Part shown: piece after piece, positions 1 to 64,000 of the stretch
Numbering within the stretch: position 1 is the stretch's first letter
Layout of the letters: each line of letters opens with the position of its first letter
Assembly: GCF_018882085.1 (NCBI RefSeq)
Contig: NZ_JACVPB010000001.1
Location: 124,001 to 188,000 of the forward strand
DNA length: 64,000 nucleotides
Origin: Polynucleobacter sp. AP-Reno-20A-A9
Lineage (GTDB): Bacteria; Pseudomonadota; Gammaproteobacteria; Burkholderiales; Burkholderiaceae
Direction of reading: 5' to 3'
Translations under genes and position numbers: made by a program
The notes under the pieces: model-generated
Told to the model about the DNA's origin: nothing
Seen by the model: the letters and a program-made list of their open reading frames with translations, nothing else
Database searches by the model: none

Positions 1-466
1 TGACAAGATGGTGGACTCTAAAGGCACCGTCATGTTCGAAGCAAAGCCTTCGCATGCAGGCGCAGATGCACCTCGTGTATTGGATGCTCGCACTGCATTT
101 GTAATGGATAGCATGCTGCAAGAAGTTACCAAGACGGGTACCGCAGCCTCAGCGCGCGGTAAGTTGGGGCGTAGCGACATTGCAGGTAAGACTGGCACAA
201 CGAATGATTCACATGATGCCTGGTTTGCTGGATATAACCCCAAAGTGGTTGCGATTGCATGGATTGGTTTTGATAAGCCTGCGAGTTTAGGTGATCGAGA
301 GACTGGTGGCGGACTTGCGTTACCAATGTGGATTTCTTATATGGCGACTGCATTAAAAGATAGTCCCCAGATTTCACGCGAAGTGCCAAGTGGTGTAACG
401 CAAGTGGATGGCGACTGGTTTATTCCGGACTTCGCGACCAATGGCGGTGTGCGCGAACTGCAATAG
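1..466 (+). CDS. mrcA: Penicillin-binding protein 1A, C-terminal fragment (5' end outside window)
   Basis: This is the end of a bifunctional peptidoglycan glycosyltransferase/transpeptidase that polymerises and cross-links cell wall in the periplasm. The reading frame is open from base 2, and about 154 residues remain. The transpeptidase KTG motif (GKTGTTNDSHDAWF, DNA about 185) is followed by the usual class A tail (WIGFD, then GGLALPMW). The glycosyltransferase domain and the active-site SxxK must lie upstream of the window. It stops only 12 bp before the transposase gene. The product is confident; 1A rather than another class A PBP is inferred from family resemblance. Confidence 0.85.
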   Translation, partial: DKMVDSKGTVMFEAKPSHAGADAPRVLDARTAFVMDSMLQEVTKTGTAASARGKLGRSDIAGKTGTTNDSHDAWFAGYNPKVVAIAWIGFDKPASLGDRETGGGLALPMWISYMATALKDSPQISREVPSGVTQVDGDWFIPDFATNGGVRELQ

Positions 467-478
467 TTCGTTTTCAAC

Positions 479-1183
479 ATGGCACGGCAAGCGCGCACAG
501 TAATACCAGGCCAAGCAATGCATGTGTTGGTTCGCGGCAATAATCGTGAAACCATTTTTTTTTCCGATGAAGATCGTCGCACTTATTTAGAGTGGTTGCG
601 TGAAGCTGCCAGGCAGTTTGGTTGTGCTGTGCATGCGTTTGCTTTAATGCCTAACCATGTGCACTTACTCATGACCCCTCAAAGCGAAGATTCGCTTGCT
701 AAAACAATGCAGTCTCTTGGCCGCCGTTATGCACAATATTTCAATCAACAACACCATCGCTCTGGAACCATTTGGGAGGGGCGCTATCGCTCCTCTTTGA
801 TTGACCCCGATTATTTTTTACGCTGCCAGCGTTATATAGAGCTTAATCCGGTGAGGTCTGGATATGAATCTCATCCCCAAAGTTCTACCTGGACGAGTTT
901 TGCAACCCATATTGGGGGTAACGCAGAGCCTTGGTTGGTAGACCATCAGCATTTTTGGAGGTTGGGTAATACCCCTTTTGAGCGGCAGATGAGCTGGGCG
1001 AACTTTGTAAAAGAGGGCGCACCCCACTGGGAAGACCATCAAATCACGGAGTCTTTATTGCGCTCCAAGCCTTGGGTAAGTGATATTTATGCGAAAAAGC
1101 TGTTTAAAGATGCTCCGGAGCTTGCATTAATTCGCCATCGTGGCCGCCCTAGAAAAATTAATTCAGTAAATTCAATAGCTTAG
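479..1183 (+). mobile_element. RAYT: REP-associated tyrosine transposase (Y1/IS200-like)
   Basis: This 234-residue single-domain protein has the HUH endonuclease motif NHVHLL (His60 and His62) and the late tyrosine motif RYIELNPVR (candidate catalytic Tyr119). These are hallmarks of the Y1 transposase superfamily and of its domesticated REP-associated branch. Such enzymes cut and join single-stranded DNA at short palindromic REP sequences and are usually single copy. The ORF is intact with no frameshift. A near-palindromic GTCTGTCCC-type repeat lies 46 bp downstream (1230-1290), fitting a RAYT with its target hairpin. No flanking IS ends or target-site duplication were seen, so a solitary RAYT is preferred over a complete IS200/IS605 element. 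Confidence 0.85.
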
Positions 1184-1229
1184 AAAAATAATAGCTTCCC
1201 TGTGCTTTAAATAGGGTGTTGAATATCTC

Positions 1230-1290
1230 GACTCTGTCCCCATATATAGAATTCATATTGGTGCGACATCTAAATAAATGGGACAGACTC
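1230..1290. repeat. REP-like inverted repeat downstream of the RAYT
   Basis: GACTCTGTCCC at 1230-1240 and GGGACAGACTC at 1280-1290 are inverted copies matching at 10 of 11 positions, separated by 39 bases. From memory, the TCTGTCCC/GGGACAGA core is common beside IS200-like/RAYT genes in proteobacteria. I saw no other intergenic copy in the window; the few CTGTCC strings elsewhere are in coding sequence. It is probably the substrate or footprint of the adjacent transposase. Confidence 0.5.
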
Positions 1291-1302
1291 ATTTTATTTC
1301 TA

Positions 1303-1331
1303 TTGCATCGGTGTGGGTATTCACCTATATT
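1303..1331 (+). promoter_or_regulatory. Predicted sigma70 promoter of gltBD
   Basis: TTGCAT (1303-1308) and TATATT (1326-1331) are separated by 17 bases, close to consensus. Transcription would start near 1338, giving a leader of about 40 nt before the gltB ATG. It lies just downstream of the REP-like repeat, so the RAYT unit would not separate gltB from its promoter. Confidence 0.45.
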
Positions 1332-1377
1332 TGATCCTCCAAAAGTAATTAGGCCTTTGTCGCCCCTCGGAAATACT

Positions 1378-4300
1378 ATGACTACAAAATTAAACACATA
1401 TCTTCGCCCTATCGCTCACGGTTTATATGACCCCAGTAATGAGCATGATGCTTGCGGCGTAGGATTCGTTGCACATATCAAAGGTAAGAAATCTCATGAG
1501 ATCGTTTCTCAGGGTTTGCAGATTCTTGAGAATTTAGATCACCGGGGAGCGGTTGGTGCTGATCCGTTAATGGGCGATGGCGCCGGTATCTTGATTCAGA
1601 TCCCAGATACTTTGTATCGCGAAGAAATGGCTAAGCAGGGTGTGACTTTGCCCCCATTAGGTGAGTATGGCGTTGGCATGATTTTCTTGCCGAAAGAGCA
1701 CGCTTCACGTCTGGCATGCGAACAAGAATTAGAGCGCACAGTACGTTTAGAGGGTCAGGTAGTTTTAGGTTGGAGAGATGTTCCGGTAGATGTGAAATTG
1801 CCGATGTCTCCAACTGTACAAATGACAGAGCCATTTATTCGTCAAATTTTCATTGGTCGTGGCCGCGACATCATGACAACCGATGCGCTCGAGCGTAAGT
1901 TGTATGTGATTCGTAAAACAGCAAGTCATGCAATTCAAGATTTGCATTTGAAGCATGGCAAAGAATATTTCGTTGCATCAATGTCCGCTAGGACTATTGT
2001 TTATAAGGGTTTGCTGTTAGCGAATCAAGTCGGCGCTTATTACCAAGACTTGCAAGATAAGCGTACTGTATCTGCGCTTGCTTTGGTGCATCAGCGTTTC
2101 TCCACCAACACTTTCCCTGCTTGGGAATTGGCGCATCCGTATCGCATGATTGCGCACAATGGTGAGATCAACACTGTTAAGGGTAACGTCAATTGGGTCA
2201 ATGCACGTGAGGGCGCGATTAGCTCCCCAGTACTTGGCGATGACTTACAAAAACTCTGGCCATTAATTTATCCAGGTCAGTCAGACACAGCTTGCTTTGA
2301 TAACTGCTTAGAATTGCTGGTGATGTCTGGCTACCCATTAGCCCAAGCCATGATGATGATGATTCCTGAGGCATGGGAACAGCATGCATTGATGGATGAC
2401 AATCGCCGTGCCTTCTACGAATATCACGCAGCAATGATGGAGCCATGGGATGGCCCTGCTGCTATGGCATTTACCGATGGTCGCCAAATTGGCGCAACCT
2501 TGGATCGCAATGGTTTGCGTCCAGCACGTTATTACGTAACCGACGATGACTTGGTCATCATGGGTTCTGAAGCTGGTGTATTGCCGATTCCTGAAAGCAA
2601 GATCGTTCAAAAATGGCGTTTGCAACCAGGCAAGATGTTCATGATCGACATGGAGCAAGGCCGCATCATTGATGACGTTGAGCTCAAAAATGCTGTTTCT
2701 AAAGCGAAGCCATATAAGAGTTGGATCGATGCAGTTCGTGTGAAGTTGGATGAAGTTGATGCCAGCAAGGCAGACTTGATTGACGAGAAAACGACTATTC
2801 GTCCAGCGGCTAAATTATTAGACCGTCAACAGGCATTTGGTTATACGCAAGAAGATATCAAATTCTTGATGGCTCCAATGGCCATGAATGGTGAAGAGGC
2901 TATTGGTTCAATGGGTAATGACAGCCCATTGGCTGTACTTTCCAACAAGGACAAGCCTCTCTATAACTACTTCAAGCAATTATTTGCGCAGGTAACTAAT
3001 CCTCCAATCGACTCGATTCGCGAGAATATGGTGATGTCTTTGGTTTCTTTCATTGGGCCTAAGCCTAATTTGTTGGACACCAATAACATCAACCCTCCAA
3101 TGCGCTTGGAAGTTAGTCAGCCAATTTTGGATTTTGATGACATCACCAAGATTCGCCACATTGGCCACTACACCAACGGCAAGTTCCGTTCTTACGAATT
3201 GGATATTTGTTATCCAGCCTCATGGGGCAAAGCTGGCATTGAAGCTCGCTTAGCTTCTTTGTGCGCAGAAGCTGCAGATGCCGTACGTTCTGGCTACAAC
3301 ATTTTGATCGTGAGTGATCGTCAGGTTGACGAGAACCATGTCGCAATTCCGGCTTTGTTAGCAACTTCTGCTATTCATCAGCATTTGGTGCAAAAAGGTT
3401 TACGTACCAGCGTTGGTTTAGTAGTTGAAACTGGTAGCGCACGTGAGACTCATCACTTTGCGCTCTTGGCTGGTTATGGTGCAGAAGCTATTCATCCATA
3501 CCTTGCTATGGAAACCTTGGCTGAAATGGCTAAGGGATTGTCTGGTGACTTATCTGCTGAAAAAGCAGTGAAGAACTTTGTAAAAGCGGTCGGTAAGGGT
3601 CTGCAAAAAGTTATGTCCAAAATGGGCATCTCTACTTATATGTCTTACACCGGCTCACAGATTTTTGAAGCGATTGGTTTAAATCACGACATCATCGATC
3701 AATACTTCAAGGGCACCCCATCCAATGTTGGTGGTATTGGTGTGTTTGAAGTGGCTGAAGAAGCATTGCGTATGCATACAGCCGCATTTGGTAATGACCC
3801 AGTCTTGACCAACATGCTTGATGCTGGTGGCGAATATGCTTTCCGTATTCGTGGCGAGAACCATATGTGGACTCCAGATACGATTGCTAAGTTGCAACAC
3901 TCCACACGAATTGGTGCTGAGAAGGGCTATCAGACTTATAAAGAGTATGCCAACATCATCAATGATCAAACCAAGCGTCAAATGACTTTGCGTGGATTGT
4001 TTGAATTCAAGCTCGATCCAGCAAAAGCGATTCCATTGGATGAAGTGGAGTCTGCAAAAGAAATCGTTAAACGTTTTGCAACGGGCGCGATGTCTTTGGG
4101 CTCGATCTCAACAGAAGCCCATGCTACTTTGGCCATTGCTATGAACCGTATCGGCGGCAAGTCCAATACAGGTGAGGGCGGTGAAGATCCAAATCGTTAT
4201 GTGAACGAGCTCAAGGGCATTCCAATCAAGAAGGGCGAGACATTAGCTAGCATCTTGGGTAGCGATGTGGTTGAAGCCAATATTCCATTATTGGATGGCG

Positions 4301-6123
4301 ACTCATTGCGCTCCAAAATTAAGCAGGTTGCTTCTGGTCGTTTTGGCGTGACTACAGAGTACTTACGTTCTGCCGATCAGATTCAGATCAAGATGGCCCA
4401 AGGCGCTAAGCCTGGTGAAGGCGGTCAATTGCCTGGCGGCAAGGTTTCCGATTACATCGGTAAGTTGCGTTTCTCTGTGCCTGGCGTTGGTTTGATTTCT
4501 CCTCCTCCGCACCATGACATTTATTCGATTGAAGATATTGCTCAATTGATTCATGACTTGAAGAACGTTAATCCAAAGGCTGACGTTTCTGTGAAGTTGG
4601 TATCTGAAGTAGGTGTTGGAACTATTGCCGCTGGTGTGGCAAAAGCTAAAGCAGACCACGTTGTGATCGCTGGTCATGATGGCGGTACTGGCGCATCTCC
4701 ACTGTCTTCAATCAAGCACGCTGGCTCCCCATGGGAACTCGGCTTAGCTGAAACACAGCAAACATTGGTTCTCAATGGTTTGCGCAGCCGTATTCGCGTT
4801 CAGGCTGATGGTCAGATGAAAACGGGTCGTGACGTAGTGATCGGCGCTTTGTTAGGCGCAGATGAGTTTGGTTTTGCGACAGCGCCGTTGGTGGTTGAGG
4901 GTTGCATCATGATGCGTAAGTGTCATCTCAATACCTGTCCAGTTGGCGTTGCAACTCAGGATCCAGAATTGCGTAAGAAATTCTCAGGCAAGCCTGAGCA
5001 TGTGGTGAACTTCTTCTTCTTTATCGCTGAAGAAGCACGCGAGATCATGGCGCAACTCGGCATTCGCAAGTTTGATGACTTAATTGGTCGCGTTGATTTG
5101 TTAGATACCCGTAAAGGCATTGAAAACTGGAAAGTGCACGGCTTGGATTTCAGCAAGATATTTGCTGAACCACAAGTTGCTGCTGAAGTTCCGCGTTACC
5201 AAGTGTTAACTCAAGATCACGGCCTAGCTAGTGCGCTTGACAACATCTTGATCGAGAAGAGTGAGCCTGCATTAGAGCGTGGCGAGAAAGTTTCCTTCAT
5301 TGTTCCGGTGAAGAACGTGAACCGTACCGTAGGCGCAATGCTCTCTGGAGAAGTTGCGCAGCGTTATGGTCACGCAGGTTTGCCGGATGACACGATTCAC
5401 ATTCAATTGAATGGCACAGCTGGTCAAAGTTTTGCAGCCTTCTTGTCACAGGGCATCACATTAGACTTAGTTGGCGACGGCAATGACTATGTTGGCAAAG
5501 GTTTATCAGGCGGACGAGTAATTGTTCGTGCGCCTCATGAGTTCCGTGGCGATACCGCTAAGAACATCATCGTTGGCAATACTGTTCTTTATGGCGCAAT
5601 TGCTGGTGAAGCCTTCTTTAATGGCGTAGCTGGTGAGCGTTTTGCAGTTCGTAACTCTGGCGCTACAACGGTTGTTGAGGGCACTGGTGACCATGGTTGT
5701 GAGTACATGACTGGTGGAACAGTGGTTGTTTTGGGTGCGACAGGTCGTAACTTTGCTGCAGGTATGAGCGGTGGTATTGCTTACGTTTACGACGAGGATG
5801 GGTTGTTCGATAAGCGTTGCAACACCAGCATGGCAACACTAGAAAAAGTGCTGCCTTCTGCTGAGCAGATCGCCAAGATGCCAAAGTCGGAATGGCATGC
5901 TCCTATCGATGTAAAAGATGGCGGTGAGCGTTTGACGGACGAGCAAATTTTGAAGGGTTTGATTGAGCGTCATTTCCGTCACACTGGCTCTGAGCGTGCT
6001 AAAGCACTATTAGCTGATTGGGAAAATGCGCGTGGTCGCTTTGTGAAGGTTCTCCCAACTGAGTACAAGCGTGCTCTCGGTGAATTGTGGGAAAAAGCTC
6101 AGAGCAAAACTGTTGCGGCGTAA
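1378..6123 (+). CDS. gltB: Glutamate synthase (NADPH), large subunit
   Basis: GltB makes two glutamates from glutamine and 2-oxoglutarate; its amidotransferase domain releases ammonia that is channelled to the FMN synthase site. The 1581 residues match the family length. Cys26 in HDACGVGF is the expected N-terminal nucleophile after removal of a short propeptide. The 3Fe-4S ligands are visible as C1176-x5-C1182-x4-C1187 in [15 protein letters not shown], and the C-terminal beta-helix GXGXG repeats are rich in glycine. The frame is open upstream to 1216, but the ATG at 1378 is chosen because it sits just ahead of the conserved start and downstream of the predicted promoter. gltD follows after 47 bp as the partner subunit. 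Confidence 0.97.
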
Positions 6124-6170
6124 GCCACTTAATTAATAAAGACATTAAGAAAAGATACTAAGGATTCGAT

Positions 6171-7634
6171 ATGGGTAAGGTCACTGGATTTATGGAGTTT
6201 GAGCGTGTCGGTGAGACGTACGAAGCGCCGGTTAAACGCCTCCATCATTACAAAGAGTTTGTTGCTGCTTTAACTGATGAAGAAGCTAAGGTTCAGGGTG
6301 CGCGTTGTATGGATTGCGGTATTCCGTTCTGTAATAACGGCTGCCCAGTCAACAACATTATTCCTGACTTCAATGACTTGGTATTTCATAATGATTGGAA
6401 GAACGCATTAGATGTTTTGCAATCAACCAATAACTTCCCAGAATTCACAGGTCGCATTTGCCCTGCACCTTGCGAGGCTGCTTGTACTTTAGGAATCAAT
6501 AGCACTGCGGTTGGTATCAAATCTATTGAGCACGCCATTATTGATAAAGGCTGGGAAAATGGTTGGGTTAAACCGCAACCATCTAAAACAAAGACTGGTA
6601 AAAAAATCGCAGTAGTTGGTGGCGGCCCAGCGGGTATGGCGGCTGCACAACAATTGGCTCGCGTTGGTCATGATGTAACTGTATTTGAAAAGAATGATCG
6701 TGTTGGCGGCTTACTGCGTTACGGAATTCCTGATTTCAAGATGGAAAAATGGTTGATTGATCGCCGCGTAGAGCAGATGCAGGCTGAAGGCGTTAAATTT
6801 GAGACCGGTGTTTTCGTTGGTAAAGAGGCGATTGGTGCCGAAGTAAAAAACTACTCTAATAAGACAGTTTCTCCTGAGCAGTTGATGAAAGACTTTGATG
6901 CGGTAGTGATCACCGGTGGTGCAGAGCAGCCACGTGATTTGCCAGTTCCAGGTCGTGAGTTGGCTGGCGTGCACTATGCATTGGAATTCTTGATTCCACA
7001 AAACAAGGAAAATGCTGGTGATTTCAAAAATGAAATTCGCGCAACAGATAAGAATGTAGTTGTTATTGGCGGTGGTGATACAGGTTCAGATTGCGTTGGA
7101 ACATCAAATCGTCATGGCGCAACAAAGGTTACTCAGTTTGAATTACTCCCCCAACCTCCAGAGGTCGAGAACACGCCTTTGGTGTGGCCATATTGGCCAA
7201 CGAAATTACGCACTTCTTCCTCTCATGAAGAGGGTTGTGATCGCGACTGGTCTGTTGGTACTAAGCGTTTTGAAGGCAAAAACGGCAAAGTTGAGAAGCT
7301 GATTGGTGTTCGTCTGGAGTGGAAAGACGGCAAGATGGCAGAAGTGCCAAACTCAGAATTCGAAATTAAGGCAGATTTAGTACTTTTGGCTATGGGTTTT
7401 GTATCCCCAGTTCAGCAGGTATTGAACGCGTTTGGCGTTGAGAAAGATGCTCGCGGTAATGCAAAAGCAACTGTAGATGGTCAAAATGCCTACCAAACGA
7501 ACGTTCCTAAGGTATTTGCTGCTGGCGATATGCGTCGGGGACAATCTTTGGTGGTTTGGGCAATTCGTGAGGGTCGTCAATGCGCCCAAGCAGTAGACCA
7601 GTATTTAATGGGGTCATCTGTTTTACCCCGATAA
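6171..7634 (+). CDS. gltD: Glutamate synthase (NADPH), small subunit
   Basis: GltD oxidises NADPH and passes electrons through FAD and iron-sulfur clusters to GltB in the cytoplasm. The 487 residues start with cysteine-rich 4Fe-4S motifs ([14 protein letters not shown], then [10 protein letters not shown]), followed by a FAD-binding [12 protein letters not shown] near residue 147 and an NADPH-binding [12 protein letters not shown] near 300. AAGGA lies 8 nt before the ATG. The stop codon is inside a hairpin (7626-7642) that also covers the ribosome-binding region of mlaF. Confidence 0.97.
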
Positions 7635-7642
7635 TATCGGGG
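7626..7642 (+). promoter_or_regulatory. Hairpin spanning gltD stop and mlaF ribosome-binding site
   Basis: CCCCGAT, a 3-nt loop AAT, then ATCGGGG form a perfect 7-bp stem. The 5' arm overlaps the gltD TAA, and the 3' arm contains the only G-rich Shine-Dalgarno candidate, two bases before the mlaF ATG at 7645. No U-tract follows, so it is not a standard terminator. A ribosome finishing gltD would melt it, which suggests translational coupling; this is inference. Confidence 0.45.
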
Positions 7643-7644
7643 AT

Positions 7645-8499
7645 ATGAACAGTAGCCAGCCAAACTCATTGGATGTAAGTAAGCAAGCTGCAGATGAAGT
7701 TGTCGTCTCTATTAAAGACGTCAACTTTTCCTATGCTCCAGGTGAGCGGCAGATTCTGTCTGGACTCAACATGGAGTTTCGACGCGGCCAGGTAGTGGCT
7801 GTGATGGGCGGCTCCGGATGTGGCAAGACCACAATCCTTCGTTTGATCGGTGGGCAATTTAATGCTCAATCAGGTCAGGTTCTATTTGAAGGTCAAGACA
7901 TTGGCAAGATGAATGGTGCCAAGTTGATGGCTGCCCGTCGTCGCATGGGAATGCTTTTTCAGTTTGGCGCTTTATTTACCGACCTGAGTGTTTTTGAAAA
8001 CGTTGCTTTTCCACTTCGCGAACATACAGATCTCAGTGAAGAACTCTTGCACTCCTTAGTGCTCATGAAGTTGAATGCAGTAGGTTTGCGCGGTGCGAGA
8101 GACTTAATGCCTTCACAAATTTCTGGTGGTATGGCAAGGCGGGTTGCCCTCGCTAGAGCAATTGCTTTAGATCCACCGCTCATCATGTATGACGAGCCAT
8201 TTGCTGGCCTGGACCCTATTTCTCTTGGTATTACAGCGCGCCTAATTCGCGATCTGAATAACGCCCTGGGAGCCACGAGTTTATTGGTTACGCACGATGT
8301 TGAAGAAACTTTTGCCATTGCTGATTATGTGTATTTCATAGCGAATGGCCGCATTGGTGCAGAAGGAACTCCTGAGGAATTGAGTCGCTCAACAGATCCT
8401 TTTGTCAGACAATTTTTAGATGCAGCGCCAGATGGCCCTGTACCCTTTCATTACCCAGGAAAAAGTTTAGAAGAAGATTTTGGAGTGAGCATCTCATGA
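7645..8499 (+). CDS. mlaF: Mla phospholipid transporter ATPase MlaF
   Basis: MlaF is the cytoplasmic ATPase of the MlaFEDB inner-membrane complex that moves phospholipids between the inner membrane and MlaC, keeping the outer membrane asymmetric. The 284 residues contain Walker A GGSGCGKTT, signature ISGGMARRVALARA, Walker B LIMYDEPFAGLDP and the H-loop LLVTHDVEET. It begins 10 bp after gltD, across a hairpin, and overlaps mlaE by four bases (ATGA), so it is the first gene of the mla unit and probably read through from gltBD. Confidence 0.93.
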   Translation: MNSSQPNSLDVSKQAADEVVVSIKDVNFSYAPGERQILSGLNMEFRRGQVVAVMGGSGCGKTTILRLIGGQFNAQSGQVLFEGQDIGKMNGAKLMAARRRMGMLFQFGALFTDLSVFENVAFPLREHTDLSEELLHSLVLMKLNAVGLRGARDLMPSQISGGMARRVALARAIALDPPLIMYDEPFAGLDPISLGITARLIRDLNNALGATSLLVTHDVEETFAIADYVYFIANGRIGAEGTPEELSRSTDPFVRQFLDAAPDGPVPFHYPGKSLEEDFGVSIS

Positions 8500-9284
8500 C
8501 CATGCTTCTGAATTTATTAGGCGATCTTGGATTCTTTGTGCGTCGCAATTTAAGCAGCCTTGGTTTGGCTGCTCGCATGTTTGCGGCAGTGATCGTGCGC
8601 TCAGGATTCTTGCTCAAAAGACCGCGTTTGGTGATTGATCAAATTCTGTTTGTGGGCAATCATTCTTTTGTGATCATTGCAGTCTCAGGATTATTTGTTG
8701 GCTTCGTTTTGGGTTTGCAGGGTTACTACACCTTAAATCGTTATGGCTCAGAACAAGCGCTTGGCCTATTGGTTGCCCTCTCGTTAACTCGTGAGTTGGG
8801 CCCCGTGATTACCGCTTTATTGTTTGCCGGTAGAGCTGGCACTTCCTTAACTGCGGAGATTGGCCTGATGAAGGCTGGCGAACAATTAACTGCTATGGAA
8901 ATGATGGCAGTTGATCCCTTGGGCCGTGTGATTGCGCCACGACTTTGGGCCGGCATTATTTCCATGCCAATCTTGGCAACTATTTTTACAGCGGTCGGTA
9001 TTCTTGGGGGCTACCTTGTTGGTGTGCCTTTGATTGGAGTCGACTCCGGAGCCTTCTGGTCGCAGATGCAGGGCGGAGTTGATCTGTTTTCGGATATTGG
9101 TAACGGCTTAATTAAAAGCATGGTGTTTGGTGTAGCAGTTACTTTTATTGCCCTTTACCAGGGCTATGAATCCAAGCCTACACCTGAAGGCGTTTCGCAA
9201 GCCACAACTCGTACAGTAGTGATCTCATCTTTATCGGTTTTAGCATTAGATTTCTTGCTAACCGCAATGATGTTCTCAAATTAG
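8496..9284 (+). CDS. mlaE: Mla phospholipid transporter permease MlaE
   Basis: MlaE is the integral-membrane permease of the Mla complex. The 262 residues show the MlaE/DUF140 pattern: an N-terminal amphipathic stretch, about five hydrophobic segments and the conserved core ELGPVITALLFAGRAG near 105, followed by GTSLTAEIGLMK and a central EQLTAMEMMAVDP. It overlaps mlaF by 4 bp and is followed 21 bp later by mlaD, consistent with one transcript. Function is well supported by family and context. Confidence 0.93.
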   Translation: MTMLLNLLGDLGFFVRRNLSSLGLAARMFAAVIVRSGFLLKRPRLVIDQILFVGNHSFVIIAVSGLFVGFVLGLQGYYTLNRYGSEQALGLLVALSLTRELGPVITALLFAGRAGTSLTAEIGLMKAGEQLTAMEMMAVDPLGRVIAPRLWAGIISMPILATIFTAVGILGGYLVGVPLIGVDSGAFWSQMQGGVDLFSDIGNGLIKSMVFGVAVTFIALYQGYESKPTPEGVSQATTRTVVISSLSVLALDFLLTAMMFSN

Positions 9285-9305
9285 AAAGAATAAACTGGGG
9301 CTCTT

Positions 9306-9788
9306 ATGAGAAAAAGTGCAATTGATGTCTGGGTAGGAATCTTTGTTGCTATTGGTTTACTGGCGGCTCTATTTCTCGCGCTGAAGGTTGGCAATATGAA
9401 TGCGGTGTCATTCGCGCCAACATACAAAATTTCCGCACGCTTTGACAATATCGGCGGCCTCAAGCCTCGCGCACCAGTGAAAAGTGCCGGTGTAGTGGTT
9501 GGCAGAATTGCCAATATTTCCTTCGATGACAAAACTTATCAAGCAACTGTGGTGATGACTATTGAAGACTCCTATAAGTTTCCGAAGGATTCTTCCGCAA
9601 AGATTTTGACATCCGGCTTATTGGGTGAGCAATACATTGGTCTTGAGGCAGGCGGCTCAGATGATATGTTGACCAATGGCGAAAAGATTGCGCAGACACA
9701 ATCAGCCATTGTTTTGGAAAATTTGATTAGCCAGTTCCTTTACAACAAAGCAGCAGATAGCGGTCAAGAAAAGGGCGCAGCAAAATGA
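9306..9788 (+). CDS. mlaD: Mla substrate-binding MCE-domain protein MlaD
   Basis: MlaD is an inner-membrane-anchored hexameric ring protein that binds phospholipids at the periplasmic face of MlaFEDB. The 160 residues have one N-terminal transmembrane helix (VGIFVAIGLLAALFLAL) and a single MCE domain from about 38 to 117, with the family hallmark FDNIGGLKPRAPVKSAGVVVG and GLLGEQYIGLE. A polar tail ends AAK. It overlaps mlaA by 4 bp, so translation is likely coupled. Confidence 0.93.
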   Translation: MRKSAIDVWVGIFVAIGLLAALFLALKVGNMNAVSFAPTYKISARFDNIGGLKPRAPVKSAGVVVGRIANISFDDKTYQATVVMTIEDSYKFPKDSSAKILTSGLLGEQYIGLEAGGSDDMLTNGEKIAQTQSAIVLENLISQFLYNKAADSGQEKGAAK

Positions 9789-10537
9789 TGTTGTTTGTGT
9801 TGCGCAAAATCAAGACAGTAATCTTGTTTAGTTTGATCGCAACCATGGTTGGCTGCGCATCCATTCCTGCTGGCGTAGAGCGCTCTCCCCAGGATCCTTG
9901 GGAGCCATTTAACCGTTCAGTATTTGAATTTAACGAAGGTCTAGATGCTTATTTGTTAAAGCCAGTGGTTGCGGGTTATCGATTTGTATTGCCTGAATTC
10001 GTGCGCGATGGAGTTTATAACTTCTTTAGTAACTATAACGACATCTACACTGCCCTATTTAACTTGTTACAAGGTAAGCCAGACTATGCCTTTAATGACT
10101 TCATGCGGGTGGTAGTCAATACCACTATGGGACTCGGTGGGCTTATCGATCTTGCAACTCCCGGTGGACTGGAAAAGCATAAGGAAGATTGGGGTCAAAC
10201 ATTGGGTGTTTGGGGTGTGCCCTCTGGACCTTATGTGGTCTTACCTTTCTTTGGTCCAAGTAATGTGCGCGATACCTTTGGTACGGTGGCTGACTTGGAG
10301 TCAGACTATTTATTTAGCTTCGTGAAGGACATTGGTCTGCGAAACAGTATTACTGGTTTGCGTGTAGTGAACGCACGTAATACCTATTACGAGGCCGGAG
10401 ATTTATTGGATGGCGCTGCAATTGATAAGTACAGCTTTATGCGTGATGCGTATATTCAGAGGCGCGCTTATCAAATTAATGAGGGCCGAGATGATGAAGA
10501 GCCTCAGATGCCGGTTTATGAGAATCCATACCAGTAA
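9785..10537 (+). CDS. mlaA: Outer-membrane lipoprotein MlaA (VacJ)
   Basis: MlaA forms a ring-shaped channel in the inner leaflet of the outer membrane and removes mislocalised phospholipids, handing them to MlaC. The 250 residues start with a lipoprotein signal ending in the lipobox MVGC, then the family motif DPWEPFNRSVFEFNE and the central GLGGLIDLATPGGLEKH and GPYVVLPFFGPS. Here mlaA is inside the mla operon, unlike E. coli where it is unlinked. It overlaps mlaD by 4 bp. Confidence 0.93.
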   Translation: MMLFVLRKIKTVILFSLIATMVGCASIPAGVERSPQDPWEPFNRSVFEFNEGLDAYLLKPVVAGYRFVLPEFVRDGVYNFFSNYNDIYTALFNLLQGKPDYAFNDFMRVVVNTTMGLGGLIDLATPGGLEKHKEDWGQTLGVWGVPSGPYVVLPFFGPSNVRDTFGTVADLESDYLFSFVKDIGLRNSITGLRVVNARNTYYEAGDLLDGAAIDKYSFMRDAYIQRRAYQINEGRDDEEPQMPVYENPYQ

Positions 10538-10606
10538 GTAATTTAGTAATGCAGTATGAAACGACTAAAATCAGTCTTCATTTAGATATAGACAGTGGGT
10601 GGAAAT

Positions 10607-11248
10607 ATGAAAAGCTTTAAAACAATCTCCAGTTTCATTTTTACAGGCTTGATGCTTGCAGCCGGTACTGTTTTTGCACAAACCCCTGATCAATCAACGC
10701 CCCCGGATGTCTTGATAAAGATGGTGGTTACTGAGGTGATGGCAACTGTCAAGGCTGATCCGGACATTCAAAAAGGCAATATCCCTAAGATTGTTGATTT
10801 AGTTGAGAAGAAGATTGTTCCGTATACCGATATGCGTCGCACTACAGAGATGGCGATGGGCCCTAACTGGAAAAAGGCAACGCCGGAGCAACAGGCTCAA
10901 CTGACTTCCGAGTTTAAGAATCTGCTCATTCGCACATACTCTGGTGCTTTGAGTCAGCTACGTGATCAAACTGTGCAATTTAAGGCTTTACGTGCCGCGC
11001 CTGATGATAGAGAAGTGGTTGTTAAAACCGTAGTGCTTGGTCGTGGTGATCCAGTGCCTTTAGATTACCGCCTTGAGAAAACAGCTAATGGTTGGAAGGT
11101 CTATGACATGAACATCATGGGCGTTTGGTTGATTGAGGCTTATCGCAATCAGTTCTCTAACCAAATTAGTCAAAACGGTGTTGAAGGCCTGGTGAAGTTT
11201 TTGCAAGACCGCAATAAACAATTAGCTACTGCTAAGCCAGCCAATTAA
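10607..11248 (+). CDS. mlaC: Periplasmic phospholipid carrier MlaC
   Basis: MlaC shuttles phospholipid across the periplasm between MlaA and MlaD. The 213 residues begin with a Sec signal peptide (MKSFKTISSFIFTGLMLAAG, cleavage probably after VFA) and continue with the Tol-Tol_Ttg2 domain (YTDMRRTTEMAMG, WKVYDMNIMGVWLIEAYR). The ATG at 10607 is preferred over an in-frame GTG at 10595 because it opens directly into the signal peptide and has GGGTGG upstream. It is separated from mlaA by 69 bp, a looser junction than the others in the operon. Confidence 0.92.
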   Translation: MKSFKTISSFIFTGLMLAAGTVFAQTPDQSTPPDVLIKMVVTEVMATVKADPDIQKGNIPKIVDLVEKKIVPYTDMRRTTEMAMGPNWKKATPEQQAQLTSEFKNLLIRTYSGALSQLRDQTVQFKALRAAPDDREVVVKTVVLGRGDPVPLDYRLEKTANGWKVYDMNIMGVWLIEAYRNQFSNQISQNGVEGLVKFLQDRNKQLATAKPAN

Positions 11249-11266
11249 TCGTTAAGTACAGACATC

Positions 11267-11524
11267 ATGCCCTTTCTTTTGCCTAAAAAAGTGACGCAAG
11301 AAAATGCTTTGCAGCTGCAAAAAGAGGGCTTATTAAATAGCCCAAGTTTGCACTCGATTGATTGCTCTGAATTAAAAGACTTTGATTCGACAGTATTAAC
11401 TGTTTTGTTGGCGTGGCAGAAAAAACTAGTAGCTGAGGGCCAATCTATTTCGATAGATGGCGCACCGGCTAAGCTGAAGGTGTTGGCCGGTGTTTACGGT
11501 GTTGCTACATTGCTAGGCTTGTAA
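11267..11524 (+). CDS. mlaB: STAS-domain protein MlaB
   Basis: MlaB is the small cytoplasmic STAS subunit that binds MlaF and is needed for assembly and activity of the transporter. The 85 residues match the family in length and show the STAS core IDCSELKDFDSTVLTVLLAW, with the conserved DST near 43-45. Sequence similarity in this family is low, so the call rests on the fold motif plus its position at the end of mlaFEDAC. Its stop overlaps the next gene's start by one base (TAATG). Confidence 0.85.
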   Translation: MPFLLPKKVTQENALQLQKEGLLNSPSLHSIDCSELKDFDSTVLTVLLAWQKKLVAEGQSISIDGAPAKLKVLAGVYGVATLLGL

Positions 11525-12282
11525 TGGCGATGCATTCTGCAATATCTATTCAAAATATATCCAAGCAATATGGAGCACTGCAGGCCTTAGATGATGTTTC
11601 ATTGACCATTGAGCCAGGAGAATTTTTCGGTTTGTTAGGTCCAAATGGTGCCGGCAAAACTACTTTGATTTCTATCTTGGCTGGGCTGGTTAGGCCCACT
11701 CATGGTCATGCAGCCATTATGGGCGCTGATGTTCAGAAGGGGTTTCGTGAGGCACGCCGGATGCTGGGAGTGGTTCCTCAAGAGCTGGTCTTTGATCCCT
11801 TCTTTACCGTTCGTGAAACTTTGCGTTTTCAATCTGGTTATTTTGGGATTAAAAATAACGATGCGTGGATTGATGAGATTATGGCTAATCTTGATCTCAC
11901 CTCCAAAGCAGATAGCAATATGCGTTCCTTGTCTGGTGGGATGAAGCGTCGAGTGCTTGTTGCTCAGGCTTTAGTTCATAGACCGCCGGTCATTATTTTG
12001 GACGAACCGACTGCTGGCGTGGATGTTGAGTTACGTCAATCCTTGTGGCAATTTATTAGTCGATTGAATCAAGATGGCCATACGATTGTTCTGACTACCC
12101 ATTATCTGGAAGAGGCGGAAGCTTTGTGTCAACGCATTGCAATGCTTAAACAAGGCAGGATTGTGGCTCTAGATACCACTGCTAATTTATTAAGTCGTTA
12201 CGGATCTGTCAAAAAAGATGGTGAAGGTAAAACGGACTTAGAAGAAGTCTTCGTCAACATCATGTCGGGGAGTGCGCAATGA
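11524..12282 (+). CDS. yadG: ABC-2 type exporter, ATP-binding protein (YadG-like)
   Basis: This is the cytoplasmic ATPase of a two-gene exporter of unknown substrate. The 252 residues have Walker A GPNGAGKTT, signature SLSGGMKRRVLVAQAL, Walker B VIILDEPTAGVDVELR and H-loop LTTHYLEEAE. The E. coli homologues yadG/yadH are named by resemblance only. It overlaps mlaB by 1 bp and yadH by 4 bp, so it is co-transcribed with the mla genes, which hints at a cell-envelope role without proving one. ATG at 11530 is an alternative start. Confidence 0.85.
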   Translation: MAMHSAISIQNISKQYGALQALDDVSLTIEPGEFFGLLGPNGAGKTTLISILAGLVRPTHGHAAIMGADVQKGFREARRMLGVVPQELVFDPFFTVRETLRFQSGYFGIKNNDAWIDEIMANLDLTSKADSNMRSLSGGMKRRVLVAQALVHRPPVIILDEPTAGVDVELRQSLWQFISRLNQDGHTIVLTTHYLEEAEALCQRIAMLKQGRIVALDTTANLLSRYGSVKKDGEGKTDLEEVFVNIMSGSAQ

Positions 12283-13067
12283 AACATGGCCTCAATCGAC
12301 CTGCCTTAGAGTACGGCAGCGGTTTTCCTACCCTATTGTTTAAGGAAGTGAAGCGCTTTTATAAAGTGGCTTTCCAGACGGTCGCTGCGCCGGTGCTTAC
12401 GGCAGTGCTCTATCTCATGATTTTTGGCCATGTTCTTGAGGGCAGAGAGGTCTACGGACGTTTAAGTTATACAGCCTTTTTAATTCCTGGTCTGGTGATG
12501 ATGAGTGTCTTGCAAAATGCTTTTGCAAATACCTCATCTTCTTTGATTCAATCTAAGGTCACTGGCAACTTAGTATTTGTTTTGTTGGCCCCACTAAGTC
12601 ATTTTGAGTTTTACTCTGCTTATATTTTGGCCGCAGTATTTCGGGGAATTGTTGTGGGGCTTGGTGTACTGTTAATTACTATCTGGTTCGCAACGCCTAC
12701 CTTGGAGTATCCATTGTGGATTTTGACGTTTGCTTTCTTGGGTGCAGCAATTTTGGGAAGTCTTGGTTTGATAGCAGGTATTTGGGCTGATAAATATGAC
12801 CAGTTAGCTGCTTTTCAGAACTTCATCATCATGCCTGCAACAATGTTGTCAGGCGTTTTTTACTCCATCCACTCTTTACCGCCAGCGTGGCAAGTAGTGT
12901 CACATTTCAATCCGTTTTTTTACATGATTGATGGCTTCCGTTACGGCTTTTTTGGAGTTTCAGATAACTCCCCTTGGAGCAGCTTAGTGATTGTGTTCTG
13001 CTTTTTTGTAGTGGTGTCAGTCATTGCTTTACGCCTGTTGCAAAAGGGCTATAAGCTCCGTTATTAA
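12279..13067 (+). CDS. yadH: ABC-2 type exporter, permease (YadH-like)
   Basis: This is the membrane partner of the preceding ATPase. Its 262 residues contain six predicted hydrophobic segments in the ABC2_membrane arrangement (for example VAAPVLTAVLYLMIFGHVL and FLIPGLVMMSVLQNA), and the family-typical region MPATMLSGVFYSIHSLPPAW near 190. Four-base overlap with yadG. Nothing in the sequence identifies the substrate; lipid, polysaccharide or drug are all possible for the family. Confidence 0.85.
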   Translation: MKHGLNRPALEYGSGFPTLLFKEVKRFYKVAFQTVAAPVLTAVLYLMIFGHVLEGREVYGRLSYTAFLIPGLVMMSVLQNAFANTSSSLIQSKVTGNLVFVLLAPLSHFEFYSAYILAAVFRGIVVGLGVLLITIWFATPTLEYPLWILTFAFLGAAILGSLGLIAGIWADKYDQLAAFQNFIIMPATMLSGVFYSIHSLPPAWQVVSHFNPFFYMIDGFRYGFFGVSDNSPWSSLVIVFCFFVVVSVIALRLLQKGYKLRY

Positions 13068-13100
13068 TTGTTGAAAACCCGAGTTTGATTAGGAAAAGAA

Positions 13101-13349
13101 ATGCTACCCACCCCAGAACAAATTGAAGACTACATCAAGCAAGGGATAACCTGCACCCACATTCAAGTTGAGGGCGATGGCCAGCACTTTTTTGCAACCA
13201 TCGTGAGCCCTGAGTTTGAAGGCAAGCGTTTGGTGCAGCGCCACCAATTGGTATATGGTGTAATGGGCGATCGTATGAAAGCAGAAGTCCACGCCTTATC
13301 AATTAAGGCATTTACACCTGAAGAATTTGCACAAAATTCAGCAGCATAA
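13101..13349 (+). CDS. ibaG: BolA/IbaG family protein
   Basis: An 82-residue BolA-fold protein. The family partners with monothiol glutaredoxins in handling [2Fe-2S] clusters; a GrxD-type glutaredoxin is encoded elsewhere in this window at 43154. The core GDGQHFFATIVSPEFEGKRL, the RHQLVYGVMGDRM helix and the C-terminal HALSIKAFTPEEF fit the IbaG (YrbA) branch, which in many proteobacteria sits between the mla genes and murA exactly as here. An AAAAG stretch precedes the ATG. Confidence 0.88.
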   Translation: MLPTPEQIEDYIKQGITCTHIQVEGDGQHFFATIVSPEFEGKRLVQRHQLVYGVMGDRMKAEVHALSIKAFTPEEFAQNSAA

Positions 13350-13405
13350 AAATTACATCATTACTCATTACAAATTAATAAATAAGTTTTTACTGGAATC
13401 GTTTC

Positions 13406-14680
13406 ATGGATAAATTACGAATGGTTGGCGGCGCTCCTCTTAATGGAGAGGTAGTCATTGCTGGCGCTAAAAATGCCGCATTGCCAATTCTGTGTGCTTG
13501 TCTTTTGACTGATCAACCAGTTGTATTGCGCAATGTGCCTGATTTACAAGACGTGCGTACCATGCTCAAGCTTTTGCAAGAAATTGGCGTAACAGTTGAT
13601 TTCCCGAGCCCTGACGATCACAGTCATATGGTGTTGAACGCAGCGGTTATTAAAAGTTCAGAAGCTACTTATGAGATGGTGAAGACCATGCGCGCTTCCA
13701 TCTTGGTGCTTGGTCCACTGTTGGCCAGAATGCATAGCGCCAAGGTTTCATTGCCTGGTGGTTGCGCTATTGGTGCACGACCAGTGGATCAGCACATCAA
13801 AGGTTTGAAGGCGATGGGCGCCAGCATCAAGATTAAGAGCGGCTATATTCAAGCTGAAACTAAGCCACAGTCAGATCGCCTAAAGGGCGCCTCCATCTTG
13901 ACCGACATGATTACCGTAACCGGTACTGAGAATTTATTGATGGCTGCCACTTTGGCATCTGGCACAACCATTTTAGAAAATGCTGCACGCGAGCCTGAGG
14001 TTGGTGACTTGGCTGAATTGTTGGTCAAGATGGGTGCGAAGATTTCAGGCATTGGTAGTGATCGGCTAGTAATTGAGGGGGTAGAAAAACTTCACGGTGC
14101 TGAGCATTCGGTTATCCCGGATCGCATTGAGGCGGGCACATTCTTGTGTGCGGTTGCCGCTACTGGTGGTGAGATCACCGTTAAGCATTGCCGTCCCGAT
14201 ACTTTAGATGCCGTAATTGTGAAGTTGAAAGAAGCGGGTCTGCAGATGGAGATTGGCCCAGACTGGATTAAGGCTTCGATGCAGGGTCGTCCTAAAGCAG
14301 TCAACTTCCGCACCTCTGAGTACCCCGCTTTCCCAACAGATATGCAGGCACAGCTGATGACAGTTAATGCAATCGCATTGGGTAATTCAACGATTACAGA
14401 AACAATTTTTGAAAACCGCTTTATGCACGTACAAGAGCTCAATCGTCTGGGGGCAGATATTGCCATTGAAGGTAATACGGCGATTGCTCAGGGAGTAGAA
14501 AAGCTCTCTGGTGCGATTGTGATGGCCACCGATTTGCGAGCCTCAGCTAGTTTGGTGATTGCTGGATTGGCTGCCCAAGGTGAAACCCAGGTCGACCGGA
14601 TTTACCACTTAGATCGTGGCTATGACCGCATGGAGCAGAAGTTAACCCTCTTGGGCGCCAATATTGAGCGCGTGAAGTAA
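13406..14680 (+). CDS. murA: UDP-N-acetylglucosamine 1-carboxyvinyltransferase
   Basis: MurA catalyses the first committed step of peptidoglycan synthesis, moving enolpyruvate from phosphoenolpyruvate to UDP-GlcNAc; it is the fosfomycin target. The 424 residues match the family length. The N-terminal [11 protein letters not shown] binds UDP-GlcNAc, the reactive Cys120 lies in [14 protein letters not shown] (fosfomycin-sensitive type), and [10 protein letters not shown] and [11 protein letters not shown] are intact. It lies after ibaG and 20 bp before hisG, so it probably contributes to his transcription. Confidence 0.97.
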
Positions 14681-14700
14681 GGCTGATGGATAATTAGTCC

Positions 14701-15327
14701 ATGAAATTGACTTTAGCCCTTTCCAAAGGGCGCATCTTCGAAGAAACCGCAGAGATCTTATCTAAGGTCGGTATTGTGCCGCTGGAAGATCCCGAGAAGT
14801 CACGAAAACTCATTATTGAGACCTCTAATCCAGATGTTCGCCTGATTATTGTTCGTGCCTCAGATGTGCCTACTTATGTGCAATTTGGCGGCGCTGATTT
14901 TGGGGTTGCTGGGTTGGATGTGTTGATGGAAAAAGGTAGCGATGGTTTGTACGTACCTTACGATTTGGATATTGCCAAGTGCCGTATGTCTGTGGCGGTC
15001 CGCGAAGGATTTGACTACGCGGCTGCAGTAAAACAAGGCTCCCGTTTAAAAGTTGCAACAAAGTACGTTAATTGCGCGCGTGAACACTTTGCCAATAAAG
15101 GTGTGCATATCGACACGATTCAACTGTACGGTTCGATGGAGCTCGCTCCCTTGGTCGGCCTGGCAGATGCGATTGTGGATTTGGTGTCTACTGGCAATAC
15201 GCTCAAAGCAAACGGCTTAGTGGAAGTTGAGCCGATCGCTGATATCAGTGCGCGTCTGGTCGTCAATCAAGCTTCCTACAAGCGTAAGCGTGCTCAGTTA
15301 CAGCCTATTTTTGAGTTGCTGAAGTAA
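14701..15327 (+). CDS. hisG: ATP phosphoribosyltransferase, short form
   Basis: HisG condenses ATP with PRPP in the first, feedback-controlled step of histidine synthesis. The 208 residues are the short form lacking the C-terminal regulatory domain, so activity should need a HisZ subunit, which is not in this window. Diagnostic motifs are [12 protein letters not shown] at the N-terminus, [13 protein letters not shown], and the PRPP loop [14 protein letters not shown] near 160. The stop overlaps hisD's start by one base. The short length is the normal family variant, not a truncation. Confidence 0.96.
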
Positions 15328-16676
15328 TGGCAGCTAGAGAAAAAGTCCAATCAATGTCTTCACAAATTAACGTTAAGCGCCTTAACAGCAGGGATACTGG
15401 TTTCAGAGAAATTCTGTTGTCGAGTTTGTCTTTGCCGACTGCTGATGATGAGGCGATAGATGCTGCAGTAGTGAAGATTTTGGCAGCAGTTAAAGACAAG
15501 GGTGATGAAGCGGTTCTGGGGTTTACAAAGCAGTTTGATCGCTTGAATGTGGCTAGCGTTTCTGATTTAGAGATTCCTCGCAAAGATTTAGAGCAGGCTT
15601 ATCAATCTTTATCTGCTGAGCAAAAAAATGCCCTCGATATTGCTGCGCAAAGAGTACGCGCTTATCACGAGAAGCAAAAGATTGAAGCAGGTTGCCACTC
15701 TTGGGAGTACGAAGAGAAGGATGGAACACGTCTTGGTCAAAAAGTCACTCCACTGGATCGTGTTGGCATTTATGTGCCGGGCGGAAAAGCAGCTTATCCA
15801 TCATCCGTGCTGATGAATGCCATTCCTGCAAAGGTGGCGGGCGTTGCCGAGGTGATCATGGTGGTGCCCACTCCTGATGGCGCGCGCAATCCTTTAGTTT
15901 TGGCGGCAGCGTATCTTGCTGGTGTAGATCGCGTCTTTACGATCGGTGGCGCTCAGGCAGTCGGCGCCTTGGCTTACGGTACCAAAACGATTCCATCGGT
16001 TGACAAGATTGTTGGGCCTGGTAATGCCTATGTGGCTGCAGCCAAGCGCAGAGTATTTGGCATTGTGGGCATCGATATGATTGCTGGCCCATCTGAAATT
16101 TTGGTGCTTTGTGATGGTTCAAGTAATCCGGATTGGGTTGCAATGGATCTGTTCTCTCAGGCGGAACATGATGAGCAGGCGCAATCGATCTTGCTGTGTC
16201 CGGACGCCGCATATATTGAACAAGTGCAAGCAAGCATCAATAAGCTCCTCCCAGAAATGCCAAGAGCAAAGGTGATTGAAACTTCGCTCACAAATCGCGC
16301 TTTGTTGATTCAGGTAAAAGATATGTCTGAGGCCTGTGAGATTGCTAATGCGATTGCTGCTGAGCACTTGGAGATTTGTGCTGCTGATCCACGTAAGTGG
16401 GCTGACCAAATTCGTCATGCGGGCGCCATCTTTATGGGTAACTACACCAGTGAATCATTGGGTGATTATTGCGCCGGTCCCAATCACGTTTTACCGACAG
16501 CGCGTACTGCGCGATTCTCGTCACCATTGGGTGTGTATGACTTCATCAAGCGCTCAAGCATGATTGAGGTGAGTGAGGCTGGTGCTCAAACCTTGGGTGC
16601 AGTAGCGAGCACGCTAGCTCACGGTGAGGGCTTACAAGCTCATGCACGTGCAGCTGAGATGCGCTTGAAGAGGTAA
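15327..16676 (+). CDS. hisD: Histidinol dehydrogenase
   Basis: HisD is the zinc enzyme that oxidises L-histidinol twice with NAD+ to give L-histidine. The 449-residue ORF carries [19 protein letters not shown] near 145, the signature region around [17 protein letters not shown], the Zn/substrate residues in [10 protein letters not shown], and the C-terminal EHLEI and [16 protein letters not shown]. The start overlaps the hisG stop by one base; an alternative ATG lies nine codons in at 15354. The next his gene, hisC, points back towards it. Confidence 0.96.
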
Positions 16677-16677
16677 G

Positions 16678-16696
16678 AGCGCAATCTACCTGCGCT
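16678..16696 (+). terminator. Possible weak terminator after hisD
   Basis: AGCGCA (16678-16683), a 7-base loop and TGCGCT (16691-16696) form a 6-bp stem in the 36-bp gap between the convergent hisD and hisC. The following TGCTTCTT is only moderately T-rich, so this is a tentative call. Confidence 0.3.
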
Positions 16697-16712
16697 TGCT
16701 TCTTAAAAAAAA

Positions 16713-17780
16713 TTAATTCAGGATTTCTTTTAAAGCCGCGACGAGTTCGCTGCTTTGTTCATCTGTGCCAATCGTAATGCGCAAGAACTCTTCTATGCGT
16801 GGTGATTTGAAATGACGCACGATGATCCCGCGATCCCGCAAGGCTTGATATAACTTAGCTCCAGCATGCTTCGGATGGCGAGTGAAAATAAAGTTTGCGG
16901 TTGAGGGTAGAGTTGCAAATCCCAATGCATCGAGTTGCTCAATCAACTTTGTGCGGGTTTGAATCACCTTAGCTGAGGTTGCTTCCAGATGCGCTTGATC
17001 CTCAATGGCTGCAATTGCACCAGCTTGAGCAAGGCGTCCCAAGGGGTAGGAGTTAAAACTGTTCTTGACTCGTTCCAAGCCCTCAATCAAGGTTGGATGA
17101 CCAACCGCAAAGCCGACGCGTAGACCAGCTAGAGCACGGGATTTAGAGAGCGTGTGCACTACTAACAAATTTTCTGGACAGTTGGCACCACGCAATAGTG
17201 GGATGCAAGATTCAGTTCCGTAATCGACATAAGCCTCATCAATGACAACTACTGAATCTTTGTTGCGCAAGACTAGCGCTTCAATTTCTGAGCGGGGAAT
17301 CGATCTACCAGTTGGAGCATTGGGATTGGGGAAAATAATTCCGCCGTTAGGATATTGGTAGTCAGCAGTTTTTATCTCAAAATTTTCGTCCAAAGGAACT
17401 ATGTGGGACTCAATTCCAAAAAGTTTGCAGTAGACGGGATAGAAGCTGTAGGTAATGTCTGGAAAATGCACTGGCTTACTTTGCTTGAGTAAACCAGCAA
17501 AGACATGAGCCAACACTTCATCGGAGCCATTGCCGACAAAGACTTGATTCGCGTCTAAGCCATGTAATTTTGCGATGGCTTGTTTTAGGGCTGCGCCTTC
17601 CGGATCGGGATAAAGGCGTAAATCTGCAGTATTTTGACCTTCAATAGCAGCTAGCGCTTTTGGCGATGGGCCATAGGGGCTCTCATTGGTATTGAGTTTT
17701 ACCAGCCGCTGCATTTGCGGTTGCTCCCCTGGAACATAGGGGGTTAGGGTTTGAACAACGGGGCTCCAAAAACGGCTCAT
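16713..17780 (-). CDS. hisC: Histidinol-phosphate aminotransferase
   Basis: HisC is the PLP-dependent aminotransferase that converts imidazole acetol phosphate to histidinol phosphate. The 355 residues show the fold I pattern: [12 protein letters not shown] near 30, [33 protein letters not shown], and the PLP lysine in [15 protein letters not shown]. The gene is on the minus strand in the middle of plus-strand his genes, between hisD and hisB where hisC is normally co-directional. It therefore needs its own promoter, presumably in 17781-17896 shared divergently with hisB. Confidence 0.95.
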
Positions 17781-17815
17781 GAGGGTTCTCAGGTCAAAAA
17801 TCGGGATAAAAGTGC

Positions 17816-17827
17816 AGCGATATCGCT
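17816..17827. promoter_or_regulatory. 12-bp perfect palindrome in the hisC/hisB divergent region
   Basis: AGCGATATCGCT is its own reverse complement. It sits 36 bp upstream of the hisC start codon and just upstream of the predicted hisB promoter, where a dimeric repressor or activator could affect both genes. No regulator can be named. Confidence 0.35.
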
Positions 17828-17828
17828 A

Positions 17829-17856
17829 TTTAAATCTCTTCTAGGAATGATATTAT
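17829..17856 (+). promoter_or_regulatory. Predicted promoter of hisB
   Basis: An extended -10, TGATATTAT (TATTAT at 17851-17856), has a weak -35 TTTAAA at 17829-17834 with a 16-base spacer. Transcription from about 17863 would give a leader of about 34 nt to the hisB ATG. A promoter is needed here because hisC is inverted upstream. Confidence 0.4.
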
Positions 17857-17896
17857 GAGGCTTCAATCAACACTTCGCCTCGCGGCGCAATGAAGC

Positions 17897-18484
17897 ATGC
17901 GGCAAGCCGACGTCACCCGAAACACTTCGGAAACCAAAATTCAGATTTCCATCAATTTAGATGGAACCGGTAAGGCTGAGCTAGCCTCCGGAGTCCCTTT
18001 TCTAGACCACATGCTTGATCAGATTGCCCGTCACGGCATGATTGACCTCAAGGTGGTTGCTAATGGCGATACCCATATTGATGACCACCACACCGTTGAA
18101 GATGTGGGAATCACTCTAGGTCAGGCCTTTGCCAAAGCGGTGGGCGATAAAGCGGGTATTACTCGTTACGGTCACTCTTATGTGCCTCTTGATGAGACTC
18201 TTTCTCGCGTAGTGATTGATTTCTCTGGTCGCCCAGGTTTGGAATTTAATGTTCCATTTACCCGCGCACGCGTAGGCGACTTTGATGTGGATCTCAGCAT
18301 TGAGTTCTTCCGTGGTTTTGTGAACCATGCTGGAGTCACTTTGCACATCGATAATTTGCGCGGTATTAATGCGCATCATCAGATTGAAACTGTGTTCAAG
18401 GCATTTGGGCGCGCTTTGCGTATGGCCTTAGAGCTTGATCCACGCGCTTCAGGCGCCATCCCTTCAACTAAAGGAAGTCTGTAA
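17897..18484 (+). CDS. hisB: Imidazoleglycerol-phosphate dehydratase
   Basis: HisB is the Mn-dependent dehydratase making imidazole acetol phosphate. The 195 residues are the monofunctional form, with no fused phosphatase domain. The two diagnostic motifs are [16 protein letters not shown] near 55 and the paired [18 protein letters not shown] near 155, supplying the metal-binding histidines; [13 protein letters not shown] is also present. The ATG at 17897 opens directly into the conserved N-terminus, although no strong Shine-Dalgarno is seen. It is the first of a co-directional run hisB-H-A-F. Confidence 0.96.
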
Positions 18485-18506
18485 TCTAGACTCCCCACGG
18501 TTGCTC

Positions 18507-18526
18507 AGAAGACAACAGAAGACAAC
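18507..18526 (+). repeat. Tandem 10-bp repeat before hisH
   Basis: AGAAGACAAC occurs twice head to tail between hisB and hisH, ending 9 bases before the TTG start. The second copy runs into ACAGG, the likely Shine-Dalgarno. It is probably a slippage duplication that alters leader length; no function is claimed. Confidence 0.6.
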
Positions 18527-18535
18527 AGGTAAATT

Positions 18536-19192
18536 TTGGCGCAAACCATTGCGATCGTCGACTACGGAATGGGCAATCTCCGTTCCGTATATCAAGCATT
18601 TCATCATGTTGCACCCGATGACAATGTATTGATTGCTCATCAGCCGGAAGAGATTCATTCTGCAGATCGCGTCGTTTTGCCTGGTCAAGGCGCTATGCCA
18701 GATTGCATGAAGCATTTGGAAGAATCCGGATTGTTAGATGCCTTACTGGAGGCTTCCAAAAGTAAGCCACTTTTAGGGGTCTGCGTAGGCGAGCAAATGC
18801 TCTTTGATAGAAGTGCAGAGGTACGCGCTGCCGAGCAATGGACACCTTGTTTGGGTTTGATTCCTGGGGAAGTGCGTCGTTTTGAGCTGGCTGGTAAAAA
18901 GCAGCCAGATGGATCCTCTTATAAAGTCCCTCATATGGGCTGGAACCAAGTCCGCCAAGATCGAAAGCACCCCCTTTGGGATGGCATACCTGATCTAACG
19001 AGCTTCTATTTTGTACACAGCTACTATGTTGTGCCGCAGCGCAATGAAGATACAGTCGGTTCCACTGAATATGGTGATTGGTTTACTTCTGCGGTGGCGC
19101 GAGATAATATTTTTGCAACTCAATTTCATCCAGAAAAAAGTGCAGAATGCGGTTTAAAGCTTTATAAAAATTTTGTTTCTTGGCAACCTTAA
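18536..19192 (+). CDS. hisH: Imidazole glycerol phosphate synthase, glutaminase subunit
   Basis: HisH hydrolyses glutamine and channels ammonia to HisF. The 218 residues contain the nucleophile motif [10 protein letters not shown] and the His-Glu pair in [13 protein letters not shown]. The start is a TTG: it precedes [14 protein letters not shown], the conserved N-terminus, and the first in-frame ATG lies inside that motif, too late to be used. ACAGG, 8 bases upstream, can serve as the ribosome-binding site. It is followed by hisA after 18 bp. Confidence 0.94.
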
Positions 19193-19210
19193 TATTCCTA
19201 ACCATTCGCT

Positions 19211-19972
19211 ATGCTGCTGATTCCCGCAATTGATCTTAAAGACGGCCACTGTGTTCGACTCGAACAAGGTGATATGGATAAAGCTACGGTATTCTCAGAA
19301 GACCCTGGCGCAATGGCGGCGCATTGGATTAGCAAAGGTGCTCGACGCTTACATTTAGTAGATCTCAACGGCGCATTTGCTGGCAAGCTCAAAAATGAGT
19401 CTGCGATTAAGTCGATCCTCAAAGCGGTTGGCAACGAAATCCCCGTGCAACTCGGTGGCGGTATTCGTGATCTTGAAACCATTGAGCGCTTATTGGATGA
19501 CGGTATTAGCACTGTCATTATTGGTACGGCAGCTGTGAAGAATCCCGGCTTTGTACAAGATGCTTGCACAGCATTTCCTGGTCATGTGATGGTTGGTCTT
19601 GATGCACGCGATGGCAAGGTGGCTACTGATGGTTGGAGCAAGATTACCGGTCATGAAGTCATTGACCTCGCTAAGAAGTTTGAAGATTGGGGCGTAGAGG
19701 CCATTATCTATACCGACATTGGTCGGGATGGCATGCTTAAGGGCGTCAACATCGAAGCCACGATCAAGCTGGCTCAAGCCATTCGTATTCCGGTAATTGC
19801 CAGTGGTGGACTCTCTAGTAATCAAGATATTGAAGCGCTTTGTAAAGCTGAAGAAGAGGGTGTCATGGGAGTGATTGCGGGACGCTCAATCTACGCTGGC
19901 GACCTTGATCTTGCAGCCGCTCAAAAATATGCTGATGAGTTAACCATCAAGTACGCAAAGAAAATCATCTAG
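19211..19972 (+). CDS. hisA: Phosphoribosylformimino-5-aminoimidazole carboxamide ribotide isomerase
   Basis: HisA is the TIM-barrel Amadori isomerase converting ProFAR to PRFAR. The 253 residues start [20 protein letters not shown], with the catalytic Asp in AIDLKDG, the phosphate-binding VQLGGGIRD, and the second catalytic Asp in [10 protein letters not shown] near 175. It ends in a one-base overlap with hisF (TAGTG), implying coupled translation of the two homologous barrels. Confidence 0.96.
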
Positions 19973-20730
19973 TGTTAACGAAGCGAATTATTCCTTGTTT
20001 GGATGTCACTGCAGGGCGCGTTGTTAAGGGTGTTAACTTTGTAGGCTTGCGTGATGCAGGTGATCCCGTAGAAATCGCTAAACGTTATGACACCCAAGGT
20101 GCCGACGAGCTGACATTCTTAGACATTACTGCAACATCTGATGGTCGCGATTTAATCTTGCACATCATTGAAGATGTGGCATCACAGGTTTTTATTCCCT
20201 TGACTGTTGGTGGCGGTGTTCGCGCGGTTGCTGATGTGCGGCGCTTGCTCAATGCTGGCGCCGATAAAGTGAGTATGAATTCTTCTGCGGTTGCCAATCC
20301 TGATTTAGTGTCTGATGCTGCTTCCTATTACGGCTCTCAATGCATTGTGGTGGCGATTGATGCCAAGCAAACTGAAGCGGGTAATTGGGAAGTGTTTACC
20401 CATGGCGGTAGAACTGCGACTGGAATGGATGTAGTCAAATGGGCTACTGAAGTGGCTAAACGTGGTGCAGGTGAGATTCTTTTGACTAGCATGAACCGCG
20501 ATGGCAGCAAGGATGGCTTTGATTTAGCTTTAACTGCTGCAGTAAGCGACGCGGTTTCTGTTCCCGTGATTGCCTCTGGCGGCGTTGGTAATTTGCAGCA
20601 TTTAGTGGATGGGATTACTAAGGGCCATGCAGATGCAGTATTGGCAGCTAGCATTTTTCATTATGGTGAATACACCGTTGGGCAGGCAAAAGAATATATG
20701 GCTGCCCAAGGAATTCCTGTTCGGATTTAG
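19972..20730 (+). CDS. hisF: Imidazole glycerol phosphate synthase, cyclase subunit
   Basis: HisF closes the imidazole ring using ammonia from HisH, yielding IGP and AICAR. The 252 residues show the catalytic Asp in [28 protein letters not shown], the phosphate loop VGGGVRAV, the second Asp in [15 protein letters not shown] and [10 protein letters not shown]. The start is GTG, overlapping hisA by one base. Nine bases downstream lies the convergent hicB, so hisF is cut off from hisI by the hicBA insertion. Confidence 0.96.
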
Positions 20731-20739
20731 TTGTTGTTC

Positions 20740-21135
20740 TTAAGCGCTAATCGCCATATGCGCGATAAATGCTGAACGGTTTTCACCAGCGGATTTGGCC
20801 TTAGCATCCAATCTTGCCAGCACTCTTTTTGGTAAAGAGATATTTACTCTTTCGATGTCGTCCGATAGTAATGCCGGGTCAATCTCAGCAATTGCCCAGA
20901 TATATCCTTTGAACTCTTTCTTCTTTTGAAGATCGGTAATAGAGCTGGGCCTTGGGATATCTTCGCCCGCGTCTAATGCAGCCTCAATCCAAAGCTCAAT
21001 CGCTTCTTTGGCATTCTCAATAGCCTCATCAATTCCACTGTCAGCGGCAGAAAAGCAGCCTTGCATATCGGGAACAATCACACCCCAAGCTAACTTATCT
21101 CCACCCGGTTCAATAGCAATTGGATATTTCATCAT
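20740..21135 (-). CDS. hicB: HicB-family antitoxin
   Basis: HicB antitoxins bind and neutralise HicA mRNA interferases and repress their own operon. The 131 residues have the N-terminal HicB fold (MKYPIAIEPGGDKLAWGVIV, then PDMQGCFSAADSG and a helix AIENAKEAIELWIE) and a C-terminal DNA-binding ribbon-helix-helix segment (RVNISLPKRVLARLDAKAK, then RSAFIAHMA). It is intact, although the hicA upstream is frameshifted. Its start overlaps the end of the original hicA frame by ATGA, the usual hicAB coupling. It lies antisense between hisF and hisI. Confidence 0.88.
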   Translation of the reverse strand: MMKYPIAIEPGGDKLAWGVIVPDMQGCFSAADSGIDEAIENAKEAIELWIEAALDAGEDIPRPSSITDLQKKKEFKGYIWAIAEIDPALLSDDIERVNISLPKRVLARLDAKAKSAGENRSAFIAHMAISA

Positions 21136-21325
21136 TCATCCTTCTTTTTAATTCCTGCTTGTTTCAGTAGCTTTTGAACCAATCCAATTCCTAGATCTTT
21201 TTTGGGGTGAGGAACCGTAATGTGCCCAGCTTTACGCGGATGGTTAAAACATGATGAGAGCCTTTTGAGCCCCGCAAAACCCAGCCATCTTTTTCTAATG
21301 CCTTGATTAGTTCTTTGCTATTCAT
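21132..21325 (-). pseudogene. hicA: hicA toxin gene with single-base frameshift
   Basis: HicA toxins are small double-stranded-RNA-binding-fold RNases. From the ATG at 21325 the frame reads MNSKELIKALEKDGWVLRG, SKGSHHV as in HicA, with the active-site His in GSHH, then drifts and stops at a premature TAG. Shifting frame by one base at about 21242-21248 restores HPRKAGHITVPHPKKDLGIG and VQKLLKQAGIKKKDE, ending at TGA 21132-21134, which overlaps hicB. The length is 194 nt, one short of a 64-residue HicA plus stop, so one deleted base explains it. AAGGA precedes the ATG. A sequencing error is the alternative. Confidence 0.8.
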
Positions 21326-21343
21326 CCTTGAATTATAAATTCT

Positions 21344-21360
21344 ATACACACCATACACAC
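21344..21360 (-). repeat. Direct repeat upstream of hicA (candidate operator)
   Basis: ATACACAC occurs at 21344-21351 and again at 21353-21360, 19 bp upstream of the hicA ATG (minus strand). Next to it is the A/T-rich near-palindrome GAATTATAAATTC, whose minus strand contains TATAAT. HicB proteins repress their own promoters, so this is a plausible operator/promoter region; it is inference. Confidence 0.3.
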
Positions 21361-21459
21361 AAATTAGGATAGTGTCCATGATGTGGGTTGGGTCATTACC
21401 TCAATCGTGCGCAATCGCTTATTTACTTGGCCCCTAACAATTCTGTCAAAATTGGATAA

Positions 21460-21855
21460 ATGTCAGATACGAATAAAAACTCACAAGACCAGGCCTTATT
21501 AGAAGCGGTGACTTGGAATGACCAAGGATTGGTTCCAGTAATCGCCCAAGAAGTTGGCAGCAAGGATATCTTGATGATGGCCTGGATGAATCGCGACGCA
21601 TTATTGGAAACCTTACGTTTAGGTGAAGCAGTCTATTGGACTCGTTCCAGACAAAAACTGTGGCACAAAGGTGAAGAATCTGGGCACACCCAGAAAGTAA
21701 AAGAAATTCGCTTGGATTGTGATGGCGATACGATTTTGCTTTTGGTGGAGCAAAAAGATGGCATTGCTTGCCATACTGGTGAGCATAGCTGCTTCTTTAT
21801 GCGTTTGGACTCTACAAAGACTGCTTGGGTAGATGAGTCAGTTTCTAAAAAATAG
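21460..21855 (+). CDS. hisI: Phosphoribosyl-AMP cyclohydrolase
   Basis: HisI opens the adenine ring of PR-AMP (third step). The 131-residue monofunctional enzyme has the substrate loop [34 protein letters not shown], the metal-binding Asp residues in [15 protein letters not shown] and the zinc Cys motif CHTGEHSCF. It restarts the plus-strand his genes after the hicBA insertion and must be transcribed from 21326-21459 or by read-through from hisF. hisE follows after 41 bp. Confidence 0.95.
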
Positions 21856-21896
21856 AGAACCTAAAGTTTTTTGCTTAAAAGACATAAAATAACCTG

Positions 21897-22298
21897 ATGA
21901 CTAGTTCTGCAAATAAACCTTCTAATCTCGATTCTGCATTCGCCCATTTGGCGGATGTGGTGGATCAACGTCGTGATGCATTTAAGGCGGGCCAAGCAGA
22001 TCCCAAAACTTCATATACCGCTTTGCTCTTTTCAAAGGGTGATGACGGGATCTTGAAAAAGATTGGTGAAGAAGCGACTGAAGCTGTGATGGCGGCAAAA
22101 GATGCGCGCAACTCGAACTTGGCGGCTGATCAGCAAAAGCTCTTAGTGGGCGAAATGGCTGATTTGTGGTTTCACTGCTTGATTGCTTTGTCTCAATTTA
22201 ACCTGCGCCCGGAAGATGTGATTGCCGAACTTGATCGTCGTCTGGGAACATCCGGCATCGAAGAGAAGGCTGCGAGAAAAGCGGCTGGTAAAGAGTAA
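21897..22298 (+). CDS. hisE: Phosphoribosyl-ATP pyrophosphatase
   Basis: HisE removes pyrophosphate from PR-ATP (second step). The 133 residues form an all-alpha MazG-like NTP pyrophosphatase with the metal-binding [14 protein letters not shown] near 58 and [11 protein letters not shown] near 88. The N-terminal extension of about 20 residues before the core is polar. It stands alone here, with HisI as a separate protein. The next gene, hinT, starts 24 bp downstream, so the his run continues into hinT-tatABC. Confidence 0.94.
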
Positions 22299-22322
22299 GT
22301 ACGGATAAATACGAGAAAAAGT

Positions 22323-22679
22323 ATGTCACACGATCCTAATTGCCTGTTTTGTAAGATTTCTCAAGGTTTGATTCCCTCCCAGAAGGTCTATGAGGATGAA
22401 GAAATCTATGCTTTTAAAGATATCAACCCAGCAGCGCCAATCCATTTTTTGATGATTCCTAAAAAGCATATCCCTATGCTGGAGTCAGCAGAAAGCATAG
22501 ATGCGCCTTTGCTGGGTAGAATGATGGAATTAGCACCGCGTCTTGCCAAAGAGCAGGGCTGTCGTCCCGGTAAGGATGGTGGCTTTAGGTTAATGGTTAA
22601 CAATGGTGCGGATGGTGGGCAGGAGGTTTATCACTTGCACTTACATGTGATGGGCGGTCCCCGCCCCTGGAAAAAATAA
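22323..22679 (+). CDS. hinT: HIT-family hydrolase (HinT-like)
   Basis: A 118-residue histidine-triad protein; HinT enzymes hydrolyse purine nucleoside phosphoramidates and aminoacyl-AMP. The zinc motif CLFCKIS near residue 7 and the catalytic triad [12 protein letters not shown] near 101-110 are intact. The gene lies between hisE and tatA, a common arrangement in Burkholderiales. AGGAG follows closely for tatA, so hinT and tat probably share a transcript. Confidence 0.93.
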
Positions 22680-22695
22680 TCCAAGGAGATTAAAA

Positions 22696-22917
22696 ATGGG
22701 TTCATTTAGCATTTGGCATTGGTTGATTGTTTTGGTTATCGTGATGTTGGTATTCGGTACCAAAAAATTGCGCAATATCGGTCAAGATTTGGGCGGCGCT
22801 GTAAAAGGCTTTAAAGATGGCATGAAAACTGCTGAAGAGCCTAAAGAGCAAATTCAACAAAGTTCTGCAGCAGCAGACAAGACTGTTGATGTTCACGCTA
22901 AAGACGTCAACAAATAA
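22696..22917 (+). CDS. tatA: Twin-arginine translocase subunit TatA
   Basis: TatA oligomerises at the TatBC receptor to let folded proteins with RR signal peptides cross the inner membrane. The 73 residues start [20 protein letters not shown], a short transmembrane helix, then the family [20 protein letters not shown] amphipathic helix and a charged tail. A strong Shine-Dalgarno (AAGGAG) precedes the ATG. The Rieske protein encoded at 34462 is a typical Tat substrate. Confidence 0.95.
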
Positions 22918-22974
22918 CCAACTAATAACTGAAGCGCAATTGAAACTCATGCTGTATTTAAATAACTGCGTTAA

Positions 22975-23451
22975 ATGATTGATCTCGGAGTTTCAAAACT
23001 TGCGCTGATTGCTGTAGTTGCTCTGGTGGTGGTAGGACCAGAGCGCCTGCCTAAAGTAGCTCGCATGGCCGGTAATTTGTTTGGACGTGCTCAGCGCTAT
23101 ATGGCTGATGTCAAGTCTGAAGTGAGTCGTCAAATGGAAGTGGAAGAATTTAAAAAGTTTCGAGAAGAAACTGCTGCCACTCTCAAAGAGGTTGAAAACA
23201 GTATTGGCTCAACAGTTCAAGAGGCTAGCGCTAACTTAAGCGATCAAGCGGATATTTTTGAAACGAGCTTTGATAAGCCGCTATTAGATGAAAAAGAAGT
23301 ACTGCGCAAAACCAAGCGCCAAGGCCGTAATAGCTGGGGTGTGCGCCGTGCTGCAAGGCCCCTTTGGTTCAAGCGTTCCGCAGGCATTCGTACTCGGGTG
23401 CAATCTGGCGCTGCCAGAATGAAGCGCTTTCATCACAGTGCCGGCAAATAA
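22975..23451 (+). CDS. tatB: Twin-arginine translocase subunit TatB
   Basis: TatB forms the substrate receptor with TatC. The 158 residues begin MIDLGVSKLALIAVVALVVV with the conserved Glu of GPERLPKVARMAG just after the helix, followed by a long charged amphipathic and coiled-coil region and a basic C-terminal tail. It lies 57 bp after tatA and 39 bp before tatC in the standard tatABC order. Confidence 0.93.
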   Translation: MIDLGVSKLALIAVVALVVVGPERLPKVARMAGNLFGRAQRYMADVKSEVSRQMEVEEFKKFREETAATLKEVENSIGSTVQEASANLSDQADIFETSFDKPLLDEKEVLRKTKRQGRNSWGVRRAARPLWFKRSAGIRTRVQSGAARMKRFHHSAGK

Positions 23452-23490
23452 AAATAATTGTAAAAAGTAAAAGAATAAAAACACTTACGC

Positions 23491-24282
23491 ATGACTGAAA
23501 ACAATTCAACTGAAGATTCGGGATTACAGGAAACTTTTCTTTCCCACTTATTTGAATTACGTGATCGCGTAATTAAAGCAGCGCTCGCCATTATTGTTGT
23601 CTTCGTATGTCTAGTCTACTGGGCGCCGGATATTTTCCATTTGTTTGCACAGCCTTTATTAAAGGCTTTGCCTGCCGGTGGCAAGATGATTGTGACGGAC
23701 GTCACAGGTTCATTCTTTGTACCGATGAAGGTCACTATGCTGGTCGCATTCATCATCGCTTTACCAGTGGTGATGTATCAACTTTGGGCCTTTATTGCGC
23801 CTGGTTTGTATTTACACGAAAGAAAACTCATTCTGCCTTTGGTTGTAAGTAGCTATACCTTGTTCATTGCCGGTATGGCATTTGCTTACTTCTTGGTGTT
23901 TCCAACAGTATTTAAGTTCATGGCAAGTTACAACGCACCCTTGGGCGCGGAGATGTCGACCGACATTGATAACTACTTAAGTTTTGCCATGACAACCTTC
24001 TTGGCATTTGGTATTACTTTTGAAGTACCTGTTGTGGTGGTTGTCTTGGTGCGCATGGGTATGGTGCCCTTGGCTAAACTGAAAGAAATTCGCCCTTATG
24101 TGATTGTGGGTGCTTTTGTAATTTCGGCGGTAGTTACACCGCCTGACGTACTTTCTCAATTATTACTAGCTGTGCCAATGACCGTGCTCTATGAGTTGGG
24201 TTTATTGGTTGCGCGCTTTTATGTACCAAAGCCTTCCGATGAGGATGCTGCAACTGATCAATCGACTTCTGCATCGGCTTGA
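23491..24282 (+). CDS. tatC: Twin-arginine translocase subunit TatC
   Basis: TatC is the six-helix membrane protein that recognises the twin-arginine signal. The 263 residues include the N-terminal FLSHLFELRDRVIKAAL, the periplasmic FVPMKVTMLVAFIIALPVVM and FIAPGLYLHERKL, FGITFEVPVVVV, and RPYVIVGAFVISAVVTPPDV, all family signatures. The 3' end overlaps the convergent Sel1-like gene by 25 bp. Confidence 0.96.
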   Translation: MTENNSTEDSGLQETFLSHLFELRDRVIKAALAIIVVFVCLVYWAPDIFHLFAQPLLKALPAGGKMIVTDVTGSFFVPMKVTMLVAFIIALPVVMYQLWAFIAPGLYLHERKLILPLVVSSYTLFIAGMAFAYFLVFPTVFKFMASYNAPLGAEMSTDIDNYLSFAMTTFLAFGITFEVPVVVVVLVRMGMVPLAKLKEIRPYVIVGAFVISAVVTPPDVLSQLLLAVPMTVLYELGLLVARFYVPKPSDEDAATDQSTSASA

Positions 24283-25715
24283 TTCTTGGAAAAAGTAGTC
24301 GTTAGCCAGTTGGTGACTCGATCAAAGCGATAACGTCTTTGACGTAAATTACCCTCCAGATCCATCTCCGAACCAGCAAAGGCTTTGCCAGCCGCCAAAA
24401 GGGCGCGACGCTGTTGAATCGTTTCAATCTGAATCAATCTAGGCAAGATTTTTGGTAATTCCCAGCGAATATCCACCACTACGCAATGTTCGTGCTGTAG
24501 CTGGCCCACCTCGCTTAATAACAATTCTGCTTTACTGAAATTAAATTGGTTGGCAATGATGATGCGATGGCATAGCAGTAGCCAGTCTTCATCCACCTTA
24601 TGTTCGGCATGGTGATTAATCGCCTCTTCGGCGCATTGAGCTAATTCATACCATTCATTGGATTTGGGATTGGGACAGCTCTCCAAAATCTTACTGAGCA
24701 ATTCTTTTGCTTCAGGCACACCTTGTTGATGGGCCTGCCATACCCAATAGGATGCTTGTAGCCCACGGACTTTTTCTTCGCTCTTCTCTCGCTTGCGCCA
24801 AAGGTTGGCGCCTTTGCGAAGTTGTGCCTGTGGATGACCCAGATCAGCAGCACGATCGATGCAGCGATCGCTCTCTGCGGCGTTGTAACCAGAGAATTGC
24901 GGGCGACGATAAATTTCACCGAGCGCATACCAAGCATCTCGATCACCATCTTTGGCAGCAAGCTCTAACCAGTGAGCAGCTTTCTTCAGGGATGCATTTG
25001 ATTTGTTTTGCTCTGAGTGGGCACTTCCATCTAATTGCGCAAGACGCAAACCCAGAGTGAGTTTTGCAATGGTTAATCCAAGTTCTGCGGCCTGGGTTAA
25101 GGCATCTTCATTTTGTTCATCAAGCCAAACTTCCCATAGAGAAGACAGTGCTTCATTTTTTGGCTGAAGCTTAATCAACAATTCTTTTGCATTGTTTGCA
25201 AAAAGAGATTCGCCATCCGCAAGCTCCTGCAAATATTGTTTGGCAATCTTTTGTATGCCAACAAAATCTAGCGAAGAAATTTTTTCTAGCGTCGCTGAAT
25301 TCTTTTTTACCCAATCAAGCAGCTGGGATTGCACTTCTTGATTGGTGGGATTAATTAATAAATTGGCAAGCTGCCATTTAGCTGCCCCACTAGAAGCGGC
25401 TGAGCCTCCAGCATCGGCTAGCTGCCAAAAGGAGTTCCATCCAAACTCAAAAGCAGGGGAGCCAAAGGTTTCCGCCAGTGGGATTTCAGCAACCTGACTT
25501 AAAAGATGCGAAATTTGAGCGCTACTTGAGCTTATATCTACAAGCTCTTGATTTGTAATAGAAAAATATGATTTTTCTAGCCAAATCAGAGCGTTAGCAG
25601 GTTGAATCGGAGTTTTGAAAGCCCCGGTAAGGTATGCGGAGGCTAGCTTTTGTTGCGCAGAAACATCACCCAAACGGGCTGAACTAAGGATTTTTAAGAA
25701 TTCGCGACTTGCCAT
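24258..25715 (-). CDS. Sel1-like/TPR repeat protein, function unknown
   Basis: I do not recognise a named gene. The 485 residues from the chosen ATG are alpha-helical and Ala/Leu-rich with Sel1-type repeats (LGDVSAQQKLASAYLTGAF at the N-terminus; AAKDGDRDAWYALGEIYRRP and AADLGHPQAQLRKGANLWRK near the middle). Sel1 repeats are protein-protein scaffolds. No signal peptide or membrane helix is seen, so it is probably cytoplasmic. The frame extends upstream to 25811 through a Cys-containing stretch (GSKCQNCH) that overlaps the porin promoter; ATG 25715 is preferred because it opens the first repeat, but the start is uncertain. The 3' end overlaps tatC by 25 bp. Confidence 0.65.
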   Translation of the reverse strand: MASREFLKILSSARLGDVSAQQKLASAYLTGAFKTPIQPANALIWLEKSYFSITNQELVDISSSSAQISHLLSQVAEIPLAETFGSPAFEFGWNSFWQLADAGGSAASSGAAKWQLANLLINPTNQEVQSQLLDWVKKNSATLEKISSLDFVGIQKIAKQYLQELADGESLFANNAKELLIKLQPKNEALSSLWEVWLDEQNEDALTQAAELGLTIAKLTLGLRLAQLDGSAHSEQNKSNASLKKAAHWLELAAKDGDRDAWYALGEIYRRPQFSGYNAAESDRCIDRAADLGHPQAQLRKGANLWRKREKSEEKVRGLQASYWVWQAHQQGVPEAKELLSKILESCPNPKSNEWYELAQCAEEAINHHAEHKVDEDWLLLCHRIIIANQFNFSKAELLLSEVGQLQHEHCVVVDIRWELPKILPRLIQIETIQQRRALLAAGKAFAGSEMDLEGNLRQRRYRFDRVTNWLTTTFSKNQADAEVD

Positions 25716-25804
25716 ATGACAATTTTGGCATTTCGAGCCCATAAAAGACAGAAAACAAAGGTCTTGTTGTCGAGATACAACGAAGAAAGCCAAAAAACTA
25801 CCTT

Positions 25805-25834
25805 TTGACAAGCAAAAAGAGCTCCTAAATACCC
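25805..25834 (+). promoter_or_regulatory. Possible porin promoter (-35 element)
   Basis: A perfect TTGACA lies at 25805-25810; candidate -10 sequences 15-18 bases on (TAAATA, AATACC) are poor. A strongly expressed porin needs a promoter in 25716-25923, and this is the best -35 there, but the pairing is tentative. Confidence 0.3.
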
Positions 25835-25923
25835 TGACCCCCAGTCTAGTGAGGCAAAAGAAGCAAAATTCATTGGTCCCAGTTTTATTTGGGCATTACT
25901 TTTAATTTTTGGAGATTTAAAGA

Positions 25924-27198
25924 ATGAAAAAATCGCTATTAGCAGTTGCAGCTATCGGTGCATTTGCATCTGCTGCTCAAGCTCAGTCCAGCGTAACCGT
26001 TTACGGTATCTTGGACGTTGGTTACATTGGTTCTAATGTACGCACATCAGCTACAGCTGATGGTGTTAAAAAAACTACCACTAGTCAATTTGGTCAGTCT
26101 GCTGAGCAAACTTCACGTATGGGTTTCAAAGGTACTGAAGATTTGGGTAACGGCACTTCAGCTTTCTTCACAGCTGAATTCCAGCTCCAGCCACAAGACC
26201 AGACATTGTCTGGTAACAGCACAAACAAAGACGCTAACAATGCTAACGCTCAATCAGGCGGCTTGTTAAATCGTCAAACTTTTGTTGGTTTGAAGAAAAA
26301 CGGTATCGGCCAAACTGCAGTTGGTTTGCAATACACACCAATCTTTAATGCAGGCGCAGCAACAAGTGCTGGTCAATACAACAACATGTTGGGCGATTTA
26401 GTTTACGCTGGCTCAACAACTGCTGGTAATAACGGCGGCGGTGCTACAACTGCTGGTTTCACAAGCCGTACAGCCAACACTTTGAGTGTTCAGTCTGATA
26501 AATTTGCTGGCTTTTCTGCTGGCGCAATGTACACACTGAATAACAGTAACTCTACTGAAACTGTTACTCCAACTTCAACTGTAGCTGGTGCTGGCGGTAG
26601 CACTAACGCAAGTGGTTGGGGTTTGAATGCAGACTACACTTTCAATAAGTTCTACATCACTGGTGCTTACCAGGCTCTCAAGCAGTTGACAACAGCTACT
26701 AACGTTGGAACACCTGGAGCATTTACTTCAACTACAACAACAGTTGGCGCAACTGGCGTTTGGACAGGCGCTCAGCCTTCTTCAGGCATTGCAGGTAGCG
26801 CGATTAACATTCAAGATAACCAATCTTTTGCTGGTGCAACTTATGACTTCGGTATTTTGAAGGCATACGCACAGTGGGTATCAAGAAAAGCAAGTTCAAC
26901 AATTAACTCTGGCTACTATGTAAAACGTTCAGCCGAACAGATTGGTGTTCGTAGCTTCATTACTCCAGTAGTTGAGGCTTGGGCTTCAGTAGGTACTGGT
27001 CGCTACACAGCATATGGCACTCAACAGCCTACAGCCAATTTCAACGGCTGGCAGATTGGTTCTAACTACCTGTTGAGCAAGCGTACAAACTTGTATGCAA
27101 TCTATGGCCAACAGAACTTTAGCAATGCTGCTACTTCTACAAGTACTGTTAGTGCAAACGCTAATAACTACGCAATTGGCGTGCGTCACACTTTCTAA
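25924..27198 (+). CDS. Outer-membrane general porin
   Basis: A trimeric-type gram-negative porin for passive uptake of small solutes. The 424 residues have a classic signal peptide (MKKSLLAVAAIGAFASAAQA), then QSSVTVYGILDVGY, the usual first strand of betaproteobacterial porins, alternating beta-strand pattern, TSRMGFKGTEDLGNG, and a C-terminal aromatic residue (NNYAIGVRHTF) for outer-membrane insertion. The middle (about 100-290) is rich in Thr, Ser, Gly and Asn, as in surface loops. GGAG precedes the ATG and a strong terminator follows, indicating a single-gene, highly expressed unit. Confidence 0.93.
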   Translation: MKKSLLAVAAIGAFASAAQAQSSVTVYGILDVGYIGSNVRTSATADGVKKTTTSQFGQSAEQTSRMGFKGTEDLGNGTSAFFTAEFQLQPQDQTLSGNSTNKDANNANAQSGGLLNRQTFVGLKKNGIGQTAVGLQYTPIFNAGAATSAGQYNNMLGDLVYAGSTTAGNNGGGATTAGFTSRTANTLSVQSDKFAGFSAGAMYTLNNSNSTETVTPTSTVAGAGGSTNASGWGLNADYTFNKFYITGAYQALKQLTTATNVGTPGAFTSTTTTVGATGVWTGAQPSSGIAGSAINIQDNQSFAGATYDFGILKAYAQWVSRKASSTINSGYYVKRSAEQIGVRSFITPVVEAWASVGTGRYTAYGTQQPTANFNGWQIGSNYLLSKRTNLYAIYGQQNFSNAATSTSTVSANANNYAIGVRHTF

Positions 27199-27244
27199 TT
27201 GCTTGCTAGCGTAAGCTAGTTAAGAATTAGTTAGGTATCAAATT

Positions 27245-27280
27245 AACCCACTGTGGAAACACAGTGGGTTTTTTCTTTTT
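27245..27280 (+). terminator. Rho-independent terminator of the porin gene
   Basis: AACCCACTGTG and CACAGTGGGTT form an 11-bp perfect stem with a GAAA tetraloop, followed by TTTTCTTTTT. It ends the porin transcript and separates it from gltI. Confidence 0.93.
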
Positions 27281-27334
27281 AGGCTGGATTAATCGTAGAA
27301 TAGGGTGACATTCTTGGTTATATAGGACCTTTAT

Positions 27335-28243
27335 ATGAAAACTCATTTACTACGTTTTTCCTTGTTATTTGTTGGTTTTACTGCTGCGCAGACTCTTTAT
27401 GCAGCCTCCCCAACTCTAGACAAAATCAAGTCCTCTGGCGCCATCACCATGGGTGTGCGCGAGTCTTCTATTCCGATGTCTTATACAACTGGTGATAGCC
27501 GCTTTGATGGTTACCACGTTGAGATCTGCCGCATGATTTTGAGCGATATTAAAGACAAGCTAAAGCTCGGTACATTGCGTATTAACTACCAACCAGTCAC
27601 TTCACAGAATCGCGTTCCGCTAATGCAAAACGGCACCATCGATATTGAATGCGGAACCACTACCAATAACGTAGCGCGCGCTAAGGATGTTGGTTTTGCC
27701 AATACTTTGTATGTTGAAGAAGTACGCATTGCAGTCAAGGCGAATTCAGGAATTAATTCAATCTCGCAGTTAGCCGGTAAAAAAGTGGCGACCACTACCG
27801 GCACCACTTCTGTTCAGCTATTGCGCAAACATGAAAAAGCCAATGGCGTTAATTTCGATGAGGTATTTGGTAAGGATCATGCTGATAGCTTCTTATTGCT
27901 GGAGTCTGGCCGTGCCGATGCATTCGTGATGGATGGATCTATCTTGGCTGGCAATATTGCCAATTCCAAGAATCCAAAGGATTACAAAATTGTTGGTGAG
28001 GTATTAAGCACTGAACCGATTGCCATCATGGTTCCTAAAAATGATCCAGAATTTAAAGCCGCAGTAAATGAAGCCATTGCGAAGATTGTGAAGAATGGCA
28101 ATATGCCTAAGCTCTGGAATAAGTGGTTCTTGTCGCCAATTCCGCCAAAGAATATTGTGGTGGGCCTTGAGTTATCCCCTGCAACCAAAAATGCTTGGGC
28201 TAATCCGAATGACAAGCCTGCTGAAGACTATCAGAAGAAATAA
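27335..28243 (+). CDS. gltI: Glutamate/aspartate-type ABC transporter, periplasmic binding protein
   Basis: A 302-residue solute-binding protein for an amino-acid importer. A signal peptide (cleavage probably after LYA near residue 23) precedes the SBP_bac_3 fold: LDKIKSSGAITMGVRESSIP, the ligand-site region IDIECGTTTNN, hinge KKVATTTGTTSVQLL and ADAFVMDGSILAG. The CGTTTNN and DGSILAG regions resemble E. coli GltI, supporting acidic amino acids as substrate, though specificity is inferred. It overlaps gltJ by one base. Confidence 0.87.
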   Translation: MKTHLLRFSLLFVGFTAAQTLYAASPTLDKIKSSGAITMGVRESSIPMSYTTGDSRFDGYHVEICRMILSDIKDKLKLGTLRINYQPVTSQNRVPLMQNGTIDIECGTTTNNVARAKDVGFANTLYVEEVRIAVKANSGINSISQLAGKKVATTTGTTSVQLLRKHEKANGVNFDEVFGKDHADSFLLLESGRADAFVMDGSILAGNIANSKNPKDYKIVGEVLSTEPIAIMVPKNDPEFKAAVNEAIAKIVKNGNMPKLWNKWFLSPIPPKNIVVGLELSPATKNAWANPNDKPAEDYQKK

Positions 28244-29031
28244 TGGCATTAGATTTAGGTGTCTTTTGTAAGAACACCTTAGATGGCGAGGTAGTTGAGC
28301 ACTGCTTTTCTGCAGTCTTTGGTTTGGGTCAAAATACAGACCCTAGTTATTTAGATTGGCTGCTAAAAGCTTGGGGTTGGACCTTAGCAGTCGCTGGCTT
28401 GGGTCTGACAATTGCTTTGATTCTAGGCGCTGTCATGGGCACGCTGCGCACGCTCCCAGATAGCGGTAGATTGAGTAAATGGCTTATTCGCCTCTCGACA
28501 GCTTGGGTAGAGCTTTTCAGAAATATTCCCATTCTGGTTCAGGTTTTTCTCTGGTATCACGTCATCCCTGCGTTTGTGTCGCCTTTGAAGGCCTTGCCCT
28601 CCTATTGGTTGGTCAGTATTGCCTTAGGCTTTTTTACTTCTGCGCGGATTGCAGAGCAGGTGAGGGCGGGTATTCAGGCGCTTCCTAGTGGGCAGAGAAT
28701 GGCAGCCACTGCTTTAGGGCTTACTACATCACAAAGCTATCGTTATGTGATCTTGCCGATGGCATTGCGTATTGTGATTCCACCACTGACTTCAGAGAGC
28801 ATGAATCTTATTAAGAACTCTTCTGTCGCCTTTGCGGTTTCAGTTCCCGAGTTGACGCTGTTTGCAATGCAAGCTCAAGAAGAAACCTCACATGGTGTAG
28901 AAATTTATTTGGCAGTGACATTCTTGTATGCCATCTCGGCCTTTGCGGTGAATCGTGTGATGGCGGCTATTGAAAAAAGAACGCGCATTCCAGGATTTAT
29001 TGCAGCCTCCAATGATGCGGCGGTGCACTAA
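28243..29031 (+). CDS. gltJ: Amino-acid ABC transporter permease GltJ
   Basis: One of two homologous permeases forming the channel. The 262 residues have the HisM/GltJ architecture with about five hydrophobic helices and the ATPase-coupling EAA loop (MAATALGLTTSQSYRYVILP). The segment ELFRNIPILVQVFLWYHVIP is typical of polar amino-acid permeases. An N-terminal stretch of about 50 residues before the first helix is as in GltJ. It abuts gltK with no gap. Confidence 0.88.
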   Translation: MALDLGVFCKNTLDGEVVEHCFSAVFGLGQNTDPSYLDWLLKAWGWTLAVAGLGLTIALILGAVMGTLRTLPDSGRLSKWLIRLSTAWVELFRNIPILVQVFLWYHVIPAFVSPLKALPSYWLVSIALGFFTSARIAEQVRAGIQALPSGQRMAATALGLTTSQSYRYVILPMALRIVIPPLTSESMNLIKNSSVAFAVSVPELTLFAMQAQEETSHGVEIYLAVTFLYAISAFAVNRVMAAIEKRTRIPGFIAASNDAAVH

Positions 29032-29700
29032 ATGCTGAGTCTTGATCTGAGCTTTTACAACTGGGAACTTTTCACCAATTACATTCTGAAGGGCTTACTC
29101 TTTAGCGTGCAATTGACGGTGATTGCAACAGTAGGTGGAATTGTTTTTGGTACTTTCTTGGCCCTCATGCGCTTATCTGGCAAGCCTTCACTGGTTTACC
29201 CAGCCACCTTCTATGTCAACACAATGCGCTCCATTCCGCTGGTGATGGTGATTTTATGGTTCTTCTTATTAATTCCGATGTTGATAGGTCGCCCTATTGG
29301 TGCCGATCTATCAGCGACCATTACTTTTATTGCGTTCGAGGCGGCTTTCTTTTCAGAGATTGTGCGCGCAGGTATTCAGTCGGTACCTAAGGGGCAAGCC
29401 TACGCTGCAGAAGCGCTGGGCATGACCTATGGGCAAAACATGCGCTTGATTATTCTGCCGCAAGCATTCAGAAACATGATTCCTGTTTTTATGACGCAAA
29501 CGATTATTTTGTTTCAAGATACTTCATTGGTATATGCCATTGGCGCTTATGACTTGCTCAAGGGGTTTGAGATTGCCGGAAAAAATTATGGACGCCCTAT
29601 TGAGACTTATATCTTGGCGGCATTTACATATTTCATTATTTGCTTTTCGCTTTCTAAAGTGGTGCGCAAGATTCACGCCAAAATCGCCATCATTCGTTAA
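29032..29700 (+). CDS. gltK: Amino-acid ABC transporter permease GltK
   Basis: The second permease of the importer, 222 residues. The EAA loop reads YAAEALGMTYGQNMRLIILP and the N-terminal helices include GLLFSVQLTVIATVGGIVFG; MRSIPLVMVILWFFLLIP matches the conserved motif of the family. It starts immediately after the gltJ stop and is followed by gltL after 28 bp. Confidence 0.88.
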   Translation: MLSLDLSFYNWELFTNYILKGLLFSVQLTVIATVGGIVFGTFLALMRLSGKPSLVYPATFYVNTMRSIPLVMVILWFFLLIPMLIGRPIGADLSATITFIAFEAAFFSEIVRAGIQSVPKGQAYAAEALGMTYGQNMRLIILPQAFRNMIPVFMTQTIILFQDTSLVYAIGAYDLLKGFEIAGKNYGRPIETYILAAFTYFIICFSLSKVVRKIHAKIAIIR

Positions 29701-29728
29701 CTATTAATTGTGAATTGATAAAACCCAG

Positions 29729-30463
29729 ATGATTGAACTTCGCAATGTTTCTAAGTGGTATGGCTCCTTTCAGGTGTTGACGGATTGCAGTACGTCTATT
29801 GAAAAAGGGGAGGTCGTTGTCATCTGTGGACCATCTGGTTCAGGCAAATCCACCTTGATAAAAACCATCAATGCTTTGGAGCCTTTTCAGCAAGGTGAAA
29901 TCATTGTTGATGGAGTGCCATTGCATGACCCCAAAACAAATCTACCTCAATTGCGCGCTAGGGTGGGCATGGTATTTCAGCACTTCGAGCTTTTCCCGCA
30001 TTTGAGCGTTACTGAGAACCTCACTCTGGCACAAATGAAGGTCTTGGGGCGTTCTACTGATGAGGCCAATAAACATGGACTGAAGTATCTAGAGCGAGTG
30101 GGATTGCTGGCACAAAAAGATAAATTTCCGGGCCAGTTATCAGGAGGTCAACAGCAACGTGTTGCTATTGCTAGAGCTTTAAGTATGGATCCCATTGTGA
30201 TGTTATTTGACGAGCCTACTTCTGCTTTAGACCCAGAAATGGTTGGCGAAGTGTTGGATGTGATGGTCAAGCTTGCCAATGAGGGTATGACTATGTGTTG
30301 CGTCACCCATGAGATGGGCTTTGCCAGAAAAGTAAGTCATCGGGTAATTTTTATGGATCAAGGGCGCATTGTTGAGGACTGCAGCAAAGCTGAATTCTTT
30401 GACCACCCAGAAGCTCGTTCGCCAAGAGCAAAAGAGTTCCTATCAAAAATATTGGCTAACTAA
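29729..30463 (+). CDS. gltL: Amino-acid ABC transporter ATP-binding protein GltL
   Basis: The cytoplasmic ATPase powering GltIJK. The 244 residues are typical of the polar amino-acid family: [17 protein letters not shown], Walker [25 protein letters not shown], signature [16 protein letters not shown], Walker [19 protein letters not shown] and H-loop [12 protein letters not shown]. It ends 4 bp from the convergent protease gene, with no room for a separate terminator. Confidence 0.93.
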
Positions 30464-30467
30464 TCAG

Positions 30468-31655
30468 TTAATTGGCTTGTTGCTTGGGCTTAGGTCGCTT
30501 TCCGGTTTGAGCCGTTAATTCCATCTCTTTGCCTTTGCGCAGAATAGTGAGCTTGGCATCATTGCCTGGACTAATTTGAGCAATTTGATTCAATAGGCTG
30601 CGCACATCTTTAATGGGATTGCCATTTACCGCAATCAGCACATCTCCAGGCTTCACGTCACCACGCGCCGCTGGACCACCCTCTAGAACGCCTGATAGCA
30701 AAACACCCTGAGTGTTGCCAGGCAATCCCAGAGACTCTGAGAGCTCTTTAGTGAGGTTTTGTGGCTCAACCCCGATCCAACCCCTGGTCACGCTGCCATT
30801 AGCCAGGATGGATTCCATAATTTGCTTGGCTAGGTTAATGGGGATGGCAAATCCGATACCCATAGAGCCGCCATTATTGGAGTAGATGGCCGTGTTAATT
30901 CCGATGAGATTGCCGCGTGTATCAATTAGTGCGCCCCCTGAATTTCCAGGATTAATTGCCGCATCCGTTTGAATAAAGTTTTCAAAGGTATTGATGCCTA
31001 GATGGTCGCGCCCTAAAGCAGAAACAATTCCGGAGGTCACTGTTTGGCCAACGCCAAAAGGATTGCCGATTGCGAGAACGACATCGCCAACATGCACGGA
31101 TTCAAATTTGCCCAGGGTGATTGGGGTTGGCAATTGTTTAGCTTCAATCTTTAAAACAGCTATATCAGTTTCTGGATCACTACCAATGACTTGCGCTTTA
31201 ACCTTGCGTCCATCGGAGAGGGCGACATCAATGTCATCTGCATCGCTAATGACGTGATGATTGGTCAAGATATAGCCTTCTGGGCTTACTAAAACACCAG
31301 ATCCCAAGCTAGAGCTCGGCTCCTCTTCCGGGGGTTGATCTCCAAAAAAGAATTTAAATAACGGATCTCCAGAATTTGGAGTGGCGCCTTTACGGGTCTT
31401 GGGCTTAGCCGGGGTTTTACTAGTAAAGATATTTACTACCGCAGGCATGGAGCGCTTCACAGCTTCGTGATACGAGCCGGGGCTGAGTTGACCGTCATAG
31501 CTACTTTCTTTTAGTGAAACGGTGTCCACTAAAGATCCTACCCTCGACTCTGAAAGCCACTCTGGCTTCAAGGTGGCAACAATAAATAAAGCCGCCAACA
31601 TCACAGTGACAGCTTGAGCAAATAAGAGCCAATATTTTTGAAGAGAGGAATTCAT
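30468..31655 (-). CDS. HtrA/DegS-type serine protease with one PDZ domain
   Basis: A periplasmic quality-control or stress-sensing protease. The 395 residues begin with a membrane-anchoring helix (LLFAQAVTVMLAALFIVATL) rather than a cleaved signal. The chymotrypsin-like domain has the catalytic His in TNHHV, Asp in ETDIAVLKI and Ser in INPGNSGGALID. A single PDZ domain follows (about 285-375, DVKPGDVLIAVNGNPIKDV), as in DegS/AlgW rather than two-PDZ DegP. Whether it cleaves an anti-sigma factor cannot be told from the sequence. It is 10 bp downstream of the TPR glycosyltransferase gene. Confidence 0.88.
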   Translation of the reverse strand: MNSSLQKYWLLFAQAVTVMLAALFIVATLKPEWLSESRVGSLVDTVSLKESSYDGQLSPGSYHEAVKRSMPAVVNIFTSKTPAKPKTRKGATPNSGDPLFKFFFGDQPPEEEPSSSLGSGVLVSPEGYILTNHHVISDADDIDVALSDGRKVKAQVIGSDPETDIAVLKIEAKQLPTPITLGKFESVHVGDVVLAIGNPFGVGQTVTSGIVSALGRDHLGINTFENFIQTDAAINPGNSGGALIDTRGNLIGINTAIYSNNGGSMGIGFAIPINLAKQIMESILANGSVTRGWIGVEPQNLTKELSESLGLPGNTQGVLLSGVLEGGPAARGDVKPGDVLIAVNGNPIKDVRSLLNQIAQISPGNDAKLTILRKGKEMELTAQTGKRPKPKQQAN

Positions 31656-31665
31656 GGGGGGTATT

Positions 31666-33900
31666 TTATTTTCGGGTCTGTTGAATCAGAAAATCTTCTA
31701 ATGCTGTGATGGGCTCTAGGTCATTCAATAAAAGTACTTTAGGTTGTGCAATCTTATCCCTATACGAATTCAGCAGTTCTGGATTCTGAATTAACTCTAC
31801 TACTAAATGAATATAGTCGCCGACTGATCTGCAAACCATGTCTTCAAGACCAATGCGATGCAGGATCGCACTAGCAAGCCGGCCGCGCATTCTGGCGCCC
31901 TCAATAGTGACTACTGGCAGATCACATGCAATTGCTTGCAAGGCTGTATTAAATCCCGAAAACCCGATGGTGTCTAAGTACAAGTCTGCTTTTTGCATGA
32001 GTCCATGAAACTCTTCCTTCTTCAAAAAAGGAATAAAGCGCAGAAATTGATTAGCATCGAGCTGGGCATTTGCAAAAGCAAGCTGTAAACGCTCTTTCAG
32101 AATTGAAGTGAGGTTCGCTTCGAAGTTAAAGAAGATAAATTGGCATTGACCAAGCTTCTTTGCAATCTCAATAAATATAAAGTCATGGCTTGGCATGTAT
32201 TTTGAGGGCGATCCAGCGCATAACAGTATAGGCAGGGAGGGATCAATACCAAGACTCTCTAGATTCGGACTTTGCGCTACAACATTCTGATACTCAACAT
32301 AAGTGCCCAGGTTTGGAAGCTTGATTATTTCTTCACTGTAAAGACTATGGGCATCATCTGGCTCGAGCAGCTCGGCTGATAGAAAGGCGTCGATCGTAGG
32401 GATGCCAGTAGTTTCTGGGTGGCCCCAGCTGACTACCTGCAGCGGTGCCAATCGCAAGCAGGCTAGCGCTTTACTTACTGTATCCATGCCAATCTCTGGA
32501 TACAGAACGACATCTAGGTTTTGATTGGCAATGATCTGGGCGGCAGCAAGAACATCGGTGCCACAGTTGCTGTAGCTGGCTGCCCTTGATTTAGCCAGCT
32601 GAGTTTCTTCATCTTCTATGCCGTTGGTATTGAAGATATGCAGCTCAAATTGGTCTGGGTTGAGTTGGTTTACCCATCCCTTGGTAATGGCATGCCAAAC
32701 AGGGTGGCTACAAATAAAGCTACTAATAATGCCAACCTGGATTTTGGAGTTAACTTGGATGGAAACGCTTTGCTTAGCATCCAATCGATCTTGCAAAGGG
32801 CGGGCTAAGCCGGCGCAAATTGCCCCAAATTGCGATAGAAGGGGTTTGTTGTCCTCGTCTTGATAAGCCAGATAAAACGGGTGACGGGCAATCAACTTCT
32901 GGAGGAGTGAAGGGTCGATTTTTTGCTGGGGTATTGTTCTTACAAATTCTAGTTGCTGAGTAAATGTGCCCCTGGAATGGCTCAACTCCTTTTCGCTTTT
33001 TGCGACCTTGGGTATCTGCGCGATAGTTAAAGCAATATGAGTTTCTATATCAGCTGTATCCAGCTCTAGTGACTTTGCATAGTAGGTTTTTGCCAAATCA
33101 CCATCGCCGATGTCGTAGTAAATCTCGCCTAATAAGTAAAAGGTTTTCGCATTGCCGGAGTTGATCTTTAGTGCATGTTGATAGCAGTCAATAGCCGCTT
33201 CATATTGCTTATATTTTTTTAGGCTGTTACCAAAGTTCAGACAGGCATCAAGATAGTGTGGATTAATTTGTAATGCTCGTTCAAAGCATTGAAAGGCATC
33301 ATCGTAGTGTTCTATTTGAGTGAACGCATTTCCCAGATTGTTGTAGGCAATTGCAAAGTGAGGATTGGCTTGAATTGCATTCTCTAATATAGCAATCGCT
33401 TTATCAGTCTTACCCATTTCAAGTAAGAGAATGCCCTGGTTGCTTAAGGCTTCAGCGTAGTTTGGCCGCAAGGCTAAGGCGCTCTCATAAGCCTTATTTG
33501 CCTCATCATTTTTGCCCAAACCCTTTAATGCATTACCGCGATTATTGTGGGTTTCTGGAATATTTGAGTCGCACTGAATTGCTAAATTAAAAAATTGCAG
33601 CGCTTCTGCATATTCAAGAAGTGCGTGATGTACTAAACCTAAATTACTGAGCGTTTGTGCAGAATCAGGAGCAAGCCGATTTGCTCGGTTTAAAAAGTCT
33701 AATGCAGTTGAATAATGTTGTTTTTGATATGAGCGGATTCCCAAAAGATTGAGAGCATCAACATTATTTTCATCCAGTTGATGCGCGAGCAAAAAATGTT
33801 TATCCGCTTCCTCTAGCTTTCCTTGTTGGAGCAATACCAAGCCATTTTGAAAAATGAGTTGAGATTGCTCCCGCGTTTCTTGTTGTGAACGGTTGGACAA
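31666..33900 (-). CDS. TPR protein with O-GlcNAc-transferase-like (GT41) C-terminal domain
   Basis: The 744 residues contain roughly nine tandem TPRs (about 12-300), with consensus forms such as NLGNAFTQIEHYDDAFQCFE and AEALSNQGILLLEMGKTDKA, then a GT41/SPINDLY-type region from about 390: VSWGHPETTGIPTIDAFLSA in the first half and FSGFNTALQAIACDLPVVTI with EGARMRGRLASA in the UDP-binding half. Homologues transfer a sugar from UDP-sugar to Ser/Thr of proteins, or N-glycosylate adhesins. No signal peptide is seen, so it is cytoplasmic. No obvious target is adjacent; neighbours are mscL and the protease. Function is inferred from family only. Confidence 0.8.
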   Translation of the reverse strand: MSNRSQQETREQSQLIFQNGLVLLQQGKLEEADKHFLLAHQLDENNVDALNLLGIRSYQKQHYSTALDFLNRANRLAPDSAQTLSNLGLVHHALLEYAEALQFFNLAIQCDSNIPETHNNRGNALKGLGKNDEANKAYESALALRPNYAEALSNQGILLLEMGKTDKAIAILENAIQANPHFAIAYNNLGNAFTQIEHYDDAFQCFERALQINPHYLDACLNFGNSLKKYKQYEAAIDCYQHALKINSGNAKTFYLLGEIYYDIGDGDLAKTYYAKSLELDTADIETHIALTIAQIPKVAKSEKELSHSRGTFTQQLEFVRTIPQQKIDPSLLQKLIARHPFYLAYQDEDNKPLLSQFGAICAGLARPLQDRLDAKQSVSIQVNSKIQVGIISSFICSHPVWHAITKGWVNQLNPDQFELHIFNTNGIEDEETQLAKSRAASYSNCGTDVLAAAQIIANQNLDVVLYPEIGMDTVSKALACLRLAPLQVVSWGHPETTGIPTIDAFLSAELLEPDDAHSLYSEEIIKLPNLGTYVEYQNVVAQSPNLESLGIDPSLPILLCAGSPSKYMPSHDFIFIEIAKKLGQCQFIFFNFEANLTSILKERLQLAFANAQLDANQFLRFIPFLKKEEFHGLMQKADLYLDTIGFSGFNTALQAIACDLPVVTIEGARMRGRLASAILHRIGLEDMVCRSVGDYIHLVVELIQNPELLNSYRDKIAQPKVLLLNDLEPITALEDFLIQQTRK

Positions 33901-33901
33901 A

Positions 33902-34324
33902 TTATTTTTTTAGACTGTCACGAATTTCACGAAGCAACACTACGTCTTCCGGAATCGGTGGGGGAGGGGGTGCATCCATGAGGCGAACCTTGTTTACTAC
34001 TTTGACCATCTGGAAGATGACAAAAGCTAAAAGGAAAAAATTGATGGAAATGGTGATGAAATTGCCATAGGCAAAGATGGGCACCCCGGCTTTTTTGAGG
34101 GCATCAAAGGTTCTAGGTACACCCTCCGGCACATGGCCTAAGACGATAAATAGGTTGGTAAAGTCAATATGACCACCCAAAAGGGTGGAAATAACAGGCA
34201 TAACGATGTCATTTACAAGGGAATCTACGATTTTCCCAAAGGCGCCGCCAATGATGACACCCACCGCCAAGTCGATCACATTGCCCTTTACGGCAAAGTC
34301 CCGAAACTCCTTTAAAACGCTCAT
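33902..34324 (-). CDS. mscL: Large-conductance mechanosensitive channel
   Basis: MscL opens under membrane tension to release solutes during hypo-osmotic shock. The 140 residues show the family order: [20 protein letters not shown] (first helix and gate), [18 protein letters not shown], a periplasmic loop, [20 protein letters not shown] (second helix) and a C-terminal cytoplasmic bundle with a proline run and [12 protein letters not shown] near-perfect Shine-Dalgarno (AAGGAGAG) precedes the ATG. It is divergent from petA. Confidence 0.95.
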
Positions 34325-34351
34325 AAATGCTCTCCTTTTAATTTAGATCCC

Positions 34352-34371
34352 GATTAACCCGAGATTAACCC
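34352..34371. promoter_or_regulatory. Direct repeats upstream of petA (candidate activator site)
   Basis: GATTAACCC occurs at 34352-34360 and 34363-34371, 11 bases apart start to start, about one helical turn. The second copy ends 10 bases before the predicted petA -35. The spacing and position fit tandem binding by an activator of petABC, or a regulator of mscL transcribed the other way. No protein can be assigned. Confidence 0.35.
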
Positions 34372-34381
34372 CATAACTTTC

Positions 34382-34409
34382 TTGCTTACCCCACTTTTTA
34401 CTTTAAAAT
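34382..34409 (+). promoter_or_regulatory. Predicted promoter of petABC
   Basis: TTGCTT (34382-34387) and TAAAAT (34404-34409), with a 16-base spacer, are a fair sigma70 match. The leader to the petA ATG would be about 46 nt and contains CTAGGA, 9 bases before the start, as ribosome-binding site. Confidence 0.45.
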
Positions 34410-34461
34410 CCTACCTTTAAGCAATTTCCACCCATAAATACCCTTTCTAGGAATTTTGTAA

Positions 34462-35064
34462 ATGAGTGACAAGCCCTGTATGGACAAGGATCGCCGTAAC
34501 TGGTTGATCGCCACATCGGCGGTTGGTGGCGTAGGTGCAGCCGCAGCCCTTTACCCTTTTGTAGACAGTTTTGAGCCTTCTGAGCGTGCAAAAGCCGCTG
34601 GCGCTGCTGTTGAAATTGATATCTCTGGGATGCAGCCAGATGAGATGAGAATGGTGGAGTGGCGCGGTAAGCCGGTTTGGGTAGTTCGTCGTACACCCGA
34701 GCAAGTTGCTGAGTTGTCCAAGATTGATAACGAATTAGCTGACCCAAATTCATTGCGTGACCCATCTCAATTCACGCCTCCTTATGCTCAGAATCAATGG
34801 CGCTCCATTAAGCCTGAGTACCTTGTAGTGGTTGGTATTTGCACCCATTTGGGCTGCTCCCCAACGCCGAAATTTGAAGCGGGTGCCCAGCCATCATTGC
34901 CAAACACTTGGCCAGGTGGCTTCCTTTGCCCATGTCATGGTTCCACATTTGATATGGCAGGCCGCGTATTTAAGAACAAACCAGCCCCAGACAACCTTGA
35001 AGTGCCGCCACACATGTATTTGAGCGACACCAAGATTCTGATCGGCGACGATAAGAAGGCCTAA
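34462..35064 (+). CDS. petA: Ubiquinol-cytochrome c reductase, Rieske iron-sulfur subunit
   Basis: The Rieske protein carries electrons from ubiquinol to cytochrome c1 in complex III. The 200 residues begin with a twin-arginine-like signal anchor (DRRNWLIATSAVGGVGAAAA), implying Tat export by the machinery at 22696. The 2Fe-2S ligands are in CTHLGCSP and CPCHGSTFD. The typical PAPDNLEVPPH follows. petB starts 10 bp later. Confidence 0.96.
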   Translation: MSDKPCMDKDRRNWLIATSAVGGVGAAAALYPFVDSFEPSERAKAAGAAVEIDISGMQPDEMRMVEWRGKPVWVVRRTPEQVAELSKIDNELADPNSLRDPSQFTPPYAQNQWRSIKPEYLVVVGICTHLGCSPTPKFEAGAQPSLPNTWPGGFLCPCHGSTFDMAGRVFKNKPAPDNLEVPPHMYLSDTKILIGDDKKA

Positions 35065-35074
35065 GGAGAGATAA

Positions 35075-36475
35075 ATGGCATTCCACGAAAAAGAAGTTCC
35101 AGCAGACGCCTCCGCAGCCCAAAAGCTCATGGCTTGGGTTGACTCACGCCTACCTGTAACAGAAGCATTTAAGCGTCATATGAGTGAGTATTACGCGCCG
35201 AAGAATTTAAATTTCTTCTACATCTTTGGTGCATTGGCTATCGTAGTTTTGGTAAACCAAATACTTACCGGTATTTTCTTAACCATGAACTACAAGCCTG
35301 ATGCTGCAAAGGCTTTTGAGTCAGTTGAATACATCATGCGCGAAGTTCCATGGGGTTGGATGATTCGCTATATGCACTCCACTGGCGCCTCTATGTTCTT
35401 TGTGGTGGTTTATATGCACATGTTCCGTGGTTTGATCTACGGTTCTTATCGCAAGCCGCGTGAACTCATTTGGATCTTCGGTTGCGCAATTTTCTTGTGC
35501 TTGATGGGCGAGGCTTTTTTTGGTTACTTGCTTCCATGGGGTCAAATGTCCTACTGGGGAGCTCAAGTGATTGTGAACTTGTTCTCTGCAATTCCGTTCA
35601 TTGGTCCAGACCTTTCCTTATGGTTGCGTGGTGATTATGTTGTGGGTGATGCAACCCTCAATCGTTTCTTCGCATTCCATGTGATTGCAATTCCATTGGT
35701 ATTGGTTGGCTTGGTTGCAGCCCATATTTTGGCTCTGCATGAAGTGGGTTCAAACAACCCGGATGGCGTTGAAATTAAAGAAAACTTGGATGCAAATGGC
35801 CACCCAGTGGATGGCATTCCATTCCACCCTTACTACAGCGTGCATGATGTAATGTACTTGGGCGGCTTCCTGATTATTTTTGCAAGCATCGTGTTCTTTG
35901 CTCCAGAGATGGGCGGTTACTTCCTCGAAGCAAATAACTTCATCCCTGCAAATCCATTGCAAACGCCTCCGCACATTGCTCCGGTTTGGTATTTCACACC
36001 GTTCTACTCAATGTTGCGCGCAACTACAACAAACTTCTTGTTACCTTTATGGATCTTCTTAGCAGTCATTCTTGGAATGTTTGCCTTGAAGAGTAAAAAC
36101 CTCAAGGTGAAGGGCGCATGTGCTGCAATCGCTCTCGTGTTGGCGGCTGGCTTCTACTTATTTGATGCTAAGTTCTGGGGTGTTGTGATCATGGGCGGTT
36201 CTGTTGTGATCATGTTCTTCTTGCCTTGGCTTGATAACTCACCAGTGAAGTCCATTCGCTATCGCCCACATTTCCATAAATACATTTATGGCGTGTTTGT
36301 GGTGAGCTTTGTGATCTTGGGTTACTTAGGTATTCAGCCACCATCACCAGTATTTGAAAAGATTTCTCAGGTATGTACTATTTATTATCTGGGCTTCTTC
36401 TTAGGAATGCCGTTCTGGAGCACGCTTGGTAAATTTAAGCCAGTTCCATCACGCGTTACTTTTAAGTCCCATTAA
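35075..36475 (+). CDS. petB: Ubiquinol-cytochrome c reductase, cytochrome b subunit
   Basis: Cytochrome b carries the Qo and Qi sites and two haems. The 466 residues include the haem-ligand histidines in WMIRYMHSTGASMFFVVVYM and RFFAFHVIAIPLVLVGLVAA, GYLLPWGQMSYWGAQVI, and the Qo-site PEMGG region (here APEMGGYFLEA; the related classical motif is PEWY). Eight or more hydrophobic helices are present, as a full-length b rather than split b6/IV. AAGGAGAG precedes the ATG. Confidence 0.96.
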   Translation: MAFHEKEVPADASAAQKLMAWVDSRLPVTEAFKRHMSEYYAPKNLNFFYIFGALAIVVLVNQILTGIFLTMNYKPDAAKAFESVEYIMREVPWGWMIRYMHSTGASMFFVVVYMHMFRGLIYGSYRKPRELIWIFGCAIFLCLMGEAFFGYLLPWGQMSYWGAQVIVNLFSAIPFIGPDLSLWLRGDYVVGDATLNRFFAFHVIAIPLVLVGLVAAHILALHEVGSNNPDGVEIKENLDANGHPVDGIPFHPYYSVHDVMYLGGFLIIFASIVFFAPEMGGYFLEANNFIPANPLQTPPHIAPVWYFTPFYSMLRATTTNFLLPLWIFLAVILGMFALKSKNLKVKGACAAIALVLAAGFYLFDAKFWGVVIMGGSVVIMFFLPWLDNSPVKSIRYRPHFHKYIYGVFVVSFVILGYLGIQPPSPVFEKISQVCTIYYLGFFLGMPFWSTLGKFKPVPSRVTFKSH

Positions 36476-36506
36476 TTCAGACACCAAAGAGAAACTAGGA
36501 ACTAGT

Positions 36507-37280
36507 ATGAAACGAATTCTGCAAACTTTGATGGGCGTCTGCCAAGCAACAGTATTGGTTGCGGCCCTGGGCTTTGGCGTTAGTGCCAATGCAAATGAAG
36601 GTGGCTTCCCTTTAGATCAAGCCCCTAATCGCGTTAGTAACAATGCCTCATTGCAAAACGGTGCAAAGATATTTGTGAACTACTGCTTGAACTGCCATGC
36701 AGCCGCGAGCATGCGTTACAACCGTTTGCGCGATATTGGCTTGACCGATCAACAAATCAAAGACAACCTCATTTTGACTGATGCCAAAGTGGGTGACTTG
36801 ATGACTATCTCCATGACACCAAAAGAAGGCAAAGCTTTCTTTGGTAAGAACCCACCAGATTTATCGGTTGAGGCTCGTGCCCGTGGAGCTGATTGGCTCT
36901 ATACCTACTTCCGTACTTTTTACAAAGATGATACGACTCAGACCGGTTGGAATAATTTGGTCTACCCTAAAGTCGGTATGCCACACGTTCTCTGGCAGTT
37001 GCAAGGTGAGCGTGCTGCCAAGTTTGACGTGCGCAAAGATCCTCATGATGAAAGCAGAACAGAGGAAGTTTTTGTTGGGTTTGAGCAGTTAACTCCTGGC
37101 ACGATGAAGCCACAAGAGTATGACGACAATATCGCCGACTTAGTTGCTTTCATGTCATGGATGGCTGAACCGGTGCAGTTAGAGCGTAAACGTCTTGGCG
37201 TAATGGTGCTCTTGTTCTTGGCTATCTTCACCCTCTTGGCTTGGCGCTTGAATAAAGCCTATTGGAAAGATATTCACTAA
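36507..37280 (+). CDS. petC: Ubiquinol-cytochrome c reductase, cytochrome c1 subunit
   Basis: Cytochrome c1 accepts electrons from the Rieske centre and passes them to soluble cytochrome c. The 257 residues start with a signal peptide (cleavage after ANA), followed by the haem site NYCLNCHAAASMRYN, KVGMPHVLWQLQG, and the C-terminal membrane anchor LGVMVLLFLAIFTLLAW. The frame extends upstream into petB to 36426, but ATG 36507 is chosen because it begins the signal peptide and is preceded by CTAGGA. Confidence 0.95.
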   Translation: MKRILQTLMGVCQATVLVAALGFGVSANANEGGFPLDQAPNRVSNNASLQNGAKIFVNYCLNCHAAASMRYNRLRDIGLTDQQIKDNLILTDAKVGDLMTISMTPKEGKAFFGKNPPDLSVEARARGADWLYTYFRTFYKDDTTQTGWNNLVYPKVGMPHVLWQLQGERAAKFDVRKDPHDESRTEEVFVGFEQLTPGTMKPQEYDDNIADLVAFMSWMAEPVQLERKRLGVMVLLFLAIFTLLAWRLNKAYWKDIH

Positions 37281-37290
37281 TTAAATTTGA

Positions 37291-37312
37291 TGGGTCCTGA
37301 AGCTAGGGCCCA
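37291..37312 (+). terminator. Hairpin after petC (possible terminator)
   Basis: TGGGTCCT and AGGGCCCA pair over 8 bp (one wobble) around a GAAGCT loop, 10 bp after the petC stop. No U-tract follows, so it may be an attenuating or mRNA-stabilising hairpin between petC and sspA instead of a strong terminator. Confidence 0.35.
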
Positions 37313-37379
37313 TTAGTGAAAAGATTTAACGCTGTTGTGCGTTTGTTGTATTGAAGTAGAAATTTAAGGAAATAAATTT

Positions 37380-37991
37380 ATGATGGTGTTGTACTCGGGT
37401 ACTAACTGCCCATTCTCGCAACGCTGCCGTTTGGTGCTTTTTGAAAAAGGCATGGATTTTGAAATCCGCGATGTCGACTTGTTTAATAAGCCTGAAGATA
37501 TTTCAGTAATGAATCCTTACGGCCAAGTACCTATCTTGGTTGAGCGTGATTTAATTTTGTACGAGTCAAACATCATCAATGAATATATTGATGAGCGTTT
37601 TCCTCACCCACAATTAATGCCGCCTGATCCAGTAGCACGCGCACGCGCACGCCTCTTCCTTTTCAATTTTGAGAAAGAATTGTTTGTGCACGTAGCTGCT
37701 CTCGAAAATGAAAAAGGTAAAGCGGCTGAAAAGACTCACGAAAAAGCGCGTTTAGCGATTCGTGATCGTTTGACTCAGTTGGCACCAATTTTTGTTAAAA
37801 ACAAATACATGTTGGGTGATGAGTTCTCTATGCTGGACGTAGCGATTGCACCACTGTTATGGCGTCTTGAGCACTATGGCATTGATCTCTCTCGCAATGC
37901 AGCAGCTTTGCTGAAATACGCTGAGCGTATCTTTAGCAGACCTGCGTACATCGAGGCTTTGACTCCTTCTGAGAAGGTAATGCGCCGCTAA
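37380..37991 (+). CDS. sspA: Stringent starvation protein A
   Basis: SspA is a GST-fold protein without transferase activity that binds RNA polymerase and alters stress and stationary-phase transcription. The 203 residues have the N-terminal thioredoxin-like domain (LYSGTNCPFSQRCRLVLFEK, NPYGQVPILVERD, LYESNIINEYIDERFPHP) and an all-alpha C-terminal domain. TAAGGA lies 9 bases before ATG 37380. As in most beta- and gammaproteobacteria it is followed by sspB. Confidence 0.93.
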   Translation: MMVLYSGTNCPFSQRCRLVLFEKGMDFEIRDVDLFNKPEDISVMNPYGQVPILVERDLILYESNIINEYIDERFPHPQLMPPDPVARARARLFLFNFEKELFVHVAALENEKGKAAEKTHEKARLAIRDRLTQLAPIFVKNKYMLGDEFSMLDVAIAPLLWRLEHYGIDLSRNAAALLKYAERIFSRPAYIEALTPSEKVMRR

Positions 37992-38020
37992 GCGTTCCTA
38001 GCGGTTCATGACTCGTCGGC

Positions 38021-38428
38021 ATGTCTGACATTCCAAGCAATAAACCATATTTAATCCGTGCCCTACATCAGTGGTGCACGGATTTTGGTTTTACGCCCTT
38101 CATAGCAGTTTTTGTGGATGCTAGGGTAGAGGTGCCTATGGAGTTTGTGAAGAACGATGAGATCGTCCTAAATCTTTCCCTGGAGGCATGTCATCAACTG
38201 GCGATAGAAAACGATTGGATAAGCTTCCAAGCGAGATTTGGTGGTATTCCAAGAAAGATCATGGTCCCAGTCACCCATGTACTTGCAATCTACGCCAGGG
38301 AAAATGGGCAAGGGATGTCTTTCCCGTTTGACCCAGCTCAGGCCCGCGATCTTCACGTTGCCGATTCTGAAGATCAGGCCCCTGAAAAACCCAAAACTAC
38401 AAGACCATCCTTGAAGATTGTGAAATAG
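38021..38428 (+). CDS. sspB: ClpXP protease specificity-enhancing factor SspB
   Basis: SspB delivers ssrA-tagged and other substrates to ClpXP. The 135 residues consist of the dimeric substrate-binding domain (SNKPYLIRALHQWCTDFGFT, LNLSLEACHQLAIEN, FQARFGGIPRKIMVP, VLAIYARENGQGMSFP) and a flexible tail ending in RPSLKIVK, the ClpX-docking peptide. It is 29 bp after sspA and immediately upstream of tRNA-Thr. Confidence 0.93.
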   Translation: MSDIPSNKPYLIRALHQWCTDFGFTPFIAVFVDARVEVPMEFVKNDEIVLNLSLEACHQLAIENDWISFQARFGGIPRKIMVPVTHVLAIYARENGQGMSFPFDPAQARDLHVADSEDQAPEKPKTTRPSLKIVK

Positions 38429-38446
38429 GATAAAATATCAATCGTT

Positions 38447-38522
38447 GCCCCTTTAGCTCATCTGGTAGAGCAACTGATTTGTAATCAGTAGGTGGTCTGT
38501 TCGAGTCGGACAAGGGGCACCA
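38447..38522 (+). tRNA. tRNA-Thr (anticodon TGT), CCA encoded
   Basis: A complete cloverleaf of 76 nt: acceptor GCCCCTT pairs with AAGGGGC, the anticodon stem ACTGA/TCAGT encloses TTTGTAA with anticodon TGT (reads ACA and related Thr codons), the T arm is GTCTG-TTCGAGT-CGGAC, and the discriminator A is followed by genomic CCA. It lies 18 bp after sspB and is followed by a terminator. Confidence 0.96.
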
Positions 38523-38530
38523 AGAATTTG

Positions 38531-38568
38531 AAAGCTTCTAAGTTAATCGCTTAGAAGCTTTTTCTTTT
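38531..38568. terminator. Rho-independent terminator after tRNA-Thr
   Basis: AAAGCTTCTAAG and CTTAGAAGCTTT form a perfect 12-bp stem with a 7-base loop, followed by TTCTTTT. Because the stem is flanked by A on the left and T on the right, it may also end the convergent acyltransferase transcript. Confidence 0.9.
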
Positions 38569-38585
38569 GCGAGTAACCAATCCCA

Positions 38586-39638
38586 TTACCTTCTGATGAT
38601 ATTTTGCATGGGCCGCTCAAAAAATCGATAGGTAAGATAAGACAGCAAAAGAATACTTAGGAGGAATACTCCAAAGAAGAGCGAGTCATAAATGGGAATT
38701 GTTATGCTGAAGAGCTCGAAAATGAGAACCAGCAGCAGTTGCAATGGGAAGTGCAGTAAATAGCTGGAATAGGTCATATTGCCAAACGCTGCAATTACTC
38801 CATGACATTTTTTAGAGGCGGCAATATTGATTGTCCCTGCATAAATCAAAAAAGGCACATAGCAAAACAATAAAATTTTTGAAAAGTTTGTATTGCTCAA
38901 GTTGAAGATAAAAGGCGCGACTATGGTTGCTATAAATGCAATAAGCAGTGATATCTTTCGATAGGCCGATCTCTCAAGGCGCTTATAAAGAGCTGCAGTC
39001 ATCCCGCCCACATAGAAATACAGAAGGCAATCAACAATAAAGGATTCGGTTAGGTTGTAATACTTAATGAAGGCGCATATTAATAGGACTGCAATACTGA
39101 TAAAAAGACTTGCCCCCAAATAACGAGCGACCAAGAAGAAAAATAAGTAGATTAATACTTCAACCGATATTGACCATATGGGCCCATTAAAGCTGAAGCC
39201 TTGACCACCCCAATTGCTTGCTAAAAAAAGTTGCGGAACAAAATGACGCCAATCAGTATTTCCATAGACAAAACTAGATTCGTGGGATTGTAGGTAGAAG
39301 ATTTGTAATCCTGCAACCAACAAAAGGGTTAGTAGATGAAGGGGGTAGAGTCGTGAGAAGCGAAGAACAAAAAAATGCTTTGCATCAAGTGTTTTCTGCG
39401 CAATAACTTTGGCATATTTCCAAAAAAATATAAATCCACTGATTCCCCAAAATATTTGCACCCCAAGCCCGCCATTGAGATAAACAGGTTTTAGCCAATC
39501 GTAAAAAGGTAGCTGTATTAATGAAAAATTATTTGGAGCCTGACCAACAAAAGAGAAGTGCTGGAAGTGAAAAATTAAAATAGCTAATGCTGACAAAAAT
39601 CTGATGATTTCAAGGCCATATAGTTTGTTGTTAGGCAA
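38586..39638 (-). CDS. Acyltransferase family 3 membrane protein (OafA/YrhL-like)
   Basis: The 350 residues form about ten hydrophobic helices in the Acyl_transf_3 pattern. The N-terminal LEIIRFLSALAILIFHFQHF contains the conserved R and catalytic His motif, and FNGPIWSISVEVLIYLFFFL is the second signature; the C-terminus has SYLLHFPLQLLL. Such enzymes O-acylate lipopolysaccharide, exopolysaccharide or other sugars at the inner membrane. No adjacent glycan locus reveals the target. The gene is noticeably A/T-rich compared with its neighbours and, with the next gene, may be accessory. Confidence 0.85.
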   Translation of the reverse strand: MPNNKLYGLEIIRFLSALAILIFHFQHFSFVGQAPNNFSLIQLPFYDWLKPVYLNGGLGVQIFWGISGFIFFWKYAKVIAQKTLDAKHFFVLRFSRLYPLHLLTLLLVAGLQIFYLQSHESSFVYGNTDWRHFVPQLFLASNWGGQGFSFNGPIWSISVEVLIYLFFFLVARYLGASLFISIAVLLICAFIKYYNLTESFIVDCLLYFYVGGMTAALYKRLERSAYRKISLLIAFIATIVAPFIFNLSNTNFSKILLFCYVPFLIYAGTINIAASKKCHGVIAAFGNMTYSSYLLHFPLQLLLVLIFELFSITIPIYDSLFFGVFLLSILLLSYLTYRFFERPMQNIIRR

Positions 39639-39651
39639 AATTTATCCTTAA

Positions 39652-40980
39652 TTATTTACGTAGATCTATTTTTCTGGTCTCTGGTAAATACAGAAGAGCC
39701 ACAATAGCAGCGCTTGCTAAAAATACAGTGGGATACCATAGCCCAGCACTGTCACTTTGCCAACGTTGATTTAACCAGGTCACGATTAAAGGAAGCAAGC
39801 CACCAATCCATCCGGCAGCTAAATTGTGGGGCAGGGTTGCTGCGCTGTTTCTGGTCTTGGCAGGAAAGAGTTCCGCCAACATGGCGGTCTGAGGTCCAAC
39901 TACTAAAGCAAGTGCCAGAGATAGGCCGATAAGCAGTGAGCCTATCAAAATAAGATTCAAAGTGTCGGCTGGGTTGTTGAGATATTCCATGCCAATATTC
40001 TTGAGCAGATGAAATGCCGGCAGAATGAATGAGGCGCCTAAGAAGAGTCCGCAAACTACCACTGGTTTACGACCAATCTTATCTGATAACCATCCGGCAA
40101 AAATAGTGAGCGGGAATAAGGCTAGAGTCGCATAAATAGTGAGTTGGTCAACTAACTCGGGCGCCAGTTTCACAGAAGTTTTTAGAAAAATCGCTGTATA
40201 GACTTGTACGCAAAAGAATAGGACCGCTCCACCTGCCGAGATACAGAAAAATAATAAAAACATGCGTTTGCGTGTTTGTGGATCACGGAAGTTATTGAGT
40301 AAGGGGCTAGCAGATTGTTGATGGGATTTACTTAGCTCTAAAAACACGGGCGTTTCTTCTAAAGCCATGCGTGCTTTGAATGCAATGAGCAATAGCGCAA
40401 TCGAAATCCAAAATGGCACACGCCAACCCCAAGATTGAAATTCTTCTGGTGACAGCTGGCTTCTGAGCAATGCAATTTGCAAAGTCGAAAACAGAATGCC
40501 AAGAGGGCCCATGAGTTGCAGGAAGCTGGTTTTAAATCCCCTGTACTCATCACCAGCATGTTCGGTAAGGTAGACGGCACTGCCACCGATTTCACCGCCG
40601 GCAGAGAGTCCTTGAAGTAGTCTCAGGGCAACCAGTAGGATGGGCGCCCAGATTCCGACCTGGGCGTAAGTGGGCAAAAAGCCCACGCTCACGGTTGCGA
40701 GCCCCATTAACGCAATGGTGATCATGAAGACGGGTTTACGGCCGATCCGATCGCCCATAGAGCCAAATAGGGCTGCTCCAATAGGCCTGACTATCATTCC
40801 AACGCCAAAAGTCGCTAGGCTTGCTAAAAGGGCTGTATTGGGGTCTGTTGAAGGAAAGAAGAGCGGGGCAAAAACCACCGCCAGGGTCGCAAATGTCAGG
40901 AAGTCATACCACTCTAAAAAGGTCCCAAAACAGGCCGCAACAGCTACTTTTCGATAGGAGTGAGAATGCAAATATGACAT
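39652..40980 (-). CDS. MFS transporter, metabolite:H+ symporter (MHS) family
   Basis: A 442-residue, twelve-helix major facilitator. MHS-family features are the N-terminal ACFGTFLEWYDFLTFATLAV, the loop signature GSMGDRIGRKPVFMITIALM, LRLLQGLSAGGEIGGSAVYL with TEHA, and the second-half DKIGRKPVVV. Members import dicarboxylates, tricarboxylates, shikimate, proline or betaine with protons; the exact substrate cannot be read from the sequence. It is 13 bp upstream of the acyltransferase on the same strand and divergent from the phasin gene. Confidence 0.88.
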   Translation of the reverse strand: MSYLHSHSYRKVAVAACFGTFLEWYDFLTFATLAVVFAPLFFPSTDPNTALLASLATFGVGMIVRPIGAALFGSMGDRIGRKPVFMITIALMGLATVSVGFLPTYAQVGIWAPILLVALRLLQGLSAGGEIGGSAVYLTEHAGDEYRGFKTSFLQLMGPLGILFSTLQIALLRSQLSPEEFQSWGWRVPFWISIALLLIAFKARMALEETPVFLELSKSHQQSASPLLNNFRDPQTRKRMFLLFFCISAGGAVLFFCVQVYTAIFLKTSVKLAPELVDQLTIYATLALFPLTIFAGWLSDKIGRKPVVVCGLFLGASFILPAFHLLKNIGMEYLNNPADTLNLILIGSLLIGLSLALALVVGPQTAMLAELFPAKTRNSAATLPHNLAAGWIGGLLPLIVTWLNQRWQSDSAGLWYPTVFLASAAIVALLYLPETRKIDLRK

Positions 40981-41033
40981 TAAGTTATTGATTATATTAA
41001 TTTTAATTCATTTTTGGAATATATTTGTTGCAT

Positions 41034-41049
41034 AGCAGCAAAAACTGCT
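41034..41049. promoter_or_regulatory. TGC/GCA-rich inverted repeat upstream of the phasin gene
   Basis: AGCAG and CTGCT flank a 6-base spacer. With a second cluster, GGTGCAGTGCAAT at 41083-41095, the region resembles the TGC/GCA-rich sites bound by PhaR-type repressors of phasin genes. The match is by eye. Confidence 0.25.
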
Positions 41050-41070
41050 TGATTTGTCATATTCCTTCAG

Positions 41071-41100
41071 TTACAGTTTCATGGTGCAGTGCAATATTTA
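41071..41100 (+). promoter_or_regulatory. Possible phasin promoter
   Basis: TTACAG (41071-41076) and TATTTA (41095-41100) lie 18 bases apart. The spacer holds the GGTGCAGTGCAA motif, so a repressor bound there would block polymerase. Leader length would be about 70 nt. Confidence 0.3.
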
Positions 41101-41176
41101 AGGTATCGACAGTTTCCCATCTCTTAAATCGTGCGCTTAATTGACTAGTTGTACCACTTAATTTCTGGAGAAATAC

Positions 41177-41761
41177 ATGAACCAAGATCAAATCACCGCT
41201 AAATTGTCCCAAATTAACAGCAAAGGCCTTGAGGCTACATTTTCTTTGAGCGAAGCCGCTTTGGAAAATGCTCAAAAATTGGCTGAACTGAACTACGCTG
41301 CTTCAAAAGATGTTTTGGTAAACGCTCAAGACGGCATTCAACAAGTGTTGACAGCTAAAGATCCTAAGCAAGTGACTGAGATGTTAAATGCTGAAACTTT
41401 GCAATCTGTTGGCAACCAAGCTGTTGCTTATCAAAAGAAAGTTAGCAAAGTATTGCGTGATAGCAATAAAGAATTTGTAAACGTAGTTGATGCAAGCATC
41501 GATCACTTGCAAGATGGTTTCCAAGACTGGATTAACACTGTTGCTGCTAATGCACCTGCTGGTTCAGAAACTTTCTTGTCTTCATTTAAGACTGTATACG
41601 GTAGCGCATTGCAAGGTTTTGAACAGTTCCGCGCTGCTAGCAAAGAAGCATTTGCTACCGCAGAGAAAACTGCTGAACAAGCAATCGAAACTGTACAAGG
41701 TCAAATCGCTCAAGTTAAGAAAGCTGCTACACCTGCATCACGTAGCCGTAAATCAGCTTAA
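41177..41761 (+). CDS. phaP: Phasin (polyhydroxyalkanoate granule-associated protein)
   Basis: Phasins coat PHA granules and control their number and size. The 194 residues form the Phasin_2 pattern: an amphipathic helical protein with no cysteine, starting MNQDQITAKLSQINSKGLEA, then ALENAQKLAELNYAASKDVL and DPKQVTEMLNAETLQSV, and ending in a basic Ala/Lys tail (KKAATPASRSRKSA) like other betaproteobacterial phasins. GGAG precedes the ATG, and a strong terminator follows. It implies PHA synthesis genes elsewhere in the genome. Confidence 0.9.
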   Translation: MNQDQITAKLSQINSKGLEATFSLSEAALENAQKLAELNYAASKDVLVNAQDGIQQVLTAKDPKQVTEMLNAETLQSVGNQAVAYQKKVSKVLRDSNKEFVNVVDASIDHLQDGFQDWINTVAANAPAGSETFLSSFKTVYGSALQGFEQFRAASKEAFATAEKTAEQAIETVQGQIAQVKKAATPASRSRKSA

Positions 41762-41803
41762 TTGATTGCTGACTTAGAGTATTGATTAAGTAGTTGGCAT
41801 TAA

Positions 41804-41837
41804 AAAACCCCGCTTGGTGAAAACTAGGCGGGGTTTT
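41804..41837. terminator. Rho-independent terminator after the phasin gene (bidirectional)
   Basis: AAAACCCCGC and GCGGGGTTTT form a 10-bp stem around a 14-base loop. A-tract on the left and T-tract on the right suit termination of both the phasin gene and the convergent rmuC. Confidence 0.88.
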
Positions 41838-41850
41838 AGTTTGTCTAAAT

Positions 41851-43125
41851 TTATTCGAAATCAGAGGAAGACTCAATCAGTGGCGGAGATAGATTCTTGC
41901 TGGGTTTGACGCCCAGTTCACGCACTTTTTCAGCAGAGCGTATGAGGTTGCCCTTACCAGTTTTGAGTTTACTAAATGCATCGTGATAGCTGGTTTGCGC
42001 TTGATCTAATCGTTGACCAAGTTTCTCTAAATCATCTACAAAGCCTACAAACTTATCGTAAAGATTGCCACACTGTTTTGCGATTTCTAATGCATTGCGA
42101 TTTTGATGATCCTGTCGCCATAGGTGGGCAACTGTTCGCAGCGTGGCCATAAGAGTGCTTGGGCATACCAACACAATATTTTTTGCTAGAGCTTCTTGAT
42201 ACAGGTTTGGCGCAGTCTTTAATGCGAGTAAGAATGCTGGCTCAATGGGAACAAACATAAGCACGAAGTCGACTGAGCCAACCCCATAAAGCGAGCTATA
42301 GTTCTTTCCAGATAAACCTTGGATATGTTGGCGCAAAGATTGAATATGCGCAGCCAACTCTTGCTCAGCAACTACAGGGTCAGTAGTTTCAGCATGGCGG
42401 GCATAGGCCGTTATGGACACCTTACTATCTACAACCAGACTCCTACCTTCAGGCAGTTTAATCACAACGTCAGGCTGTAGGCGCGAGCCATCAACTTGGG
42501 TATGGCTGTCTTGTACTAGATACTCTTCACCCTTGCGAAGGCCAGAGGATTCCAGGATGGACTCTAATACCAGCTCACCCCAATTGCCTTGAACCTTGGA
42601 ATCGCCTTTTAATGCCTGAGTTAAGGAGCGCGTTTCATCTGACATACGCAGATTGAGATTAGCTAAACGCTCGATTTCACTTTTGAGAGCATGACGCTCA
42701 CGAGCTTCATTGCCATAAGAGGTGCTGACTTGCTCTTTAAACTCCGTGAGTTTGGTTTGCAGGGGTTTTAATAAAGCATCTAGGCTGGCTGCATTTTGTT
42801 CTGTAAAGCGCTTTGATTTGTCCTCTAGAATCTCGTTGGCTAAATTTTTGAACTGATTTGTCAAAGCCTCTTTAGCTTCATTGAGTGATTCAATTCTGCC
42901 TAGACCTTGTTTGCGTTCAGAATCCAACTCTGCCTCTAGGCGAATCGCATTTTGTAGCGCTTGGTCACGCTCTGTACGCAAGCTGAGTCCTAGGGCGAGC
43001 TCTGTCTGGGCTTGCAGCTCAACGCGAGCAAGGGTAGAGCGTAGGTTTAGCGCATAAACTAAAAGGCCTGCACAAACTCCAAATGGCAGGCCAAATAACA
43101 GAAGAGAGCTTAAATCAAAAGTCAC
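41851..43125 (-). CDS. rmuC: DNA recombination protein RmuC
   Basis: RmuC limits inversions at short inverted repeats and is a predicted nuclease-fold protein. The 424 residues have an N-terminal hydrophobic anchor (LLLFGLPFGVCAGLLVYAL), a long coiled coil (about 35-150), and the conserved RmuC domain: KVQGNWGELVLESILESSGL, DVVIKLPEGRSLVVDSKVS, VDFVLMFVPIEPAFLLAL and VCPSTLMATLRTVAHLWR. It ends 14 bp from the phasin terminator and is 28 bp after grxD on the same strand. Confidence 0.94.
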   Translation of the reverse strand: MTFDLSSLLLFGLPFGVCAGLLVYALNLRSTLARVELQAQTELALGLSLRTERDQALQNAIRLEAELDSERKQGLGRIESLNEAKEALTNQFKNLANEILEDKSKRFTEQNAASLDALLKPLQTKLTEFKEQVSTSYGNEARERHALKSEIERLANLNLRMSDETRSLTQALKGDSKVQGNWGELVLESILESSGLRKGEEYLVQDSHTQVDGSRLQPDVVIKLPEGRSLVVDSKVSITAYARHAETTDPVVAEQELAAHIQSLRQHIQGLSGKNYSSLYGVGSVDFVLMFVPIEPAFLLALKTAPNLYQEALAKNIVLVCPSTLMATLRTVAHLWRQDHQNRNALEIAKQCGNLYDKFVGFVDDLEKLGQRLDQAQTSYHDAFSKLKTGKGNLIRSAEKVRELGVKPSKNLSPPLIESSSDFE

Positions 43126-43153
43126 AGCGTCAAAGTCTCAACGAAATTCTTGA

Positions 43154-43462
43154 TTAAGCTTTAACGAGTTTTTGGAGTTCGCCGGACTGGAACATTTCGG
43201 TCATGATGTCAGAGCCACCAATAAATTCACCATTGATGTAAAGCTGGGGAATCGTTGGCCAATTTGCGAACTCTTTAATGCCTTGACGAATTCCAGTGTC
43301 TTCCAATACGTTCACGGTATGGAGGTTTTCAACACCACTAGCGCGCAAAATATTAATGGCGTTTCCGGAAAAGCCGCACTGTGGAAACTGCGCAGTTCCC
43401 TTCATAAACAATACCACTGGGTGGCTAGTAACGATTTCTTTAATTTGAGCTTGTGAGTCCAT
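43154..43462 (-). CDS. grxD: Monothiol glutaredoxin (GrxD type)
   Basis: A 102-residue CGFS glutaredoxin that binds a [2Fe-2S] cluster with glutathione and works with BolA proteins in iron-sulfur delivery. Visible motifs are [20 protein letters not shown] with the single active Cys, [20 protein letters not shown] and TEMFQSGEL. An IbaG-type partner is encoded at 13101. Its upstream gap (43463-43568) is A/T-rich and presumably holds its promoter. Confidence 0.95.
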
Positions 43463-43550
43463 ACATTCTTTCTAATCAGTTTTTACTGCGGCGGTCTTAT
43501 TGCAAAGATAGTTTGAAAATAAGGTTTTATTGATTTTAAGACTTAATGTG

Positions 43551-43570
43551 AAAAAAGGTTATTTCAACCT
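43551..43570 (-). terminator. Possible weak terminator after prmC
   Basis: On the minus strand AGGTT-GAAAT-AACCT forms a 5-bp stem that overlaps the prmC stop codon and is followed by a run of Ts (A-run at 43551-43555 on the plus strand). The short stem makes this tentative. Confidence 0.35.
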
Positions 43571-44411
43571 ATTTTCTGCCCGATGCGACACGGTAATGGC
43601 CGCCTAGATCCAGGCGTCTTTGCACATCCTGAAAACCCGCCTGCTGCATGAGGACTACGACTGCTTCTGATTGGTCAAAGCCATGCTCAACGGCAAGTAG
43701 GCCATTGGGATTTAGATAGTGTTTGGCGCCTGAAATAATGTTTTCTAAGCAGGTGAGTCCATTGCCATGATCGGTCAGGGCGGAAATTGGCTCAAAGCGT
43801 AGGTCACCCTGGCTTAGATGGGAATCTTGGGATGTTATGTATGGCGGATTGCTGAGAATGATGTCAAAAGAAGTGCTGGCTTCTATCGCCTCATACCAAC
43901 TGCCCTGAAAAAACTGCACTCGAGACTCCATATTCAAGAGCTTGGCATTTATTTTGGCGATTTCTAGTGCTTCTTCGGATTGATCGGTTGCGGTAAGTTG
44001 CGCATTTTGAGCATCATGCGCAATCGCTAAAGCAATGGCACCCGAGCCTGTCCCTAAATCCAGAATATTGGTCGGAGCATTCAAGCGTTTAATTTCACGC
44101 AAGCCTATCTCCACCAAGAGCTCAGTTTCGGGACGCGGTATCAGTACTCCAGGAGCAACATAAAGCTCAATATTGTGAAAGCCTCTTTTGCCAATCAGGT
44201 AGGCAATAGGCTCGCCTTGAATTCTCTTAGATTCAAGAGTCTTCCACTCTTCAAGCGCCTTGACGCTGAGCTTTAAATCATCGCGCGACAGCAGAGCAGA
44301 GCGTGGAAGTTGGTAATGCTTTTCCAGGATGTAAGCCATTAGAATTTTCGCCTCAGCAGGAGCGAGTACTGAATCGCTCAATAGGGAGCGTAGACACAAA
44401 TCCTGATTCAC
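43569..44411 (-). CDS. prmC: Peptide chain release factor N5-glutamine methyltransferase
   Basis: PrmC methylates the glutamine of the GGQ motif in release factors. The 280 residues consist of a helical N-terminal domain and a SAM-binding domain with NILDLGTGSGAIALAIA and the catalytic ILSNPPYI. VLIPRPETELLVE is the usual boundary motif. It is directly downstream of prfA, its substrate, with 15 bp between, as in many proteobacteria. Confidence 0.95.
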   Translation of the reverse strand: MNQDLCLRSLLSDSVLAPAEAKILMAYILEKHYQLPRSALLSRDDLKLSVKALEEWKTLESKRIQGEPIAYLIGKRGFHNIELYVAPGVLIPRPETELLVEIGLREIKRLNAPTNILDLGTGSGAIALAIAHDAQNAQLTATDQSEEALEIAKINAKLLNMESRVQFFQGSWYEAIEASTSFDIILSNPPYITSQDSHLSQGDLRFEPISALTDHGNGLTCLENIISGAKHYLNPNGLLAVEHGFDQSEAVVVLMQQAGFQDVQRRLDLGGHYRVASGRK

Positions 44412-44426
44412 GGTTTGCGTGATCGC

Positions 44427-45506
44427 TTAGTTGTCACCAAGGGCAGCAAGTAGCTCCGCTTGATGTTCAGATGCAAGAGCATTACAAAGATCATCGATAT
44501 CCCCATCCATCATGGCATCAATTTTATAAAGCGTGAGATTGATACGATGGTCAGTAATGCGGCCTTGTGGGAAGTTGTAGGTACGAATGCGGTCACTGCG
44601 ATCGCCTGATCCTACGAGGGATTTGCGGGTTTGAGCCTCAAGCTGATGTTTTTCTCGCTCACGCGCATCCATGATGCGAGAAACCAATACCTTCATGGCT
44701 TGTTCGCGGTTGCGGTGTTGGCTGCGATCGTCTTGGCACTCCACTACGGTACCTGTTGGCAGGTGGGTAATGCGGACTGCAGAATCTGTTTTATTAATAT
44801 GCTGACCACCGGCACCTGAAGCGCGGAAGGTATCAATACGCAATTCTGCGGGATTAATTTTGACCGCCTCAAGTTCATCTGCTTCTGGCATGACTGCCAC
44901 CGTGCAGGCTGATGTATGAATACGACCCTGCGTTTCTGTTTGTGGAACACGTTGCACGCGATGACCACCAGATTCAAACTTGAGACGTGAGTAAACAGAC
45001 TGTCCAACGAGACGAAGGACAACTTCTTTATATCCACCTAAGTCAGATTCAGCAGCGCTGACCATTTCTACTTTCCAGTCTTGGCGTTCAGCGAAGCGGG
45101 TATACATACGCAGTAGATCGCCGGCAAAGAGTGCGCTCTCATCACCGCCAGTGCCCGCACGAATCTCTAAGAAAACGTTGCGATCATCATTTTCATCTTT
45201 AGGAAGCAAGAGCTTTTGTAATGTGCCCGCAAGCGCTTCCATCGTAGCCAAAGCCTGCTTCTGCTCATCATCGGCAAAGTCCTTCATTTCAGGATCTTTG
45301 CGCATTTCCTCTGCCGCTTGGGCATCAGCCTCGGCTTGCTTGTAGAGGCCAAACTGCTCTACTACAGTAGCGATATCGGAATGTTCACGCGTGAGCTTCC
45401 GATAAGCATCCATGTCTTTGGTTGCTTCTTCGGAGGTTAATAAGGAGTTAAGTTCGGCTAAGCGCGTGTCTAGGTGGTCTAGCTTAGCCCGCATGCTGGG
45501 CTTCAT
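44427..45506 (-). CDS. prfA: Peptide chain release factor 1
   Basis: RF1 ends translation at UAA and UAG. The 359 residues contain the stop-codon-reading PxT tripeptide as PQT in [13 protein letters not shown] and the catalytic GGQ in [18 protein letters not shown]. Flanking hallmarks are [19 protein letters not shown] and [17 protein letters not shown]. The start is immediately adjacent to the hemA stop, and prmC follows: a classic hemA-prfA-prmC operon. Confidence 0.97.
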
Positions 45507-46823
45507 CTAATGGTCTTCTGGCTTGGAATGCGAGGCGAATAGTTTGGGTAACAACTTAATCAAGGCGTCACGCTCAGCGCCATTAGAGTGTTGCAGTGCA
45601 TGGAGTGAGCCATGCAGAAATTTATTAGTTAGACCTTGTGCCATCGCATTGAGAACTTCTTGTGGATCATCGCCACGCATCAAGCGTTTCATTGCCCGCT
45701 CGAGTTCAAGCTGACGCAAACGTTCACCTTGCTGCTGAATATCCTGAATCAGTGGAACTGCATTACGACCTTGCATCCAATGCATAAAGTTACCAACACG
45801 ATCTTCGATGATCGCTTCAGCTTGGCTTACTGCCGCTTGACGCAAATTGGCGCCAGTCTGAATCATCGCCCCTAAATCATCAACGGTGTAGAGGTAGATA
45901 TCATCCAGCCTGGAGATTTCAGGTTCAAAATCCCGCGGCACTGCTAAATCAATCATTACCATCGGCTTGTGGCGACGCTGTTTCAGAGCGCTCTCCACCA
46001 TGCCAAGTCCAATAATGGGTAGGGATGAGGCGGTGCTAGAAACAATAATGTCAAACTCGTGTAGACGTCCTGGTAACTCTGAGAGCTTGAAGGATTCGGC
46101 CTCAACATCTTGCGCAGAAATGGAATCTGCAAGCTCCTGACCGCGCTCTATAGTGCGGTTAGCAATTGCTACAGTTTTTGGTTTGCGCGCAACAAAATGC
46201 GTTGCGCACAAGGTGATCATTTCACCAGCACCAATAAATAAGATCTTTTGATCTGCAATTTTTTCAAAGATGCGCTCGGAGAGGCGAACAGATGCTGCTG
46301 CCATCGAAATCGAGTGTGCGCCTATTTCAGTAGACCCGCGTACTTCTTTGGCAACTGAAAATGTTTTCTGGAAAAGTTGATTGAGATACGTTCCTAATAC
46401 GCCAGCATCATTTGCGGTGCGAACCGCATCTTTCATTTGACCTAAGATTTGCGTCTCACCAATCACCATGGAATCTAAACCACACGCAACTCTGAAGGCG
46501 TGTCGCACTGCATCTGATTGCGGCAGTGAATAAATGTGTGGCTCAAGACTGCTTGGGGCAAGTTGCTGAGTTTTTGCTAACCAATCGAATGTGGCTTCAT
46601 GTAAAAGACCAGCGGCGCTGGCATCATTTGCAGCACAGTAGACCTCGGTGCGGTTGCAGGTTGACAAAATCGTAGCTTCGGGAAGCCCGGCCTGATTCGC
46701 GCCAACTAAATGTTGGCGAAGATCGTGCAACGCTTCTTGAAGAAATTCAGGGTCAAAGGCGACCTTTTCCCGAATGGCGACCGGCGCTGTGTGATGATTG
46801 ATGCCGAGTGTCAACAACTTCAT
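45507..46823 (-). CDS. hemA: Glutamyl-tRNA reductase
   Basis: HemA reduces glutamyl-tRNA to glutamate-1-semialdehyde, the entry to haem by the C5 pathway. The 438 residues have the start [20 protein letters not shown], the nucleophilic Cys in [12 protein letters not shown] near 56, [20 protein letters not shown], the NADPH-binding ILFIGAGEM and a C-terminal dimerisation helix. Interestingly for a strict aerobe this supplies haem for the bc1 complex at 34462. Its promoter must overlap the divergent small gene beginning 43 bp away. Confidence 0.96.
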
Positions 46824-46866
46824 AATGGCAATTATAGATTTGATGGCAGCATTAATGGGGGTATCA

Positions 46867-47121
46867 ATGGGGTTTTTGGCTTTTCTGGTGATTGGGGGTA
46901 TTTCTGGGGTATCAGCCTGGATTTTTTACCCTGGAGTCTCTTATGGGGTTAAGTCTGGCAGGATTCTCATCGCCTTTTTACTGGGGTCTATTACGGCGGC
47001 TGCTAGCTCTTATGCGGGGCAATACTTGGGTCTTTTCCAATCTGGCCAAATTCTAGAGTGGGCTAGCGCTATTTTTGCCGCCTGTGCGGTGGGGTGTATT
47101 TTTACTGCTTTAGCTAAATAA
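46867..47121 (+). CDS. Small membrane protein, GlsB/YeaQ/YmgE (transglycosylase-associated)-like
   Basis: A very hydrophobic protein with three predicted helices: [20 protein letters not shown], a Gly/Ala middle segment [19 protein letters not shown], and [18 protein letters not shown]. Length (84 residues) and helix pattern fit the GlsB/YeaQ family, whose function is poorly defined. The frame is open to 46798, and ATGs at 46825, 46843 and 46855 are possible, but 46867 is favoured because GGGGGT lies 4 bases upstream and the length matches the family. It overlaps convergent ung by 12 bp and diverges from hemA. Confidence 0.6.
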
Positions 47122-47859
47122 GTCGGTCTGATTGTTCTCCACCCACTGAATGGGCGAGCTCTTTTGTTCAATCAGCCATTGATTGGCTTTGGTGAAGTGG
47201 TTGCAACTGGCCTTGCCCCCAGGCTCCAAAAAAGGCTTATCCGTCTTGTAAACGCCAAGACCGGATGGATGGGAGGATTGCAAAATCAACGGTTCCTGGC
47301 CACCTTCAATCAATGGCAGCTTGGATTGGGCATGACCACCCCATAGTATCCAGACTAAATGCGGTCTGGTTTGAGATAAAGCGCTGATCAAATGGTCAAT
47401 TAAGCTTTTCCATCCCAGACCCGTATGACTACCAGCCTCACCTAATTTGACGCTCAAAGCTGTATTGAGAAGAAGCACTCCTTGTTTGGCCCAGCTGTGT
47501 AGATCTCCATTTGGCAAAGACCCAAAACCTTCTAATGCGAGTGCCTTGCTGATATTGCGTAGTGAGCTAGGAAATTCTCGTGAATTGACTGCAATCTCGG
47601 CGGGAATAGAAAAGGCCAGTCCTTGTGCTAGCCCTGGTGAGTGATACGGGTCTTGACCCAAGATCACCACCTTTACCGAGTCAACAGGACAAAGTTTGAG
47701 AGCTTTAAAAAAGTTCTGAGGCTCAGGCCTAACAACTTCAGTATTAAGAGCGATCTGCAAATTTTTCTCTAGCGAATACCATTCCTCTGACTCGAAATAA
47801 TTTCCCAGTAAATCTTGCCAGTCATTCGGGATATCGTCTTTTGAAAATAGTGCTTTCAA
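47110..47859 (-). CDS. ung: Uracil-DNA glycosylase
   Basis: Ung removes uracil from DNA to begin base excision repair. The 249 residues show the water-activating Asp in VVILGQDPYHSPGLAQGLAF, the uracil-recognition LLLNTALSV, WILWGGHAQSK, and the His loop LQSSHPSGLGVY with KTDKPF. Family 1 is clear. It lies 6 bp after the M61 peptidase gene on the same strand. Confidence 0.95.
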   Translation of the reverse strand: MKALFSKDDIPNDWQDLLGNYFESEEWYSLEKNLQIALNTEVVRPEPQNFFKALKLCPVDSVKVVILGQDPYHSPGLAQGLAFSIPAEIAVNSREFPSSLRNISKALALEGFGSLPNGDLHSWAKQGVLLLNTALSVKLGEAGSHTGLGWKSLIDHLISALSQTRPHLVWILWGGHAQSKLPLIEGGQEPLILQSSHPSGLGVYKTDKPFLEPGGKASCNHFTKANQWLIEQKSSPIQWVENNQTDLFS

Positions 47860-47865
47860 TTTTGA

Positions 47866-49647
47866 TCAGACATCTTTTTTAGGCATCAGTTCATATTGCA
47901 CGGGTAGCTGGGCAGATTGCATTGAAACCATGCGCTCATGCTCTAGATCATCGCGATAGAAAGTAATGCGGGTATGGGAGTTTTCAGAAAGACTGCCTAA
48001 GACTTTATCCCAGCGGGTGCCGGTGACGCGCTGCCCATCAATGCTGGCCAGTAAATCACCGGCTGCTAGGCCTGCTGCCTGGGCAATTCCGCCATCAAGC
48101 ACATGGGTTACTTTAAGCCAACCAGTGGCATCTATATGGCGCACCCCAAACTGTAGCTTGAGTTTTTCGAGCTTAGATTGAGATTTTGTTTTTACAGAAA
48201 CGAGATTTGAAACAATCCATTTTTGCAGCGGAACATCTTCTGTGCCTAAAATATAACGGGCCTTCATCTCATGCCAGGTTTTACTAAAGCCTTTGCCTAG
48301 TAATTCAAAAATCAAATCATCTAGCCCATCTTCTGGAATGCCATCAAAGGTGACACCATGCTTATTCCAGAGTAGGCGCATAAGGTCATCCAGAGATTGT
48401 TTATTTTTAGTGAATGCGCGAATCTGTAAATCAAGACCAAGCGCTACTAAGGCGCCCTTACCGTAATAGCTGACAACCGAATTTGGGGTGTTCTCATCCG
48501 CTTGGTAATACTTGGTCCAGGCATCAAAAGAGCTATCAGTCAGGCTTTGCTTATGGCGCCCAGGACCGCGCAAGATCCCATTCCAGTTATCTGCAACGAG
48601 TTTTAAATAGGTTTTGAGATCAATTCGTTTACTACGCAGTAGTTGGAGATCATCGTAGTAACTGGTGAAGCCTTCAAACACCCACAGTAAGCGAGTGTGA
48701 TTACGCTTGGCCAAATCATACGGCTGAAAGGCTTTTGGCTGAATGCGCTTAACCAGCCATGCATGAAAATACTCATGACTACACAAGCCTAAGAATTCTC
48801 TATACGCAGATTCTTCAAAGAGAATATTTTCTTGGGGGATTTGATCGCGCCTGCAGAGGAGAGCGGTGCTATTGCGATGTTCAAGGCCGCCATAGCCATT
48901 TAATACTGTATTGACTAAGAAAAGGTATTCATTAAAAGGGGCGCTTTTGGATTTTGGTTCAAACAGATCAATAGTGCTGGTGCAGATTGCTTGTAAATCT
49001 TGCGCAAGACGTTTGGCATCAACAATATGATTGCAGCCTTGTATTGCCATGCGATGAGCTACACCATTCGATTTCCAGTGTACGAGTTGGAACTCGCCCA
49101 TAGCTACGGGGTGATCCAATAGATCATCATAATTTTGTGCCAGATAAAAACCAAATCCACGCTCATCTGTCTTGGCTGCTCTCAAGGTAGTTTGAACCGT
49201 CCAGTGATCAGCAAAGGCAAGCTCTGGTGCGGTAATGGCGAGTGAGCAAGGTAAATGCTCTTGCCCTTTTACGGCTAGACATAGGCTGGTAGCGTTAAAG
49301 AATGCGCGTTCGGTATCCAAATACGCTGCACGTACTGAAGAATCAAAGGCATAAATAGTGCTGAGTACCTCTATCGGACCAATGCATGGCGGTAAGCGCC
49401 AATGGTCGTTATCAATACGTTCGAGAGTTATTTTTCTCTTAGTACCCTCTACTGAAAACGCTTCAATCGATTCCAGATGTTTACTGAAATCACGAATTAA
49501 ATAACTGCCCGGAATCCAGGCTGGCATTTGTAGTACCTGGCCATCGGGATTGGGATTGGCAATGTGCAGTTTGACGCGAAAGTGATGGCCTTGCAGGTCT
49601 GCCGGCCAGACCGTGTATTGAATTGCGGGTAAGTCGGCATGGTTCAT
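47866..49647 (-). CDS. M61-family metallopeptidase with PDZ domain
   Basis: A 593-residue peptidase of the glycyl-aminopeptidase (M61) family. An N-terminal beta domain (about 1-170, AWIPGSYLIRDFSKHLE) precedes the gluzincin core: zinc motif HEYFH in LCSHEYFHAWLVKRI near 275 and the third ligand Glu in LLWVFEGFTSYYDD. A PDZ domain lies near 495-575 (AQAAGLAAGDLLASIDGQRV). No signal peptide is seen. It lies 5 bp downstream of dsbC on the same strand. Physiological substrate is unknown. Confidence 0.88.
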   Translation of the reverse strand: MNHADLPAIQYTVWPADLQGHHFRVKLHIANPNPDGQVLQMPAWIPGSYLIRDFSKHLESIEAFSVEGTKRKITLERIDNDHWRLPPCIGPIEVLSTIYAFDSSVRAAYLDTERAFFNATSLCLAVKGQEHLPCSLAITAPELAFADHWTVQTTLRAAKTDERGFGFYLAQNYDDLLDHPVAMGEFQLVHWKSNGVAHRMAIQGCNHIVDAKRLAQDLQAICTSTIDLFEPKSKSAPFNEYLFLVNTVLNGYGGLEHRNSTALLCRRDQIPQENILFEESAYREFLGLCSHEYFHAWLVKRIQPKAFQPYDLAKRNHTRLLWVFEGFTSYYDDLQLLRSKRIDLKTYLKLVADNWNGILRGPGRHKQSLTDSSFDAWTKYYQADENTPNSVVSYYGKGALVALGLDLQIRAFTKNKQSLDDLMRLLWNKHGVTFDGIPEDGLDDLIFELLGKGFSKTWHEMKARYILGTEDVPLQKWIVSNLVSVKTKSQSKLEKLKLQFGVRHIDATGWLKVTHVLDGGIAQAAGLAAGDLLASIDGQRVTGTRWDKVLGSLSENSHTRITFYRDDLEHERMVSMQSAQLPVQYELMPKKDV

Positions 49648-49652
49648 GTTAT

Positions 49653-50375
49653 TTATTTCAGAGAACTAAATTTCTTTTCGATATCAGTAATTTGTACTGC
49701 GCCAGGGAAACGGCTGCCGTCAGTAAAGAATAAAGTCGGAGTACCGGTAATTCCATAGGTCTTTGCAAAAGCCATATTCTTATCTAGTGGTGTGCTGCAC
49801 TCCCCCTTGCCGCTAGGTGCAATGCCATTCACCATCCAATCTATATATGCCTTATAGGGATCAGAAGAGCACCAAATTTGTTTCGACTTTTGCGCAGAAT
49901 CTGGCGACAAGATTGGAATTAAATACGTGTAGATAGTGACGTTATCGAGCTGCTGTAAAGATTTTTCTAGGCGCTTGCAATAGCCACAGTTAGGGTCGGA
50001 GAAGACTGCCAGTTGGCGACTGCCATTGCCGCGAACATTTTTGATTGCGTTGGCAGGTGTTAAATCACTCCACTTAATGCGGTTGAGGTCTGCCTGTCTT
50101 TGTTCAGTAATATTTTTGCCTGATGCGAGCTCAATGATTTCGCCTTGAATCAGATATTTTCCAGAGGCATCGGTATAAAAAATATCATTGCCAACCAATA
50201 CTTCATAAAGACCAGAAACCGGTGCCGGCGAAACACTTTTCACTTTGGCATTGGCGCCTAACTTCTTTTGGATCTCAGCCTTTAATTGCTGTTCCTGTTG
50301 CGCATGAAGTGGACTGGTGCAAAGCAAGGCTGCGCCAATAAATGCAATCGCAGATAACAATTTATTCAAAATCAA
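49653..50375 (-). CDS. dsbC: Thiol:disulfide interchange protein DsbC
   Basis: DsbC is a periplasmic disulfide isomerase. The 240 residues have a signal peptide (MILNKLLSAIAFIGAALLCT, cleavage after LHA), an N-terminal dimerisation domain (about 25-80) and a thioredoxin domain with the active site FSDPNCGYCKRLEKSL and the cis-Pro in ITGTPTLFF. The start overlaps the end of the upstream hydroxylase gene by 14 bp, so translation is probably coupled. Confidence 0.93.
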   Translation of the reverse strand: MILNKLLSAIAFIGAALLCTSPLHAQQEQQLKAEIQKKLGANAKVKSVSPAPVSGLYEVLVGNDIFYTDASGKYLIQGEIIELASGKNITEQRQADLNRIKWSDLTPANAIKNVRGNGSRQLAVFSDPNCGYCKRLEKSLQQLDNVTIYTYLIPILSPDSAQKSKQIWCSSDPYKAYIDWMVNGIAPSGKGECSTPLDKNMAFAKTYGITGTPTLFFTDGSRFPGAVQITDIEKKFSSLK

Positions 50376-51636
50376 TTTCTCCTAAAGCGCGTTCAATTAA
50401 GCGCTGTTTTATAAAGTGGCTTTTGTTCACTAGACCCAAACCCCAGTTACGGAGCTGGCGTTCAGTGCTACTGCTTGCAGAAAATAATTTCTTGAGTTTA
50501 TCGGTAACCCATAAGAGTGCGCTAGTGTCGCCTTGACGTTGTCGTTCATAACGTCGAAGCAATACCAAGTCACTAGGTGCGCGGAACGATTCACGCTTGC
50601 CCAAAATATTCAGTAGTACTGCAACATCTCGCAGCCCTAGATTCAGGCCTTGCCCAGCGAGTGGGTGCATCACATGGGCGGCATCGCCAATGAGCACAAC
50701 CTTCGGAGAGGAGTCTGGCCCGATAAATCGTTTGGCTCGAATCTTTCTTAAAGGGAAGGTTGCTGGCACTGAGTTCAGAGTCAGCTCACCTAGTTGCTTT
50801 CCAATTGCGCCATTAGCAATGGAGGAGAATTGATCCAACCATTGCGCTTGATCTAGTTTTAATAAATCAGCTGCATGTTCTGGGGAGGTAGACCAAACCA
50901 TTGACACTTGTTTTCCTGGCAGGGGCAGCATAGCCACAATATCGCCACCTGGCAAAAACCACTGAAAGGCAGTCTCTAGATGGGGGTAGTCACAGAGCCA
51001 ATTGGCAACCACTGCACTTTGTGAATAACTTTCTTCACTCGCGCTAATACCCAATTCATTGCGAATCGGTGAGTTGGCGCCATCAGCCGCAATCACGAGT
51101 TGTGCGCGAATGCTCCCACCATTTTTTAAATGTAGGGTGCTTCCATCAGCATCTACCTGAATTTTTTCTACAACATCATTGATGCGCTCTAGCTTATTCT
51201 GAAAACGCGAAGCTTGATCGATGGTGTGCTCAATTAAATTGGCTTCTCCAATCCAGGCAAGTTGTGGAGTGCCTGCCTCAAATGCAGAAAGATGGAGATG
51301 GTCATTCTTTTCGCCTCGATCACCGTAAATCCGCATATCTCGGACTGCTTGCAGGCGGCTGCGATCAATTGCATCCCAAATATGCAAATGAGCCAGTAAT
51401 TTTTGGGTGCTGGGGGAGAAGGCGTAGATTCTTTGGCCCCATTGAGCGCCTTGCGGACTTGGGACGTTTTGCCCTAAATCAGGGGCAATTTCAATGGTTT
51501 GTAAGCCAAGCTGGGCTAGACCTAGGGCGCAAGCCTTACCAGTAATGCCTCCGCCGACCACAACAACATCTACTGTGCGGATTTGGGCGGAGTGGACTGA
51601 AGGCTTGGGCACGTTATTTGGGTGAACTTCTGACAT
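50362..51636 (-). CDS. UbiH/UbiF/VisC-family FAD-dependent hydroxylase
   Basis: A 424-residue flavoprotein monooxygenase of the type that hydroxylates the ubiquinone ring. Motifs are the Rossmann VVVVGGGITGKACALGLAQL, LVIAADGANSPIRNELG (DG motif) and VVLIGDAAHVMHPLAGQGLN with LGLRD, the GD motif with the COQ6-type signature. Which ring position it acts on cannot be decided. It is divergent from ychF with a 40-bp gap and leads a minus-strand run into dsbC. Confidence 0.85.
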   Translation of the reverse strand: MSEVHPNNVPKPSVHSAQIRTVDVVVVGGGITGKACALGLAQLGLQTIEIAPDLGQNVPSPQGAQWGQRIYAFSPSTQKLLAHLHIWDAIDRSRLQAVRDMRIYGDRGEKNDHLHLSAFEAGTPQLAWIGEANLIEHTIDQASRFQNKLERINDVVEKIQVDADGSTLHLKNGGSIRAQLVIAADGANSPIRNELGISASEESYSQSAVVANWLCDYPHLETAFQWFLPGGDIVAMLPLPGKQVSMVWSTSPEHAADLLKLDQAQWLDQFSSIANGAIGKQLGELTLNSVPATFPLRKIRAKRFIGPDSSPKVVLIGDAAHVMHPLAGQGLNLGLRDVAVLLNILGKRESFRAPSDLVLLRRYERQRQGDTSALLWVTDKLKKLFSASSSTERQLRNWGLGLVNKSHFIKQRLIERALGEIDFE

Positions 51637-51676
51637 AACTCGATGATATCGAAACCAGCCCCTTTACAATAACGCT

Positions 51677-52771
51677 ATGTCTTTGAAATGTGGCATCGTC
51701 GGCCTGCCTAACGTCGGCAAATCTACCCTCTTTAATGCGCTTACCAAGGCTGGAATCGCAGCGGAAAACTATCCTTTCTGCACGATTGAGCCTAATGTGG
51801 GCGTTGTTGAGGTTCCTGACCCCCGTCTAGCCGCCTTGGCTGAGATCGTGAAGCCTGAGCGCATCCTGCCTGCAGCAGTCGAATTTGTCGATATTGCTGG
51901 TTTGGTGGCTGGCGCCTCAAAAGGTGAGGGCCTTGGTAATCAGTTTTTAGCGAATATTCGTGAAACAGACGCCATTACCCATGTCGTCCGGTGTTTTGAG
52001 GATCCTAACGTTATTCACGTTGCTGGAAAAATTGATCCCATTGCAGATATTGGTGTAATTGATACCGAATTGGCTTTATCGGACTTGGCGACGGTTGAGA
52101 AAACCCTGAATCGCTCAAGTAAGGCCGCTAAGTCTGGCAATGATAAAGAGGCTGCTGCCTTGGTTGCTGTTCTGACTAAAGTTCAGACTCATCTAGATTC
52201 TGCTTTGCCAGTGCGCAGCTTGAATCTTAGTGACGACGAAAAATTATTGATTAAACCGTTGTGTTTAATCACCGCCAAGCCTGCGATGTATGTTGCGAAC
52301 GTTAAAGAAGATGGCTTCTCAAACAATCCGCACCTCGAGGCTGTGAAGCAACATGCTGCAAAAGAAAATGCACCGGTCGTTGCGGTATGCGCTGCGATTG
52401 AAGCAGAGATCGCCGACTTAGAAGAAGCAGACAAGATTGAATTCTTGGCTGATCTAGGTATGGAAGAGCCAGGTTTGGATCGCGTGATTCGTGCAGGGTA
52501 CTCATTACTCGGTTTGCAAACGTATTTCACCGCCGGTGTTAAAGAGGTTCGCGCTTGGACTATTCATGTTGGTGATACAGCGCCTCAAGCTGCTGGCGTG
52601 ATTCATACAGACTTTGAGCGTGGCTTTATTCGTGCTCAGACAATCTCCTACGAAGATTTTGTGCAATTCAAGGGGGAGTCTGGCGCCAAGGAAGCCGGCA
52701 AGATGCGCGCTGAAGGCAAGGAATACGTTGTTAAAGATGGAGATGTATTGAACTTCTTGTTTAACGTCTAA
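51677..52771 (+). CDS. ychF: Redox-regulated ATPase YchF
   Basis: YchF is an Obg-related, ribosome-associated P-loop ATPase. The 364 residues have the P-loop [16 protein letters not shown], switch [22 protein letters not shown], the altered NxxE-type base-recognition region that favours ATP, a coiled-coil insert and a C-terminal TGS domain with [28 protein letters not shown] and [16 protein letters not shown]. Followed by a clear terminator. Confidence 0.96.
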
Positions 52772-52792
52772 AGCAAGCTGTTTTACCCAATA

Positions 52793-52816
52793 AAAAAGCC
52801 CTTTTCAGGGCTTTTT
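52793..52816. terminator. Rho-independent terminator after ychF (bidirectional)
   Basis: AAAAAGCCCT and AGGGCTTTTT form a 10-bp stem with a TTTC loop. It lies between the convergent ychF and the MarR-like gene and should end both. Confidence 0.9.
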
Positions 52817-52841
52817 GCTTATACGGTGGGGCTATAAATGG

Positions 52842-53192
52842 TTATGAAGCTTTTGCTGCCTTTTCTAAACATTTAGAAATTTCTTCATAGCGCTTTAGAG
52901 CAATCTTGGTAGGCAATACTTCTTTTTTGCGACCATCAGCATTTGCAGCCATTTTGATGTAACCCAAGGCGCTGAGATTTTTGAGGCGACCATGTAGCGT
53001 CGCTTGTGAGCCAAGATCGGAAATGGAGATCAGATCACCAACCAAAATTGCCTGCTTTGCATGGGCGCAGGAAACAATTTTATCGAGCAAACTCTCTTCG
53101 ATGCAATCAAGTTTTTTCCCTGGATTGATGCGATCGAGAGCATCAATTAAGTTGAGGAACTTAATATAGGATGACGGTTTAGTAGATGACAT
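52842..53192 (-). CDS. MarR-like winged-helix regulator (predicted)
   Basis: A 116-residue protein not recognised by name. The middle (about 45-105) looks like a winged helix-turn-helix: AILVGDLISISDLGSQATLH as helix-turn-helix, GRLKNLSALGYIKMAANADG as recognition helix plus wing start, and the basic wing RKKEVLPTKIALKRY resembles the MarR DxRxK wing. The N-terminus SYIKFLNLIDALDRI is a likely dimerisation helix. It is divergent from a membrane-protein gene, with a 16-bp palindrome between them, suggesting an autoregulator of that pair. MarR-like is inference from pattern. Confidence 0.6.
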   Translation of the reverse strand: MSSTKPSSYIKFLNLIDALDRINPGKKLDCIEESLLDKIVSCAHAKQAILVGDLISISDLGSQATLHGRLKNLSALGYIKMAANADGRKKEVLPTKIALKRYEEISKCLEKAAKAS

Positions 53193-53258
53193 ATTTAGTA
53201 TTTATTTGTATTGGCTCTAAGGCTAGTGTTAGTGTATTCCCTTGGTCTGATTTTGGCA

Positions 53259-53274
53259 ATTGATGCGCATCAAT
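53259..53274. promoter_or_regulatory. 16-bp perfect palindrome (candidate operator)
   Basis: The string ATTGATGC followed by GCATCAAT is a perfect inverted repeat in the 106-bp gap between the divergent regulator (52842-53192) and the membrane protein (53299-53868). Length and symmetry fit the site of a MarR-type dimer. It is 24 bp upstream of the membrane-protein ATG and 66 bp upstream of the regulator ATG. Confidence 0.5.
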
Positions 53275-53298
53275 AAAAATTAATCCATACTAAAAACA

Positions 53299-53868
53299 AT
53301 GTCTAAATTATTCGCAATCTCTTCGGAATGGATTTTTGGCTGTGCCATTAGTGCGATAGCGTACACACTTCTTTTTTATTGCAATGGCTGGCTTACCAAC
53401 GGTATTACTTTTGGCTTAGGGGTAAGTTGGATTTATCTTCCTGCTGGCCTGCGCTTATTTTTGACATTGATTTTTGGTTTGCCTGGCGCCATTGGAATTG
53501 CTATAGCCTCATTTTTAATTAGCTATTACGGTGATTTCCCGCACGACTTGACTGTATGTATTGGGGTTGGATTAATTTCAGGGTTTGCACCTTACCTGGC
53601 TAGATTTTTTGTTTTTAGCAATCTTCGCCTTGAGTCAGACTTAAGTAATCTCAACTTCCCCAAACTCATTGCATGTATTTTGATTTATTCCCTGCTTTCA
53701 GCAGGCTTGCATCAGCGGTGGTTTGCTACGATGACCCTGGAAGATACGGGTAGCGTGAATCACTTCCTGGTGATGTTTATTGGTGATGTTCTTGGCTCAT
53801 TCCTACTCATTTCTTTGATCAAATACTGCTTAGATCTATTGCGAAAGATTAGGGAAACAGCTGGCTAA
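53299..53868 (+). CDS. Integral membrane protein, MASE1-like, function unknown
   Basis: The 189 residues have about five to six hydrophobic segments and resemble the MASE1-type sensory membrane domain without any attached signalling domain: [20 protein letters not shown] near 40, [17 protein letters not shown], a small Gly-rich [20 protein letters not shown], and a final helix [20 protein letters not shown]. The YLPAGLR motif is typical of betaproteobacterial hypothetical proteins of this kind. The 3' end overlaps convergent trpC by 20 bp. Function is not known; the divergent regulator may control it. Confidence 0.6.
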
Positions 53869-54652
53869 GGGCTGCGCCTGGATCAGCGGCGCGCATAAAT
53901 GCTTCCCCAACCAGGAATGCGTTGATTTGATTGTTGCGCATGAGCTCTACATCAGCGCGACTCAAGATGCCAGACTCTGTTACTAAGGTTTTATTGTCTG
54001 GAACCATAGACATTAGAGAGAGGGTGGTTTGCAGTGTGACCTCAAAGGTTTTGAGGTTGCGATTGTTAATGCCAAGTAATGGTGTCTTGAGCTCTAGCGC
54101 TTGCTCTAATTCTGGTGCGTTATGAACTTCGACTAAAACATCTAGACCTAATTCATGGGCACAGGCCTCAAGCTCTTTCATTTGATTTAATTCTAGGCAA
54201 GCCACGATGAGCAAGATTGCATCAGCGCCAATTGCACGAGCTTCATAAACTTGATAAGGGTCTATGGTGAAGTCTTTGCGTAATACTGGGATATTGCATG
54301 CGGATCGAGCTTCTTGCAGATAGGCATTGCAGCCTTGAAAGTAATCTATATCGGTTAACACTGACAAACATGCGGCGCCATGCTGTTCGTAGGACTGGGC
54401 AATACTTGCTGGTACGAAGCTCTCGCGCAAGATACCTTTGCTTGGGCTTGCCTTTTTGATTTCAGTGATGACTCCTGCCTTACCAGCAGAAATCTTGTTC
54501 TCAATAGCCTGAATAAAGCCTCTAGGCTTGAGAGAGGCATTTTGATTATTGGCTTCAGCTTGCTCACGTTGATTGGCAAGCGACATTTTCTGCAGACAGT
54601 TAGCCACTTCAATTTTTTTGGTCGCAACAATTTTATCGAGGATATCGCTCAT
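53849..54652 (-). CDS. trpC: Indole-3-glycerol phosphate synthase
   Basis: TrpC closes the indole ring in tryptophan synthesis. The 267-residue monofunctional TIM barrel begins [16 protein letters not shown], followed by the signature [11 protein letters not shown]-type motif (here [16 protein letters not shown]), [46 protein letters not shown] and [13 protein letters not shown]. trpD lies 10 bp upstream on the minus strand. No TrpF fusion is present. Confidence 0.96.
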
Positions 54653-54662
54653 GAATAATCAA

Positions 54663-55688
54663 TTATTTAGATTGGGTTGCTGCAACAAAAGCATCTAGCT
54701 TTTGACGTGCCGCTCCAGAGGTAATGGCTACCCTAGCCAGGGCAACACCGCTTGCAATATCTTTTGCTACTCCAGCTACATAGAGTGTAGCTCCAGCATT
54801 GAGGCAGACGATATCACTTGCAGGCCCTAGCTTGCCATCAAGTACATCCAAGACAATCTGCTTGGATTCTTCAGCATTAGCCACTTTAAAACTGTTGGTA
54901 GGAGCGGTATTTAATCCAAAATCTTTTGGATGAATCTCATATTCACGTACCAAGCCATCTTTGAGTTCGCCGACTAAGGTTGGACCCTCTAAGGAAATTT
55001 CATCCAGTCCATCCCGTCCATAAACGACAAGCGCATGCTCCATACCCAAGGCTTGCAATACGCGCGCCTGAATACCGACTAGGTCAGCATGAAATACACC
55101 CATCAAAATGCGTTTGGCATCAGCAGGGTTGGTGAGCGGGCCAAGAATGTTGAAAATAGTCCGGACACCGAGTTGTTTGCGAATAGGTACTACGTTTTTC
55201 ATTGCTGGATGATGGTTCGGGGCGAACATGAATCCCGCGCCTACTGATGAGATACACGCGGCGACCTGCTCAGCAGATAAAGCCAGATTCACGCCAAGCG
55301 CCTCTAATACATCTGCGCTGCCTGACTTACTGCTTACGCTGCGATTGCCATGCTTAGCGATCTTTGCCCCTGCCCCCGCAGCTACAAACATCGCTGCAGT
55401 AGAAATATTGAATGTATGAGCGCCATCACCGCCTGTACCCACTACATCTACCAAATGACTGCGGTCATCCACCTTGACTGAGGTGGCAAACTCCCGCATC
55501 ACTTGTGCAGCAGCAGCAATCTCACCAACAGTTTCTTTTTTGGTGCGCAGGGCAACCAATAATCCAGCCACCAACTCTGGCGCCATTTCACCGCTCATGA
55601 TGAGCCGCATCATTGCTGTCATTTCATCATGAAACAGTTCACGATGTTCAATGCAGCGTTGAAGGGCTTCTTGCGGAGTTATTGACAT
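54663..55688 (-). CDS. trpD: Anthranilate phosphoribosyltransferase
   Basis: TrpD joins anthranilate to PRPP. The 341 residues begin [20 protein letters not shown], with the PRPP-binding [20 protein letters not shown] near 80 and [20 protein letters not shown] near 107. ATG 55688 is used; the frame stays open to 55826, but that stretch overlaps trpG and has no family similarity. No glutaminase is fused. It lies 19 bp after trpG. Confidence 0.96.
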
Positions 55689-55707
55689 AGCGCTGTTATT
55701 AGACTGA

Positions 55708-56277
55708 TTATTTGTTTTGTAAAAAATTCTTGAGTAGGGCGTGGCCATGCTCGGAAAGAATAGATTCTGGGTGGAATTGCACGCCCTCAACTGCGAGTTC
55801 TTTATGGCGTACGCCCATGATCTCACCGTCAGAAGAAGTGGCAGTTACTTCTAGCATTGCTGGCAAAGAGCTTTTCTCAATAGCTAGAGAGTGGTAGCGA
55901 GTCACCTTAAATGGATCAGGCAAATTCTTAAATACACCCACACCAGTGTGATGAATGCTATCGGTCTTGCCATGCATGACTTTTTGGGCGCGAATGACTT
56001 TCCCGCCAAATGCTTCACCAATAGCTTGGTGCCCTAAGCACACGCCTAGGATCGGAATTTGTCCCGCATAGCGCTTGATGGTTTCGACTGAAATACCTGC
56101 CTCAGAAGGGCTGCATGGCCCAGGTGAGATGCAAATACGCGCAGGATTCAGTTTGGCAATATCTTCCACAGCAATTTCATCATTGCGAAAGACTTTTACC
56201 TCCTCACCAAGCTCTGCAAAGTACTGAACGAGGTTGTAAGTAAATGAATCGTAGTTATCAATCATTAGGAGCATCAA
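55708..56277 (-). CDS. trpG: Anthranilate synthase, glutamine amidotransferase subunit
   Basis: TrpG provides ammonia to TrpE and may also serve p-aminobenzoate synthesis. The 189 residues include [16 protein letters not shown], the oxyanion motif [12 protein letters not shown], the nucleophile [17 protein letters not shown] and the catalytic His-Glu [13 protein letters not shown]. The annotated start overlaps trpE by 20 bp; an alternative ATG at 56265 would overlap by 8. Coupled translation with trpE is likely. Confidence 0.95.
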
Positions 56278-57763
56278 GTCCTCCTTGTACTAAATCTGCT
56301 GCAGTCAATACCGCGCGTGCCTTTGCTTCCGTTTCTTTCCATTCGGCAGTCGGATCAGAGTCAGCAACAACGCCAGCTCCAGCCTGAGAGTGCAGCATGC
56401 CGTCACGGATCACGCCGGTACGAATGGCAATGGCCACATCCATATCGCCTGAGAAAGAGAGGTAGCCTACTGCGCCACCATATACGCCGCGCTTCACAAT
56501 TTCCATTTCATCAATGATTTCCATCGCCCGAATTTTTGGTGCGCCTGATAAGGTGCCTGCCGGGAAAGTGGCTCGCAATACATCCATATTGCTCATATTG
56601 TCCAAAAGATCACCTTCCACAGAACTCACGATGTGCTGAACGTGCGAATACTTCTCAATGGACATGGAGTCGGTTACCTTGACTGAGCCAGTTTTGGCAA
56701 TGCGACCCACGTCATTGCGGGCTAGATCAATCAACATTACATGCTCAGCAATTTCTTTGGGGTCTGCCAAGAGTTCTTTGGCTAAACGCTCGTCTTCCTC
56801 AGGATTGGCTCCACGAGGGCGGGTGCCAGCTAGTGGCCTGATAGTCACAATCTTCTCGGCAGCCCGTTTTTCTTGGCGCACCAAAATCTCAGGGGATGAG
56901 CCAACAATTTGCAAATCGCCAAAGTCATAGAAGTACATGTATGGCGATGGATTAAGCGAGCGCAACGCTCTGTAGAGGGCTAATGGTGAGTCTGTAAATG
57001 GTTTACTAATACGCTGACCAATGACTACCTGCATACAATCGCCAGCCAAAATATATTCTTTGGTCTTAAGTACTGCTTTTTCAAAATCAGCTGCTTTGAA
57101 TTTGCGGATGAGATCGGTTTTGGTGCTTGGCAAAGATGCCGGCATATTTACTGGCTTACTAAGACAAGCGAGTAATTCTTTTAGGCGATCTTGCGCTTTT
57201 ACAAAACCATCAGCAATGCTCGGATCCGCATAGACAATCAAATAAATTTTGCCAGCAACGTTATCAATCACTGCTAACTCTTCAGTCAGCATTAGTTGAA
57301 TATCAGGAACGCCTAATTCATCCGGTAGTTGATGCTTGGCTAAACGTGACTCGATATAGCGAACAGTGTCATAACCAAAGTAGCCGGCAAGGCCACCGCA
57401 AAAGCGGGGCATATCAGCTTGTAAAGCTACCTTAAAACGCTTGAAGTAAGCATCCACAAAGTCGAGTGGATTATCGGTATTCGTTTCAACCACTTTTCCA
57501 TCAGTCACTACTTCGTTGACTGGTGCTGAAGGGGTGCCGACAGTTCTCACGATAGTCTTGGCAGGCAGGCCAATAAAGGAGAAGCGGCCGAAACGCTCGC
57601 CACCCAAAACAGACTCCAATAAGTATGTGTTGGTTTTACCGAACGCTTGAGTCAGCTTAACGTAAAGAGACAGTGGAGTCTCTAGATCCGCCAAAACCTC
57701 TTTGATCAGAGGAATGCGATTGAAACCCTGCATTGCTAGGGCGTTAAATTCTTCGCGCTGCAT
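56258..57763 (-). CDS. trpE: Anthranilate synthase component I
   Basis: TrpE converts chorismate to anthranilate using ammonia from TrpG. The 501 residues carry the N-terminal tryptophan-binding region with [18 protein letters not shown] (LLES feedback motif) and the C-terminal chorismate-binding domain: [65 protein letters not shown] and [16 protein letters not shown]. It overlaps rpe by one base. Feedback inhibition by tryptophan is expected from the LLES motif. Confidence 0.96.
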
Positions 57764-58488
57764 TACGCTTTTCCTGACTTTCCTAATTCAGTGCGCATCG
57801 CTTGAATGACTTGAGCATAATTTTCTTGTGCGTAAATTGCTGAGCCTGCAACAAAAGTATCAGCACCTGCTCGAGCCACTTCTGCAATGTTGTCGACTTT
57901 AATTCCGCCATCCACTTCAAGGCGAATATGTCGACCAGTCTCAGCCTGGTAACGATCGAGGCGTGCGCGTACTTGAGCAATCTTGTTCAGAGTGCTCGGA
58001 ATAAATGATTGGCCACCAAAGCCTGGGTTGACTGACATCAGCAAAACAAGATCCAACAATTCCAAAGTGTGATCGAGATGAGTCAGTGGTGTTGCTGGAT
58101 TGAATACAAGGCCTGCTTGACAACCCTGATCACGAATCAAATTCAGTGTGCGATTGACATGTGGACTTGCTTCAGGATGGAAGCTAATTAAATTGGCACC
58201 CGCTTTGGCAAAGTCGGGGACGATACGATCTACCGGCTCGATCATTAAATGCACATCGATCACCGCAGGTTTGCCATCTTTATTTGCATAGGGCCGAATA
58301 GCCTCGCAAACTAAGGGGCCAATAGTGAGGTTGGGCACATAGTGGTTATCCATCACGTCAAAGTGAATCCAGTCGGCGCCCGCTACTAAAACGTCTTGAA
58401 CTTCCTTGCCAAGGCAAGCGAAGTCAGCCGACAAAATGGATGGGGCAATAACAAATTGACTATTTGAGGGTGATTTTTGGCTTTCCAT
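57763..58488 (-). CDS. rpe: Ribulose-phosphate 3-epimerase
   Basis: Rpe interconverts ribulose- and xylulose-5-phosphate in the pentose phosphate pathway. The 241-residue TIM barrel starts with a short polar extension before [15 protein letters not shown], then the metal-binding [48 protein letters not shown] and [12 protein letters not shown]. It leads the rpe-trpE-trpG-trpD-trpC run. Unlike the usual Burkholderiales order I see no phosphoglycolate phosphatase gene between rpe and trpE. Confidence 0.96.
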
Positions 58489-58537
58489 CCCTAGATTCTA
58501 GCTTGCAGTTGGTCTTAGGATGGAGCAGAATTCGTCC

Positions 58538-58912
58538 ATGAATCCCCACGAAATGAGCATTACGGTCAAAGCCCAGTACCTTCCTGAGCAATCTGACCCC
58601 GATAACCGCCAATTTGCCTTCGCTTATACGGTAACCATCCGCAACACGGGGGCGGCCAGTATTCAGGTGATTGCCCGCCATTGGTTCATTACAGACGGGG
58701 ATAACGATGTCCAGGAGGTCCGAGGGCTGGGTGTTGTTGGGCAGCAACCGCTACTGCGCACCGGAGAGCATTTTGAGTACACCAGCTGGGCAACTTTGCC
58801 CACTCCTGCGGGAACCATGCGCGGGGAGTATTTCTGTGTGACTGAGGATGCCCAGTTCTTTCAGGCCCCTATCCCAGAATTTGCCCTAGTGATGCCCCGT
58901 ACCCTGCATTAA
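58538..58912 (+). CDS. apaG: ApaG (Co2+/Mg2+ efflux-associated) protein
   Basis: ApaG is a small fibronectin-III-fold protein of uncertain role; the E. coli gene is linked to ApaH and ion efflux. The 124 residues show the family core VKAQYLPEQSDPDNRQFAFA, YTVTIRNTGAASIQVIARHW, ITDGDNDVQEVRGLGVVGQQ, then FEYTSWATLPTPAGTMRGEY. ATG 58538 gives the usual family length; ATGs at 58520 and 58553 are alternatives, and none has a strong ribosome site. It diverges from rpe across a 49-bp gap. Confidence 0.9.
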   Translation: MNPHEMSITVKAQYLPEQSDPDNRQFAFAYTVTIRNTGAASIQVIARHWFITDGDNDVQEVRGLGVVGQQPLLRTGEHFEYTSWATLPTPAGTMRGEYFCVTEDAQFFQAPIPEFALVMPRTLH

Positions 58913-58931
58913 ATTAGGGTGGTGGAGAACG

Positions 58932-59045
58932 CTATTTTTTCCCCTTGCCCGTCCAAAGGACAATAAATAAGAAAAGTCCCAAGGCAACAGCGCCTTCAAA
59001 AACAAACAGTAGCATTGGGTATTCATCGAGTAGATTGGCAATCAT
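58932..59045 (-). CDS. Candidate 37-residue membrane microprotein
   Basis: An ORF starting at ATG 59045 encodes MIANLLDEYPMLLFVFEGAV followed by ALGLFLFIVLWTGKGKK: one transmembrane helix with a basic C-terminal tail, the look of real bacterial microproteins. Its ATG overlaps the mltA ATG head to head (CATG). No ribosome-binding site is evident, and the frame is open further upstream, so it may be a chance ORF. Included as a low-confidence candidate. Confidence 0.3.
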   Translation of the reverse strand: MIANLLDEYPMLLFVFEGAVALGLFLFIVLWTGKGKK

Positions 59046-60174
59046 GATTTCTAAATTTAAATTAGTTCCGTTAAGTGTATTCGCTATCTTGATAGCCAGC
59101 TTGATTGTTGGATGTTCTACGCCCCCCACTCGGGGAACGGGCTATCGCTCAAGCGGGTCTGGTGCTGCACCATCAAGCTACAACTCTTCGATTGCAAGCT
59201 TTAGCGCTGTATCTTGGCAAGCCTTGCCTGGATGGCAGGAAGACGACTTGTCTCAGGCTTGGCCTGCTTGGTTAAAAAGTTGCGATGCTTTGCGCAAGAA
59301 AAATAGTGATGTGAACTGGCGTTCAGTCTGCGCCCAGGCGGGGAATGTATCTAGTCGTGATACGCAAGCTATTCGTAAATATTTTGAAAGTAATTTTCAG
59401 GCTTATGAAATTCGCAATAGCTCAGGGAGTGATACTGGCTTAATCACGGGCTATTACGAGCCAGTGATGAATGGTTCGCAAACCCGTACGAGTACCTATA
59501 ACGTGCCGCTCTATGGCTACCCTAATGCTTGGCGCAAGTCCAAACCCAACCCAGGCCCAAGCCGTGCAGAGCTGATGAGCTCTGGCGTCTTGCAGGGTTC
59601 TGAAATTGCTTGGGTGCAAGATCCTGTGGCGGCGGCGTTCATGCAAATTCAAGGCTCTGGAAAAATCCGCCTTGAGGACGGACGTATTTTGCGTCTGGGT
59701 TTTGCGGGCACCAATGATCAACCTTTTAAATCATTTGCTCAGTGGTTGCTTGATCGTAAAGAAATCACACGCAGCGAAGCAACGATGCAAGGTATTTCAC
59801 AATGGGCCAAACGTAATCCTGGCCAAGTGAATGAAATGCTTAATGCCAATCCCCGTTTTGTTTTTTTTAAAGAGTTGCCAGGTAACGTCTCTGCTGATTT
59901 AGGCCCTAACGGCGCTCTCGGTGTTCCGCTTACGGCTGAGCGCAGTATTGCAGTAGATTTACAAGCCTTGCCACTGGGTGCGCCTGTCTTTTTAGCTGCC
60001 ACTAAACCATTGAGCAGTCAGCCTTTGCAAAAGCTGGTGATGGCGCAGGATACGGGCAAGGCAATTGTGGGTGGCGTCAGAGCCGACTACTATTGGGGAT
60101 CGGGAGATTCTGCTGGAGAGATGGCGGGTCGCATGAAACAAAATGGCAGGATGTGGTTGTTGCTGCCACGTTAA
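59044..60174 (+). CDS. mltA: Membrane-bound lytic murein transglycosylase A
   Basis: MltA cleaves peptidoglycan glycan strands to 1,6-anhydro ends at the outer membrane. The 376 residues begin with a lipoprotein signal (MISKFKLVPLSVFAILIASL, then the lipobox IVGC), then the MltA domain (ITGYYEPVMNGSQTRTSTY, VPLYGYP) and the 3D domain with the catalytic Asp region VMAQDTGKAIVGGVRADYYW. The frame is open to 58945, but ATG 59044 starts the lipoprotein signal. Confidence 0.93.
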   Translation: MISKFKLVPLSVFAILIASLIVGCSTPPTRGTGYRSSGSGAAPSSYNSSIASFSAVSWQALPGWQEDDLSQAWPAWLKSCDALRKKNSDVNWRSVCAQAGNVSSRDTQAIRKYFESNFQAYEIRNSSGSDTGLITGYYEPVMNGSQTRTSTYNVPLYGYPNAWRKSKPNPGPSRAELMSSGVLQGSEIAWVQDPVAAAFMQIQGSGKIRLEDGRILRLGFAGTNDQPFKSFAQWLLDRKEITRSEATMQGISQWAKRNPGQVNEMLNANPRFVFFKELPGNVSADLGPNGALGVPLTAERSIAVDLQALPLGAPVFLAATKPLSSQPLQKLVMAQDTGKAIVGGVRADYYWGSGDSAGEMAGRMKQNGRMWLLLPR

Positions 60175-60200
60175 TTTAATATTTTCACTGAAAGAAATTC

Positions 60201-60977
60201 ATGAGCTACAAAACAATTTTGACTGAGGTAGATGGCAAGGTTGCCACCATTACTTTGAATCGCCCTGAGGTGTTGAATGCCTTGAATGATCAACTGATGG
60301 AAGAGCTTGGCGCTGCATTATTGGCATTTGATGCGGATGACAATATTGGTTGCATGATCGTTACTGGAAGTGAAAAGGCATTTGCCGCTGGAGCGGATAT
60401 AGCCTCAATGGCTAAGTATGGCCTGACAGATGTTTATCGCGGCGACTTTATTACCCGTAATTGGGAAGAGATTAAAAAAGTACGCAAGCCAGTAATTGCT
60501 GCTGTCTCTGGTTACGCCTTGGGCGGTGGCTGTGAGTTAGCTATGATGTGTGACACCATCATGGCTGCAGATAACGCTAAGTTTGCACAGCCCGAAGTGA
60601 AGTTAGGAATCATTCCTGGGGCTGGAGGTACGCAACGTTTACCGCGTGCGGTATCAAAAGCCAAGGCGATGGATCTGGCTTTGACGGGTCGCATGATGGA
60701 TGCTGCTGAAGCTGAGCGCTCTGGTTTAGTCGCACGCATCTTCCCGCAAGCGGACTTATTAAAAGAGGTAAAGGTAATCGCTAAAGGAATCGCAGACATG
60801 CCTTTATTGACTGCAATGATGGTGAAGGAAAGTATCAACACCGCTTATGAAACTACTTTGTCCGAAGGTATTCATTTTGAACGCCGCCTCTTTCATGCTT
60901 GCTTTGGAACGAATGACCAAAAAGAGGGTATGGCTGCGTTCATGGAAAAGCGTCCAGCTAAATTTACCAATTCTTAA
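60201..60977 (+). CDS. Enoyl-CoA hydratase (crotonase family)
   Basis: A 258-residue crotonase that hydrates trans-2-enoyl-CoA. The oxyanion-hole segment AFAAGADIASMA near 64 and the catalytic glutamates in GYALGGGCELAMMCD and FAQPEVKLGIIPGAGGTQRL are both present, which favours a true short-chain hydratase over other crotonase activities. It could serve fatty acid or aromatic degradation, or PHA precursor supply; no degradation operon surrounds it. GAAAG precedes the ATG. Confidence 0.9.
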   Translation: MSYKTILTEVDGKVATITLNRPEVLNALNDQLMEELGAALLAFDADDNIGCMIVTGSEKAFAAGADIASMAKYGLTDVYRGDFITRNWEEIKKVRKPVIAAVSGYALGGGCELAMMCDTIMAADNAKFAQPEVKLGIIPGAGGTQRLPRAVSKAKAMDLALTGRMMDAAEAERSGLVARIFPQADLLKEVKVIAKGIADMPLLTAMMVKESINTAYETTLSEGIHFERRLFHACFGTNDQKEGMAAFMEKRPAKFTNS

Positions 60978-61008
60978 TTTAATAGCCGAAGAGAAAGTTT
61001 TAAAGAAG

Positions 61009-62205
61009 TTAGTTTTTTTCTAGAAAGCGCTGAGCTAGTTTGACCCAATAGCTCACGCCTACTGGAATCAATGAATCATTAAAATCGTAAGAAGGATTGT
61101 GCAAATGGCATGGTCCCATGCCATGACCTACCGAGCGATGATCGCCATCGCCATTGCCTAAGAATACGTAGCAACCAGGCTTCTCCAGCAACATAAATGC
61201 AAAGTCTTCCGCGCCCATCGTAGGGTCGATCGAAGCATTCACATTTTGCTCTCCAACCAACTCACCCATCACCTCAGTAGCGAATTTCACTTCATTGGCA
61301 TGATTAATCAGGGGTGGGTAATTTCTAGAAAACGTAATTTCAGCTTGGCAATCAAAGGCGCTAGAAACGCTATGGGCAATTTCTCGTAGACGTTGCTCTA
61401 TGAGATCCAGGACATCTAAGGTAAATGTGCGGACCGTGCCGCCGATGAAAGCATTATCCGGAATGACATTGCTCGTTTCACCCGCATGAAATTGCGTGAT
61501 GGATAAAACTGCGGCGTCCACAGGACGTTTATTACGTGTAATGATGCTTTGTAATGCAAGCACTACTTGGGCGCCAGTAAATACTGGATCCGCGCTATTG
61601 TGGGGTAGAGCGGCATGACCGCCTTTACCGGTAATGGTAATTTCGAAAGTATTGCTTGAGGCCATCATTGGGCCAGAGGTAACACCAAAGTGACCTTCCG
61701 CCAGGCCAGGCCAGTTATGCAGGCCAAATACTGCATCACATGGAAACTCTTTGAAAAGTCCATCCTTAATCATTTCATTAGCACCAGCACCCCCTTCTTC
61801 AGCGGGCTGGAAAATAAAAATCACTGTGCCTTTAAAGTCGCGGTGATTGGATAAATATTGTGCGGCGCCAAGCAGCATTGCAGTGTGACCATCATGTCCA
61901 CAAGCATGCATCTTTCCGGGGTTTGTTGATGCATGAGCAAAGCTGTTGTGTTCTTGCAGTGGAAGGGCATCCATATCGGCGCGCAGACCAATCATCTTGC
62001 CCAGACCCAAGTCGCCATCTAAGCGACCCACGACACCCGTTTTCCCCATGCCGCGGTAGACGGTAATTCCCCAGCTAGAAAGCGCTTCCGCAACTAGATC
62101 GGCAGTGCGATTTTCTTCGAAACGCAATTCAGGGTGCGCATGAATATTGCGTCGAATTTCTTGAATGGCTTCTGCGGAGTCAATAATTTCTTGGGCTAAA
62201 TGCAT
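61009..62205 (-). CDS. M20-family amidohydrolase (hippurate hydrolase type)
   Basis: A 398-residue metallo-amidohydrolase of the M20D group (N-acyl amino acid, hippurate or IAA-conjugate hydrolases). The di-metal site residues lie in MHACGHDGHTAMLLGAAQYL, FIFQPAEEGGAGANEMI and DPTMGAEDFAFMLLE; the lid dimerisation domain is at about 190-310 (GKGGHAALPHNSADPVF). Substrate is not deducible. It is convergent with the enoyl-CoA hydratase across 31 bp, and is 57 bp downstream of bioD on the same strand. Confidence 0.9.
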   Translation of the reverse strand: MHLAQEIIDSAEAIQEIRRNIHAHPELRFEENRTADLVAEALSSWGITVYRGMGKTGVVGRLDGDLGLGKMIGLRADMDALPLQEHNSFAHASTNPGKMHACGHDGHTAMLLGAAQYLSNHRDFKGTVIFIFQPAEEGGAGANEMIKDGLFKEFPCDAVFGLHNWPGLAEGHFGVTSGPMMASSNTFEITITGKGGHAALPHNSADPVFTGAQVVLALQSIITRNKRPVDAAVLSITQFHAGETSNVIPDNAFIGGTVRTFTLDVLDLIEQRLREIAHSVSSAFDCQAEITFSRNYPPLINHANEVKFATEVMGELVGEQNVNASIDPTMGAEDFAFMLLEKPGCYVFLGNGDGDHRSVGHGMGPCHLHNPSYDFNDSLIPVGVSYWVKLAQRFLEKN

Positions 62206-62261
62206 GCCTTCATCTTATCCGAAAGTCTTTGGAGATGTCTTTTGTGCGAAATTACTGCCAG

Positions 62262-62981
62262 TTAATTGTTGGGCAATTGAATGTGCTTTGCAGCAAAATT
62301 CAGCGCTTCAATTGAATATGGGCTGTTATCGGCTTTTTGGAGCCCTTGTGGAAGTGCTGGAATGAGGCCTAAAAATGGGGCATCTATTTTGGCTTGCAAA
62401 GTCTGAATATTTTCATCAATCAATGGCATTTCGGTGGATAGGGTGTTCGCTACCCATCCTGCAGTATTTAAATGGCGAGATTTGATTGCCTCATAGGTCA
62501 GGAGGGCGTGATTGATGCAGCCTAATTTCATGCCGACCACCAGGATGATGGGTAATTTAATTTCTTGAGCGAACATCGCTAAATCTTCCTGATCATTGAG
62601 AGGGACGATTAAGCCGCCAGCACCTTCAACTACAACGCAATCTGCTTGATTTTGAATGTTCTGAAAACCCTGCAAGATCACACTCATTTCAAGTTTTAGA
62701 CCTTGATGTGCCGCTACTAAATGTGGGGCAGCAGGCCGATCTAATACATAAGGACACAAACTTAACTCCTTGGAGCTGAGCTTTGAGGCGATGCGCAGCG
62801 TCTCTAAATCTTCATTCAGAGTGTGGCCTTGTGCATCTTGATAAGTTCCAGCAACAACCGGTTTAAAACCAATCGCATTGATTCCCTGTTCGCGCAATTT
62901 CAGAATGAGAGCACCGCTCACCAACGTTTTTCCAACCTCGGTGTCTGTGCCAGTGACAAAAAGGCCCGTGGACTTACTCAT
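62262..62981 (-). CDS. bioD: ATP-dependent dethiobiotin synthetase
   Basis: BioD closes the ureido ring of dethiobiotin from DAPA, CO2 and ATP. The 239 residues begin MSKSTGLFVTGTDTEVGKT, a P-loop with the family TGTDTEVGKT signature, then FKPVVAGTYQDAQG and the substrate region VVVEGAGGLIVPLNDQED. ATG 62981 is chosen because AAGGG lies just upstream (minus strand) and it gives an 8-bp overlap with bioF; an upstream ATG at 63011 would overlap bioF by 38 bp. Confidence 0.93.
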   Translation of the reverse strand: MSKSTGLFVTGTDTEVGKTLVSGALILKLREQGINAIGFKPVVAGTYQDAQGHTLNEDLETLRIASKLSSKELSLCPYVLDRPAAPHLVAAHQGLKLEMSVILQGFQNIQNQADCVVVEGAGGLIVPLNDQEDLAMFAQEIKLPIILVVGMKLGCINHALLTYEAIKSRHLNTAGWVANTLSTEMPLIDENIQTLQAKIDAPFLGLIPALPQGLQKADNSPYSIEALNFAAKHIQLPNN

Positions 62982-64000
62982 GAGAACCCTTTTGAATGAC
63001 TGCTTGCTCAATGGCTTTCAAAGCACCAATGAGCTGACGCAAATCTGATTCGCTATGGTTTGCAGAGAATGTAATGCGTAATCTTGCGCTACCATTGGGT
63101 ACGGTAGGGGGGCGAATGGCTGGAATCCAATAGCCAGCATCATCAAGTAACTTAGCAGCGAGCAGGGCGTTGGCATTGCTGCCCAATATGACAGGCTGAA
63201 TGGCAGTACAAGAGGACACTTTTTCCCATTGAGTAAATTGCATTTCAACTTGCCATATACCAATTAGTTTGTTGAGATGAATGCGGCGATTGCTGCCCTC
63301 ATCCCCATCGATGATCTGCAAACTTTTTGAAAGTGTATGTGCTATCGCAGGTGGCGTTGCGGTGCTGTAAATAAAAGGGCGACCCTTTTGAATGAGCCAC
63401 TCAATAAAAGTGGCTTGTGCACAAACAAAAGCGCCGCTTACGCCCGCAGCCTTTCCAAGTGTGCCAATATAAATAATGCGATCAGAGCAGATATTTTCCT
63501 GCTCCAAAATGCCATGACCTTGTTTACCTAACACTCCGAAACCGTGAGCATCATCTACGAGTAACAGTGCATCGTATTGCTCAGCAAGTTTTAATAATTC
63601 CTCAACTGGAGCAAGGTCACCATCCATACTAAAGACACCATCAGTAACAATGATCTTCAGTGGATGTTGATCTGTTTTCAGTAATTCTTCTAATGAATCA
63701 AGTTGTGTGTGATCAAACAGGGCGACATTTGCTTGAGTCTGCGCAGCCGCTAAACGAATCCCATCAATTAAAGAGGCATGATTGAGCTTTGCGGAATAAA
63801 TGCTGGTCGATTTTTGTGGCCCCAGTCTTGCTAGGCTAGTGATGGCGGTAAGGTTGGCGAGATAGCCGGTACTAAAAAATAGGGCGCGCGCATTCGGAAT
63901 GTGCTGCTTTTGAAAAGAGGCCAATTGGTTTTCAAGTAGCTCATGGGCCATGCTGTGACCGCTAATGAGATGGGAGGCGCCACTACCTACCCCATACTTT
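62974..64000 (-). CDS. bioF: 8-amino-7-oxononanoate synthase, 3' part (5' end outside window)
   Basis: BioF is the PLP enzyme that condenses pimeloyl-thioester with alanine in biotin synthesis. The frame continues beyond the window edge: the last codons read KYGVGSGASHLISGH, then SMAHELLENQLASF. About 342 residues are visible. The aminotransferase-like motifs LLVDDAHGFGVLGKQGHGIL and the PLP lysine in IYIGTLGKAAGVSGAFV are present, as is FSTGYLANLTA. bioF and bioD overlap by 8 bp, and further bio genes probably lie upstream, outside the window. Confidence 0.94.
   Translation of the reverse strand, partial: KYGVGSGASHLISGHSMAHELLENQLASFQKQHIPNARALFFSTGYLANLTAITSLARLGPQKSTSIYSAKLNHASLIDGIRLAAAQTQANVALFDHTQLDSLEELLKTDQHPLKIIVTDGVFSMDGDLAPVEELLKLAEQYDALLLVDDAHGFGVLGKQGHGILEQENICSDRIIYIGTLGKAAGVSGAFVCAQATFIEWLIQKGRPFIYSTATPPAIAHTLSKSLQIIDGDEGSNRRIHLNKLIGIWQVEMQFTQWEKVSSCTAIQPVILGSNANALLAAKLLDDAGYWIPAIRPPTVPNGSARLRITFSANHSESDLRQLIGALKAIEQAVIQKGSHE

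Follow-up and report, generated by a model that had tools for sequence, protein, structure and literature searches.

The R-M locus

The window, a stretch of 64,000 nucleotides from Polynucleobacter sp. AP-Reno-20A-A9, was found to carry a gene for a short regulator (R) and a gene for a small membrane protein (M), divergent across a gap of 106 bp (Table 1). Both ORFs are present as the original prediction had placed them. We take the flanking ORFs, from their sequences, to be a ychF-like GTPase gene on the left and a trpC-like gene on the right; the latter is convergent with M and overlaps its 3′ end by 20 bases. The flawless palindrome that had been reported in the gap, ATTGATGCGCATCAAT, is exact, and the chance of a perfect 16-bp palindrome in 106 bp is ∼0.0014 (arithmetic, equal base composition).

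Table 1. Genes and intergenic features of the R-M locus, with positions in the window
Feature	Position	Strand	Basis or remarks
ychF-like GTPase gene (left flank)	51677..52771	+	ORF
R gene, 116-aa regulator, predicted MarR-like winged helix	52842..53192	-	ORF
Imperfect inverted repeat ATTGGC-TCTAAG-GCTAGT	53210..53227		Matches ATTAGC-N6-GCTAAT at 10/12; covers the predicted start point of R
Predicted R promoter	53231..53259	-	-35 TTGCCA 53259-53254, 17-nt spacer, -10 TACACT 53236-53231
Perfect 16-bp palindrome ATTGATGCGCATCAAT	53259..53274		Exact in sequence
Candidate FNR box TTGAT-N4-ATCAA, core of the palindrome	53260-53273		Centre 53266.5; 10/10 arm bases
Putative M -10 CATACT	53286..53291	+	Conserved block in alignment
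M gene, 189-aa membrane protein, half-MASE1-like	53299..53868	+	ORF
trpC-like gene (right flank)	53849..54652	-	ORF

The regulator R

The window's R matched no Pfam and no NCBIfam family at E ≤ 1, and no curated MarR model was reached. By profile it matched MarR chains, the best being HosA (7.5e-6), and a profile search gave MarR_2 matches at E ≤ 0.1 for 19 of 31 members of the R family. The structure model of R (pLDDT 88.8) matched MarR structures, with a Foldseek E of 3.8e-4 to MepR. Together, the MarR_2 matches of its relatives and the MarR-type predicted fold agree with the earlier description of R as MarR-like. R is accordingly named here a MarR-like winged-helix protein on its modelled fold, and was not assigned to the MarR family because the window protein itself matches no curated model. 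With MarR family members (MepR, HosA, SlyA) it shares the predicted winged-helix fold and a gene divergent from that of a membrane protein; it differs from them in its shortness (116 residues) and in having no curated family match.

The eleven closest relatives of R that carry a name (L118-L128) are 90-98% identical to it and all from Polynucleobacter, and a motif of the GSQATLHGRLK type is conserved among its close relatives. In G002, one gene (L094:3402-4328) joins an R-like domain to a GAF domain.

Linkage of R and M

Among 61 relatives, 39 encode an R-family and 37 an M-family protein, with further R-M pairs at other loci. A survey of 300 genomes of the order gave R in 28, M in 24 and both in 23; outside the genus, the same survey gave R in 24, M in 20 and both in 19. 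The hypergeometric P of the co-occurrence was 1e-28, with kinship ignored. Within the 300 genomes, 20 of 28 M genes lie at most 1 kb from an R gene, divergent or tandem, in five families. Around the other 8 M matches R is missing within 1 kb, and for six from the whole contig; solitary R genes and solitary M genes both occur, so the pairing is strong and not absolute.

R and M are thus a genuine, conserved and uncharacterised pair, as had been proposed for two proteins without known role: 23 of the 24 genomes with M also hold R. No publication was recognised as treating the pair in the open-licence literature. The proposal that the two genes form a self-contained module stands in part. The pair is real, but control through the gap very probably involves one global regulator and perhaps a two-component system as well, as set out below. 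The result is an uncharacterised regulator/membrane pair that is conserved across five families of one bacterial order.

The ychF-linked R gene is kept in G016, G023 and G017 (L020, L021, L045), whereas the M gene next to it is gone from the first two and carries an in-frame stop in the third.

An inverted repeat upstream of R and a candidate two-component regulon

Upstream regions of R were compared in the best 80 of 286 R loci, which include at least one paralogous locus (L197); M lies divergent beside R in 74 of these 80. The imperfect repeat over the predicted start point of R was equalled in 0.8% of shuffles. Repeats scoring at least 10/12 lie just upstream of R in 39 of the best 80 of 286 loci, against 0.6% expected per locus. 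The exact form, ATTAGC-N6-GCTAAT, occurs at 114 sites in 61 genus genomes and at 5 for the reversed pattern.

From the matches listed, 73 distinct sites were read at 70 loci. A FixJ-like response regulator with receiver and GerE domains has such a site 69-75 nt ahead of its coding start in 22 genomes (22 sites). Another 18 sites, in 18 genomes, precede a gene for an alkyl-sulfatase and usually have a histidine kinase gene at their opposite end; 3 sites are next to R. Genomes with the response regulator hold a mean of 2.5 sites (n = 28) versus 0.56 in those without it (n = 9; P = 0.0004), and genomes with a ychF-linked R hold 2.04 (n = 23) versus 2.25 without (n = 12; P = 0.53); two genomes with a partial R were left out of the second comparison, and genomes are not independent in either P. 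Among 20 genomes picked from 37 by regulator status, 10 have a close sulfatase, and its promoter was read in 9 of them (G003 left out). A perfect repeat was present in 6 of 6 with the regulator and none in G002, G011 and G015, the last of which encodes a 44% relative of the regulator. G002 and G011 keep both R and the sulfatase, and neither kinase nor response regulator was found there. Kinase (E ≤ 1e-69) and regulator occur together in 11 of 13 kinase-bearing genomes and in 0 of the 7 others of this set, whose choice by regulator status makes any P only a guide.

These counts favour the response regulator over R as the probable binder of ATTAGC-N6-GCTAAT, and the kinase, the FixJ-like regulator and the repeat form a candidate for an undescribed two-component regulon. 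The best-placed alternative is that the repeat at 53210-53227 is the operator of R, with R repressing its own gene and the other copies forming its regulon. It is the commonest repeat just upstream of R, and it is kept in G016 (12/12), G023 (10/12) and G028 (12/12; genome 78% complete), where no response-regulator ortholog was found; its score at the R locus is alike in genomes with the regulator (mean 9.9/12, 17 genomes) and without it (9.8, 6 genomes). However, the number of sites across the genus tracks the response regulator and not R, 22 of the 73 sites read lie before the response regulator and 18 before the sulfatase against 3 by R, and the sulfatase promoters of G002 and G011 have no motif although R is there. 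We therefore consider self-repression by R through this repeat unlikely, though it is the strongest of the competing explanations.

In the window's genome the membrane histidine kinase lies at G000:C38:199000-203500 (L271) and the FixJ-like regulator at G000:C40:45836-46459 (L280). Both were undetected in G002, G011, G016, G017, G023 and G033.

The membrane protein M

The window's M gave a chance-level Pfam match alone (E1-E2_ATPase, E 0.14) and no match to PF05231 (MASE1). PF05231 was matched at E ≤ 0.1 by 7 of 25 aligned M members (best 4.4e-8); coordinates read for two members place the match in approximately the first half of the profile, and bit scores of 24.0 (L077) and 17.0 (L055) fall below the curated cut-off of 29.8. 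MASE1 domains are given 290-300 residues and ten segments in the excerpted text of one source (PMC6510439). Against a working size for MASE1 of about 290-300 residues and 8-10 transmembrane segments, M has 189 residues, and its model (pLDDT 92.7) has six helices of at least 12 residues. Stand-alone MASE1 proteins have already been noted in print, in a passage of PMC3718329.

Judged from these remote matches, M appears to be related to MASE1 and to lack an output domain. The original prediction of a protein resembling MASE1 agrees with this; the likeness is remote, and the window's own M is unmatched. With MASE1 (PF05231; DgcE, YfgF), M shares weak profile similarity in some of its relatives. 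It differs from MASE1 in its shorter chain, in its six longer helices, in having no output domain and in having a separate DNA-binding protein as partner.

No solved structure was found to match M by sequence. Alignment of the M model with VIA-align returned ECF-type transporter chains at ranks 1-19 (Z 9.3-13.6, next row 8.5), a range that helical models may attain without kinship; identity to these chains is 7-17% and the Foldseek E is 0.1. M could on this ground be the S-component of an ECF vitamin or metal transporter, with R as its repressor, its predicted fold resembling that of ECF S-components (ThiT, RibU). Against this, EcfT/CbiQ (PF02361) is absent from all 23 genus genomes searched, including that of the window; PF02361 was matched in 2 of 37 genomes searched, and 10 of 14 control genomes were positive. 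With low identity, a poor Foldseek value and Z scores that unrelated helical models reach, such an S-component is improbable, and a complete ECF transporter was rejected, its T-component being missing in all 23; M may still be a solitary carrier. M is called half-MASE1-like on the partial PF05231 matches of its relatives, its predicted fold being S-component-like and the T-component missing in 23 of 23 genus genomes.

A gene for a BLUF blue-light sensor lies directly after M in G001 (L085:5086-5472). A link of the pair to light through this gene was dropped, as it rests on one case.

The palindrome as a probable site of oxygen-sensing FNR

The core of the palindrome is TTGAT-N4-ATCAA, the FNR site as given in a passage of PMC5398030. 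The window's genome has 17 copies of the exact pattern and 3 of the reversed control. Among 15 of the 17 boxes that were read, 8 lie within ORFs, so that some are chance matches, and 7 between genes; with one mismatch allowed, the window holds 4 boxes versus 4.4 expected, which is no enrichment. Two of the boxes lie after hemN and before an ompW-like gene, and a c-type cytochrome gene and a sodB-like gene have one box each in front of them (all these names but hemN come from reading the translations). Two Crp/FNR-type proteins are encoded in the genome. One has C13, C16, C22, C115 and the motif ETVSR, with its gene beside a ccoG-like gene; the other has C40, C43, C49, C142 and ETLSR. We take the N-terminal cysteines and the E..SR motif of both to mark oxygen-sensing FNR.

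A box was scored at an R locus when at least 9/10 arm bases lay within 130 nt of R. Boxes were present in 17 of the best 80 of 286 loci, all 66-79 nt from the R start codon, against an expectation of 1.3% per locus, or about one locus of 80 (mononucleotide shuffles); a TTGAC variant also occurs among these 80 loci. The arms are invariant in 18 aligned sequences save for the inner T/C and A/G, and the spacer is free. On an R+M tree (74 tips, midpoint-rooted), 3 changes account for the distribution of the box, whereas 500 shuffles of the labels needed 15.6 on average and never fewer than 12; the box is therefore inherited. Among the best 80 of 286 loci, 63 have no box, nor has any of the 16 R-M pairs read outside the genus (15 and a second pair in G236), of which the best reached 8/10 arm bases. 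R and M also persist where it is missing. The box is thus a clade trait, a clade-specific input to a wider R-M pair, and control by FNR would lie outside the core function of the pair because the box is missing in 63 of 80 loci.

The palindrome is very probably a docking site of the oxygen sensor FNR rather than of R, and the sequence evidence for an FNR site as such is good. The original prediction had taken it for the operator of R; on that reading an R dimer binds it and controls both divergent genes. A length of 16 bp suits MarR operators, R has a MarR-like predicted fold and the site lies between divergent genes. The R loci and extra-genus pairs that have no palindrome speak against this, its absence beside orthologous pairs being the outcome named beforehand as refuting the operator. 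The sequence is the FNR consensus and recurs at genes other than R (the ompW-like gene), in a genome with FNR genes; at the R locus it keeps a constant distance from the -10 position of R, as for a class II activator site. Binding by R here is very improbable. Alternatively, the box could match the FNR consensus by chance and be functionless at this locus. The boxes inside ORFs and the 3 reversed matches point that way, but this is highly unlikely given the conserved arms with variable spacer, the narrow position in 17 loci and the inheritance on the R+M tree.

Predicted promoters and proposed working

The predicted promoter of R scored 9/12 and is weak alone, because the region holds 3 promoter-like sites where 1.6 are expected in shuffles. 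The FNR box abuts its -35, and the box centre lies at approximately -42.5 when counted from the weak predicted -10 (class II, -41.5). The predicted -10 is 23 nt from the box, and the stretch between them is ungapped in all 18 aligned rows, with the -10 hexamer itself variable. On the other side, the box centre lies at approximately -31 of the putative M promoter, i.e. over its -35 region. A passage of PMC3718329 gives yfgF, a MASE1 gene, an FNR box of the TTGAT--ATCAA or TTGAC--ATCAA type at -41.5, for which class II activation was proposed. On its predicted -10, the R promoter would resemble the E. coli/Salmonella yfgF class II promoter in having a TTGAT/TTGAC box near -41.5 with a -10 below it and a link to MASE1. 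Unlike in yfgF, the class II geometry would serve the gene of the regulator, and the half-MASE1-like gene lies across the box from it; YfgF carries GGDEF and EAL domains.

The reading that we consider probable combines an FNR box, with class II activation of R and lowering of M, a conserved R-M module and a second repeat that serves the kinase/regulator pair. At low oxygen, the [4Fe-4S] regulator FNR would bind the palindrome as an FNR/Anr-type box. Bound FNR would activate the leftward R promoter from the class II position and, lying over the -35 of the rightward promoter, would probably lower M. Most likely M is a small protein that senses or carries something and R its partner regulator, which would set the expression of M, or of a few genes, accordingly. 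The kinase/response-regulator pair would probably add a second input at R. A guessed new operator thereby gives way to a testable oxygen input.

More tentatively, and with a good deal of doubt, R and M may be a new kind of two-protein signalling system, in which M, as a half-MASE1 membrane receptor whose pocket is S-component-like, passes its signal to a free regulator of MarR-like kind or tethers it. The pair would then be a swappable module across the order, with promoter inputs (FNR, kinase/regulator, other repeats) exchanged by clade. If true, R-M would be MASE1 sensing with its output domain as a separate gene. MASE1 sensing is poorly understood, and a natural stand-alone half-domain paired with a DNA-binding protein would offer a simple setting for studying it.

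The putative -10 of M ends 7 nt before the ATG; M mRNA would therefore be almost leaderless.

Other repeats upstream of R

The genus presents a case of promoter rewiring, in which the same gene pair and position have inputs that differ by clade. In another clade, the position of the box is taken by two or three 11-bp direct repeats of the CTTGTAYGCAA type, which lie over the -35 of M and ∼60-100 nt upstream of R (L012, L014, L017, L172 and similar loci). Exact copies of the 11-bp pattern were seen in 4 of 61 genomes, a single one in each, always at R+M loci. The CTTGT-type repeats are, we presume, similar to those of LitR/CarH; a LitR/CarH-like reading was set aside, as no wider regulon was seen, all four places holding R and M. 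At the distant R loci L022, L187, L189 and L193, a GGTGTACACC palindrome lies upstream of R and replaces both motifs, and L194 carries the same palindrome with one change.
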